From positions 1 to 45,403 of the forward strand of contig PHAD01000003.1 of the NCBI GenBank assembly GCA_002841595.1: a stretch of DNA of 45,403 bases, read 5' to 3'. The stretch comes from Firmicutes bacterium HGW-Firmicutes-12 (GTDB lineage: Bacteria > Bacillota > Peptococcia > DRI-13 > PHAD01). Positions within the stretch are counted from its first letter, which is position 1; every line of letters starts with the position of its first letter. Of this stretch, positions 1 to 45,403 are shown piece by piece. The notes under the pieces were generated by a model that had not been told where the DNA came from, did not search any database, and saw only the letters and a program-made list of their open reading frames with translations. Made by a program: the position numbers and the translations under genes.

Positions 1-1380
1 ATTTTTAAGAATGCTGTCCTTTGCAGCAATATCAATACCCCTTGTAGGTTCATCTAGCAGGTATACTAATGGCCCCACGGCAGATATCTTGCTTACCACT
101 ACCTTCTGTTTGTTTCCACCACTCAATTGATTAACTTCCTGTTCTGGAGAAGCAGTTATAATCTCAAAGGTATTAATTAATCGGGATACTTGTTCATTTT
201 CTCTGTTTTTATCAATAATTGAGACCGTGCTAATTTGCTTAAGGCTATTAAGGACCATGTTTTCCCGCACACTCAAAACCGCAACTAAGCCTTCTTTCTC
301 CCTATCCTCCGGAAGATAAACAACACCCCGTTCTAAGGCTTGAGAAGGTGTGCCCAACAGACCTTTGCGGCCGGCAATTTCAACCATTCCCGCATCAACA
401 GGATCGATACCTACTATGCTTTTAAACAATTCGGTACGTCCACTTCCCCTTAACCCTGCCAGACCGACGACTTCGCCTTTTTTTAAAGTAAGGGTTATAT
501 TTTCAAAATAACCCAATCTTGTTAACTCATTAAGTCTTAGTATTGTCTCACTTTCGGGATCAACCGATGTCCAACTTGTTGTCTTTTGCCTGTCCTTGTC
601 CGACTCATCACCCACTATCAGAGCCGAAAACTTCTGCTTGTCTAGTTCTGTACAGGATACCGTTTTGACAGTGCATCCATCCCTGATGATCGTTACCCTG
701 TTACATACTTTCAATATCTCATCGGTACGGTGGGAAATGAGAATAATAGTCTTACCAATCCTTTGCTGCTCTTCAATAATAGAATAATATATCTTCTCAT
801 CATCCTGGGATAAGGAAGCCGAGGCCTCATCCAAAATGATAATATCGGCTTCTTCCACGTAACAGGCTTTCACTAATAGCATGAGCTGTTGTTCACTTAT
901 AGTCAGTTCCCCTGCCTTAGCCCACGCGTTAATATTAAGCTTCGTTTGCTTCAAAATATCCTCAGTACGTCGATACATTTGGGCCCAGTTGACTAAAAGC
1001 CCCCGGTGAGGATAGTCACCAAGAAAGAGGTTCTCTGCCACAGTAAAATCGCAAATAACCTGAGGTTCTTGGGGCACAATGGCAATACTTTCCCGTTTAG
1101 CATCCAGTCTCGAAAGTTGGGCAAGTTTGCGACCGCCAATTTCTAACTCGCCACCAGAGGGTGTGATTATCCCGGAGATAATCCCCACCAAGGTAGATTT
1201 ACCGGCACCATTCTTACCGATAATACCATGCACCTCCCCCTGGAGTATCTCCAGGTTGACATTTTGCAAGGCAACCGTACCAGGGTAAATCTTTGTTATA
1301 TTTCTAAGTTGCAGAATTTTCTTCTGTTTAAGTTGTTTTTCCTGCGGTATCTTGTTCTCTTGCTTGTTTTCGGGGATCAT
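1..1380 (-). CDS. Sugar ABC transporter ATP-binding protein (RbsA/MglA-like, CUT2 family), partial
   Basis: This would energise uptake of a monosaccharide or similar small polyol at the cytoplasmic membrane. The frame is open from ATG at 1380 to the left window edge, giving 460 codons of a usual ~500, so only the C-terminal end is missing. Two nucleotide-binding domains are visible. The first has Walker A GKNGAGKST (about residues 55-63), a weak signature (TISEQQ) and Walker B IIILDEAS. The second has the GLRGSGRTEL loop usual for the C-terminal half of this family, then LSGGNKQK and LLDEPTRGID. This tandem arrangement is typical of CUT2 ATPases. An AGGAGA motif lies upstream of the ATG. The gene is 35 bp downstream of the zinc dehydrogenase in the same orientation, so it is probably the third gene of a catabolic operon. 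Permease and binding-protein genes should lie beyond the left edge. The substrate cannot be read from the sequence. Confidence 0.9.
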   Translation of the reverse strand, partial: MIPENKQENKIPQEKQLKQKKILQLRNITKIYPGTVALQNVNLEILQGEVHGIIGKNGAGKSTLVGIISGIITPSGGELEIGGRKLAQLSRLDAKRESIAIVPQEPQVICDFTVAENLFLGDYPHRGLLVNWAQMYRRTEDILKQTKLNINAWAKAGELTISEQQLMLLVKACYVEEADIIILDEASASLSQDDEKIYYSIIEEQQRIGKTIILISHRTDEILKVCNRVTIIRDGCTVKTVSCTELDKQKFSALIVGDESDKDRQKTTSWTSVDPESETILRLNELTRLGYFENITLTLKKGEVVGLAGLRGSGRTELFKSIVGIDPVDAGMVEIAGRKGLLGTPSQALERGVVYLPEDREKEGLVAVLSVRENMVLNSLKQISTVSIIDKNRENEQVSRLINTFEIITASPEQEVNQLSGGNKQKVVVSKISAVGPLVYLLDEPTRGIDIAAKDSILKN

Positions 1381-1415
1381 ATGTGTACACGTCTCTCCTA
1401 TCTTAAAGCAAGTTT

Positions 1416-2429
1416 TTAGTATTCCTTGTCCATAGATATAACAACCTTAGCACTAGTTTTTCCCTTGATATCAAGGTCTCGAAAAACTCGGGGGATTTCT
1501 TGCAAAGGAATAATATCCGTAATCAATTGTCTTACCTTAACTTTGCCCTGTTTTATCAGATTTACGGCTTCATGCAAATCTGCCTTTTCATAGGTATTGA
1601 TACCAATCAAGCGTAGTTCCTTGGTCACAATGGGATTAGGATCAAGAAAACTCGGTTCTTCATACAAGCCGGCCATAACCAGTTTACCCTGCGGTTTCAA
1701 ACAACGCATCGCCTCCTGCAAGGTAAGACCCAAACCAACCGCCTCTATCGCTGCTTCTACGCTGTTTTCATCCATTTTTGTTACTGAGTTTAGACATTTG
1801 TCGGCTCCGAGCTTTTCCGCCAGTTCCAGCCTTTCGGGGGTTATATCTATCATTATTGTCCGGACTCCACATAACGCCTTTAACGTCATCATGGCTAATA
1901 GCCCAATTGGCCCTGCCCCGATTATACCTATTGTTTCGTTAGCCTGCATGGTATGAAGACCACTAGATCTTATAATATGTACCGCAACCGCCAACGGCTC
2001 GACCATCGTTACCTCTAATAGAGGGACTTCCGGAGGTATTATCAAGAGTTTGGCTGGATCCATCAAAAGATAGGGGGCAAAACAACCAGGCGAGACTTCT
2101 CCAATGAAGCCAAGTTGGGGACAGAGATTTATCTGTTCCTCGAGGCACCATTGGCATTGACCGCAAGGCACACGAGGATCGCCAACAACCTGCAACCCTG
2201 TGCTTAATTCTTGGACACCCTCTCCCACCTCGACTATTGTTCCGGAAAACTCATGTCCCATGATCTCGGGAACATAAGTCATAAACATACCTTTACGGTA
2301 ATTGTGCATATCCGACCCACATATACCGGCATAGGCTATTTTAACCAACACCTGACTGGGCTTACAAACAGGTTTGTCTACTTCCTCTACTCGAATATCC
2401 TTAGGTCCATAATAACGGGCTGCTAACAT
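1416..2429 (-). CDS. Zinc-dependent alcohol/polyol dehydrogenase (MDR family, sorbitol/threonine dehydrogenase-like)
   Basis: A cytoplasmic NAD(P)-dependent medium-chain dehydrogenase that probably oxidises a sugar alcohol or hydroxy compound. At 337 residues it has normal family length. Visible features are the catalytic-zinc Cys in GICGSDMHN (residue ~37), the GHE motif (~59-61), a four-cysteine structural zinc lobe between residues ~89 and ~103 (CGQCQWC...C), and the Rossmann motif GAGPIGLLA (~172). The ATG follows GGAGGG at good spacing. It lies between the HisD-like gene (45 bp upstream) and a sugar ABC ATPase (35 bp downstream) on the same strand. This suggests that a compound imported by the ABC system is oxidised by the two dehydrogenases. 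It could be a sorbitol, threonine or butanediol dehydrogenase; the exact substrate is unknown. Confidence 0.88.
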   Translation of the reverse strand: MLAARYYGPKDIRVEEVDKPVCKPSQVLVKIAYAGICGSDMHNYRKGMFMTYVPEIMGHEFSGTIVEVGEGVQELSTGLQVVGDPRVPCGQCQWCLEEQINLCPQLGFIGEVSPGCFAPYLLMDPAKLLIIPPEVPLLEVTMVEPLAVAVHIIRSSGLHTMQANETIGIIGAGPIGLLAMMTLKALCGVRTIMIDITPERLELAEKLGADKCLNSVTKMDENSVEAAIEAVGLGLTLQEAMRCLKPQGKLVMAGLYEEPSFLDPNPIVTKELRLIGINTYEKADLHEAVNLIKQGKVKVRQLITDIIPLQEIPRVFRDLDIKGKTSAKVVISMDKEY

Positions 2430-2474
2430 GCTTTCCCTCCAAAAAATAGACTGTTTCTTAATTCAACAAGATAC

Positions 2475-3782
2475 TTAATCCTTGGCAAACCGCTCCAAAA
2501 TTGCATTCCCATGGGCTGGGAAGCCTTCATAATCGGCCAGTTTGACCATGGCATCCTTAAGATTACCCAATCCTTCTTTGGAAAAGTACTCAAAGGATAC
2601 ATCCTTCACAAAATCAAGAGTCTTTAAGCCTCCGGAAACAGTGGCTTTGCGGCCTGTCGGAAGAACATGATTTGGCCCGGAACCGAAACATCCCGTAGAA
2701 AGCGGGGTGTAATGACCTAGATATATACCACCGGCATTTTTAATCTTTTGCATATCATGAAAGGGATCCTTCGTCATGATTTCTAAATGCTCTACGGCGT
2801 ATTCATTTGCATAAGCAAGGGATTCCTCCAAAGAATCCGTCAAGATAATGGCCCCATACTTACGTAAGGATTCTACTACAAAATTCTTCCGGTAATCATT
2901 GAGGCGTTCAATGTGTCGTCCAATGCGCTTTTGCGCCTCATAGGCCAGTTCCGGAATATGTGTAACTAGAACACCGGCAGAATCAAGACCATGCTCTGCT
3001 TGAATACAAATATCAGCTGCAGCAAATTCAGGATCAGCTGTCTCGTCTGCTACGATAAGCCCTTCCCCAGGACCAGCGTGGGTGCCAATTTCCACTTCAC
3101 CATAGAGTAACTTAAAAGCAGCGAGAACCCACTTACTACCTGGGCCTACTATCTTATCAACCTTGGGGATTGTCTGTGTCCCATATGCCATAGCTGCTAT
3201 AGCTTGGCTTCCACCGATTCGATAAACTGCATCTGCACCACATATATCACAGGCTATGAGGGTCCCGGCAGGTACCGATCCATCTGGAGCAGAAGGAGTA
3301 CAAACCACTACCTGCGAAACTCCAGCAACCTTTGCCGGTAATACGGACATCATCACCGCTGAGGGGAACCAACCACGACCACCGGGAACATAACATCCAA
3401 CTTTATCTAAAGGAATTAATACCTGCCCCGCTACCAGTCCGGGGGATATTTCCATTGACCACATCTTGCGCGGTAGCTGGGCTGCATGAAATTTCTTAAC
3501 GTTATCTGCTAGTGTCCTAATTGCTTGGATTGTCTCCTCATCCACCTTATTATAGGCATCCTTGATTTCTTGGGCTGTCACCTGTACCATATCTTTAGTA
3601 ATTACGATATCTTCAAAATCTTTAGTATACTCTACCAAGGCTTCATCGCCACGAGTCTTAACGTCGTTAATTACTTTTTCTACGATAGGTAAGATATCAG
3701 TAGTTTCTATCTCACTCCGCTTCATAATGCGTTCGTAGTCTTGTTGGACCATATCCTTTAGCTTATATACCGGGATATACAC
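2475..3782 (-). CDS. Histidinol dehydrogenase-like protein (HisD family, probably catabolic, not histidine biosynthesis)
   Basis: A member of the HisD family, NAD-dependent enzymes that oxidise an alcohol to an acid in two steps. I prefer the GTG at 3782, preceded by AGGAGG at ideal spacing, giving 435 residues, the usual HisD length. An in-frame TTG at 3830 would add 16 residues but has no good ribosome binding site. Numbered from the GTG, the zinc ligands Gln261 and His264 (QAEH), the catalytic pair Glu331-His332 (VEHLE) and His424 (PAHGNA) are present. The usual zinc-ligand Asp in the GDY motif before GPNHVLPT is Cys365 (TGCFGSG). The AGPSE substrate motif reads AGPGE. The gene sits alone with a zinc dehydrogenase and a sugar ABC ATPase rather than with his genes. 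HisD paralogues such as sulfopropanediol 3-dehydrogenase (HpsN) act in catabolism, so a polyol or dihydroxypropane-sulfonate substrate is possible. That is inference. Confidence 0.85.
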   Translation of the reverse strand: MYIPVYKLKDMVQQDYERIMKRSEIETTDILPIVEKVINDVKTRGDEALVEYTKDFEDIVITKDMVQVTAQEIKDAYNKVDEETIQAIRTLADNVKKFHAAQLPRKMWSMEISPGLVAGQVLIPLDKVGCYVPGGRGWFPSAVMMSVLPAKVAGVSQVVVCTPSAPDGSVPAGTLIACDICGADAVYRIGGSQAIAAMAYGTQTIPKVDKIVGPGSKWVLAAFKLLYGEVEIGTHAGPGEGLIVADETADPEFAAADICIQAEHGLDSAGVLVTHIPELAYEAQKRIGRHIERLNDYRKNFVVESLRKYGAIILTDSLEESLAYANEYAVEHLEIMTKDPFHDMQKIKNAGGIYLGHYTPLSTGCFGSGPNHVLPTGRKATVSGGLKTLDFVKDVSFEYFSKEGLGNLKDAMVKLADYEGFPAHGNAILERFAKD

Positions 3783-3855
3783 TCCTATCTCCTCCTTTTT
3801 GTCCACTATTAATGTACTCTCTAAACTCAAATATTTCTTGCAAAATAAATACCAC

Positions 3856-3899
3856 AGTTGTATTTTAGCAATTTAACACTTTAACACAATAATACAACT
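3856..3899 (-). promoter_or_regulatory. Putative promoter and flanking inverted repeat of the HisD-like/sugar operon
   Basis: Reading the minus strand, TTGTGT (3889-3884) and TAAAAT (3867-3862) are separated by 16 bp and lie 80-107 bp upstream of the preferred GTG start. A perfect 9-bp inverted repeat (AGTTGTATT at 3856-3864 and AATACAACT at 3891-3899) brackets this promoter. One arm overlaps the -10 and the other lies just upstream of the -35, as expected for an operator. The function is inferred. Confidence 0.4.
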
Positions 3900-3937
3900 C
3901 ACACCTCTCTAGTGTCAACAAGATAAAGAGACAACTT

Positions 3938-3964
3938 ACATAGTAGACAAAAATACATATTTTA
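3938..3964 (+). promoter_or_regulatory. Possible SigK-type promoter of the LysM gene
   Basis: AC at 3938-3939, a 16-bp spacer and CATATTTTA at 3956-3964 fit the SigK consensus (AC, 16-17 bp, CATAnnnTA). The gene encodes a spore-coat-like LysM protein, which makes mother-cell expression plausible. The match is short and could be chance in AT-rich DNA. Confidence 0.3.
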
Positions 3965-3993
3965 TAATAAAAAAGATTATAAGGAGTATTGAT

Positions 3994-4332
3994 ATGACTA
4001 CCAGACAACAACCTTGTCCCTCGGGACGCTACTGGCGAGTAAAACGCGGCGAGACTCTATACTACATTGCTCAAAGTACAGCTACAACTGTTAACCAATT
4101 GCTTAAGCTTAATCCCAATATTGACATCAATAACCTACGTATAGGCAGCCTGATCTGCTTACCTCCGGAACAGCCCTGCCCTTCCGGGATCTTTTGGGAA
4201 ATAACAGCAGGAGATACTCTTTTTGCCATCGCAAAATCTAGTAATACTACCGTTGAAAAACTTTTAGAATTAAACCCTAATATTAATCCAAATAATCTCT
4301 TCATTGGCCAGAATATCTGCTTGCCCGGCTAA
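3994..4332 (+). CDS. Two-LysM-domain protein
   Basis: A 112-residue protein made almost only of two LysM modules, which bind peptidoglycan or chitin-like glycans. Each repeat opens with PCPSG, continues with a GET or GDT-x-x-x-IA motif, contains an LNPNI motif and ends in ICLP. The repeats cover about residues 7-56 and 62-111 and are clearly a duplication. There is no signal peptide, so export by Sec is unlikely. In spore formers such short LysM proteins are often assembled from the mother cell onto the cortex or coat. The start is ATG after AAGGAG. It is divergent from the HisD-like operon and has no obvious operon partner. The spore role is inferred. Confidence 0.85.
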   Translation: MTTRQQPCPSGRYWRVKRGETLYYIAQSTATTVNQLLKLNPNIDINNLRIGSLICLPPEQPCPSGIFWEITAGDTLFAIAKSSNTTVEKLLELNPNINPNNLFIGQNICLPG

Positions 4333-4457
4333 ATTCATTTTTGACCCTTAGCTTATACTTAAACGGCTTGTATTTGGGAGAAAATAATAATTTAAAGGGA
4401 AATATTCATTGTATGTTGAAATTATTGTCTATCTTAATAATTTGCGAGGTGCTAACG

Positions 4458-5336
4458 ATGCTAGAATTTGATTATCCCGTATATCGGCCACCCAGTGAGT
4501 CCTATAGCTTAATTCTTCAAGTTTCCATAGGTTGTTCCCACAATGCCTGTACCTTTTGCACTATGTACAAAAGCAAAAGATATCGACAAAAAACCTGGTC
4601 AGAAATACAACAACTAATCGCCGAAACAGCTAAAAAATATTCTCGTACCCGGCGAATTTTTCTAGCAGACGGAGATGCCCTTTCTCTTCCCACTCAAACT
4701 CTTATACAAACCCTAGAAAGTCTATACTCTTCTTTTCCTTCCTTAGAAAGGGTCAGTATCTATGGCGGACCGAAGGATGCTCTTAATAAGACAGCTGCTG
4801 AACTGAAGAGCCTAAAAGAAAAGGGCTTGAATTTGGTTTTCCTGGGAATTGAAAGCGGCAGTAATATAATCCTTAAAGAGGTCAAAAAAGGGGTCAGTCC
4901 TCAAGAAATGATTGAAGCCGGCCAGAAACTAAAAAATGCTGGGCTTAAGCTCTCAGCCACAGTTATATCAGGCCTAGGAGGGAAAATGCACTGGGAGAAA
5001 CATGCCATAGAAACTGCAAAGGTAGTATCTGCCATAAATCCGGATTATCTGGCCTCCCTTACTTTAGTTCTACAAGATGGAGCTCCCATGCTAGAGAAAA
5101 TGGAAAGAGGTGAGATTCAAATGCTCACCCCTTGGGAAGTGCTTAAAGAAACCCGCCTCTACATTGAGACCCTCGAGCTCTCTGGTTGTACGTACAGGTC
5201 AAACCATGTCTCCAATTATTTTTCACTTTCTTGCGTCCTCAATGAAGAAAAAGAAGCTACCTTAAAAAAGATTGACCAATACTTAGCCGATCCTCATCTC
5301 AAATCCCTGCCTGTTGATAACAACCGTATGCTGTAA
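4458..5336 (+). CDS. Radical SAM protein (COG1032-type), function unknown
   Basis: A 292-residue radical SAM enzyme. The cluster motif is GCSHNACTFCTMYK (about residues 27-40), with CX4CX2C spacing instead of the classic CX3CX2C; I believe this is usual in this subfamily. It is followed by FLADGDAL (a GGE-like region), GIESGS (~135) and a TIM-barrel-like pattern. No B12-binding or TRAM domain is present. I chose the ATG at 4458, preceded by GAGGTG at good spacing; an in-frame TTG at 4341 lacks a ribosome binding site and encodes no recognisable extension. It is convergent with the P-type ATPase gene, with a 22-bp gap. The substrate is unknown. Confidence 0.8.
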   Translation: MLEFDYPVYRPPSESYSLILQVSIGCSHNACTFCTMYKSKRYRQKTWSEIQQLIAETAKKYSRTRRIFLADGDALSLPTQTLIQTLESLYSSFPSLERVSIYGGPKDALNKTAAELKSLKEKGLNLVFLGIESGSNIILKEVKKGVSPQEMIEAGQKLKNAGLKLSATVISGLGGKMHWEKHAIETAKVVSAINPDYLASLTLVLQDGAPMLEKMERGEIQMLTPWEVLKETRLYIETLELSGCTYRSNHVSNYFSLSCVLNEEKEATLKKIDQYLADPHLKSLPVDNNRML

Positions 5337-5358
5337 TGCTGGAACTAAACGTGTTTTC

Positions 5359-8037
5359 CTATACTATCGCTTTTCGTATTTCCGAGATTACCAAGGGCAT
5401 AAGACTTAACCCTAATACAACTCCCCAATCGCTTGGATGAAGCAGTGCTGTTTCAAAGACTTCTCTTAGGAACGGAATAAAGACCACCACCAATTGCATC
5501 ACTACCGAAAATAAAAAAGCCATGATTAAGCTGCGATTAGTACCTATTCCTATTTTAAATAAGGACTGCTCAAGGCTTCGTACATTAAAGGCATGAACGA
5601 GCTGTGAGAAAGCCATTGTTAGAAAAACCATAGTATGAGCTTCTTCGATGGTCCTCCCCCAAGCTAATGCTATCCAATAGCTAGCTAGTGAGAGGGCCCC
5701 TATAATAGCTCCATAAATGAGAATGTCCTTACCTACTCCTCCGGCAAAAACCCCTTCTTTTGGATTACGGGGTTTTTTTGTCATTACGTCTTTCTCACTA
5801 GGCTCAAGCCCAAGTGCCAGAGCAGGAGGCCCGTCAGTCACTAAATTAATCCATAGTATTTGAATGGGGTTTAGGGGGCTTCCTAAACCTAAAAGAATGG
5901 CTGAGAATATGGCTACAATCTCGCCGATATTGCAGGAAAGTAAGTACTGAATAGATTTTCTGATGTTACTGTATATAACTCTACCTTCCTCCACAGCATT
6001 TACAATCGTAGCAAAGTTATCATCCAACAAAACCATATCAGCGGCTTCCTTCGCTACTTCAGTACCGGTAATACCCATAGCAGCACCAATATCAGCCCTT
6101 TTTAATGCAGGTGCATCATTAACGCCATCACCGGTCATGGCTACAATGTGACCGTTCGCCTTCAAAGCATTAACTATTCTTAGTTTATGCTCCGGTGATA
6201 CTCGTGCATAAACCGTGGTCGTATTCACACGTTTTTTTAACTCTTCGTTATCCATTCGCTCCAACAAAACGCCGGTCAGAACACCATCATCTTGTCGCCA
6301 TATATCCAATTCCTTGGCAATAGCTAGCGCTGTTTCTTGATGGTCCCCCGTGATCATCACTGTTTTTATCCCTGCACTACGACTAATGGCCACGGCTTCT
6401 CTTGCTTCCTGACGTGGTGGATCTTGAATAGCAAAGAAGCCCATAAAAGTGAGGTTAGTTTCAACTTTTTCTGAGGTTGGATTCTCCGGTACTTCCGGCC
6501 ACTTCCGCAAGGCTAAAGCCATTACTCGTTGCCCCTTTGAAGCAAACCGAGAATTAATTTGCATAAGTTGGGTAATTGTCTCTTTGGTTAACCCTGTAAG
6601 GCCCTCTTTCGTAATCATATCTTGGCAACGAGCCAGAAGCACATCCGGAGCACCTTTAGTAAATGAAATTATTTCTCCATCCTTTTGATGAAATGTTGAC
6701 ATCATTTTTCGATCGGAGTCAAAAGGTATCTCCTGAAGCCTAGGATAGTCTTTTTCGATAACATCTTTCTCAAGTTGAGCTTTTTGTGCTGCCACCACTA
6801 AGGCTCCTTCGGTCGGATCTCCGATAATTCCATATCCTTTACTGGTTAATTCCAATCGTGCATCACTGTTTAGGGCTCCTCCTAAAAGTAACAACTCTAT
6901 ATTTTTCTCAATTAAAGGATTAATCTTTTCTCCTTCTACACTTTGATATTCACCCTCCGGTTTATAACCACTCCCAGTAATCTTCCAAAAACTATTATTC
7001 ACATAAATACCCTGTACGGTCATTTCGTTTTTCGTAAGTGTACCCGTCTTGTCTGAACAAATATAATTGGCAACACCTAGGGTTTCAACCGCCGGTAGTT
7101 TTCTTACAACGGCTTTTCTACGACTCATTCTCGTTACGCCAAGAGCTAGGACTATTGTAACCACTGAGGGCAATCCTTCAGGGATTGCCGCTACAGCTAA
7201 AGCAATAGCCATCATAAACATTTCTAGTAAGTCTTCACCTCGTAAAAGCCCTGTTAAAAATACTACTACCACGATTATTACAGCCGCTATAGCTAGAATT
7301 TTCCCTAACTTAGCAAGCTCTTTTTGCAATGGAGTGATGTCAGGAGGCGTTTCCTGTAGCATCTGAGCAATTTGACCCAATTGGGTTGTCATCCCTGTTC
7401 CCGTTACAATAGCTTGACCACGACCACCGGTTACCACGGTACCCATAAAAACCATGTTTTTTCTATCTCCAATGGGTACTTCTTGACCTTCAATAGTCTT
7501 TAGGTCCTTCTCAACAGGGACCGACTCACCGGTTAAGGCAGCTTCGTTAATCCTTAAGCTTGGAGCCTCAATAAGTCGGGCATCAGCAGGTACCGAATCC
7601 CCGGCATCAAGGATTATCACATCACCGGGTACGAGATTTTCAACCTCATCTTGCGTAACCTTGCCTCCACGCTTTACTTTGATAGCAGATTTTGTCATGG
7701 CCTTCAAAGCTTTTAGCGCTTCTTCAGCTTTGTGTTCCTGAAATACTCCTAAACCAGCATTCAAGACAACAATAATTAGAATTACAATAGTGTCTTCCCA
7801 TTCACCTAATGCCCCCGAAACTGCAGCGGCAACAATAAGAATTAATACCAATACTTCTTTTAACTGAACAATAAACATAGATAATAGACTACGCGTCGGT
7901 GGTTCCTTTAGGGCATTAGGTCCGTACTCTTTTAAACGGCTTATTACCTCTTTGCTTTCTAAGCCTATATCTAAGTTAGAATTAAGTTCTTGCGAGACCT
8001 TAGTAATATCTTGGGAATACCACTTATTCTGTTGCAA
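5359..8037 (-). CDS. P-type Ca2+-transporting ATPase (SERCA/PacL-like, type IIA)
   Basis: A membrane pump using ATP to export Ca2+, or possibly Mn2+. It has the cation ATPase N-terminal domain, the actuator motif LTGES, the phosphorylation motif SDKTGT (Asp at ~330), the hinge GDGVNDAP and about ten membrane segments. Calcium-site-II residues known from SERCA are present: PEGLP in M4, CNIGE in M5 and NLVTDG in M6. About 892 residues is the normal length. The start is probably the TTG at 8037, eight bases after GGAGG; a TTG at 8043 lies too close to it. The CCA-adding enzyme gene begins upstream in the same direction. Type II pumps of this kind occur in many Clostridia and Bacilli, where some support sporulation or calcium homeostasis. 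Confidence 0.93.
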   Translation of the reverse strand: MQQNKWYSQDITKVSQELNSNLDIGLESKEVISRLKEYGPNALKEPPTRSLLSMFIVQLKEVLVLILIVAAAVSGALGEWEDTIVILIIVVLNAGLGVFQEHKAEEALKALKAMTKSAIKVKRGGKVTQDEVENLVPGDVIILDAGDSVPADARLIEAPSLRINEAALTGESVPVEKDLKTIEGQEVPIGDRKNMVFMGTVVTGGRGQAIVTGTGMTTQLGQIAQMLQETPPDITPLQKELAKLGKILAIAAVIIVVVVFLTGLLRGEDLLEMFMMAIALAVAAIPEGLPSVVTIVLALGVTRMSRRKAVVRKLPAVETLGVANYICSDKTGTLTKNEMTVQGIYVNNSFWKITGSGYKPEGEYQSVEGEKINPLIEKNIELLLLGGALNSDARLELTSKGYGIIGDPTEGALVVAAQKAQLEKDVIEKDYPRLQEIPFDSDRKMMSTFHQKDGEIISFTKGAPDVLLARCQDMITKEGLTGLTKETITQLMQINSRFASKGQRVMALALRKWPEVPENPTSEKVETNLTFMGFFAIQDPPRQEAREAVAISRSAGIKTVMITGDHQETALAIAKELDIWRQDDGVLTGVLLERMDNEELKKRVNTTTVYARVSPEHKLRIVNALKANGHIVAMTGDGVNDAPALKRADIGAAMGITGTEVAKEAADMVLLDDNFATIVNAVEEGRVIYSNIRKSIQYLLSCNIGEIVAIFSAILLGLGSPLNPIQILWINLVTDGPPALALGLEPSEKDVMTKKPRNPKEGVFAGGVGKDILIYGAIIGALSLASYWIALAWGRTIEEAHTMVFLTMAFSQLVHAFNVRSLEQSLFKIGIGTNRSLIMAFLFSVVMQLVVVFIPFLREVFETALLHPSDWGVVLGLSLMPLVISEIRKAIV

Positions 8038-8103
8038 AATCAATACCTCCTTACAAAGTGGAAAGCATAAAGATTTCTTCTAGTTATAAGTATTCTCATA
8101 TAC

Positions 8104-9435
8104 TTATAACTTCATTTTTATCGAATTAACTATCTCTAATAGTTTTCCTTTATGATTTAGCTCTGGCCTTTCCAAAACTTTTTCTAATAAAAAACCTAAT
8201 ATCTGCCCCATTTTTTTACCTGGTGTAATTCCCAGATCCATTAAATCTCTTCCGTTAATCGCCAAGTCTCTCACAGTCAGGGGTTCTTTTTCTATTAATA
8301 TTTTATTGACATCCGCTTGAAGTGTCAATATTTTCGAGAAATCATGCGGCGGTGCGGACCCCTTAATATCCGCAATTTGTAGTAGGAACAGACTATCCAG
8401 ATTTTCGACACCCACTCTGTTAATAAGCTTTTTGATACTAGCTCTTTTAAGATTGGCATATCGGCTCATATGCTCTCGCACTAAGACGCATACCTTGCCA
8501 ACTGTGTCATTATCAAATTTTAGTCTTCTTAGCACCTCTTCTACTAGGGTCTCTCCGCGCAAATGATGTCCATAAAAATGACCGTATCCCTGTTCATCTT
8601 TAGTAAAGGTCAAAGGCTTAGCTATATCATGAAATAAAGCAGCCAATCTGAGTACTAAATTATTGGGTACGCTCTCTAATACAATTAGGGTATGTTGATA
8701 CACATCCTTATGATGATGTGGGGTTCTTTGGTCAAAGCCAATCATATCTTCCACTTCTGGCAGTATGTAATGCAATAAACCGGTATCTTTAAGAAGGTTT
8801 ATCCCCTTAGCAGGATTAGTACTAGTCAATATTTTACATAGTTCATCTCGTATTCTTTCATGGCTAATAATTGCAATTAACTCACTGTGTATCTGAATTG
8901 CACTATAGGTTTTTATCTCAATCTTCAAATCATAAATACATGCAAATCTTATTGCTCGCAACATTCTTAAAGCATCTTCAGAAAACCTTTTCTCCGGCTC
9001 ACCAACGGTCTTAAGCTTCCTCTTTTTGATATCATCTTGACCATTGAAATAATCAATTAGTCCCTCTTCATTATTAAACGCCAATGCATTTATAGTAAAG
9101 TCTCTACGACTCAAATCCTCTTTTAAAGAAGCAGAAAATGTCACAACATCAGGTCTTCTCTTATCTGAGTATTCACCTTCGACACGATGGGTTGTTACTT
9201 CATAATTCTGTCTGTCTATAATTACAGTTATTGTCCCATGTACTAGTCCGGTGTCGGCGGTTTTAGGGAATAACTTCTTTACTTCGTTAGGCCTAGCATT
9301 GGTTGTGATATCCCAATCCTTCGGTTTAATACCTAAGATCATATCCCGCACACAACCACCTACAATATATCCCGCAAAACCATGTGACTGCAAAGTTTTT
9401 ATTATTTTTTCAGCACCGGAGTCTATTTTAAACAT
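8104..9435 (-). CDS. cca: CCA tRNA nucleotidyltransferase (HD-domain, class II)
   Basis: Adds or repairs the 3' CCA end of tRNA in the cytoplasm. The N-terminal nucleotidyltransferase core has GGCVRDMILG followed by DWDITTNA with the two metal-binding aspartates (about residues 27-46), then the RRDFTINALAFN motif and the RNA-binding helices. A C-terminal HD domain follows (HHHKDVY and FHDIAKPLTF, about residues 240-280). 443 residues fits the HD-containing bacterial type. The start is ATG with AAGGAG unusually close (2 bases); a second GGAG lies further upstream. Distinguishing a full CCA-adding enzyme from A-adding or CC-adding relatives would need a search for a partner gene elsewhere in the genome. 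Confidence 0.9.
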   Translation of the reverse strand: MFKIDSGAEKIIKTLQSHGFAGYIVGGCVRDMILGIKPKDWDITTNARPNEVKKLFPKTADTGLVHGTITVIIDRQNYEVTTHRVEGEYSDKRRPDVVTFSASLKEDLSRRDFTINALAFNNEEGLIDYFNGQDDIKKRKLKTVGEPEKRFSEDALRMLRAIRFACIYDLKIEIKTYSAIQIHSELIAIISHERIRDELCKILTSTNPAKGINLLKDTGLLHYILPEVEDMIGFDQRTPHHHKDVYQHTLIVLESVPNNLVLRLAALFHDIAKPLTFTKDEQGYGHFYGHHLRGETLVEEVLRRLKFDNDTVGKVCVLVREHMSRYANLKRASIKKLINRVGVENLDSLFLLQIADIKGSAPPHDFSKILTLQADVNKILIEKEPLTVRDLAINGRDLMDLGITPGKKMGQILGFLLEKVLERPELNHKGKLLEIVNSIKMKL

Positions 9436-9530
9436 AACTCCTTAAACTCCTTCGTATCCAATTTATCTTTTATTATATCTGCCATAACTTTTTTAATCTA
9501 ACAATTTTATTTTTATCTTATTTTAAATAG

Positions 9531-9566
9531 GGCTGTTTATAAGTTTAAACTCTCTTATAAACAGCC
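9531..9566 (-). terminator. Stem-loop downstream of the CoA-binding protein gene
   Basis: A perfect 13-bp inverted repeat (GGCTGTTTATAAG at 9531-9543 and its complement at 9554-9566) with a 10-base loop. It lies 42 bp past the stop of the minus-strand CoA-binding gene and before cca. The following sequence is AT-rich but has no clean T run, so it may be a weak terminator or an mRNA-stabilising hairpin. Confidence 0.55.
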
Positions 9567-9608
9567 CCAACTTTCACTATATTATTTTGAAGAAAAACAA
9601 TCCCCTAA

Positions 9609-9983
9609 TCATTTGGAAGCAACTAGAACACATGCTTGTACAGCCTCAAGGCCCAATTTACTAGTAAGCTCCAGCAGTTCATCATCATATGACCCCGGCT
9701 GAAACCAGATGTATTTTATGCCTAGCTTTGCCGCTTCCTCCACTAATACTCTACCTCTTTTCGGGGAGACTACCATATCAATAACTTGTGGTTTGTCCGG
9801 TAATGATGTTAAATCCTTATAGCATTTATCTCCCTCAATTTCATCATATAAAGGATTAACTGCAAATACTTTGTAACCAGAACTTTTGAGTTTTCTATAT
9901 AACTTATTGCCATATTTATTTCTGTTTTGTGTGGCTCCTACAACAGCCCATATTTTTTTCTCTAATAATTCTTGTTCTAGCAT
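9609..9983 (-). CDS. CoA-binding protein (YccU-like)
   Basis: A 124-residue protein consisting of one CoA-binding Rossmann domain. Visible features are AVVGATQNRNKYGNKLYR near the N-terminus, FAVNPLYDEIEGDKCY in the middle, and the late motifs VVSPKRG and WFQPGSYDDE. This is the usual single-domain length. The family resembles the alpha-subunit CoA-binding domain of succinyl-CoA synthetase, but the cellular role of the stand-alone form is unclear. The ATG follows GGAAGGTGA. It is transcribed on the minus strand between the DUF4230 gene and cca, with a stem-loop downstream. Confidence 0.85.
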   Translation of the reverse strand: MLEQELLEKKIWAVVGATQNRNKYGNKLYRKLKSSGYKVFAVNPLYDEIEGDKCYKDLTSLPDKPQVIDMVVSPKRGRVLVEEAAKLGIKYIWFQPGSYDDELLELTSKLGLEAVQACVLVASK

Positions 9984-10075
9984 CCTTTTATCACCTTCCT
10001 TATATTAAGTATAAGTTATTAGCTATCCTGCTATACGCTACAAATATATTGTTAACAGTCTCGCTTTATAGTCAT

Positions 10076-10741
10076 TTATTTAAATCTAATAAATACATCA
10101 TACCCTAGTTTTTCATAAAAGCCCCTAATTGTTTTCTCAGCATTAATCTCGGCAATCTTTAATATACCGGCATTGATTGCTTCCTTAAGTATACTATCTT
10201 GAACCTGGGTCTGATTTAGTAAATCAAGTCCTTCTTTGATTGATGTTTTATCCCGAAGCAAGCCTTCTTGCGTATATACCTTTACTCTTTCCAGATCTAG
10301 AGACTTGTTTAAAATCTCCGGTAGTGGTAATACAATCTCTACAATTCTTTCCTTCTGGTCTACTTTAATATCATTCTCCGACAACTGTTGAAGATCTATC
10401 CCTGCGGTAACCTGAGCTGGAACAACAAAGAAATACAACCTTCTTGTCCCCGGCAAGTCGAAAGAAATATCAACTCCAAAGAACCTATTATCCTGACCTT
10501 CAATTGTAGTCATAACATACATTTGTGCTGTAGAAAGAGATGCCAACTCTTTGATGCCGGTAATTATACTATCCGTTTCGGATATGGATTTTTCATTATG
10601 AAAATTCCACCAAGTCCAGCCGTTTATAATAATTATTAAAATTATGAAACCTATTAGATAATATATCTTTTTTTGATTATTATTTTTCAAGTTTAGTAAA
10701 CTACTTTCAGCAATAGGTTCAGGTGTTAATTGTGTATTCAT
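10076..10741 (-). CDS. DUF4230 membrane-anchored protein
   Basis: A 221-residue protein with one membrane segment near the N-terminus (about residues 27-47, YYLIGFIILIIIINGWTWW). The rest is predicted to be outside the cell. The outer domain carries a pattern I associate with DUF4230: a start like SLSTAQMYVMTTIEG, a strand-rich centre with VPAQVTAGIDLQQL, a hydrophobic VEIVLPLPEIL strand, and a C-terminal KTIRGFYEKLGYDVFIRF. The molecular function of the family is not known. It lies 25 bp downstream of the PAS-GGDEF-HD-GYP gene and is probably cotranscribed with it. This hints at a link between the envelope and c-di-GMP signalling. The start is ATG after GGGAGGGA. Confidence 0.75.
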   Translation of the reverse strand: MNTQLTPEPIAESSLLNLKNNNQKKIYYLIGFIILIIIINGWTWWNFHNEKSISETDSIITGIKELASLSTAQMYVMTTIEGQDNRFFGVDISFDLPGTRRLYFFVVPAQVTAGIDLQQLSENDIKVDQKERIVEIVLPLPEILNKSLDLERVKVYTQEGLLRDKTSIKEGLDLLNQTQVQDSILKEAINAGILKIAEINAEKTIRGFYEKLGYDVFIRFK

Positions 10742-10766
10742 GCGCCCATCCCTCCCATAGTTGTGA

Positions 10767-13325
10767 TCAGGAATACAACTTAAGAAAAACCTCTACAACT
10801 ACCGGATCAAACTGAGTTCCGGTATTTCTTTTTAATTCTTCTATTGCTTCAACCTGGCTCATAGACTTTCTATATATACGATCATTAGTCATAGCATCAT
10901 AAGCATCCGCAACGGCTAATATCCGAGAAAGTTTAGGTATTGCCGTTCCAGTATACCCACGAGGATAGCCCTTACCGTCCCAACGCTCATGATGACTCAA
11001 AATATACTCGGCCACCGGAGCAAGTTCCGGGGTGTTTTGGGCAATTCGGTAGCCTATTTCAGGGTGCTTCCTCATTTCAGCCCATTCTTCATCATTCAAC
11101 GGTCCATTTTTCTGTAAGATACTTTCTTTTACCCCTATCTTCCCTATATCATGGAGCACTGCCAGTAATGCTAATTCATCCAATTGTTTATCAGATAAGT
11201 CCATTTCCTGCCCTATTGTAAGACAGATTTTTTTTAAACGTTCCGCATGTTCTTCGGTCTCCATACTTTTAGCTTCCATAGTAGCTAGCATTGTATTAAT
11301 AATAGTATTTCTGTAACTTTGCCCTTCCATCAGCTTCTGGCGATACATCAGCTCTTCGGCTTCTTTTATTACATCCTGAATACTTTCTTGCGAATTATAT
11401 TTCACTGCACATCCTAAGGAAATACTTAACTTTATATTTACTTCGTTACTTCTCTCGCAACCTTTCTTAATCCTTTGGATTATACCGTGTGCTGTTTTCA
11501 AGGAAGTCCGCGTCAGAAAAATCAGAAACTCATCCCCGCCCCAACGAGCGATTATATCTCCTTTTCGGCAGCTTGCCGTAATTATTTCTGCAGACTCTTT
11601 TAAGAGTTTGTCCCCTTCTTCATGTCCAAAAACATCATTAACTAATTTCAAGCCATTGACATCGCCCATAATAACTGTAAATGGCAACTCTCTTGAAAGA
11701 TCAATTCTTTTAATCTGTTCCTCCATAAATCGGCGATTATACAACCCAGTTAGTGGATCGTGATAGCTTAAGAAGAGAATTTTATCCTGCTGTACCTTTT
11801 CTTGAGAAACATCGCGGAAAATCATCACCACTCCGAAGATTTGTCCATTTTCATTTTTAATCGGTGCTGCACTGTCTGCAATGGAAATTTCTAGACCATC
11901 CTTGTTAATTAGAGCTGTATGATTAGCAAGCCCAATAATCCTGCCAGTACGCAGAACCTTATCTATTGGGTTTTGCACTTCTTTCTTGGTCTCTTCGTTA
12001 ACTAATTTAAAAACTTCTGAAAACAGTTGTCCTTTTGCGTCATTTTCATGCCAAGCTGTAATCATTTCAGCTACTTTATTCATTGAAGTAATTCTACCTT
12101 GCAGGTCACTTGTAACAACTCCATCACCGATAGAGAGCAGAGTGGTTTTCAGCATTTCTTTTTCAAGATATAGATCCCCTTTATATTTTTCGCGATCAGT
12201 GGCGTCAAATATAATAGAGTAAATATGCTTCTTCCCATCAAAAGTTATAGGACAGGCATACACATCGACCAGCCGAATTTCACCTTTCTTTACACGGTGT
12301 GGATGGATAAAGTATCTTTGCTTTTCTTTCAATACTAACAAACAACGTTCCTTCACTTCTTCTTTAGTCAGAATATTAATGTCCTGAATACATAAGTTAG
12401 TAATCTCTTCATGGCTATATCCATAGAATTGACACGCGGCAGGATTAGCATCCGCGATCCTTCCGCTTAGTGGCTCAATTATTAACATCACTGCATTATG
12501 TTCATTAAACATTGATTGTAGACGCTGTAAGAGATCGTCTCTGTCCTTTTGTGCCCTTCTTTGCAAAGTAATATCTTTGCTAGAACCAACAATAAACTTA
12601 ATTTCTTCCTCCTCGAAGACTGGGTTAAGGATAGTCTCCCATATCCTTTTTTTCCCGAATACTTGTAAATTTTCTTCATACATTATTGTTTTTCTACTGT
12701 CTATACATATTTTGTAGTTCAATTGAAATATTTCTCCTACTTCTTTACCTGCTAACTCAATAGGCGTTTTCCCTTGTATATAATCTAAACTAACTCCAGT
12801 TAGTTCTTGATGAGCCTTATTATTTCTTATATAACGAAATTCACCATCTTCATACTTAACTAGAAACATGGCATCATGCGTACTATTGAATATTGTTTCT
12901 AGCTCACCCGAGAGACTTTCTATTTCTCTCTTTTGCTTCTTTAGATTATCTATATTATCCATTTCAGAACTTATATCATTAAATATTGTCACAAAATGGT
13001 CTTCTGCAAAAGACCAGACAGTAACCTTATACCATCGTTTCAATGATTCTGAGTACTGAGTAAAATTCTGGCTCTTACCCGAAAGCGTAACTTGACCATA
13101 GAAATAAACCCAGTCGAATTCACCCTCTCTTATATCAGGAAGAACCTCTATTACTCTTTTCCCCAGTATCTTATCCTTAGACAACCCTGTTAGTTCTTCA
13201 AAAGCAGGGTTCAAATCGAGAAAGATATAATCTTCAACTTCACCTAGGTTGTTATACACCAACCTATGAAATGCATAGCCGAAAGGTGCTTTTTTAAGAA
13301 GTTCTTGTATAAATTTCTGTTCCAT
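10767..13325 (-). CDS. PAS-PAS-PAS-PAS-GGDEF-HD-GYP protein (c-di-GMP synthesis and hydrolysis)
   Basis: A large 852-residue signalling protein with no obvious membrane segment. About four PAS domains fill residues 8-510 (roughly 8-120, 140-255, 270-380 and 390-508). A GGDEF domain follows (515-670) with an intact active site at 596-600 and an inhibitory I-site RKGD at 587-590, five residues upstream. The C-terminus is an HD-GYP domain (680-850) with HDIGK at 725-729, HPEIGY, HHERWDGKGYP (GYP at 786-788) and DAYDAM. Both cyclase and phosphodiesterase look catalytically complete, so one polypeptide may make and degrade c-di-GMP under PAS control. The start is ATG with GGAGGG upstream. It is divergent from feoA across a 312-bp gap, and the DUF4230 gene follows it. 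Confidence 0.92.
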   Translation of the reverse strand: MEQKFIQELLKKAPFGYAFHRLVYNNLGEVEDYIFLDLNPAFEELTGLSKDKILGKRVIEVLPDIREGEFDWVYFYGQVTLSGKSQNFTQYSESLKRWYKVTVWSFAEDHFVTIFNDISSEMDNIDNLKKQKREIESLSGELETIFNSTHDAMFLVKYEDGEFRYIRNNKAHQELTGVSLDYIQGKTPIELAGKEVGEIFQLNYKICIDSRKTIMYEENLQVFGKKRIWETILNPVFEEEEIKFIVGSSKDITLQRRAQKDRDDLLQRLQSMFNEHNAVMLIIEPLSGRIADANPAACQFYGYSHEEITNLCIQDINILTKEEVKERCLLVLKEKQRYFIHPHRVKKGEIRLVDVYACPITFDGKKHIYSIIFDATDREKYKGDLYLEKEMLKTTLLSIGDGVVTSDLQGRITSMNKVAEMITAWHENDAKGQLFSEVFKLVNEETKKEVQNPIDKVLRTGRIIGLANHTALINKDGLEISIADSAAPIKNENGQIFGVVMIFRDVSQEKVQQDKILFLSYHDPLTGLYNRRFMEEQIKRIDLSRELPFTVIMGDVNGLKLVNDVFGHEEGDKLLKESAEIITASCRKGDIIARWGGDEFLIFLTRTSLKTAHGIIQRIKKGCERSNEVNIKLSISLGCAVKYNSQESIQDVIKEAEELMYRQKLMEGQSYRNTIINTMLATMEAKSMETEEHAERLKKICLTIGQEMDLSDKQLDELALLAVLHDIGKIGVKESILQKNGPLNDEEWAEMRKHPEIGYRIAQNTPELAPVAEYILSHHERWDGKGYPRGYTGTAIPKLSRILAVADAYDAMTNDRIYRKSMSQVEAIEELKRNTGTQFDPVVVEVFLKLYS

Positions 13326-13637
13326 ATTTACCCTCCTTTAGCACATTCAATCTCTCTTTTCATCCATACTATTGCAGACTTAAATTGTATCCTTAATATT
13401 AATATAACAATGTATGTAAATTATTCGACATATTGTTACATTCTTCCTGTTTATTTCATAAATACATTACCAATCCAATCCTTACAAGTTATATATTTCT
13501 ATTACCCTTTTGACAAGCACCGAATGATTATCCCCATCATATTTTATATAGAGTTAATCGCGGGTAAACTTCTTACCCCATCCTTTGCCTGCCAATCAAA
13601 AAAATCATATTAACAAATCGAACAAGGGGGACTTTTT
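13326..13637. other. Divergent intergenic region between PAS-GGDEF-HD-GYP and feoA
   Basis: 312 bp without a gene. A consensus -35 hexamer TTGACA sits at 13510-13515 but has no -10 at normal spacing. A perfect 6-bp inverted repeat GGGTAA-acttc-TTACCC lies at 13562-13578, between the TTGACA and feoA, where a metalloregulator operator could be. No clear Fur or MntR consensus is present. Nothing else is evident. Confidence 0.5.
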
Positions 13638-13877
13638 ATGTCATCAAGTTTTATTCCTTTACACCTACTTCCTACCGGTAGTTTTGGAAGAATTAAAGAA
13701 TTAAGGGCTCAAGACAATCTGCGCAGACGAATGCTGGATCTTGGTCTTATCAGTAACACACTTGTTGAATCCCTGCGAAGAAGTCCATCCGGCGATCCAA
13801 CAGCCTATCAAATTCGCGGCGCAGTTATAGCGCTTCGTTCGGAAGAAGCCGCTAATATATTTGTAGAACTAGTCTAA
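13638..13877 (+). CDS. feoA: Ferrous iron transport protein A
   Basis: A small cytoplasmic SH3-like protein that assists FeoB. It has 79 residues, the normal FeoA length. It shows the family pattern of an early LLPTGSFGRIKELRAQD, then LRRRMLDLGLISNTLVES and a final strand IALRSEEAANIFVE. The start is ATG with AAGGGGGA upstream. feoB starts 16 bp downstream on the same strand with its own AGGAGG, so the two form an operon with the MntR-like gene behind them. Confidence 0.92.
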   Translation: MSSSFIPLHLLPTGSFGRIKELRAQDNLRRRMLDLGLISNTLVESLRRSPSGDPTAYQIRGAVIALRSEEAANIFVELV

Positions 13878-13893
13878 CACAGGAGGAAGTTTT

Positions 13894-16038
13894 ATGGGAC
13901 TTACGAAGCAGTCAACCGGCTTGGGTTCTCTCAAAGAAATGTTTGAAGTGAAGAAAGAATCTTCAGATGATATTGTCATTGCCCTGGCTGGAAATCCCAA
14001 TACGGGAAAAAGTACAGTTTTTAACAGCCTGACCGGACTAAAACAGCATACAGGGAACTGGCCTGGTAAAACAGTAACCAATGCACAGGGAAGCTATTAT
14101 CATAAAAACCAAAAACACATTGTAGTGGATTTGCCCGGAACCTACTCTCTTTTTGCCAACTCTGCCGAAGAAGAGGTTGCACGTGATTTTATTTGTTTTG
14201 GCAAGCCGCACGTAACAATTGTTGTTCTTGATGCAACTTGTCTGGAAAGAAATTTAAACCTTACTTTGCAAATACTGGAGATCACCAGTAATGTAGTCGT
14301 CTGCGTCAATCTCCTTGATGAGGCCACAAGAAAAAAAATCAAAGTTGATTTGGAGAAACTATCGGACCTATTAGGAGTACCTGTTGTGGGAACTAATGCC
14401 AGAGATAATGTAGGTCTACAGGAACTAAAAGATATAGTTTATAAGTTTGCACAGCCCTGTAATAGTAACCACAAAGCCCTACAAGTACACTACAATGAAC
14501 AAATAGAAAAAGCTATTGCTCTTTTGGAGCCTCCCATCACAAGAATGGTTAACCATAAAATCAATGCTCGTTGGATAGCCTTACGCTTATTTGATAATGA
14601 CCGAACTATTCTCGATTCACTGTCTAGATATCTAAGCTTCGATTTACTACAGAATATAGATTTAAAGGAGCATCTGAAAATCACGAAGGCATCCATAGCT
14701 ACAAATGCTACAAATATACGAGATCAGATTGTTGAAAACATAATAAAACAGGCCGAATCAATTGGTGCTGCTACTGTAGTCTATGAAACCCAAAAGCATA
14801 ACTCCTGGGATAGAAAAATTGATAGCGTCCTAACCTCAAGAATGTTGGGAATTCCTCTCATGTTGGCCCTGCTCGGTTTAATCTTTTGGATTACCATACA
14901 AGGAGCCAATATCCCGTCAGGGATACTGGCTTCTGGTTTTGATTACTTTGAAGAATATTTAACCAAATTATTTTTAGCATGGGGCAGCCCCGCATGGCTT
15001 CATGGCCTCCTCGTACTAGGAATTTATAGAACCTTAAGTTGGGTTATTTCGGTTATGCTTCCTCCCATGGCTATTTTCTTTCCACTGTTTACGCTACTTG
15101 AAGATTTGGGTTACCTCCCTCGCGTTGCCTTTAATATGGATAGCTTCTTTAAAAAGGCCTGCGCGCACGGCAAACAGGCCCTAACCATGTGTATGGGCTT
15201 TGGCTGTAATGCTGCAGGAATAATTGGCTGTCGCATTATCGATTCCCCGCGCGAAAGGCTAATAGCCACAATCACAAATAACTTCGTCCCCTGTAATGGA
15301 CGTTTTCCAACCCTTATTGCGCTGGCCTCTATATTTATCGCCTCTAATATGGGACCTTTCCAGAGTGTAGGCGCAGCTATAAGCGTACTAGCAGTGATAG
15401 CCTTAGGTGTAACTATTACGCTTTTTATTTCTAAATTCCTTTCTAAAACCGTACTCATTGGTTTGTCCTCTTCTTTTACACTAGAACTTCCACCTTATAG
15501 AAAACCCAAGATAGGAAGAATCATAGTTCGTTCTATCTTCGACCGAACACTCTTTGTCCTGAGTAGAGCTGTCTTAGTTGCGGCACCAGCAGGTGCATTC
15601 ATTTGGTTAATAGCTAATACAAATGTAGGTGATATTAGTATTCTCAATCACTGTGCTAATTTTTTAGATCCCTTTGCCCATTTATTAGGTCTGGATGGTT
15701 TCATTTTGCTGGCCTTCATCCTAGGTTTACCTGCCAATGAAATTGTTTTACCTATATTAATTATGAGCTACATGTCGCAAGGCGCCATGTTAGAACTAGA
15801 ATCTTTGGATGCCATGCGACAACTCTTTTTAAACAATGGTTGGACCTGGCTCACGGCTGTATGCACCATGCTATTTATCTTAAATCATTGGCCTTGCGGC
15901 ACAAGCTTACTTACTATCCATAAAGAAACACAAAGCCTTAAATGGACCTTTTTAGCTTTTTTAGTACCAACTATAACTGGTATGCTCATTTGCTTTGCGG
16001 TTGCTCAAGCCACCCGCATCTTGGGATTAGTTAGTTAG
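13894..16038 (+). CDS. feoB: Ferrous iron transport protein B
   Basis: The GTP-dependent Fe2+ transporter of the inner membrane. At 714 residues it is of normal length. The N-terminal G domain follows a ~28-residue leader: G1 GNPNTGKS (33-40), a switch region around KTVTNAQG, G3 DLPG (79-82) and G4 NLLD (139-142). A helical GDI-like domain leads to about eight to ten membrane segments from residue ~310, including the two gate repeats (MGFGCNAAGI and GLPANEIVLPIL). The start is ATG with AGGAGG upstream. It lies in an operon between feoA and an MntR/DtxR-type regulator, 17 bp upstream of the latter, which supports metal-dependent control of ferrous iron uptake. Confidence 0.95.
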   Translation: MGLTKQSTGLGSLKEMFEVKKESSDDIVIALAGNPNTGKSTVFNSLTGLKQHTGNWPGKTVTNAQGSYYHKNQKHIVVDLPGTYSLFANSAEEEVARDFICFGKPHVTIVVLDATCLERNLNLTLQILEITSNVVVCVNLLDEATRKKIKVDLEKLSDLLGVPVVGTNARDNVGLQELKDIVYKFAQPCNSNHKALQVHYNEQIEKAIALLEPPITRMVNHKINARWIALRLFDNDRTILDSLSRYLSFDLLQNIDLKEHLKITKASIATNATNIRDQIVENIIKQAESIGAATVVYETQKHNSWDRKIDSVLTSRMLGIPLMLALLGLIFWITIQGANIPSGILASGFDYFEEYLTKLFLAWGSPAWLHGLLVLGIYRTLSWVISVMLPPMAIFFPLFTLLEDLGYLPRVAFNMDSFFKKACAHGKQALTMCMGFGCNAAGIIGCRIIDSPRERLIATITNNFVPCNGRFPTLIALASIFIASNMGPFQSVGAAISVLAVIALGVTITLFISKFLSKTVLIGLSSSFTLELPPYRKPKIGRIIVRSIFDRTLFVLSRAVLVAAPAGAFIWLIANTNVGDISILNHCANFLDPFAHLLGLDGFILLAFILGLPANEIVLPILIMSYMSQGAMLELESLDAMRQLFLNNGWTWLTAVCTMLFILNHWPCGTSLLTIHKETQSLKWTFLAFLVPTITGMLICFAVAQATRILGLVS

Positions 16039-16055
16039 ATATAGGGGGATAGAAC

Positions 16056-16526
16056 ATGGTTTCTAAAGATAGAGAATTCTATACTGTCCGCGGCTACGCG
16101 TTACTTCACCATGATGATAAAATGCTAACACCCAGCATGGAAGATTACCTTGAGATGGCTTACCGTCTTGGCAAAGACAAAGGCTATGCCAGAACAAGTG
16201 ACTTGGCTGAGGCACTGAATGTTCAACCCCCTTCTGTCAGTAAAATGGTACAAAAATTAACCGAACTTGGTTACCTAAGATATGAAAAATATGGGCTTAT
16301 TGAATTTACAGAACTAGGACAGGAAACGGGTGATTTTTTACTGGGTCGTCATGAAATAATCGAGAGATTTTTAACCCTCTTAGGGGTAACTAACAATATT
16401 TTGGAAGACACAGAAAAAATAGAGCATAATATCAGTGGCGAAACCTATAAACAAATCACATTTTTTGTCCAATTCATGCAAGAAAATCAACAATGGTTAG
16501 AAGTGTTCAAAAAATATAACCAATAA
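16056..16526 (+). CDS. MntR/DtxR-family metal-dependent transcriptional regulator
   Basis: A 156-residue metalloregulator with a winged-helix DNA-binding domain (residues ~25-85, containing SDLAEALNVQPPSVSKMVQKL) and a helical dimerisation/metal domain. Aligned by eye with B. subtilis MntR, all six metal ligands are present: Asp30 and Glu33 (MEDYLE), His99 (GRHEII), Glu120, Glu123 and His124 (EKIEH). Asp at the first position is typical of the Mn2+-responsive MntR type; the iron-responsive IdeR/DtxR type has Met there. It carries a 22-residue N-terminal extension not found in MntR and lacks the SH3 domain of DtxR. It follows feoB in the same operon, so it may control feoAB with Fe2+ or Mn2+ as co-repressor. 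Confidence 0.88.
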   Translation: MVSKDREFYTVRGYALLHHDDKMLTPSMEDYLEMAYRLGKDKGYARTSDLAEALNVQPPSVSKMVQKLTELGYLRYEKYGLIEFTELGQETGDFLLGRHEIIERFLTLLGVTNNILEDTEKIEHNISGETYKQITFFVQFMQENQQWLEVFKKYNQ

Positions 16527-16539
16527 ATCATAAATCACC

Positions 16540-18117
16540 TTACTTTGCCAAATTAATGTTAATCCAAAACTCAACTCCACCTTTAACATTTTGGACCCCG
16601 TACTCATTATGATGTGCATTTTGTATGGCTTTCACTATAGATAGCCCCATGCCCATTCCGCCAATGTTTCTAGCTCTTGCTTTATCCACCTTATAAAAGC
16701 TATCCCATATTTTATCTAGCGACTCCACTGGAATAGGCAGTCCTTTGTTATATACCGAAATTTTAGCCTTATCTTCTTCTTTTTCAATATTTATCCTTAT
16801 TATTTTCTTAGCATTAATATGGTTTAAAGCATTATTTAGTAAATTAACTAAGACTTGTTCAGTTCTCACCGGATCAGCATTAACCATCAAACAATTAAAC
16901 CCTTGTACTTCTAAGGATATATCCTTTTCAGCAAAAGATGGTTCGAATTTTTGTATGATTTCAGTTACTAGATGTGCTATATCAAAATCCACCTTCCTTA
17001 TTGAGAACATCCCCGATTCCATTTGTGACAAATCCACCAAATCCTTGACCAATAAATCCATCTTGCTGGTTTCATCTATTATTACGTCACAATAGAAATC
17101 CTTCTTATCTTTATCTTGGGCTATATTGTTTTTCAATCCCTCCGCATAACCTTGTATCAAGAAAATGGGAGTTCTTAATTCATGAGTAACGCTTGAAACA
17201 AATTCTCTCCGCATTTTATCCAGCTTTCTTTCGCGGTCAATATCATTTTCCAACTGTTTGTTCTTATTATCCAGCTCCCTAATAGCCTTTGCGAGACGGC
17301 TTGAGAGATGATTAATACTCTGAGAAAGCTGTCCAATCTCATCTTCGCTTTGTATATGCAAGGCTTGCGTGAAATTAAGCTCCGAAATCTCCTTGGTTAT
17401 CCGATTCATCTGTTTAATCGGACGAGTGAACCGACCCGAAATAAAAAGTGCCCATATTGCGGTAATTAATATTGTTAAAATCGCCACAACTGATGTGAAG
17501 CGATTTGAAATAGAGGCACTTTCTGTTATTTCAGCCATAGGTACCCAAGTTGATAGCATTAATCCATTATCTAACTGGAACTGATAACGTAAGGTATCGA
17601 TCATAAACCTGGGATCCTTCGTCATAATAAAAACTGAACTATCTGCTTGGATTTCCCAGCTTCTAATCTTATTAGGCGGAACACCTTTATAATTTAGTTC
17701 GTTAGTAGTATCAGTATCAGCTTCTGTTTTCTCCTCTTGTCCAAATTCTTGTTCTTGCTGCAAAATAAAGAAGGGATTGTGTTCATTCCTTTTAAAAGAT
17801 TCTCCCTCCAAAAATCCTGGACGCTGCGGATAATATATCGTACCGTCCATTTTTCCTATACTTATTGCCGTCCCCGTACTCTTTTCTAGTCTATCCAAAG
17901 TATAAATCAATTCGTCATCATTAAAATCTTCGATAGACTTACCTTCAAGCACCTTGTTCAATTCTTTACTAACTTGAATTAAAGAGTGTTTCTTCGAATT
18001 GATATAGTACTTTTCAATAAAAAATGAGTTTACACCAAATAAAAGAACAGCAAAAATAACGATGCTAACTGTCATGTATAAGAATAGTCTCACCCTGATA
18101 GATCTATACATATTCAT
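16540..18117 (-). CDS. Sensor histidine kinase (HAMP, HisKA, HATPase)
   Basis: A membrane sensor of 525 residues. TM1 (about 10-32) and TM2 (about 207-228) enclose an extracellular sensor region of ~170 residues with no domain I recognise. HAMP follows (229-280), then the HisKA domain with the phosphorylated His312 in SSVTHELRTP, and the ATPase domain with the N-box (NLLNNALNH) and GGMGMGLSIV (~486-495). The extracellular loop contains an acidic, Gln/Glu-rich stretch around residues 120-140. The ATG overlaps the response-regulator stop (ATGA), showing translational coupling. It is divergent from a MacAB-type efflux operon, which it probably controls. The signal is unknown; an antimicrobial or envelope cue is plausible. 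Confidence 0.92.
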   Translation of the reverse strand: MNMYRSIRVRLFLYMTVSIVIFAVLLFGVNSFFIEKYYINSKKHSLIQVSKELNKVLEGKSIEDFNDDELIYTLDRLEKSTGTAISIGKMDGTIYYPQRPGFLEGESFKRNEHNPFFILQQEQEFGQEEKTEADTDTTNELNYKGVPPNKIRSWEIQADSSVFIMTKDPRFMIDTLRYQFQLDNGLMLSTWVPMAEITESASISNRFTSVVAILTILITAIWALFISGRFTRPIKQMNRITKEISELNFTQALHIQSEDEIGQLSQSINHLSSRLAKAIRELDNKNKQLENDIDRERKLDKMRREFVSSVTHELRTPIFLIQGYAEGLKNNIAQDKDKKDFYCDVIIDETSKMDLLVKDLVDLSQMESGMFSIRKVDFDIAHLVTEIIQKFEPSFAEKDISLEVQGFNCLMVNADPVRTEQVLVNLLNNALNHINAKKIIRINIEKEEDKAKISVYNKGLPIPVESLDKIWDSFYKVDKARARNIGGMGMGLSIVKAIQNAHHNEYGVQNVKGGVEFWININLAK

Positions 18118-18794
18118 CCCTCAAAACGGTAGCCAAAGCCCCTGATAGTTGCGATGGCACTCCCTTTTCTACCCAGCTTAACACGCAAGCGATTGATATG
18201 AGTATCCACTGTTCTTAACCCACCAAAATATTCATATCCCCAAACCTGGTTCATCAATTCCTCGCGCGATACAACACGCCCTTTTCTTTCAACCAAAAGA
18301 TACAAAAGAGCATATTCTTTAGGACTTAATATTATTTCGTCATTATCAATAGTAACTATATGGGATTGATCATCTATTTCAAGTCCTTCTGCAAATAGTA
18401 CTTTTTTATTACTTATCTGCTTATCTATGCGACGAAACAAAGCATAAATTCTAGCAATTAAGGCAGTTAGCTTCACCGGTTTTATCACGTAATCATCAGC
18501 GCCTATTTCAAAACCATGCACCTCATCAAAATCATCACTTCTGGCCGTCAGCATAATAATTGGCACATCGGACGTCTTGCGAATTTCCCTACAGACAGTC
18601 CAGCCATCATAATAAGGGAGCATAACATCTAATAGGATTAGATCCACGCTTTTCCCTTGACTGCCAAAAACCTCTAGCGCATCTCTTCCATCTGCTGCTT
18701 CCGCAACTGTGAATCCTTCTTTTTCTAGAAAATCCTTCAAAAGCACTCTTATTTTAAACTCATCATCAACCACTAAAATCGTTTTCTTTTCCAA
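18114..18794 (-). CDS. OmpR/PhoB-family response regulator
   Basis: A 226-residue two-domain regulator. The receiver domain (2-118) has the acidic pocket DDE (10-12), phospho-acceptor Asp56 in LLDVMLP, and the conserved Lys in DDYVIKPV (~109). The C-terminal winged-helix domain (128-225) contains LSPKEYALLYLLVE and the recognition helix region RTVDTHINRLRVKLG, typical of the OmpR group. It forms an operon with the overlapping histidine kinase. Direct TTGTAA[AC] motifs and an 18-bp palindrome in the upstream gap are candidate binding sites. The divergent efflux genes are likely targets. Confidence 0.93.
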   Translation of the reverse strand: MEKKTILVVDDEFKIRVLLKDFLEKEGFTVAEAADGRDALEVFGSQGKSVDLILLDVMLPYYDGWTVCREIRKTSDVPIIMLTARSDDFDEVHGFEIGADDYVIKPVKLTALIARIYALFRRIDKQISNKKVLFAEGLEIDDQSHIVTIDNDEIILSPKEYALLYLLVERKGRVVSREELMNQVWGYEYFGGLRTVDTHINRLRVKLGRKGSAIATIRGFGYRFEG

Positions 18795-18905
18795 CTCATA
18801 ACACCCTTTTGTATTACTATTTTCTTCTAATAATATTTTAAGCTTTTCTGTTTATAATTTTTATAACACTTTTAAAATGACCTGTCTATATGGACGAGCC
18901 TATTG

Positions 18906-18951
18906 TTGACATGATTGTAACAAAGAGTTCTTTGTTTTGTAACATTGTAAA
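18906..18951. promoter_or_regulatory. Dyad and direct-repeat cluster in the divergent control region
   Basis: An 18-bp palindrome AACAAAGA-GT-TCTTTGTT lies at 18919-18936. It overlaps or is flanked by TTGTAAC at 18915-18921, TTGTAAC at 18937-18943 (22 bp later, about two helical turns) and TTGTAAA at 18945-18951. A TTGACA hexamer is at 18906. OmpR-type regulators often bind direct repeats, so this is a candidate site for the adjacent response regulator. Not tested. Confidence 0.45.
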
Positions 18952-18990
18952 GAAATAGCTGTTAAAGTAAAAAGATATATTATAAACAGG

Positions 18991-19110
18991 ATTCTTGGAT
19001 TCAGGTGGGGTTTTTACACCATCTGAACCTTAGAAACCGTTATCCAAGGGCTTAGCGCCGCTCAGACTACTAGCCACTTGATTTCGAAGAAATCTTAGTG
19101 ATAGTGTCCA
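18991..19110 (+). ncRNA. Putative structured leader RNA upstream of the MacAB-like operon (family not recognised)
   Basis: The 405-bp gap before the efflux operon contains a GC-richer block with nested complementarity. A closing helix pairs CTTGGAT (18994-19000) with ATCCAAG (19042-19048). Inside it, 19001-19010 and 19017-19026 form a 10-bp stem with one mismatch and a TTTTTA loop. A small GGC/GCC hairpin spans 19049-19059. A long imperfect hairpin spans 19065-19108, with perfect GATTTC-GAA-GAAATC at its tip. No intrinsic terminator or RBS-masking pairing is visible before the GTG start at 19200. It matches no riboswitch consensus I can recall. It could be a cis-regulatory leader, a free small RNA, or a miniature repeat. 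Confidence 0.5.
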
Positions 19111-19199
19111 TCTAGCTATCGGATTAATGTGCTTTGCTAATATTAGGATGAGTAGGGTAAATAATGATCACCAAGTAATATTTAAAAGGAGAGATATTT

Positions 19200-20993
19200 G
19201 TGATAAAAATAAAAAACCACCTAAAGATTAAGGATTGGTCAAAGAAAAAACTAATATTGGTAAGTATCATTATTATAGCAGTTTTAGTTGCTGTATTTTT
19301 TCTCAATAAGAATACTGCTTCTCAGGCTGCTTCTACTGATTATGCTACCTCAACAGTTAGAAAAGGCACTATCGAATACAGCATTGATGGGAGCGGGACT
19401 TTGGAACCAAGTGAACGATATTCTTTAAAGACTTGGTCGAGCGGTACTGTCACCGAAATTATGGTTACGGCAGGCGCCAAAGTAACTGAGGGTCAGCCCA
19501 TGATGACTGTCGTAAATGATGTGCTGAATTCCTCCGCCAAACAAGCTTCATTAGAATGGTCCATCGCGCAAAGTGACTTAAGCGATATGTATAACCCCCC
19601 TGCTGAAGATGACTATGAACGTCGTTCTGCTGAATTAAAGGTTCAACAATACAAAATTGCTTTACAGGATAGTATAGACGAACGCGATCATTTAACAATC
19701 ATAGCCCCTTTTGACGGCACCCTTATAGACAATGAGTTTATCCTCGGTCAACGCGTCAACTCCGGAGTAACAGCAGCAAGCTTTGCCACAGCCGATGATA
19801 TGGAGGTTGTAGCTGCTTTTAGCGATAGAGATATTAATTCTATAAGTTCGGGTCAAGTTGCACAAATTACCGTAAAGGGCCTCAACAAAACCTATACGGG
19901 TACTGTTAAAGAGGTGGCTTTTGAAGGTGATGCTACCTCTGGAGAATTTGAGGTAATTATTACTATTGATAATCCCGATGAGATTTTGCGAGCTGGTATG
20001 AGTACATATAACAATGTCACGATAGTCCGGGATATGGATCAGGATGTGTTTATTTACAAAGGAGGTTCTGGCTATCTGCGCTACGCGCAATCCGAAGATA
20101 TCGTAACAGAGGTCAGCGGCACTGTTGCTGAAATATATCATGCCCCGGGGGATAGAATTTTAAAAGGTGAGCCTATCCTGCGCCTGGAAAATAATGAGCT
20201 CGACCGGCAGGTAGATGAAGCTGAATTACAGCTGGCAAATGCCGAAGAAACTCTACGTCTAATTCTTGATCCGGATGAAGATACTGTAAAAGCTCAAGAA
20301 TTAAAGGTGGAACAAGCTTACCAGAAAGTAGTTAACGCCAACAAGAACTTAGATAGCCTCAATGTCGTCTCTCCTATTGACGGGATTGTGACTAGCATTT
20401 CTGTCAGTGTCGGTGATGAGCTAGGTGAAGACACTTCAAGTTCAGGACAAGAGCTTATCGTTGTCTGTAATTTTGATAAAAACTATTTAGAAATATCTAT
20501 CGATGAGCTGGATATCAATAAAATAGAATTCGATCAAACAGCGGTTGTTAAGATTGACGCCTTACCCAAAGCCGTTGCTACCGGCAAAGTAGTGGGAATT
20601 GCGCAGGAGGGAACATCCAGTAATGGGGTTACTACTTATCCTATCACTTTAGAAGTCGATTATGTTGAAGGTATTAAGGGTGGTATGTCGGCTACTGCAA
20701 CTATACTTATAGATAAAAAGGAAAATGTACTTACTATTCCTGCCGAATCCTTGGTAACAAATAACAATAAAGAAATGGTTCGCGTCCTCGAAAAAGGACA
20801 GGTTATGCTAAAACCTGTCCAAACAGGATTGAATAATGGCACCTGGGTCGAGATTATCAAAGGCCTTAATGAAAACGATCAAATAATTGTTGCCCAAACA
20901 TCCACTGATAGCAATACCCTGCAAATTATGCCTGGAGGCTTTGGTGGTATGGGTAGCAGACCACCTACTGGTGCACAAAGGAGGAACGATTAG
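19200..20993 (+). CDS. Tandem HlyD/MacA-type efflux adaptor protein
   Basis: A membrane-anchored adaptor for a MacB-type ABC exporter. The N-terminus is basic, with one membrane segment at about residues 18-36. At 597 residues it is much longer than the ~380-residue YknX/MacA type. It appears to hold two lipoyl/barrel units. The first (about 45-275) has STVRKGTIEYSIDGSGTL, the lipoyl half-motif TVTEIMVTAGAKVTEGQPM and APFDGTL. The second (about 290-580) has SGTVAEIYHAPGDRILKGEPI, a coiled-coil hairpin (335-380) and SPIDGIVTSISVSVGD. The tail is Gly/Met-rich (GGFGGMGSRPP). The start is GTG after AAGGAGAG. It heads an operon with ATPase and permease genes that overlap at their ends. Confidence 0.88.
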   Translation: MIKIKNHLKIKDWSKKKLILVSIIIIAVLVAVFFLNKNTASQAASTDYATSTVRKGTIEYSIDGSGTLEPSERYSLKTWSSGTVTEIMVTAGAKVTEGQPMMTVVNDVLNSSAKQASLEWSIAQSDLSDMYNPPAEDDYERRSAELKVQQYKIALQDSIDERDHLTIIAPFDGTLIDNEFILGQRVNSGVTAASFATADDMEVVAAFSDRDINSISSGQVAQITVKGLNKTYTGTVKEVAFEGDATSGEFEVIITIDNPDEILRAGMSTYNNVTIVRDMDQDVFIYKGGSGYLRYAQSEDIVTEVSGTVAEIYHAPGDRILKGEPILRLENNELDRQVDEAELQLANAEETLRLILDPDEDTVKAQELKVEQAYQKVVNANKNLDSLNVVSPIDGIVTSISVSVGDELGEDTSSSGQELIVVCNFDKNYLEISIDELDINKIEFDQTAVVKIDALPKAVATGKVVGIAQEGTSSNGVTTYPITLEVDYVEGIKGGMSATATILIDKKENVLTIPAESLVTNNNKEMVRVLEKGQVMLKPVQTGLNNGTWVEIIKGLNENDQIIVAQTSTDSNTLQIMPGGFGGMGSRPPTGAQRRND

Positions 20994-21721
20994 TGCTAAT
21001 CAAGGTTACAGATCTGCAAAAGATCTACTCTACCGGAGATATTTCCGTAACCGCACTTGATAAGGTTCATATAAACATTGAGCAAGGTGAATTTGTCGCT
21101 ATCATGGGCCCTTCCGGTTCAGGCAAGTCTACCTTTATGAATATTCTCGGTTGCCTCGATCGTCCCACCCAAGGTACATATATCCTTTCAGGTGAAGATG
21201 TAAGCAATAAAAGTGACGATGATCTAGCGGATATCCGCAATAAATACATTGGCTTTATTTTTCAAAGCTTTAATCTGCTCCCTAAATTGACAGCCTTAGA
21301 AAATGTAACTTTACCCTTAATCTACCGAGGACTTTCTAGTAATGAACGTCTAAAAAAAGCTAAAGAAGCTCTAACTTCCATAGGGCTAGGTGATCGCCTC
21401 CATCACCTGCCCTCTGAGCTCTCAGGCGGTCAGCAACAAAGAGTAGCTGTCGCCCGTGTGTTGGCAAGTAATCCCCCTCTTATCCTCGGTGATGAACCTA
21501 CCGGTAATTTAGATACCCGTTCGGGGGCTGAAGTAATGAGTATCTTCCAAAGTCTTAATGAAGCAGGAATAAGTATAGTCCTCGTAACTCATGATGAGGA
21601 AGTTGCCCAACACACCAAACGAATTATCCGCTTTAGAGACGGTCTGTTGCAAAGTGATGAATCCGTATCACAGCCACTGAAAGCTGAAATTCCTAAAGAT
21701 AAAGAGGCGGTGAACTTATGA
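20993..21721 (+). CDS. MacB/LolD-type ABC transporter ATP-binding protein
   Basis: A 242-residue ATPase that powers the neighbouring FtsX-type permease. Walker A is GPSGSGKST (about 40-48), the Q-loop lies in IFQSFNLLP, the signature is LSGGQQQR (~142) and Walker B is [11 protein letters not shown] (~164-174). These are hallmarks of the MacB/LolD/YknY class. The GTG overlaps the adaptor stop by one base (TAGTG) and is preceded by AAAGGAGG. The short C-terminal tail after residue ~222 is not conserved. The three genes form a tripartite efflux unit. Confidence 0.93.
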
Positions 21722-22881
21722 ATATGTGGGAAATCTTTAAAATGTCCACCGCTGCATTAAGAGGCAATAAACTCCGCTCATTACTCACTGCGCTCGGTAT
21801 CATCATCGGAGTTGGCGCAGTAATTGCAATGATTTCGATCGGTCAAGGCGCTTCCAAAGATATCTCCGATAGAATTTCCTCCATGGGCTCCAATCTAATC
21901 ATGGTTATGCCCATGAGAGGAACCGAACTCACTCTATCAGATGCTCAAGATTTATTGGACAGAGTTTCCTCTATTAGTAATGTCGTACCTAGCATCTCTA
22001 CCAATGTTACTGCTAAATGGCAAAATACAAATTATGATACCACTGCCGAAGGTGCTAATCAGGATTATCCCTCAGTTAGAAATGTTAATGTGAAATCTGG
22101 GCGCTTCATTACAGAGCAAGAAGTCAAAAACAGAGCGCGTGTAGCTGTCATTGGACAAACCATTGTCGAAGAACTATTTCCTTTCAGTTCACCGGTCGGG
22201 GAAGAAATTGTAGTTAATGGGCAGTCCTTTTCTATAATTGGTATTCTTGAAGAGAAAGGCTCCAGCATGGGAACAAATAGTGATGATACAATCCTTATTC
22301 CCATCACAACAGCGCAACGCTTAATTGGTACTACACAAATAAATTCAATTTATTTAAAAGCTAAAAGCGCTGATGTAGCCGAGTTGGCTGTCGCTCATAT
22401 TACAGCAATCTTTGAACAAAAACATAAACGCGAAGATACGGTAAGAGTTAGTAGTCAAGATGAACTATTAGAAACTATCAACTCAAACACTCAGACCTTT
22501 ACCATCATGCTCGGTGCTATTGCCGGCATTAGCTTGTTAGTGGGCGGGATCGGGATAATGAATATTATGCTGGTTTCCGTTACTGAACGTACCAGGGAAA
22601 TTGGTATAAGAAAAGCTCTAGGTGCTAAGAAGAATGCTATTCTGTCACAATTCATAGTGGAATCTGTGTTATTAAGCGTGAGCGGTGGTCTTTTGGGTAT
22701 AGCCATGGGTATTGGTATAGCCAAATTAGTATCTACTTTCTCGGGTATGACAACTGTACTTTCACCTATATCTATTCTTGTTTCCTTTCTTTTCGCTTTT
22801 GCCGTAGGTATTTTCTTTGGGGTTTATCCTGCTTATAAAGCAGCAAACCTTGACCCCATCGTTGCTTTAAGACACGAATAA
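21718..22881 (+). CDS. MacB-like ABC transporter permease (FtsX family)
   Basis: A 387-residue permease with the MacB topology: TM1 at about 20-42 (LRSLLTALGIIIGVGAVIAMISIG), a large extracellular MacB_PCD domain (45-250), then three C-terminal membrane segments in the FtsX domain (about 262-380) including GIGIMNIMLVSVTERTREIGIRKALGA. The ATG overlaps the ATPase stop (ATGA). It probably acts with the duplicated adaptor and the ATPase in mechanotransmission-type export of a peptide or antibiotic. The substrate is unknown. Confidence 0.93.
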   Translation: MNMWEIFKMSTAALRGNKLRSLLTALGIIIGVGAVIAMISIGQGASKDISDRISSMGSNLIMVMPMRGTELTLSDAQDLLDRVSSISNVVPSISTNVTAKWQNTNYDTTAEGANQDYPSVRNVNVKSGRFITEQEVKNRARVAVIGQTIVEELFPFSSPVGEEIVVNGQSFSIIGILEEKGSSMGTNSDDTILIPITTAQRLIGTTQINSIYLKAKSADVAELAVAHITAIFEQKHKREDTVRVSSQDELLETINSNTQTFTIMLGAIAGISLLVGGIGIMNIMLVSVTERTREIGIRKALGAKKNAILSQFIVESVLLSVSGGLLGIAMGIGIAKLVSTFSGMTTVLSPISILVSFLFAFAVGIFFGVYPAYKAANLDPIVALRHE

Positions 22882-22913
22882 TTCTCTTCTCTTTAATATC
22901 CTCAAATTTGCTA

Positions 22914-22973
22914 TTGATTTTCTCAAAAAATGCAATATACTTAGTTAAGTAAACTAAGTATATTGCATTTTTT
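22914..22973 (+). promoter_or_regulatory. marR promoter overlapped by a 22-bp perfect palindrome (putative MarR operator)
   Basis: TTGATT (22914-22919), a 16-bp spacer and TATACT (22936-22941) form a good SigA promoter 50 bp upstream of the TTG start. A perfect inverted repeat with 22-bp arms (22925-22946 and 22952-22973) and a 5-base centre covers the spacer, -10 and start point. Its core TTAGTT-aagta-AACTAA has the look of a MarR-family site. This suggests autorepression of the regulator and control of the exporter behind it. The outer T run may also let it terminate the upstream efflux operon. Confidence 0.6.
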
Positions 22974-22990
22974 AACGGAGGTGAATTACT

Positions 22991-23437
22991 TTGCCCACAT
23001 CCTTTTTAGCTCATAAACTTATGGAATCCTTTCACCAGTTACACAAGCTTAACAGAAATCAATTCGCTATCACCGGATTAAAAAGTAGCGAAGTCTTTGT
23101 ACTATTTCATATCAAAAAAGCCGTGCAACATCTTGGACCGGGAATAAAACTAAAAGATATAAGCAAGCACCTGATGGTAACTGCCCCTTCTGTCACACCA
23201 ATTATCAAAAGTCTCGAAAATCAAGGGCTTATAGAGAGAACTACTGATGAGAAAGATAAACGGTCCATTCGCATTAGATTGACAGATAAAGGAGCAAGCA
23301 AAATCAATCAAACTTGGGATGATTTTACCAACAAATATAACGAACTGGTTATCTATCTAGGTGAAGATAAAACAAAAAAACTAATTGAAATTCAATCAGA
23401 AATTTTAACATATCTGAATAACAAGCAAGAGAACTAA
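22991..23437 (+). CDS. MarR-family transcriptional regulator
   Basis: A 148-residue winged-helix dimer protein. The DNA-binding core is at about residues 35-105, with IKLKDISKHLMVTAPSVTPIIKSLENQGLIERT as recognition helix and wing, and the wing motif DEKDKRSIRIRLTDKG. The start is TTG with a strong GGAGGTGA upstream. It sits 20 bp before two ABC exporter genes on the same strand, an arrangement common for repressors of multidrug exporters. A palindrome over its promoter supports autoregulation. The inducer is unknown. Confidence 0.92.
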   Translation: MPTSFLAHKLMESFHQLHKLNRNQFAITGLKSSEVFVLFHIKKAVQHLGPGIKLKDISKHLMVTAPSVTPIIKSLENQGLIERTTDEKDKRSIRIRLTDKGASKINQTWDDFTNKYNELVIYLGEDKTKKLIEIQSEILTYLNNKQEN

Positions 23438-23456
23438 TCGAAAAGGAGTACTATTC

Positions 23457-25184
23457 ATGCTGAAGCTCATATGTTTTCTAAAAGCCTACCGAAAATCAAT
23501 ATTCTTTGTTTTAGTCCTTGTATTCTTTCAATCATTTTCTCAGTTATATCTGCCCACCCTACTGTCAGATATAGTAGATGTTGGCATAGTTCAAGGAGAT
23601 ACAGATTATATCCTTAAAATTGGTGTAATTATGCTGCTAGTGGCTGCCGGTGGAACAATCTGTTCTGTAGTTGCCAATTATTTGTCATCGCAAGTCGCCA
23701 CTGGCTTTGCTAAGGATATACGCAGAAAGGTTTTCTCCCATGTTGAAAGCTATTCCCTTCATAACTTTAATAAGATAGGTACCGCCTCACTAATAACGAG
23801 AACTACTAATGATATAACCCAAGTACAACAAGTCACCCTCATGATATTACGGATGATGGTAAGTGCACCCATGATGTGTATTGGCGGCATTATCATGGCT
23901 GTATCACAAGATGCCAAACTCTCTTTGCTGCTCATTGTTGTTATACCCCTGATTACAGCCATTATATTAGTTGTTTCGCGGAAAAGCTTACCTCTCTTTA
24001 AATTGATACAAGTGAAACTTGATAAATTAAATCTCGTTTTAAGGGAGCGACTTACTGGAATTAGAGTAATCCGTGCTTTTAACCGGACTGAATATGAAAA
24101 AGCCCGTTTTGTTGACGCTAACGCTGACCTAACTAATACGGCCATCAAAGTAAACAGGATAATGGCAGTATTAATGCCGACCATGATGCTTATAATGAAT
24201 TTTACAACTATCGCAATTATTTGGTTCGGGGGACTTCGAATTGAAGCTGGAGAAATGCAGGTTGGTTCATTAATGGCTTATATTCAATATGTCATGCAAA
24301 TCCTCTTTTCATTACTGATGGTTTCAATGATGTTTGTGATGATACCACGAGCCTCCGCTTCAGCAATAAGAGTTAACGAAATATTAGAGATTACAAATAG
24401 TATAAAAGATCCAGAAAAAAAGGATTCTGCAATTATTAAAAGCGGTTTACTTGAATTTAGAAATGTTACTTTCAGCTACCCGGGCGCAGAACAGCCTGCC
24501 CTCAAAAACATTTCCTTCCAAGCTAAACCAGGTGAAGTAACAGCTATCATAGGAAGTACTGGTTCTGGTAAATCCACACTAATAAATCTAATCCCTCGCT
24601 TTTTTGATATTGATAGTGGTAGCATCTTAGTTGATGGAACTAATATTCTAGATTTATCTCAAGAGAACCTCAGAAAAGAAATCGGCTTCGTACCTCAAAA
24701 AGCGTTACTCTTTACGGGTACTGTTAATGATAATATCAAACACGGTAAAAAAGAGGCTACAAAAGAAGAGATACAACAAGCCGCCATTACTGCTCAAGCA
24801 GAGGAATTTATCAACAGCATGACAGACGGGTATAATTCTCTCATTGCTCAAGGAGGCATCAATCTCTCAGGTGGGCAAAAGCAACGTCTTTCTATTGCTC
24901 GTGCCCTTGTGCGGAAGCCCAGAATTTATCTATTCGATGATAGCTTTTCTGCCTTAGATTATAAAACTGATGCTAAATTACGCGCTGCTCTAAAAGACGA
25001 AACGGCCGATGCTACAGTGATGATTGTAGCCCAAAGGGTCAACACAATCATGAATGCGGATAAAATCATTGTCCTTGATGAAGGTCAAATTGTAGGTATG
25101 GGCCCTCATCAAGAGCTTATTAAAAACTGCGAGATATATCGAGAGATAGTATCCTCACAGCTGTCTGAGGAGGTGATAGCATGA
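23457..25184 (+). CDS. Heterodimeric multidrug ABC exporter subunit with the degenerate catalytic site
   Basis: A 575-residue half-transporter with six membrane segments (about 15-300) and a C-terminal ATPase domain. Walker A is GSTGSGKST (366-374) and the signature LSGGQ is intact (470-474). After Walker B the catalytic Glu is replaced by Asp495 (YLFDDSFSALD). This Glu-to-Asp change marks the non-canonical site of heterodimeric exporters such as BmrCD/YheIH and TM287/288. The gene overlaps the next exporter gene by four bases and follows a MarR gene. Together they probably pump a drug or peptide out of the cell. Confidence 0.93.
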   Translation: MLKLICFLKAYRKSIFFVLVLVFFQSFSQLYLPTLLSDIVDVGIVQGDTDYILKIGVIMLLVAAGGTICSVVANYLSSQVATGFAKDIRRKVFSHVESYSLHNFNKIGTASLITRTTNDITQVQQVTLMILRMMVSAPMMCIGGIIMAVSQDAKLSLLLIVVIPLITAIILVVSRKSLPLFKLIQVKLDKLNLVLRERLTGIRVIRAFNRTEYEKARFVDANADLTNTAIKVNRIMAVLMPTMMLIMNFTTIAIIWFGGLRIEAGEMQVGSLMAYIQYVMQILFSLLMVSMMFVMIPRASASAIRVNEILEITNSIKDPEKKDSAIIKSGLLEFRNVTFSYPGAEQPALKNISFQAKPGEVTAIIGSTGSGKSTLINLIPRFFDIDSGSILVDGTNILDLSQENLRKEIGFVPQKALLFTGTVNDNIKHGKKEATKEEIQQAAITAQAEEFINSMTDGYNSLIAQGGINLSGGQKQRLSIARALVRKPRIYLFDDSFSALDYKTDAKLRAALKDETADATVMIVAQRVNTIMNADKIIVLDEGQIVGMGPHQELIKNCEIYREIVSSQLSEEVIA

Positions 25185-27121
25185 CTGAGGAAAGAAAACA
25201 TAACCAGACCCCCATGGGTAAAGGCCCTATGGGTAGAGGTCCGGGCAGAGGTCCTATGGCTGGCCTAGCTATGCCCGTAGAAAAAGCAAAAGATTTTAAG
25301 GGTACATTAAAAAGACTTCTGCATTATCTAAAACCGCAAAGTGCAAAGCTATTCATAGTTTTTATCACGGCCGCACTGGCAACAGTATTTAATATATATA
25401 GCCCCAAGGTAATGGGTAAAGCAATTACTAAACTTTTCGTTGGTGTTATGCAAAAGCTTCAGGGTATTCCTAATGCAGGTATTGATTTTCACTATATTAT
25501 TAATATCCTTTTGATCCTTGGGGCACTTTATATTTTTAGTTCTTTCTTCAACTTTTTGCAACAATATATTATGGCAGGAGTAGCGCAAAGACTTGTTTAT
25601 AAAATGCGAAATGATGTCAACGATAAGCTTGCACGATTACCCTTAAAATTCTTCGATTCCCGGACTCATGGGGAAATCTTAAGCCGTGTAACAAACGATA
25701 TTGAAAATATTAGCACCACCTTACAACAAAGTATGACCCAGCTAATCACCTCAGTAATTACCTTAATTGGTATAGTCATTATGATGCTACTAATCAGTCC
25801 CGTCATGACCTTGATTGCCGCCGTTACCCTTCCCCTTTCCTTTTTGGTCACTGCAAAAATTGCTAAACGTTCTCAGGAATTCTTCAAAACACAACAAAAA
25901 ACACTCGGTGAGATTAACGGTCACGTTGAAGAAATGTATACTGGGCATCTTATCGTCAAAGCCTTTGGCCTTGAGAATGACTCAGTAAACAGATTTGATG
26001 ACATAAACGAAAAGCTGTATGTTGCTGGTTGGAAAGCCCAATTCATCTCTGGACTGATTATGCCTCTTTTGAACTTTATTAACAACATAGGCTATGTGCT
26101 GGTCTGCATTGTTGGTGGCATCTATGTTACTAAACAAGCTATTGAAATTGGTGATGTGCAAGCCTTCATTCAATATACCCGCCAGTTTACGCACCCTATT
26201 ATCCAATCTGCCAACATCGCCAACATCCTCCAATCTACTATCGCCTCAGCAGAACGGGTCTTTGAACTTCTTGATGAGCACGAAGAAATACCGGAAACAC
26301 AAAATGCAAATACCATTTCCACACCCCAGGGTCATGTTCAATTCGAAAATGTAGATTTCAGTTATAAAGAAGATACCTTGGTTATCAAGAACCTCAGTAT
26401 TGATGTAAAAATCGGTCAAACTGTTGCCATCGTTGGACCAACCGGGGCCGGCAAGACAACACTTGTCAATCTTTTGATGCGCTTCTATGAAACCAATAGC
26501 GGGGCAATCTCAATTGATGGCGTGGATATTCGCGATTTACGACGAGACGAATTGCGCAGAATTTTCGGCATGGTGCTTCAGGACACCTGGCTCTTTAATG
26601 GAACGATAAGAGACAATATTGCCTATGGTCGTGAATATGCTACCTCTGATGATATAAAAAAGGCTGCCAAAATGGCTTATGCCGACCATTTTATTAGAAC
26701 TCTCCCCGCTGGGTACGACACAATTCTGAATGAAGAGGCCTCCAATATCTCACAAGGACAAAAACAATTAATAACTATCGCCCGGGCAATTCTGGCTAAT
26801 CCGGCCATACTCATATTAGATGAAGCTACCAGTAGTGTTGATACAAGAACCGAAGTATTAATACAAAAAGCCATGACAACCTTAATGAAAGGCAGAACTA
26901 GCTTTGTAATTGCCCACAGACTTTCCACTATTCGAGATGCCGATCTAATTCTGGTTATAAATGATGGAATGATTATTGAAAAAGGTACACACCAAGAGCT
27001 CCTTGCCATGGATGGCTTCTATGCAGACCTCATTAACAATCAGTTCACAAGCAATGCTTTTAATAATGACTTAAATAACGGTTCAAATAGCGGTCTAAAT
27101 CCCTCACCTGCTGTAAGTTAA
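25181..27121 (+). CDS. Heterodimeric multidrug ABC exporter subunit with the canonical Walker B
   Basis: A 646-residue half-transporter. A Gly/Met/Pro-rich N-terminal extension (GKGPMGRGPGRGPMAG, about 13-28) precedes six membrane segments (about 55-340) and the ATPase domain. Walker A is GPTGAGKTT (419-427) and Walker B ends ILDEATSS with catalytic Glu548. The signature is degenerate: ISQGQ (523-527) instead of LSGGQ. Together with the Asp-bearing partner this gives one competent and one degenerate ATP site, the classic heterodimer pattern. It starts with ATGA overlap and ends in an Asn/Ser-rich tail. A terminator hairpin follows at 27189. Confidence 0.93.
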   Translation: MTEERKHNQTPMGKGPMGRGPGRGPMAGLAMPVEKAKDFKGTLKRLLHYLKPQSAKLFIVFITAALATVFNIYSPKVMGKAITKLFVGVMQKLQGIPNAGIDFHYIINILLILGALYIFSSFFNFLQQYIMAGVAQRLVYKMRNDVNDKLARLPLKFFDSRTHGEILSRVTNDIENISTTLQQSMTQLITSVITLIGIVIMMLLISPVMTLIAAVTLPLSFLVTAKIAKRSQEFFKTQQKTLGEINGHVEEMYTGHLIVKAFGLENDSVNRFDDINEKLYVAGWKAQFISGLIMPLLNFINNIGYVLVCIVGGIYVTKQAIEIGDVQAFIQYTRQFTHPIIQSANIANILQSTIASAERVFELLDEHEEIPETQNANTISTPQGHVQFENVDFSYKEDTLVIKNLSIDVKIGQTVAIVGPTGAGKTTLVNLLMRFYETNSGAISIDGVDIRDLRRDELRRIFGMVLQDTWLFNGTIRDNIAYGREYATSDDIKKAAKMAYADHFIRTLPAGYDTILNEEASNISQGQKQLITIARAILANPAILILDEATSSVDTRTEVLIQKAMTTLMKGRTSFVIAHRLSTIRDADLILVINDGMIIEKGTHQELLAMDGFYADLINNQFTSNAFNNDLNNGSNSGLNPSPAVS

Positions 27122-27188
27122 TACAGCGTTTATAATCAAGCTGATGCAACATTAATAATCATTAATCATAGATATAACCTTAAAAATG

Positions 27189-27250
27189 GACCAGAGCTTA
27201 TGTGATGATATATGCCATTACATAAGCTCCGGTCTCTTTCTTTCTGTTTA
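27189..27250 (+). terminator. Rho-independent terminator of the marR-ABC exporter operon
   Basis: GACC-A-GAGCTTATGT (27189-27204) pairs with ACATAAGCTC-C-GGTC (27220-27234), giving a 14-bp stem with one mismatch and a ~16-base loop. A T-rich tail (ctctttctttctgttt) follows. It lies 68 bp after the last exporter stop. Confidence 0.75.
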
Positions 27251-27307
27251 TAGTTAATCTATATTTAACATCATATTATTATTTTAAGTATCTTTAGTTA
27301 TTTTTAC

Positions 27308-27348
27308 TTGTTTTAATTTATTATAGTTATGTATACTTGTGTATAGTT
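27308..27348 (+). promoter_or_regulatory. Possible promoter with short repeats ahead of the HTH-Uma2 gene
   Basis: TTGTTT (27308-27313), an 18-bp spacer and TATACT (27332-27337) resemble a SigA promoter. TATAGTT occurs at 27322-27328 and again within GTATAGTT at 27341-27348, around the -10. These could be binding sites for the gene's own HTH domain. Weak evidence in AT-rich DNA. Confidence 0.35.
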
Positions 27349-27394
27349 GCTTATTGTTTGCATTACCTATATAATCAAGATGGAGGTGTTATTA

Positions 27395-28141
27395 ATGAAA
27401 CAAGATAAGGAATTGATAACCGCCCAAGCCTTGGCTAAAGCCTTGGACCTTTCTGTGGAAACAATCTGGAGATACACAAGACAGAATAAAATACCCTTCG
27501 TTGAATTAGGCAGCAAGCAATATCGCTACCAGCTTACAGATGTATTACTTGCCCTAACAGGATCAGTTCAAGAAAAGGCAAGCGAATACATAACTACACC
27601 CAAAGTGAAGCTTACTTACCAGGACTATTTAGAGATACCGGATGAACCAGGATATCGATTTGAGATTCTTGAGGGCTTATTAATCAAAGAACCCTCCCCT
27701 AACGTTATTCATCAACGTGTTTCCCGCCGTATTCAACGAATAATAGAAGATTATTTCTGGGAGCTTGATACCGAAGGAGAAATCTTCAATGCGCCATTGG
27801 ATGTAACCTTTCATGACTATACCGTAGTTCAACCGGATGTATTCTATATTTCAGGGGAGCAAAAAATGATCGTAAAAGATACCCGGATTGATGGTGCACC
27901 TACACTCGTTATTGAAGTAATGTCCCCTTCCACTGGTCGTAGGGACCGGCTACAGAAATTACGCATTTACCAAAACGCCCAAGTTCAGCACTATTGGCTT
28001 ATCAACCCGCTTGAGAAAACCCTCGAGTGCTTTTCCCTCCGCGACGGCACCTATGCCCTAGTCGCAACTGGTATGGATGAAGACATCGTTGTACATCCAG
28101 ATTTCCCTGAGCTATCTATTGTATTAAAAGCTCTTTGGTGA
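27395..28141 (+). CDS. Uma2-family PD-(D/E)XK protein with N-terminal excisionase-type HTH domain
   Basis: A 248-residue fusion. Residues ~5-55 form an excisionase/MerR-like helix-turn-helix (ITAQALAKALDLSVETIWRYTRQNKIPFVELG). Residues ~75-245 are a Uma2 (DUF820) domain of the PD-(D/E)XK nuclease fold. The putative active-site residues are the Asp in VVQPDVFYIS and the Glu in TLVIEVMSPS, followed by the family motif KLRIYQNAQVQHYWLINP. I chose the ATG at 27395, preceded by GGAGGTG, over an upstream in-frame TTG. Uma2 proteins are abundant in cyanobacteria and some Firmicutes and their role is unresolved. The HTH fusion suggests site-specific DNA binding. The gene stands alone between terminators. 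Confidence 0.85.
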   Translation: MKQDKELITAQALAKALDLSVETIWRYTRQNKIPFVELGSKQYRYQLTDVLLALTGSVQEKASEYITTPKVKLTYQDYLEIPDEPGYRFEILEGLLIKEPSPNVIHQRVSRRIQRIIEDYFWELDTEGEIFNAPLDVTFHDYTVVQPDVFYISGEQKMIVKDTRIDGAPTLVIEVMSPSTGRRDRLQKLRIYQNAQVQHYWLINPLEKTLECFSLRDGTYALVATGMDEDIVVHPDFPELSIVLKALW

Positions 28142-28198
28142 TACTATATTACCCTCAGTTTTTTATTTATAAAATTTACAAATACCCATTTCCAGCCT

Positions 28199-28243
28199 AA
28201 CAAAATAACCTCCCAATCTAACAGTTGGAAGGTTATTTTTGTT
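28199..28243. terminator. Bidirectional-looking terminator after the Uma2 gene
   Basis: AACAAAATAACCT and CCAA (28199-28216) pair with TTGG and AGGTTATTTTTGTT (28225-28243) around an 8-base loop, with one mismatch and one bulge. The stem is flanked by A and T runs and lies 57 bp after the Uma2 stop. Confidence 0.7.
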
Positions 28244-28302
28244 ACCCCTTATTTATTTTTGCATATAGTGTAGGGAGTCTTAATCATACAGGAGGCAAGA
28301 TA

Positions 28303-28929
28303 ATGTTCATTTTTCAAACTGTACTTTTTGCCCTAGCATTAAGTCTAGATGGTTTTGGAGTAGGTCTTTCCTACGGAATGAGAAAGATAACTATCCCCAA
28401 GCTCCCCTTCTTAATCATATGCACTTCATCAGCTATCGCGATTACTTTATCCATGCTCATCGGCAACACTTTAGCCTCAATCATACCCTATGAAATAGCC
28501 TGTTATTTAGGCTCATTGCTCTTAATCATCATTGGGACCTGGCTGTTAATACAAAACATCATCATAAACATAATTCCGGATAACAGGATATACAAACTCC
28601 AAATCAAGAGCCTCGGGCTAATCATCAAGATCTTAAAGGAACCCGTCGTCGCCGACATGGACAGTTCTGGATCTATAGATGTAAAAGAAGCCCTCTTCTT
28701 AGGAACTGCTCTGGCTATGGATGCTCTAGGTGCGGGCTTTGCCGCAGCCATGGCGGGCTATAGTCCAATATTTACTCCACTTTTTGTTGCTGCCGCCAAG
28801 TTTACTCTAGTCTCATTGGGACTATTCCTGGGAAGAGCGTTTACCTTCGAGAAAATGCAAAATCAAATATCCCTATTACCTGGAGGACTCATCATCTTGC
28901 TGGGATTAAAGAATTTCATTTATTTCTAG
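28303..28929 (+). CDS. ytaF: Sporulation membrane protein YtaF (MntP-like)
   Basis: A 208-residue protein with about six membrane segments built as two repeats. Each repeat carries an acidic membrane motif (ALSLDGFGVGLSYGM near residue 12 and ALAMDALGAGFAAAM near residue 137), as in the MntP/YtaF family related to manganese exporters. Between the repeats, residues 118-129 (DMDSSGSIDVKE) match a calcium-binding EF-hand loop at every ligand position (1, 3, 5, 7, 9, 12). The start is the ATG at 28303 after GGAGGCAA; an in-frame upstream TTG lies inside the terminator stem. YtaF is widespread in endospore formers, but its transport substrate is not established. Confidence 0.85.
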   Translation: MFIFQTVLFALALSLDGFGVGLSYGMRKITIPKLPFLIICTSSAIAITLSMLIGNTLASIIPYEIACYLGSLLLIIIGTWLLIQNIIINIIPDNRIYKLQIKSLGLIIKILKEPVVADMDSSGSIDVKEALFLGTALAMDALGAGFAAAMAGYSPIFTPLFVAAAKFTLVSLGLFLGRAFTFEKMQNQISLLPGGLIILLGLKNFIYF

Positions 28930-28937
28930 GGTAACTA

Positions 28938-29295
28938 CTACGGGGATAAACCAAATCTTGTAACGGAGGCAGTGACCTCTACATTAATCGGAATATCGGT
29001 AAAAGTCTTATCCCAATCCAGTTTCGCAAATGCATGGGGATCACTGCGTTTAAAAGCTTCCCCGAAGCCCAAATAATCCACTCCGAATTCTTTCTGAGAT
29101 TTGTATACTGCGGACTCTATTTGCCTAGTAATCTCCTGGTAAAACATTTTTTCCATCTCACACGTACTACAAAGCTCAACTGACCTTGTGTATTCTTGAA
29201 TGTATTTATACTGGCGTCACTATGATCAACACGATATACTACCAAAGACGCTGTTTCTTGTGTATTTGCTTGAGCTAATAGAGCAGGCTTAACAC
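28938..29295 (-). pseudogene. Ger(x)C spore germination protein remnant
   Basis: A 72-codon frame (29156-28938) encodes the typical C-terminal end of Ger(x)C lipoproteins: IESAVYKSQKEFGVDYLGFGEAFKRS, then LDWDKTF and VNVEVTASVTRFG-like strands. A full Ger(x)C protein has ~380 residues, so most of it is missing. Just upstream, a different minus-strand frame (about 29292-29150) is open and reads QETASLVVYRVDHSDAS...NTQGQLSFVVRVRW, which resembles the preceding Ger(x)C region. The two parts are out of frame, as after a deletion. No ribosome binding site or gerA/gerB partner is nearby. I interpret this as a decayed germinant-receptor gene. Confidence 0.65.
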
Positions 29296-29331
29296 TTTAG
29301 CACTGACAGATGGAACGCAATATATATAAGA

Positions 29332-29361
29332 AAAGACCCTGTAATGAATTACAGAGTCTTT
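29332..29361 (-). terminator. Terminator of the YjcZ-like gene
   Basis: Read on the minus strand, AAAGAC-t-CTGTAAT and ATTACAG-g-GTCTTT form a 13-bp stem with one mismatch and a 2-base loop, followed by TTCTTATATATA. It begins 22 bp after the small gene's stop and insulates it from the Ger(x)C remnant. Confidence 0.75.
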
Positions 29362-29383
29362 GTTCCTTATTTCTTATTTTATT

Positions 29384-29506
29384 TTAGGTGCAAGGACCAC
29401 TTAAGAAAGGCCAGCCTGGGAAAATGACTAATACAAGGATTATCAGAAACAACATGCCTGTTCCTCCAAATGGAGTACCATAACCAGCTTGATTTAAATC
29501 TGCCAT
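29384..29506 (-). CDS. Small hydrophobic YjcZ-like (sporulation-type) protein, 40 residues
   Basis: A micro-protein of 40 residues. A Gly-rich start (MADLNQAGYGTPFGGTG) is followed by one membrane segment (about residues 18-30, MLFLIILVLVIFP) and a short tail with a Cys near the end (GPCT). This layout matches the YjcZ family of tiny spore-associated proteins. The ATG is preceded by AAGGAGTGA at good spacing. It has its own terminator downstream and a SigK-like promoter upstream at 29554-29581. The role is unknown; spore coat or mother-cell membrane localisation is inferred. Confidence 0.7.
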   Translation of the reverse strand: MADLNQAGYGTPFGGTGMLFLIILVLVIFPGWPFLSGPCT

Positions 29507-29553
29507 TAATATTCACTCCTTCTTGATAATAATGTTTAATTATCTTGCTAATC

Positions 29554-29581
29554 TACTATATGCCCTAAAGCCGAGTTTGGT
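29554..29581 (-). promoter_or_regulatory. Possible SigK-type promoter of the YjcZ-like gene
   Basis: On the minus strand, AC (29581-29580), a 17-bp spacer and CATATAGTA (29562-29554) match the SigK consensus AC-N16/17-CATAnnnTA. This fits a sporulation-specific small protein. The motif is short. Confidence 0.4.
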
Positions 29582-29664
29582 TACAGAAGGCAATTTTTTG
29601 TCCGATGAAACAAAAATCTATTAATTGCGTCTATTTAGTATATAATACAAAGGGGGTCTTACTT

Positions 29665-30378
29665 ATGAAAAAATTATTTTATGCAACTGCTATCCTTCTG
29701 GTCCTTATTATGTCTGTTGGTTGTGCCTCACAAACTAGTCCAGTTAACGTCCACACTATTAACGCCACCGGTACCGGAAAAATCACCGTAAAACCAGACA
29801 CTGCAGAAATTAGACTGTCCATTATTAGCGAAGGCAAAGATAAAAGTGTTCAAGAAACCAACGCTACCAAAGTGCAAGAAGTCATTGATGCCTTACTTGG
29901 AATAGGGCTAACAAAAGATGAGTTAGAAACACAAAATTTGAGCTTCAACCCTATTTACAAATGGACTGAGAAAAACGGTCAACAAGTAGTAGGCTACCGT
30001 GCCGAGAATACGTTGATTGTCAAAACAAAGAGTATTGAGAAAGCTGGTTCCATCGCTGATACAGCCGTAAAAAACGGCGTGGAAATGGTTGGTAATCTAA
30101 ACTTCACTCTATCTGATGAAGGAAAAGAAGCACTGCTCGGGCAGGCTATGGAAAAAGCAGTCCTTGATGCCAAAAACCAGGTTGAACTTGCAGCTAAAGC
30201 CGCCGAAGTAGAAATCATCGGAGTTCAAAACATCAACATCATCAAAGAAAGTCAATCTCCACCCATATATTATAATCAATTGCGGGCTGCTAAATCAGAA
30301 GACTCCGTGGAAACCCCGGTACTTCCTGAAGACACTGAATACACAATCACCATACAAGCAACCTTCGAAATAAAGTAA
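29665..30378 (+). CDS. SIMPL-domain (DUF541) lipoprotein
   Basis: A 237-residue exported protein. Residues 1-19 form a signal peptide and the sequence MSVGC (Cys20) is a plausible though not ideal lipobox. The mature part is a SIMPL/DUF541 domain, recognisable by the opening INATGTGKITVKPDTAEIRLSI, the middle LSFNPIYKWTEKNGQQVVGYRAENTL, and the late alternating strands ending TITIQATFEIK. The family is found in envelopes of many bacteria, with a general function that is not well defined. I chose the ATG at 29665, after GGGGG and followed by KK; the upstream TTG adds no signal-peptide-like sequence. TATAAT at 29641-29646 is a likely -10, with a poor -35. Confidence 0.85.
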   Translation: MKKLFYATAILLVLIMSVGCASQTSPVNVHTINATGTGKITVKPDTAEIRLSIISEGKDKSVQETNATKVQEVIDALLGIGLTKDELETQNLSFNPIYKWTEKNGQQVVGYRAENTLIVKTKSIEKAGSIADTAVKNGVEMVGNLNFTLSDEGKEALLGQAMEKAVLDAKNQVELAAKAAEVEIIGVQNINIIKESQSPPIYYNQLRAAKSEDSVETPVLPEDTEYTITIQATFEIK

Positions 30379-30421
30379 AATAACTACCATTAATCTAGTA
30401 ACGAAAAAAGGGGACCGCACA

Positions 30422-31399
30422 ATGACCATAGAAATACTACCGAATATTTTCCAATTAGAAGTTCCACTTCATGGTAATCCGCTTAAATCGCTAAACTCCT
30501 ACTTAATAAAAGGAAACAATCGACATTTAATTATTGACACCGGTTTCAACCGCCCGGAGTGTAAAAATGCCATCATTTCCTCACTTGAAAAACTTAAAAT
30601 TTCTTTAGAAGATTGCGACTTTTTCCTAACTCACTTGCATGCTGACCATACGGGACTTGTTTCAAGTCTAGCAACCAATAATTCCCGTATTTTCTGCAGT
30701 AAGGAGGATGGCATACTACTTAATATGTTTGAGTCGGGGGAATACTGGACTAATGTATCCAGTCTTCTCTCTTCTCATGGTTTCCCTCCAGACGAGCTTA
30801 TAACAGCGACACAAAAACATCCCGCCAAAGAATCTTCTCCCGGAAAACAACTTGAATTAAGCTACATTGAAAATGGCGCGACAATAGAGATAGGCGAATA
30901 CTCTTTTATTTGTATCCTTACACCAGGTCATAGCCCCGGTCATATGTGCCTTTATGAGCCAAAATATCGTCTTCTAATCTCAGGTGACCACATTCTTGCT
31001 CGTATTACTCCCAATATCACTGTATGGCCACAGATGCCTGATGCCCTAAGTCAATACTTACATAACCTTGACAAAATTTTAGAATTGGAAATAGATCTTG
31101 TCTTGCCAGGTCATCGTAGTCTTATTTATGATTGCCCGAAAAGAATTGAGGAAATAAAAAACCACCATCAGGAAAGACTCGAAGAGCTCCTAGGTATCCT
31201 AAATTCTGGTCCCCTTACTGCCTATCAAGCAGCTTCAAAAATGACCTGGTCTTTAACCTATACATCATGGGGTGATTTCCCTATGATACAAAAATGGTTT
31301 GCTACAGGAGAAGCAGCCTCCCACCTGGAATATCTGGCGCAACAGCAGAAAGTACAGAAAGATACTATTGACGGAAAGTCCCTTTTTTCCCTCATTTAG
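30422..31399 (+). CDS. MBL-fold metallo-hydrolase
   Basis: A 325-residue cytoplasmic metallo-beta-lactamase-fold hydrolase. The metal motif HLHADH is at residues 71-76. Further ligands lie in GHSPGHMCLY (~180), SGDHIL (~200) and GHRSLIYD (~235). The C-terminal ~75 residues resemble a small winged-helix extension seen in LACTB2-like and related hydrolases. The start is ATG after AAAAGGGGA. It is convergent with the NRDE gene, leaving only 12 bp between stops. The substrate is not predictable; hydroxyacyl-thioester, phosphodiester and nuclease activities all occur in this group. Confidence 0.88.
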   Translation: MTIEILPNIFQLEVPLHGNPLKSLNSYLIKGNNRHLIIDTGFNRPECKNAIISSLEKLKISLEDCDFFLTHLHADHTGLVSSLATNNSRIFCSKEDGILLNMFESGEYWTNVSSLLSSHGFPPDELITATQKHPAKESSPGKQLELSYIENGATIEIGEYSFICILTPGHSPGHMCLYEPKYRLLISGDHILARITPNITVWPQMPDALSQYLHNLDKILELEIDLVLPGHRSLIYDCPKRIEEIKNHHQERLEELLGILNSGPLTAYQAASKMTWSLTYTSWGDFPMIQKWFATGEAASHLEYLAQQQKVQKDTIDGKSLFSLI

Positions 31400-31411
31400 C
31401 GTACATCCAAA

Positions 31412-32185
31412 CTACATAGTAATATCAAACTCAAACTGTCTTTCTTCCCACTTAGCGTGATCATTCTCAAAATACTTACGTTCAGTAAACACGACATGAT
31501 TATCTCTGTTAACCGTGACAACTGTGGAAGAACGAGTCCCATAATCTTCACTATCAATGAATATTGAGGATAATAAACGTTCCTTCAAAAGGCCTACCCC
31601 TGTATTAGGAAGTTCTCTATCCTCTGCCTTTCTCCGATCGGAGAGAAGCTTAAAAATCTCAGGAATATGTACCTTCTTATTATCTGAAAGGGCATCTTGC
31701 AAAGCTTTTTTTCCTACTGCTACTTTAGTCCATGGTGTATCAAGCAGATGATTGCTTAAACCATAATAACCAGGTTCCAATTTAGTAATTCTTTTTTCCG
31801 TATTTCCATAATAATATATGGAGTGAATATCTCCGAGTAGAACATTAAAGCCATTGTAGTTAATTGCAGTGGCTTGTACTTTTTTTAGATATTCTTCCGG
31901 TCTCTCATTAGCTTGCAAATAGTTACCGACCAGTTCTCCCCTTGATCTAGCCCCCTGCCGAAAATTCAGGGGATCTCTGTAATTTGTGAGCGCAGCAAAA
32001 CGACCGGCACGGGTTATCCCGAGCCATGTTCCCAGCTGTAATAAATCTCGGCCAGCCAAAATATCGGGGTAGTCTGGCCAAAAGTCTGCCCCTTCCGTAG
32101 GCCGGGCATAGTCCTCATCTCTATTTGCTGCGATAACTAGGCGGTATTCCGCATGACAATCCAATGCCATCAATATCAAACACAT
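31412..32185 (-). CDS. NRDE/TANGO2-family protein
   Basis: A member of the NRDE (TANGO2-like) family. The signature AANRDEDYARPT is near residues 19-30, followed by DILAGRDLLQLGTWLGI, GRFAALTNYRDP and NHLLDTPW. I prefer the second ATG at 32185, which lies seven bases after GGGAG and gives the family-typical Met-Cys-Leu-Ile-Leu start; the first ATG at 32191 abuts the ribosome binding site. An N-terminal Cys is conserved in the family and may be functional after Met removal. Length is 257 residues. The eukaryotic homologue has been linked to heme or lipid handling, but the bacterial role is unclear. Confidence 0.87.
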   Translation of the reverse strand: MCLILMALDCHAEYRLVIAANRDEDYARPTEGADFWPDYPDILAGRDLLQLGTWLGITRAGRFAALTNYRDPLNFRQGARSRGELVGNYLQANERPEEYLKKVQATAINYNGFNVLLGDIHSIYYYGNTEKRITKLEPGYYGLSNHLLDTPWTKVAVGKKALQDALSDNKKVHIPEIFKLLSDRRKAEDRELPNTGVGLLKERLLSSIFIDSEDYGTRSSTVVTVNRDNHVVFTERKYFENDHAKWEERQFEFDITM

Positions 32186-32261
32186 ATCCATTCTCCCTAC
32201 AATTATAATGTAATAAAATCTATGTTTAATTTATAAAATGTTATTTTTTTACATTTATTAG

Positions 32262-32290
32262 TTGACATGTAATTATCTCGGTACTATAAT
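32262..32290 (+). promoter_or_regulatory. Perfect-consensus SigA promoter
   Basis: TTGACA at 32262-32267, a 17-bp spacer and TATAAT at 32285-32290: both hexamers and the spacing are exactly consensus. It points at the 24-residue micro-ORF 62 bp further on and away from the NRDE gene. No other plus-strand gene follows, since the next genes are on the minus strand. Confidence 0.85.
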
Positions 32291-32351
32291 CTTGATATAT
32301 AGATATATAGTCTTGTACTAATAAAAAATAAATCATTGGAGGTTAAAAAAC

Positions 32352-32426
32352 ATGTTATTAATTAACCTTATAGCCATATTCATCGTTGCATCATATGTCC
32401 TTAAAAGAATTAGCCACGAATCCTAA
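32352..32426 (+). CDS. Micro-protein, 24 residues, single membrane helix
   Basis: The short frame encodes MLLINLIAIFIVASYVLKRI plus SHES. Residues 1-17 are one hydrophobic helix, and the tail is short and basic (LKRISH). The ATG is preceded by GGAGGT at 8-base spacing, and a perfect SigA promoter lies upstream. I do not recognise a family. It could be a regulatory membrane peptide, a toxin of a type I system, or the translated part of a dual-function RNA. The untranslated leader is AT-rich and contains a tatata-repeat stretch. Coding status rests on the strong promoter and ribosome binding site, not on homology. Confidence 0.6.
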   Translation: MLLINLIAIFIVASYVLKRISHES

Positions 32427-32441
32427 TTGCTCATTCTTTTA

Positions 32442-33827
32442 TTACTCATTCCTGATTGCATTTATGGGACTGAGTCTAACTGCACGATAGGCCGGATAAA
32501 TTCCTGCCAACAGGCCAACTAGAATAGAAAATAAAACAGCAAATAATGTTAACCAGACAGGTATTACTGAAATACTGGAGGCTTCACCGCCAACCATGCC
32601 CTGGTTCATAAAGCCTGCACTTAATCTATTTATAATGTAAGAGACTATGTAACTAAAGCATAGTCCGAATATCCCACCTAAGAAACCTATTAAACCTGCT
32701 TCAGTTAGAAACATTTTGTAAATATCATGAAACGATGCTCCAATAACTTTCATGATGCCTATTTCCCTAGTTCTCTCATAAATTGACATTATCATAGTAT
32801 TAGTAATTCCTAAAGCTGCTACTAATAAAGTAATACTACCAATGCCTCCCAGGATGGCCTGAATCGTCCGGGAGGTTTTTTCGATTCCCTCCAACTGATC
32901 AGCCATGGACCAGGTATTGTACCCCAAGTCTTTAATTACCTGAGAAGCTTTTTGACTTTGCTCAACATTGTTTGTACGTACAAGAATATAGTCATAGTCA
33001 TCAGAATTCTGTTGAGTTGCACTCCTTTTACTAGATGCTGTGCTTACCCTGCTGTGAGCAACTCCTTCCATTATAACCATATTACTTGATCGTGAGTTCC
33101 CATTAGAGCCAAAATCACGCATTCTTTTGAGATCATCTATGGGAATATAAGCCTGATAAGAGTGCTCCGTTCTTTCACCTTCCAAAATTCCAACTACAGT
33201 AAAACCGAATATTCTTTTATTTTCCCGAGCATTAATAGTCATAGAGATACGTTGATTGAGCAATTCTCCAGGGTCTTGTTCTTCTTGACTCATCATACCT
33301 TCCATTCCCATACCTTTTCTCATTTGTCGTATAAAGGCCTCATCGCGGAAATTATTAATTACTTCTCTTCCAATAACCATAACATTACGATCGCCTTCCT
33401 CGAGCAATCGTCCCTGTTCTGCAGTAAATTCAAGTTGATTCATGCTGCTGGCATCCAACCCTATTAAATTCAGCCCTCCTCTTTTTCGACCGTAGCTGGC
33501 TTCACCACCAAAATTATAAACAGGTGATACTGCTAAGACTCCATCTATAGAACGTAGCTCATCAACAGCTTCGTCGTTTAATTGTTTACCTTCCTTGAGA
33601 GGATTCCCTTCAGCGTCAAAGATCATCCCTTGCTGTACCCTTATCATCGTAAGACTACCCCAACGCTCCATATTTTCCCTTTGCATTTCATTTAGTCCTA
33701 TACCTAATGAAAGCATGACAACAATTGAAGTTGTACCAATTATGACTCCAAGGGTAGTAAGGATTGTACGTACCTTCCTACGCCACAAACTGTTTCCCGA
33801 TAACTGCAATAAGTCTAGATTATTCAT
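32442..33827 (-). CDS. MacB-like ABC transporter permease (FtsX family)
   Basis: A 461-residue permease. TM1 is near residues 15-40 (RKVRTILTTLGVIIGTTSIVVML), a large extracellular domain of ~290 residues follows, and three C-terminal segments carry the FtsX motifs (ALGITNTMIMSIYERTREIGIMKVIGA). The outer domain is larger than in the 21718-22881 permease and includes insertions around residues 165-190 and 245-275 rich in Met, Ser and charged residues. The start is ATG after GGAG and overlaps the upstream COG1361 gene by 8 bp. With the ATPase at 35576-36283 it forms a second MacB-type exporter that has no HlyD adaptor beside it. Confidence 0.9.
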   Translation of the reverse strand: MNNLDLLQLSGNSLWRRKVRTILTTLGVIIGTTSIVVMLSLGIGLNEMQRENMERWGSLTMIRVQQGMIFDAEGNPLKEGKQLNDEAVDELRSIDGVLAVSPVYNFGGEASYGRKRGGLNLIGLDASSMNQLEFTAEQGRLLEEGDRNVMVIGREVINNFRDEAFIRQMRKGMGMEGMMSQEEQDPGELLNQRISMTINARENKRIFGFTVVGILEGERTEHSYQAYIPIDDLKRMRDFGSNGNSRSSNMVIMEGVAHSRVSTASSKRSATQQNSDDYDYILVRTNNVEQSQKASQVIKDLGYNTWSMADQLEGIEKTSRTIQAILGGIGSITLLVAALGITNTMIMSIYERTREIGIMKVIGASFHDIYKMFLTEAGLIGFLGGIFGLCFSYIVSYIINRLSAGFMNQGMVGGEASSISVIPVWLTLFAVLFSILVGLLAGIYPAYRAVRLSPINAIRNE

Positions 33828-35589
33828 CTAAGAACTCCTCGCCCCTTCTATTTCTCCTTATTCGCCAGATAAAAAAGCCCTCCACTAGGATAACCAAACT
33901 CAACAAAAGCGTCAGCCAATTAGAGAGAAGAGATGAAAAAAAGCCACCGGATTGAGGTACTCTTCCATTAAAAGACTTCCCGGAATTAATTCCATTGCCA
34001 ATCTCACCCATTTCACCCTCGCTACCCGGCATAGCTACTGGCATACTCTGGATATCAATGCTAAAAGGGTGCTCAACCTCTATATCTTTATTATTATTAT
34101 CAATATAGGAAAATACCACCTTGCCGTCTAACGCGCCTTCCTTTTCTGGAATTAACATTGCTTGGAAAAAATCATTATATCCCATATCCAGGTTTCCAAC
34201 ATAATAGGTACTGTTTTCTTTCTGAAATTCTCCGTCCAGTCTGACCATAAAATTCCCCAAAGAAACCTTGCCTACGTTAACAAATTCAGCCAACACTTGA
34301 ACGGGCTGTCCAACAAACCCTTCTTGTGGCACCTGCAAAGACAGCACATTAAGCTTACACTCCTGTGTAACAGGAATATTGACAAGCTCCTCGCATTCTA
34401 ATACTTTACCCCCGCGGTCCTCATATTTAATTTCAACCGGTACAATATAGGTTTTAGCAGACGCATTAGGGTCCACATATAAATCTATCGCTTTTTCTAT
34501 AACGGTTTTGCCGGGTATATTGTCAATATAAAAGCTATTACTACTGTTTACCGGAGAAAATACAGTTCCGCCAGTGGTCTGAGTAGTGGTAGTACTACTA
34601 GTTTCTTCTATCTTAATAACACCCAGAGAAATCTTGACGTTTTTCACAGGGCGCTGATTGGTATTTTCAATAAATAACCTTAAGGCCACAGTATTTCCGG
34701 CTAAGATCTGTTCATCAGACAAGGTATATTTATTAACAATAACCCAAGGTGTTGTCCCTATTCCGGCTTCCTCCCATGAAAGCGGCAAATTAATGATCTC
34801 TTCCACACTTGAAGACTCACTGCCCAGGTAGTCAAAACTAATTTTGAGCTTGATGGTATTATCTATCCGTGTATCCTTAGATTGTAAATGGTAAGAAACT
34901 ACCGTAGATGTGCCTTTTTCCAATTTCATTATGTTTTTCTTATTTGAAATTTCTTTAACTTCAAAATTGTCTGCACCATCCAATAACATAACTACATTTC
35001 TGGCATCAGTAGTTTTACTAAGGTTTCCCAAATTAAAGTGCACATCAAATTCCCCTGACGGATCTGGATTGATCGGACTAATATCTGCTGAATTAATTAT
35101 TAGAACAGGCTTAGTTTGGTCATATGTAACCGGAATAGTTAATACGGTCCCGCTACTAACCACTTGTTGAAATGAAGCATTTTTACCCGTCAGGCTAACA
35201 ACCATATCATAGTTTTTATTCTGAGCTTCCTTTGCTACGGAGAATGTAAAGAACATTGTTCTTGTGGCATTACCGTCTAGTTGGTCAATTGTTGTAACTT
35301 GATTCGCTGCTAAACTAAAGGGATCTAGGCTGTCTGTATCTTTAATCTTAAAAGAAAAAGCCAAGTCAAAACCAGGATTATTTGCTATATTGCGAACACT
35401 TATACCAAGCGTAAAGTCACCACCGGCAACCGCTGGATCAACGCTGACCTTGTCAATTACGAGAATTGGGTCAATAGTATCAATTTGAATAGTTGCAGCC
35501 GAAACCGGCATTAATCCAAGAGTTAACAAACTGATTGTGAGTACTACTGTTGCTACGTATCTAAAAAACATCTTTTTATCTTTCTTCAC
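33820..35589 (-). CDS. Exported COG1361/CARDB-like protein with C-terminal membrane anchor
   Basis: A 589-residue surface protein. Residues 1-31 form a Sec signal peptide ending SAA. The exterior consists of about four immunoglobulin-like strand-rich repeats of ~110-130 residues, each starting with a pattern like VNKYTLSDEQILAGNTVALRLFIENT, resembling CARDB/COG1361 S-layer-type domains. A membrane helix near 555-575 and a basic tail (RIRRNRRGEE) anchor it. The start is GTG, eight bases after GGAG, overlapping the ATPase gene by 14 bp; its end overlaps the permease gene by 8 bp. This placement suggests it is a subunit of the ABC system, perhaps standing in for a MacA-like adaptor. Confidence 0.82.
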   Translation of the reverse strand: MKKDKKMFFRYVATVVLTISLLTLGLMPVSAATIQIDTIDPILVIDKVSVDPAVAGGDFTLGISVRNIANNPGFDLAFSFKIKDTDSLDPFSLAANQVTTIDQLDGNATRTMFFTFSVAKEAQNKNYDMVVSLTGKNASFQQVVSSGTVLTIPVTYDQTKPVLIINSADISPINPDPSGEFDVHFNLGNLSKTTDARNVVMLLDGADNFEVKEISNKKNIMKLEKGTSTVVSYHLQSKDTRIDNTIKLKISFDYLGSESSSVEEIINLPLSWEEAGIGTTPWVIVNKYTLSDEQILAGNTVALRLFIENTNQRPVKNVKISLGVIKIEETSSTTTTQTTGGTVFSPVNSSNSFYIDNIPGKTVIEKAIDLYVDPNASAKTYIVPVEIKYEDRGGKVLECEELVNIPVTQECKLNVLSLQVPQEGFVGQPVQVLAEFVNVGKVSLGNFMVRLDGEFQKENSTYYVGNLDMGYNDFFQAMLIPEKEGALDGKVVFSYIDNNNKDIEVEHPFSIDIQSMPVAMPGSEGEMGEIGNGINSGKSFNGRVPQSGGFFSSLLSNWLTLLLSLVILVEGFFIWRIRRNRRGEEFLDE

Positions 35590-36283
35590 TTATAACACTC
35601 CTTCTTTTATCCTCAATGATATGTCCATCCACCATGCGTATTACTCTATCCGCATAGCTTGCTATCTCCAGATCATGAGTAACCATAATTAGTGTTGTTC
35701 CAGAAGCCTTAACCTTTTTAGTAAGAATACCCATGATTTCACTTGAAGTCTTTGTATCTAGATTACCGGTGGGCTCATCAGCAAAGACTATCTTGGGATC
35801 ATTGATTAAGGCTCTAGCAATTGAAACCCTCTGTTGCTGTCCGCCACTCATTTCTGTCGGTCTATTCTTTAATCTATCTTGTAAGCCAACTTGAACTAGC
35901 ATATCACGGGCCCTTTTTGACCTTTCTTTCGTAGCAGCTCCACCAAATATCAAAGGAAGGGATACATTCTCTATCGCCGTTAAAGAAGGTATCAAATGGT
36001 ATGACTGGAAAATAAAGCCCATATATTTCCGACGAAAAATAGGCATGTTTTTTTCTTTCATTTTAGATAGGTTAATATCCTTAATGAAAACACTCCCCCG
36101 AGTAGGCCGCTCTAACCCCGCCATAATATGTAGCATTGTTGTCTTGCCAGAACCAGATGTACCTAAAATACAGAGGAATTCACCTACTGCAATTTCGAGG
36201 CTAACATTGTCAAGAGCAGTAATTATCTCCTGCCCCAATCGATACTTTTTTGTCAATCCTTCTATTCGTATCATTGCACTCAA
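35576..36283 (-). CDS. MacB/LolD-type ABC transporter ATP-binding protein
   Basis: A 235-residue ATPase. Walker A is GTSGSGKTT (about 42-50), the Q-loop lies in IFQSYHLIPS, the signature is MSGGQQQR (~144) and Walker B is [11 protein letters not shown]. These motifs place it with MacB/LolD-type ATPases. It is the first gene of a three-gene minus-strand operon with overlapping ends (14 bp and 8 bp), followed by the COG1361 protein and the permease. Its sequence is clearly related to, but different from, the ATPase at 20993-21721. Confidence 0.93.
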   Translation of the reverse strand: MSAMIRIEGLTKKYRLGQEIITALDNVSLEIAVGEFLCILGTSGSGKTTMLHIMAGLERPTRGSVFIKDINLSKMKEKNMPIFRRKYMGFIFQSYHLIPSLTAIENVSLPLIFGGAATKERSKRARDMLVQVGLQDRLKNRPTEMSGGQQQRVSIARALINDPKIVFADEPTGNLDTKTSSEIMGILTKKVKASGTTLIMVTHDLEIASYADRVIRMVDGHIIEDKRRSVISEER

Positions 36284-36389
36284 GCCAACACCTCCACATT
36301 ATGACTAAGACGAAATTCCCATCAATTTGTTCCATAAATTTGTAAAATATTAAATAATAACTTTATTCAAACTTGCAATTGCATTACAT

Positions 36390-36437
36390 AGCTATACAGT
36401 ATTGGCAGGGTTGTTACCCTGCCAATACTGTATAGCT
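36390..36437. repeat. Perfect 22-bp hairpin between thrC and the ABC operon
   Basis: Arms 36390-36411 and 36416-36437 are exact complements around a TGTT loop, with a GC-rich inner part (TTGGCAGGGT). It lies 31 bp past the thrC stop. No T run follows on either strand, so it is not a textbook intrinsic terminator, though it may still end or protect the thrC transcript. Confidence 0.7.
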
Positions 36438-36468
36438 TAATATATTTAATCCGTTCCGCTTATTACTT

Positions 36469-37971
36469 TTATTTTTTTAAGTCTAATATATCTTTAACCT
36501 CATTTTTTATCCCATCTTGCTCACACAGTCTACTATGAAGTATCGGCTTTTTATTCAGATCACGCAAAGACGGGTGAATAGGCATTTTTACAGTATCACT
36601 TAACTCCTTCAGAATAGTTATTTCATCTTTCCCTTCCACAGCTCCTTGTCCCATAATAGCTTTTTGTACACTGGCATTAAACTTGAAAGGGCTAGCCGTT
36701 GCATCAAGGACTGTTTTAGTATTATCTCCAGTAATATTTACATAGTCTTCATAAACCTTCATTCCCACCGCCGTATGTGTATCAAAGGTATACCCATACT
36801 CATCAAAATATTTCTTTATTGTACCCATTGTTTCATCTATAGTTGCAAAGCCGGCTGCTATTATTTTATTGATTTTTTCCATGCTCTTGGCTTCCACGAC
36901 AAAACGACCCTCATCAGCTAAATCACTCATCCAGCCTTTAACCTTTTCACCATCATGACCGGTGATTTCAAAAAGAAAGCGTTCAAGGTTACTGGAGATA
37001 AGAATATCCATGGAAGGACTGATTGTCTGTATAAAAGGTCTTTTTCGATTATAAATCCCATCTGCAAAAAAGTCGGCTAAAACCTTATTATCATTAGACG
37101 CACAGATAAGCTTGTTTATTGGTAATCCCATCTCAGCTGCATACCAGCCAGCCAGAATATTACCAAAATTACCTGTAGGTACAACAAAATTAATCTTCTC
37201 TCCGGCTACTATTTCTTTTTTCTCTAGTAGATCAACATACGCATGAAAATAGTAAACTATTTGAGGAAGCAGTCTCCCCCAATTGATAGAATTAGCTGAA
37301 GAAAATTCATAGCCCCGCTCTGCTAATGTCCTTTTAAATTCGACATCCCCGAAGATTTCTTTCACCGCACTTTGGCAGTCATCAAAATTCCCTTTAACTG
37401 CAACAACATGAGTATTACTTCCTTCTGTCGTAGTCATTTGTAATTCCTGTACCTTGCTGACGCCCTGATAAGGATAGAAAACTATAATTTTTATTCCAGG
37501 TACATTCTTAAAACCCTCTAAAGCTGCCTTACCAGTATCCCCTGAAGTTGCCACCAAAATAATAATTTCCTTTTGTGAGTCTAGTTTCTTAATCGCCTTG
37601 GAAAGTAAATGAGGCATGACCTGTAGGGCCATATCCTTAAAGGCGGCGGTTGGACCATGCCAAAGCTCCATCACAAAGGTATACTCATTTATCTTTTGCA
37701 GCGGGGCAATTTCCACATGCGAAAATTGGTGACTGTTATAGGCTTTTACGACACTTTCCTGAATTTCTTCAACAGAATAGTCTTCTAAATAAAGAGAAAG
37801 TATGATTTGTGCTATTTCCTGGTACGTCTTCCCTTTAAGTCCCATAATCTCTTCTTCAGTCATTTGTGGTATCTTTTCCGGGACGAATAGTCCACCCGCA
37901 GGAACCATTCCTAATTTGATTGCTTGGGCAGCTGTAACTTTCTCGAAATTATCTCTTGTGCTTATGTACAT
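36469..37971 (-). CDS. thrC: Threonine synthase
   Basis: A PLP enzyme converting O-phosphohomoserine to threonine in the cytoplasm. At 500 residues it is of the longer E. coli/yeast-like type rather than the ~350-residue Bacillus type. The PLP lysine is Lys112 in HGPTAAFKDMALQ. The phosphate-binding loop GNFGNILAGW and the motif ATSGDTGKAALEG are present, as is the N-terminal STRD-like start. The start is ATG after AGAGGATAAATT. It is monocistronic, with a hairpin downstream. There is no T-box or other leader in the short 80-bp gap upstream. Confidence 0.95.
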   Translation of the reverse strand: MYISTRDNFEKVTAAQAIKLGMVPAGGLFVPEKIPQMTEEEIMGLKGKTYQEIAQIILSLYLEDYSVEEIQESVVKAYNSHQFSHVEIAPLQKINEYTFVMELWHGPTAAFKDMALQVMPHLLSKAIKKLDSQKEIIILVATSGDTGKAALEGFKNVPGIKIIVFYPYQGVSKVQELQMTTTEGSNTHVVAVKGNFDDCQSAVKEIFGDVEFKRTLAERGYEFSSANSINWGRLLPQIVYYFHAYVDLLEKKEIVAGEKINFVVPTGNFGNILAGWYAAEMGLPINKLICASNDNKVLADFFADGIYNRKRPFIQTISPSMDILISSNLERFLFEITGHDGEKVKGWMSDLADEGRFVVEAKSMEKINKIIAAGFATIDETMGTIKKYFDEYGYTFDTHTAVGMKVYEDYVNITGDNTKTVLDATASPFKFNASVQKAIMGQGAVEGKDEITILKELSDTVKMPIHPSLRDLNKKPILHSRLCEQDGIKNEVKDILDLKK

Positions 37972-38006
37972 AATTTATCCTCTTTCTATATAACTCTTTT
38001 TGTCTT

Positions 38007-38034
38007 ATTTTATCTTTTTTAGCGATAAATTCAA
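38007..38034 (-). promoter_or_regulatory. Putative thrC promoter
   Basis: On the minus strand, TTGAAT (38034-38029), a 16-bp spacer and TAAAAT (38012-38007) lie about 36 bp upstream of the thrC ATG. Fair match to SigA. Confidence 0.5.
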
Positions 38035-38051
38035 TACCTAAGCCATATTTT

Positions 38052-38909
38052 TCACTTCTTATATGGTATTTTTAACAATTCAGGAATAGTTACAAATTCA
38101 TAACCATCTTTCTTGAGTATTTTTATGACCTCCGGAAGGGCTGCTACAGAGCCGGTTAAGTCTTCCTCTAGACTCCCGGAAGAATGCTGCAGGATTACGC
38201 TTCCTTCCTTGGCATTCTCCAGAATGTTATATTTGACCTGCTCCGCAGAAAGACTTTTCCAGTCCAGAGAATCCACGTTCCAAGCAATAACCTTATAATT
38301 ATAACTCCCTATTTGTTTAACCTGTTCCGAATTAAGCGACCCATATGGTGATCGAAATAAAGCAGTTCTATACCCAATTATCTTATATAGAGCATCTTCC
38401 GCCTGCTTAATTTCCTGATATACTTTATCTTTACTAAGCTTAGCAATATTTGCATGTGTCATGGAATGATTGGCCACCACATGTCCCTCGTTAACCATTC
38501 TTTTAACAACTTCAGGGAATAGATGGGCCCTATTACCTATTAAGAAAAAAGTAGCCTTCACATTATATTCCTTCAAGATATCCATCATCTGCGGAGTATA
38601 TACAGAATCTGGACCATCATCAAAGGTTAACGCTACCTTTTTTGCCTTTTGTGATCCTTCTCTAAAGAAAAGAGTTGGATGTAAAGAAACAAGATCTACA
38701 ATAGTACGCTGTGGAAATCCCCGGTTATCTCGTTCCGAACCCCCACTAAGATCGAATTTCTCCGACATCTCACTCGGAGAACCCTCCTCTATTCTCGGTC
38801 TTAAATCAGGTTCATTAGGGACAAGCTTGAGATCATATTCTCCCCAATAAAATACTCCGGCCAATAAACCCACTATAATAACTGTTGTAATACCCATATA
38901 TTTTTTCAT
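38052..38909 (-). CDS. Membrane-anchored polysaccharide deacetylase (NodB family)
   Basis: A 285-residue extracytoplasmic deacetylase. An N-terminal hydrophobic segment (about 5-22) is a signal anchor, followed by a linker. The NodB domain (about 90-280) has motif 1 TFDDGPD (95-101) with the catalytic Asp and metal Asp, motif 2 HSMTH (148-152), motif 3 RSPYGS, and the late LQHSSG. All metal-ligand positions are intact, so it should be active on peptidoglycan or another N-acetylated polymer. It resembles PdaA/PdaB-type sporulation or wall enzymes. The start is ATG after GAGGTGA. Confidence 0.9.
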   Translation of the reverse strand: MKKYMGITTVIIVGLLAGVFYWGEYDLKLVPNEPDLRPRIEEGSPSEMSEKFDLSGGSERDNRGFPQRTIVDLVSLHPTLFFREGSQKAKKVALTFDDGPDSVYTPQMMDILKEYNVKATFFLIGNRAHLFPEVVKRMVNEGHVVANHSMTHANIAKLSKDKVYQEIKQAEDALYKIIGYRTALFRSPYGSLNSEQVKQIGSYNYKVIAWNVDSLDWKSLSAEQVKYNILENAKEGSVILQHSSGSLEEDLTGSVAALPEVIKILKKDGYEFVTIPELLKIPYKK

Positions 38910-38923
38910 AATTTCACCTCGCT

Positions 38924-38951
38924 ATTATAGTTACCATATTAACGTGGTCAT
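38924..38951 (-). promoter_or_regulatory. Putative promoter of the polysaccharide deacetylase gene
   Basis: On the minus strand, ATGACC (38951-38946), a 16-bp spacer and a perfect TATAAT (38929-38924). It lies just 15 bp before the ATG, so the leader would be very short. Confidence 0.4.
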
Positions 38952-38991
38952 ATTACAAAATTTACTTACACAATAAACTTCCTATCACTAA

Positions 38992-39020
38992 TTGACACCC
39001 CAACAGCACAATGCTATAGT
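38992..39020 (+). promoter_or_regulatory. SigA promoter of the larEBC operon
   Basis: TTGACA (38992-38997), a 17-bp spacer and TATAGT (39015-39020), 36 bp before the larE ATG. A strong match that suggests constitutive or moderately regulated expression; no operator is obvious. Confidence 0.75.
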
Positions 39021-39056
39021 TTTATTGATTCCATGTTTCACTAAAAGGAGTGCATT

Positions 39057-39878
39057 ATGGGAAAATATCTAAAATTGCAAGAAATTCTAAAAGAGATGGG
39101 AAGCGTCCTAGTAGCCTATTCCGGCGGGGTTGACAGTGGTCTTCTACTGGCTGTTGCCATAAAGGTTCTCGGGTTTGATCACGTTCTTGCTGTTACTCTT
39201 TCGTCAGAAATCAGTACTGAACAAGAAATAAATGACGCAATAAAACTAGCCCAACAGATGCAGTCCCCTCATCTATTATTACCCGCGAACGACCTTGAAC
39301 AACCTGATTTTATCTCCAACACTGCCGATCGCTGCTACTATTGTAAAAAAATTCGCTTCGAGCTTCTAAAGGATCTGGCATTACTTAAGGAACTTGCCTT
39401 TGTTATAGAAGGAAGCAATCAAGATGACCTCTCTGACTATCGTCCGGGCCGTAGGGCCGCCGAAGAGCTTTTCATCAGGAGTCCTTTACAAGAAGCAGGT
39501 CTTACCAAAGCAGAAATAAGGAAGCTTGCCCAGAAAATGAATTTGACTGTATGGGATAAACCTTCCGAGCCTTGCTTAGCTACACGAATACCTTATGGTA
39601 CTACTATTACCAAGGAGATATTGGTAACTATCGCCAAGGCCGAGACGGTAATAAAATCTATCTTGGGTCACAATCAGCTCCGGGTTCGCCACCATGGAGA
39701 AATAGCCCGGTTGGAAGTCCCACCCTCGGATTTTGCCCAGGTTCTTGCGCCTGATACAGTAAAAAAAATCAACAAGGAACTACGAAACCTCGGGTATATC
39801 TACGTAGCCCTAGATATACGCGGTTATAGACAGGGCAGTCAAAACGAAACTCTAACGATTGTGAGGAACCAAGAATAA
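39057..39878 (+). CDS. larE: LarE, sulfur transferase for the nickel-pincer cofactor
   Basis: An ATP-dependent sulfur transferase that converts the biscarboxylate precursor to the bisthiocarboxylate in nickel-pincer nucleotide synthesis. At 273 residues it has normal length. The PP-loop SGGVDS is at 22-27. The sacrificial Cys position of Lactobacillus LarE corresponds to Cys173 in EPCLATRIPYG. Two more cysteines occur in DRCYYCKK (Cys93, Cys96). Three such cysteines characterise LarE forms reported to bind a [4Fe-4S] cluster instead of sacrificing their own sulfur, which fits an anaerobe. The start is ATG after AAGGAG. The stop overlaps larB (TAATG), so translation is coupled. Confidence 0.92.
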   Translation: MGKYLKLQEILKEMGSVLVAYSGGVDSGLLLAVAIKVLGFDHVLAVTLSSEISTEQEINDAIKLAQQMQSPHLLLPANDLEQPDFISNTADRCYYCKKIRFELLKDLALLKELAFVIEGSNQDDLSDYRPGRRAAEELFIRSPLQEAGLTKAEIRKLAQKMNLTVWDKPSEPCLATRIPYGTTITKEILVTIAKAETVIKSILGHNQLRVRHHGEIARLEVPPSDFAQVLAPDTVKKINKELRNLGYIYVALDIRGYRQGSQNETLTIVRNQE

Positions 39879-40633
39879 TGCAAAATGAATTAAAGACAAT
39901 TCTAGAGCAGGTACAAAAAGGTGAATTTACTATTAACGAAGCTTACGAGCTACTAAAGGAGCTTCCTTTTAAGGATCTTGGTTTTGCCAAGGTCGACACC
40001 CACCGAGCACTGCGCCAGCGTTTTCCTGAAGTGGTCTATGCACCTGGTAAAACTCTCCGGCAAATACAAGATATTGCACAAAACCTAGCAGAAAGAAGCA
40101 GCAATATCCTTATCAGTCGCGCCGAGGAAGAGGTATTTCAAGCACTACAGAAAGCGATACCCACTCCAGTTGAATATTATAAAGAGGCCCGTATGGTCGT
40201 GATTAACCGCCAAGAACTTCCCTTAAATAAAGGTCTTATCCTTATAATCAGTGCTGGCACCTCAGATATTCCTGTGGCCGAGGAAGCTTTATTAACTGCC
40301 CAAATTATGGGTAACCGCGTTGAACGCCTATATGATGTTGGGGTTGCCGGAATCCACCGGTTATTCGCGCATATGGATAAAATTAGTAAGGCTAATGTTC
40401 TCATAGTTGTAGCCGGAATGGAAGGCGCACTGCCAAGTGTTGTCGGAGGTCTTGTCAGCCGTCCCGTTATTGCCGTACCTACTAGCGTAGGATATGGGGC
40501 TAATTTCCAAGGTATTTCCGCACTGCTTGGCATGCTTAACAGCTGCGCTGCCGGTGTAGGCGTAGTTAACATTGATAACGGTTTTGGCGCTGGACGCTTG
40601 GCCGCACTTATTAATGAAGATATTAATATATAG
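39878..40633 (+). CDS. larB: LarB, pyridinium-3,5-biscarboxylic acid mononucleotide synthase
   Basis: Carboxylates and hydrolyses nicotinic acid adenine dinucleotide in the first step of nickel-pincer cofactor synthesis. At 251 residues it has normal length. The C-terminal half (about 120-250) is PurE-like (AIR carboxylase fold), with SAGTSDIPVAEEALLTAQIMG, YDVGVAGIHRL, and VVAGMEGALPSVVGGLVSRPVIAVPTSVGYG. The N-terminal part contains FAKVDTHRALRQRFPEVVYAPGKT. It starts at an ATG sharing a base with the larE stop, and larC follows 25 bp later. Confidence 0.95.
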   Translation: MQNELKTILEQVQKGEFTINEAYELLKELPFKDLGFAKVDTHRALRQRFPEVVYAPGKTLRQIQDIAQNLAERSSNILISRAEEEVFQALQKAIPTPVEYYKEARMVVINRQELPLNKGLILIISAGTSDIPVAEEALLTAQIMGNRVERLYDVGVAGIHRLFAHMDKISKANVLIVVAGMEGALPSVVGGLVSRPVIAVPTSVGYGANFQGISALLGMLNSCAAGVGVVNIDNGFGAGRLAALINEDINI

Positions 40634-40658
40634 AAATTAGCAAGTGGGGTGAAAATTA

Positions 40659-41921
40659 ATGAAAACAGCCTATTTCGACTGCTTCTCCGGTGCATCAGGA
40701 AATATGATTATTGGAGCTTTTTTGGATGCTGGGGTCCCTTTAGAGGAACTTGAAAAAGAACTGGCCAAATTAGGTCTACAGAATGAATACTCTTTAATCT
40801 CTAAACGTGTTAAAAAACTAGGTATTGATGCCCTCTATTTTGATGTAGATGTTCATACGGATCATTCTCATAACCACCCTAACGAGCATACTGATAATCT
40901 CAGTCATACTCATACTAATAGTCATACTAATAGTCATACTCATAGTCACCACAGAAATTACAGCGATATTTATACCCTTATTATGAATAGCCCTTTAGCA
41001 CAAAAAGTAAAGGATCTTTCATTACAAATTCTCAAGCGGTTAGGTGAAGCAGAAGCTAAGGTACACCAATGTAAACTTGAGGACGTTCATTTCCATGAAG
41101 TTGGTGCTGTTGACACCATTGTCGATATTGTCGGTGCCTCCTTCTGTCTTCATTATCTTGGAATTGAAAAAGTCTACTCATCCCCATTACATACGGGCAG
41201 CGGAATGGTTAATTGCGCTCATGGACGAATGCCTATTCCGGCACCTGCAACTGCAGAATTATTAAAGGGAGCCTCCTTTTATAGTACTAGTGTACAAGGA
41301 GAACTACTCACCCCAACTGGAGCCGCCATAATTACGAGCCTTACGCAGGAATTTGGACCTCAACCGACCCTGGAGGTAGAGATAGTCGCCTATGGAGCTG
41401 GCTCTTGGGACTTGGAAATTCCTAATGTCTTGCGTCTCTTTATCGGTCATACTTCAACAGTCAGTTTCGATACCGATACTTCTACAGTTATTGAGACTAC
41501 AATAGATGATATGAATCCCGAATTGTACGGATACATTATGGATAGACTTTTTGAGGTTGGTGCTTTGGAGGTTTTCCTGACTCCCATATATATGAAAAAA
41601 AACCGTCCCGGTACCTTGCTAACCGTAATTAGTACTTTATCCGACCAACAACCACTTCTCGATGTAATCTTGAAAGAGTCCAGTACCTTAGGTGTACGTT
41701 TGCGCCAAGAAAAAAGATATAAGCTTAAAAGAGAATCTCACACATTGCAAACACCTCACGGGTCAGTACGCATCAAACTAGGAAGTCACGAAAACCAGAT
41801 TAATAACATTGCACCAGAATATGAAGACTGTCGTCAAATTGCGAAAAAGAGCGGACTTCCTTTGAAACAAGTCTATCAAGAAGCCTTAAGCTTAGCTTTG
41901 CAAGAATTTAAATATGAATAG
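40659..41921 (+). CDS. larC: LarC, nickel insertion protein for the nickel-pincer cofactor
   Basis: A CTP-dependent nickel insertase completing the nickel-pincer nucleotide. At 420 residues it is a single full-length frame, with no larC1/larC2 programmed frameshift as in Lactobacillus plantarum. The start YFDCFSGASGNMIIGAFLDAG is typical. A His-rich stretch with about 14 His lies at residues 66-98 and probably stores or delivers nickel; at DNA level it is a run of AGTCATAC[TC]-type direct repeats. The later motifs VHFHEVGAVDTIVDIVG and TTIDDMNPELYGY are also typical. The GTP/CTP-binding C-terminal part is complete. A terminator overlaps its stop. No LarA racemase lies in the window. Confidence 0.95.
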   Translation: MKTAYFDCFSGASGNMIIGAFLDAGVPLEELEKELAKLGLQNEYSLISKRVKKLGIDALYFDVDVHTDHSHNHPNEHTDNLSHTHTNSHTNSHTHSHHRNYSDIYTLIMNSPLAQKVKDLSLQILKRLGEAEAKVHQCKLEDVHFHEVGAVDTIVDIVGASFCLHYLGIEKVYSSPLHTGSGMVNCAHGRMPIPAPATAELLKGASFYSTSVQGELLTPTGAAIITSLTQEFGPQPTLEVEIVAYGAGSWDLEIPNVLRLFIGHTSTVSFDTDTSTVIETTIDDMNPELYGYIMDRLFEVGALEVFLTPIYMKKNRPGTLLTVISTLSDQQPLLDVILKESSTLGVRLRQEKRYKLKRESHTLQTPHGSVRIKLGSHENQINNIAPEYEDCRQIAKKSGLPLKQVYQEALSLALQEFKYE

Positions 41922-41972
41922 AGCTAAACGCCGTTTAAACTATCAAGAAGGTAGTCTTAGCGGCGTTTAGCT
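41922..41972 (+). terminator. Stem-loop terminator of larEBC
   Basis: AGCTAAACGCCG (41922-41933) pairs perfectly with CGGCGTTTAGCT (41961-41972), with further partial pairing inside. It begins one base after the larC stop. The tail (ATCGGATAAAA) is not T-rich, so termination may be partial and could feed transcription into the downstream small gene. Confidence 0.6.
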
Positions 41973-41983
41973 ATCGGATAAAA

Positions 41984-42017
41984 ACCTCCTGATGATTACA
42001 TACTATTAACAGGAGGT
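41984..42017 (+). promoter_or_regulatory. Shine-Dalgarno-sequestering hairpin
   Basis: ACCTCCTG (41984-41991) is the exact complement of CAGGAGGT (42010-42017), which contains the ribosome binding site of the 55-residue peptide gene. The loop is 18 bases. In mRNA the 8-bp helix would mask the whole Shine-Dalgarno, a typical layout for translational control by temperature, a ligand or a competing structure. Confidence 0.6.
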
Positions 42018-42028
42018 GAATTTTCAAT

Positions 42029-42196
42029 ATGAGGCAAAATAATACCACTAGTTGGGTAGTTACAGGTGTAGGCGCCGCTGTTACCGGAGCAGGTGCTTTG
42101 GTTGGCGGATCAATCGGTGCTGGTATCGCCGGTTTCGGACTCGCTCATGTTGTTCTAGGTGTACTCGATAATTTTCGACCCACTGTTCGCAGATAG
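42029..42196 (+). CDS. Small glycine-zipper peptide, 55 residues
   Basis: The short frame begins MRQNNTTSWVVTGVGAAVTG, continues with a Gly-rich hydrophobic core (about residues 10-44) containing repeated GxxxG spacings (GAGALVGGSIGAGIAG), and ends LDNFRPTVRR. It has no cleavable signal or double-glycine leader that I can see. A strong AGGAGGTGA ribosome binding site at ideal spacing supports translation, and a terminator follows immediately. The composition recalls glycine-zipper membrane peptides and leaderless or circular bacteriocins, but no immunity or export gene adjoins it. The function is unknown. Confidence 0.65.
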   Translation: MRQNNTTSWVVTGVGAAVTGAGALVGGSIGAGIAGFGLAHVVLGVLDNFRPTVRR

Positions 42197-42203
42197 TTAC
42201 CAA

Positions 42204-42226
42204 AAGCCGTCCCCTACAGGGGCGGC
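42204..42226 (+). terminator. Rho-independent terminator after the glycine-zipper gene
   Basis: AAGCCG-t-CCCCT pairs with AGGGG-C-GGCTT around a tiny AC centre, followed by AATATTTATATATATATT. It is 7 bp past the stop of the small gene. Confidence 0.75.
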
Positions 42227-42258
42227 TTAATATTTATATATATATTAATAGATATAAG

Positions 42259-42774
42259 TCAGTTTATTAGCACTCCTAATAGACCGAAGCCTAAGATTAT
42301 CAATACTGGATGTAAGCTCGTCTTTCTCATCAACCCTAGGGCAACCGCAAAAAGAATAATCTCCTTTACACTTGTAATGGTATGCATACCTATAAGAAAA
42401 GCAGCCCCAACAACAAGTGCTACCACAACCGGACGAAGCCCGGCAAAAGCACCCTTAAAAAACCTATTTCCCTTATACTTGAGCACTAACCCTGCTAAGC
42501 CTACTATTAATATAAAAGAAGGTAATACAACACCTAAGGTTGCCACCGTTGAACCTAAAATTCCGGCCATATTAAAACCAACAAAGGTAGCCGTGTTTAT
42601 GGCTATAGGTCCTGGGGTCATTTCTGCTACCGCAATAATATCTGAGAATTGCTGCATAGAAAGCCATTGATGGTTTAAGACGACCTCTTCTTGTATCAGC
42701 GGCAGCATTGCATAACCACCACCAAAACTAAAAGCTCCAATAAAGAAAAAGGTTCTAAAAAGCAAAAACAGCAC
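42259..42774 (-). CDS. Chromate transporter subunit (ChrA family, half-size)
   Basis: A 171-residue membrane protein with about five to six hydrophobic segments, equal to one CHR domain. Family motifs are FSFGGGYAMLPLIQEEVV (about 14-31) and EMTPGPIAINTATFVGF (about 51-67). Full-length ChrA proteins carry two such domains; here they are encoded by two adjacent genes. The start is GTG with GGTGGG upstream, 9 bp after the stop of the partner gene. Short-chain pairs of this type have been shown to export chromate as a couple in Bacillus, but many homologues have other or unknown anion substrates. Confidence 0.88.
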   Translation of the reverse strand: MLFLLFRTFFFIGAFSFGGGYAMLPLIQEEVVLNHQWLSMQQFSDIIAVAEMTPGPIAINTATFVGFNMAGILGSTVATLGVVLPSFILIVGLAGLVLKYKGNRFFKGAFAGLRPVVVALVVGAAFLIGMHTITSVKEIILFAVALGLMRKTSLHPVLIILGFGLLGVLIN

Positions 42775-42783
42775 TTATCCCAC

Positions 42784-43347
42784 CTACCTTTCCTCTCTGA
42801 CGGAGCGGTTTTGTCGTATTATTCCCAGTATTGCACCAGAAATGATCATCACAATAGGATGTATACCAAGGAAAATTAATAAAAGAAGTGCTATAGCACC
42901 TACTATGTAATCACTAGTGCCTCTCAATGATTTTTGCCCCATTTTAATCCCTGCACCGAGTATTAGAGCAACGACAGCAGGGCGAACACCATCAAAAAAC
43001 CTCTCTAATACCACCTGTTTTCCTTGCTTGGCTAAAAACAAGGCTAACAAGAGAATAATTATAAATGAAGGAAGAGTAACCCCCAAAAGCGAGGCCACGG
43101 CTCCTGGTATACCACATAGCTTATAGCCTATGAAGACAGCCGAATTAACAGCTACGGGCCCTGGGGAGCACTGAGTCACCGCTAGCATATCAATAAATTC
43201 TTCGTAGCCCATCCACTTGCGTTTTTCTACCACATCGCGTTCAATCAACGGGATCATAGCAAACCCACCGCCAAACGTGAAAGCTCCAATTCTAAAAAAA
43301 GTCCAGAATAACCCGATACATAGTTTTATTTTTTCTCTACTAATCAT
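42784..43347 (-). CDS. Chromate transporter subunit (ChrA family, half-size)
   Basis: The 187-residue partner CHR domain. Motifs are FTFGGGFAMIPLIERDVVE (about 23-41) and TQCSPGPVAVNSAVFIGY (about 59-76), followed by four more hydrophobic segments and a short basic tail (RQNRSVREER). It is the first gene of the pair on the minus strand. The two subunits are recognisably homologous over their length, consistent with an antiparallel heterodimer. The start is ATG after AGGGGGA. Confidence 0.88.
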   Translation of the reverse strand: MISREKIKLCIGLFWTFFRIGAFTFGGGFAMIPLIERDVVEKRKWMGYEEFIDMLAVTQCSPGPVAVNSAVFIGYKLCGIPGAVASLLGVTLPSFIIILLLALFLAKQGKQVVLERFFDGVRPAVVALILGAGIKMGQKSLRGTSDYIVGAIALLLLIFLGIHPIVMIISGAILGIIRQNRSVREER

Positions 43348-43385
43348 GTCGTCCCCCTTATAGCCAAATCAATCCCTAAATCTAA

Positions 43386-45403
43386 TTAAAGCACATCATT
43401 TAATCGTCTTGACAATAGTGTATTTCTTTTTGTCACTTTGTTATTCTTTATAGCCATTATCAGGGCTTTTTGTGAGCCAACAATTATCATAACTCTCTTT
43501 GCTCTAGTGACACAAGTATAAAGCAAATTCCTCTGCAGCATCATATAATGCTGGGTTACCAGGGGGGCGACAACGATCTTGTATTCGCTCCCTTGACTCT
43601 TGTGAACAGTAGTCGCATAGGCAAGCATAATCTCATCTAGCTCTGTCACATCATATGAAACCTCTTGCTTATCAAAGGTAATTGCCACTACTTTATCATC
43701 ATTATCAATTCGTGTTATCCTGCCAATATCACCATTGAAAATATTCTTATCATAATTATTCTTAATCTGCATTACTTTATCACCCTGCCTGTAATTCACT
43801 CCTCCATATACTAGTCCCTCACTTCCCGGGTTAAGAGTATCCTGCAATATTTCATTTAACTTGCGTGTGCCTACGTTACCTCTAGTCATAGGTGTTATTA
43901 CCTGAATATCATTTATACTATCAACCCCATAATAAGCAGGAAGACGCCTTGAACATAGATTTTTGATTATCTTTGCAATATTATCAGGATCATTCTCTTC
44001 AATAAAGAAGAAATCGCTTTCTTTGTTACTTCGCAGAACAGGGACTTGTCCTTGATTAATACGATGTGCATTCGTTATAATCATACTTCCCTGGGCCTGC
44101 CGGAAAATTCTTTCAAGTCTGACCACATTTATAATACCCGAAGAAAGTATATCACGCAAAACATTACCGGGTCCAACAGAAGGTAGCTGATCTACATCTC
44201 CCACCAATATTACTACAGCTTCATTAGGTACGGCTTTTAACAGATTGTACATTAAGACAATATCTACCATTGAAGTTTCATCTACTATTAATATATCACA
44301 ATCCAACGGGTTATCTATGTTCTTCTGATACCCCTGGGGAGGCTTAAATTCTAGCAGTCTATGAATAGTTCTAGCTTCTATCCCGGCCGCCTCCGACAAT
44401 CTTTTAGCTGCTCTTCCGGTTGGTGCAGCCAAATATATTTGGGCTCCCATCTTTTCAAAAACCTTAATAACAGCCAGGGTCGTAGTCGTTTTACCCGTGC
44501 CAGGGCCACCAGTCAAGACCATGAATTTGGATTGAACAGCCTGTTTAATAGCTTCTATCTGAATGCTGTCGTAGATAATACTATTTTCTCTTTGTACCTG
44601 TTCTATTATCTCGCTTATTTGCTGACACTTGTACTTATGCCCCACATTTAGTATTTCTTTTATTCTCCGAGCAACTCCCAACTCACTGAAACATAGAGTA
44701 GGCAGATAAAAAGCATCCTCCCCATCTTCTTTTATGATACTTCCATCCTGCAGCATGCAATCTATATACTTCGCAATTCCGTCCATATCAATTTCCAGAA
44801 CTTCTACAGTTTGGCTTAGCAATTCTTCCCTCTTCAAATAACAATGTCCGTCATTCGAAGCCTGATTTAAAATATATATAATACCGGAACGACATCGCGC
44901 GAAAGAAGCCTTATCGAAGCCTAGTTTTTCGGCAATCCTGTCTGCAGTTTTAAAACCGATACCCCAGATATCATCAGCTAGTCTATATGGATTTTCACGA
45001 ACAAGTCTAATGCTATCATTTCCATAAGTTTTATATATTTTTATTCCGTAAGAGGTTGGGACATCGTATTCCTGTAAGAAAAGCATAACATTTTTTATTT
45101 CCTTATGCTCCTGCCAGGCGTTTTTAATCATTTCCATCCTTTTATAGGCAATTCCTTCAACTTCAGCTAATCTCTCCGGCTCTTCTTCAATTATCTTCAA
45201 GGTATCTTCTTTAAATCTTTTAACAATTCTCCTGGCGTTAACAGGCCCTACTCCTTTGATTAACCCACTCCCCAAATACTTTTCGATACCTATAACTGTG
45301 GCAGGGATAGTTTCCGAACAGGATATGGCATTAAATTGCCTGCCAAACCTGCTGTCATGTACCCACTGTCCGCTGAGGCTAACTACCGAACCTACATTAA
45401 CCC
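43386..45403 (-). CDS. recD2: RecD2-like SF1B DNA helicase (RecD/TraA family), partial
   Basis: A 5'-3' DNA helicase of the RecBC-independent RecD2 type. The frame is open to the right window edge, so 671 residues are visible and roughly the first 60-70 are missing. An in-frame TTG at 45275 is inside the conserved GIEKYLGSGLIKGVGP and is not the start. In order come helix-hairpin-helix segments (GVGPVNARRIV, GIAYKRM, GIGFKTADRIAEKLG), Walker A GGPGTGKTTT, LAAPTGRAAKRL, DETSMVD, GDVDQLPSVGPGNVL, and the final TVHKSQGSEY with the UvrD-like C-terminal motif. The N-terminal OB-like start lies outside the window. The role is DNA repair; no recB or recC genes are nearby. Confidence 0.92.
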   Translation of the reverse strand, partial: VNVGSVVSLSGQWVHDSRFGRQFNAISCSETIPATVIGIEKYLGSGLIKGVGPVNARRIVKRFKEDTLKIIEEEPERLAEVEGIAYKRMEMIKNAWQEHKEIKNVMLFLQEYDVPTSYGIKIYKTYGNDSIRLVRENPYRLADDIWGIGFKTADRIAEKLGFDKASFARCRSGIIYILNQASNDGHCYLKREELLSQTVEVLEIDMDGIAKYIDCMLQDGSIIKEDGEDAFYLPTLCFSELGVARRIKEILNVGHKYKCQQISEIIEQVQRENSIIYDSIQIEAIKQAVQSKFMVLTGGPGTGKTTTTLAVIKVFEKMGAQIYLAAPTGRAAKRLSEAAGIEARTIHRLLEFKPPQGYQKNIDNPLDCDILIVDETSMVDIVLMYNLLKAVPNEAVVILVGDVDQLPSVGPGNVLRDILSSGIINVVRLERIFRQAQGSMIITNAHRINQGQVPVLRSNKESDFFFIEENDPDNIAKIIKNLCSRRLPAYYGVDSINDIQVITPMTRGNVGTRKLNEILQDTLNPGSEGLVYGGVNYRQGDKVMQIKNNYDKNIFNGDIGRITRIDNDDKVVAITFDKQEVSYDVTELDEIMLAYATTVHKSQGSEYKIVVAPLVTQHYMMLQRNLLYTCVTRAKRVMIIVGSQKALIMAIKNNKVTKRNTLLSRRLNDVL

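Follow-up and report, generated by a model that had tools for sequence, protein, structure and literature searches.

The region described here lies in the window (the whole stretch of 45,403 nucleotides from Firmicutes bacterium HGW-Firmicutes-12 that was analysed) between the genes of a two-component system and a divergent operon for a MacAB-type efflux pump. The genes and features of the locus are the following.

16540-18117, minus strand: sensor histidine kinase (Pfam HAMP, HisKA, HATPase_c).
18114-18794, minus strand: OmpR-type response regulator (Pfam Response_reg 3e-30, Trans_reg_C 1e-26).
18915-18922 and 18937-18944, plus strand: two direct TTGTAACA repeats with a 22-bp period, kept in genome G006 and partly in G001 (TGTAAC).
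18976-18981, plus strand: -10-like TATATT, separated from the insertion by two bases; its aligned counterparts are GATATATTTG (G006) and GCTATATTGG (G001).
18982-18983, plus strand: left target bases AT, preceding the element.
18984-19124 (141 bp), plus strand: whole copy of the element with a rearranged inner part, from the match of covariance model R1 and from the ends seen at filled and empty sites of other copies.
18985-19041, plus strand: hairpin A, with an AAC...GTT foot, TTCT/AGAA and the tip TTCAGGTGG...CCATCTGAA; in helix 1, 96% of the cells are paired and 7 pairs show double changes in 45 copies.
19042-19124, plus strand: hairpin B, with an ATCC/GGAT foot and its 3' arm GCGGCGGTTA lost, from the family fold and the R1 alignment.
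19060-19108, plus strand: lineage-specific inner hairpin module of hairpin B (49 nt), from its identity to loci L002, L004, L011 and L017.
19200-20993, plus strand: membrane-fusion (MacA-like) protein of the efflux operon (Pfam HlyD_D23 6e-32, HlyD_3).
20993-21721, plus strand: ABC ATPase (Pfam ABC_tran 5e-32).
21718-22881, plus strand: MacB-type permease (Pfam MacB_PCD 2e-50, FtsX 6e-23).

The TTGTAACA repeats are the probable operator of the OmpR-type regulator, and TATATT, which a promoter consensus scan did not list, is the likely -10 box of the efflux operon.

The initial annotation of this DNA had described an unassigned structured RNA candidate at positions 18991-19110. Its helices are present where they were placed, and the folding exceeds chance: the minimum free energy of these 120 bases is -37.0 kcal/mol, compared with -26.0 +/- 3.3 for shuffled sequences (z -3.4), and none of 200 shuffles equalled it. 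A fold of similar strength is obtained for the complementary strand (-37.9, z -3.1), as is expected when hairpins are imperfect palindromes. The limits of the feature had been drawn too narrowly, since both termini are cut off and the true ends are located at about 18984 and 19124. Its description as unassigned, matching no riboswitch and lying in front of a MacAB-type operon, agrees with the searches, as Pfam confirms the operon and Rfam at the gathering threshold has no match to the element in the window or in 18 loci. Around the feature, only chance-level matches to eukaryotic or archaeal snoRNA and snRNA appear in Rfam at E up to 10. The core sequence strings of the element were also not found in the literature searched.

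A DNA search with the element finds six places in its own genome. Several of the copies are partial: L003 and L005 have only the left half and L004 only the right half, while L002 has a longer middle. Matches occur in eight of 60 genomes of relatives (its own included), which represent several families, orders and classes. The numbers of R1 matches are 5 in its own genome, 1 in G010, 20 in G006, 16 in G055, 119 in C. ljungdahlii, 99 in Clostridium sp. OS1-26, 45 in C. carboxidivorans, and 47 and 114 (G064) in two metagenome-assembled genomes (MAGs), where a part of the matches is antisense to the same copy and scoring was limited to 150 candidates in each genome. After antisense and weak matches were removed by hand, 75 copies are left in OS1-26, and some Clostridium genomes have roughly 75-120. 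The distribution over the phylum is patchy: among 399 genomes drawn evenly from it, covering 271 genera, the element occurs in 33, which belong to 27 genera. When 84,980 species genomes were scanned for the pattern, at least 107 stretches were obtained; the matches listed all belong to Clostridia or to unplaced Bacillota MAGs, often with many copies per genome, and include Clostridium ljungdahlii, ragsdalei, carboxidivorans, sulfidigenes and OS1-26, Thermincola, Desulfosporosinus, Tindallia and others. Zero copies were found in the viral contigs, plasmids and phages searched.

The aligned copies have a common core, AT[ACT]AACAG, the hairpin TTCAGGTGGNG..CNCCATCTGAA, CTTAGAARYCGTTATCCAGG, a second hairpin and CATCGGATAAA. 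The family thus described is about 130 bp long with the fixed ends [N]AACAG and CATCGGAT, which are not inverted repeats of each other. In alignment A2, made of 45 non-redundant simple copies, 92.9% of the cells of the two-hairpin fold are paired, compared with 33-46% when the fold is slid along the alignment. There are 21 pairs with double changes, the covariation score is 0.261 compared with 0.120 in shuffles, and RNAalifold applied to the same alignment agrees with the fold. Hairpin A (AAC to GTT) directly abuts hairpin B (ATCC to GGAT) at GTT-ATCC, and therefore both ends of the element are adjacent on one continuous strand. In 117 distinct copies aligned to the model, G.U exceeds A.C by 307 to 96, or by 138 to 93 (p 0.004) without the two fixed G.U pairs; this excess is modest, with one A.C-rich column possibly misaligned, and it does not distinguish an RNA fold from a fold of single-stranded DNA. 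It may be taken as a hint that the fold of the plus strand is the selected one.

Sixteen of 102 copies have lengths of 180-189 bp. Many such copies in Clostridium, for example L102, L107, L137 and L146, contain a common module of about 50 nt (AAATCTTTGATTTGGTGTGAATCGCTTTCACAGAGTGCG) in the loop of hairpin B, and therefore modules seem to be exchanged there.

The copy at the efflux locus shows the pairings of the family, with AAC (18985-18987) opposite GTT (19039-19041), TTCT opposite AGAA, and ATCC (19042-19045) opposite GGAT (19121-19124). The R1 model, which was built from the 45 foreign copies of A2 and includes no sequence from the window's own genome, finds it at 18982-19127 with 83.5 bits (E 1.5e-17). 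This is lower than the 110-154 bits of most intact copies, because in hairpin B the 3' arm GCGGCGGTTA is gone and the 49-nt module is located in the loop. In the R1 alignment the middle of hairpin B is unpaired, with seven non-pairing positions on each side of the middle helix, while L002 of the same genome retains the GCGGCGGTTA arm. The module at 19060-19108 is 96-98% identical over 49 nt to L002 and L004 of the same genome, and 89% identical to L011 and L017 of G004. The loss of the arm, together with a module shared with foreign copies, therefore shows that the copy is decayed and mosaic. A second, weaker piece of the family is present in the window at 41914-41982, a miniature of hairpin B only that ends in TTTAGCTATCGGATAAA (nhmmer E 1.3e-4, R1 16 bits).

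The helices of the initial annotation can be compared with this fold. The inner stem at 19001-19028 has good support, since it forms the tip of hairpin A in the family. The long hairpin (19065-19108) is the lineage-specific module of hairpin B and recurs in L002, L004, L011 and L017. The closing helix, 18994-19000 with 19042-19048, is correct letter for letter (CTTGGAT/ATCCAAG) but is not a helix of the family. Compensatory changes had been named as the support to look for in it; none is seen across the 45 copies, and one pair fails in 33 of them. It is an alternative pairing predicted for the window copy.

The mobility of the element can be followed at sites that are filled in one species and empty in another. 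The joined flanks of insertions in C. ragsdalei, C. ljungdahlii and C. carboxidivorans were searched in all three genomes, and for seven of nine ragsdalei/ljungdahlii insertions a continuous empty site is found in the sister species. The empty sites read (A)TAAA and are cut as (A)T^AAA, apart from one GCTAAA and one TAGAAA. On the left, 98 of 102 copies (96%) are preceded by AT, and on the right about 90% are followed by AAA, with nothing conserved further out. In L089, inserted in GCT^AAA, the left flank is CT as in the empty site, and the right end is CGGAT. This shows that the terminal AT is a part of the element and that 2 bp were not duplicated at this copy. L071 is inserted after TTAT within the loop of a second copy, with GGAAG as its right flank and also with no duplication. 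These two copies (GCT-AAA and TTAT-GGAAG) exclude a target duplication of more than 1 bp at their own sites, and none is visible at the seven insertions with empty sites. L148 is likewise nested in the loop of another copy, and the copy L026 interrupts a tnpB. The tandem copies L097, L112 and L165 have a common junction, CGGAT-AAACAG.

The L110 element (about 7720-8010) has inserted into a different palindromic repeat, likewise of high copy number (TAGAAAATCTAAAGGACTTAGATAAACTCGTACC...). Dozens of empty copies of this repeat are found in C. ljungdahlii and C. ragsdalei.

These observations allow us to propose, with high confidence, that the sequence at 18984-19124 is what is left of a mobile, non-autonomous element about 130 bp long, which is spread through many Clostridia and has landed at the efflux promoter. 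A recombinase or transposase would act on the element in trans. In the fold, the central GTTATCC is the pairing partner of both ends, AAC on the left and GGAT on the right, and in this way holds them next to each other, as excision or circularisation needs. The joined ends, CGGAT-AAAC, resemble the AT-AAA target, and the junction of a circle could recombine with this target in trans. In the window's genome the copy landed two bases past the conserved -10-like box of the efflux operon. The initial annotation had offered a dispersed repeat as the third of its alternatives, and a multi-copy distribution unrelated to genes as the mark of one. This is the distribution found: among copies with genes on both sides, by simple calls of open reading frames, the next gene has the same orientation in 34 and the opposite orientation in 34, and 11 copies lie between convergent genes.

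The enzyme that moves the element was sought in several ways. A long autonomous version, with ends 0.3-6 kb apart, was searched for in the collected DNA, including 400 kb of OS1-26, and only chance pairings with a neighbouring copy were obtained. No autonomous partner or moving enzyme was found in the genomes examined. The Y1 transposase and TnpB were both considered as movers and rejected; they are not linked to the element, and both are missing in genomes with many copies.

REP/REPIN and PATE sequences, which are moved by RAYT or by the TnpA of IS200/IS605, are short, palindromic, dispersed and non-autonomous and have no target duplication. The present element resembles them in all these respects. 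It could then be a miniature derived from IS200/IS605 or RAYT that a Y1 tyrosine transposase moves in the form of single-stranded DNA, as its hairpin ends, the insertion directly 3' of a short target and the strand-specific fold hinted at by the G.U excess would suggest; one degenerate copy, L012, lies within a Y1 gene. However, this origin is rather unlikely. Y1_Tnp is absent from G006 (20 copies), G004 and G064 (114 matches), and the element, different in this from REP/REPIN and PATE, has no linked Y1 transposase with matching ends. The sole Y1 transposase of its own genome (RAYT-type, L041, C165) is bounded by a different inverted repeat, GGGGACGGTTCT, and is a separate REP system. At the Y1 and tnpB loci examined, the ends of the element do not flank the gene, with one chance neighbour, L189. 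A preference of IS200/IS605 elements for the lagging strand is described in PMC6006769. Against such a habit, the copies of OS1-26, with origin and terminus set by GC skew, show no replication-strand bias (36 leading, 39 lagging).

Two further explanations would make the element an RNA gene, and both are very improbable. The omega-RNAs of HEARO/IscB are structured, mobile, non-coding elements with fixed ends, and a stand-alone guide of this or the TnpB type that has lost its nuclease would also be small, structured and free of an open reading frame, as the element is; in one case (L189) a TnpB gene is nearby. However, Rfam HEARO has no match in the window or the 18 loci. TnpB is absent from G006, G063 and G064, which are all many-copy genomes. 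The IscB domain RRXRR is found in none of 11 genomes, where the control was likewise without any match. A multi-copy gene for a trans-acting small RNA, which had also been considered at first, would account for the covarying fold and for the G.U excess on one strand. It would not be expected to show exact, species-specific insertion sites, insertions in a coding gene and in other copies, and variable inner modules, and neither a promoter nor a terminator of its own was found inside the element.

The relation of the element to the efflux operon is best seen in the relatives. Orthologs of the MacA-like protein are present in seven of them (46-66% identity), and the element is absent from the 1.5 kb upstream in all seven, where its recurrence beside efflux operons had been named as support for a regulatory role. 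In G006 the histidine kinase, the regulator, the divergent promoter and the efflux gene are kept, and the element is absent at this place while 20 others occur elsewhere in the genome. For the window copy, the empty site can be recognised only by way of a diverged ortholog (64% identical protein) and not base for base. The suggestion of a cis-regulatory leader, a riboswitch or attenuator by which the MacAB operon senses the exported compound, draws on the strong fold, the position between the divergent two-component system and the operon and the probable transcription after the -10-like box, but it is very improbable, since none of the seven orthologous operons carries the element, its orientation to genes is random across the family (34:34), zero terminator-like sites were found in the region and hairpin B is broken in this copy.

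For the efflux operon the element is an insertion accident and not an evolved sensor. Because it lies two bases past the -10-like box, the mRNA should start inside it, and the transcript of the operon probably has the element as a structured 5' leader, by accident. A local effect on translation or stability of the efflux mRNA is possible.

In front of the orthologous efflux gene of G010 (L261), at a distance of about 100-200 bases, there is a different palindromic insertion that ends in GTGGGAGTCTTAAGGCTGGTTAATAAGATAAA and that G003 (L260) does not have. It is perhaps a distant relative of the element family.

It is important to compare the mobile element with repeats already described. Classical MITEs (RUP, NEMIS/Correia, ERIC, EFAR) are small, dispersed, intergenic, structured and co-transcribable with their neighbours (PMC3733652). 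The element resembles them in this but differs in that its ends are not inverted repeats and its target is not duplicated. Among the repeats described so far, bcr1 of the Bacillus cereus group (group A, bcr1-bcr3) comes closest; the likeness is one of description, and no common descent is claimed. There are 18 bcr families of 100-400 bp. The bcr1 repeat, of which a genome has 39 copies on average and 130 at most, is non-coding and mobile, has a conserved secondary structure and often occurs in untranslated regions, and its movement is ascribed to a process like site-specific recombination at a TTTAT motif (PMC6542083, PMC3446304, PMC2267715). The element is similar in its size class (about 100-170 bp), in its tens to more than 100 copies, and in being non-coding and structured. 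It is also polymorphic in insertion between close species, as the seven exact empty sites show, and the TTTAT motif of bcr1 is the reverse complement of the ATAAA target. However, bcr1 is reported from the B. cereus group only, while the element occurs in Clostridium, Thermincola, Desulfosporosinus and others, with no Bacillus record among the matches listed.

One may speculate, with considerable doubt, that mobile repeats guided by their structure extend across the Firmicutes, with bcr1 as another branch. Their movement would follow a mechanism not described before, in which the folded strand serves as a splint, with AAC and GGAT held by GTT-ATCC; a recombinase, either of the host or a widespread one, would join these ends and re-insert the circle at AT^AAA.

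The element described here is a new family of small, non-autonomous, structured mobile repeats, placed beside bcr1 by description. The finding raises the question of which enzyme moves it, and whether bcr1 in Bacillus is moved by the same enzyme. Industrially used acetogens such as C. ljungdahlii have up to about a hundred of these structured copies, with no match in Rfam or in the literature searched, and a copy can pass for a riboswitch or small-RNA candidate, as happened at the efflux locus. The element marks insertion differences between close species, and it can put a structured leader behind promoters.
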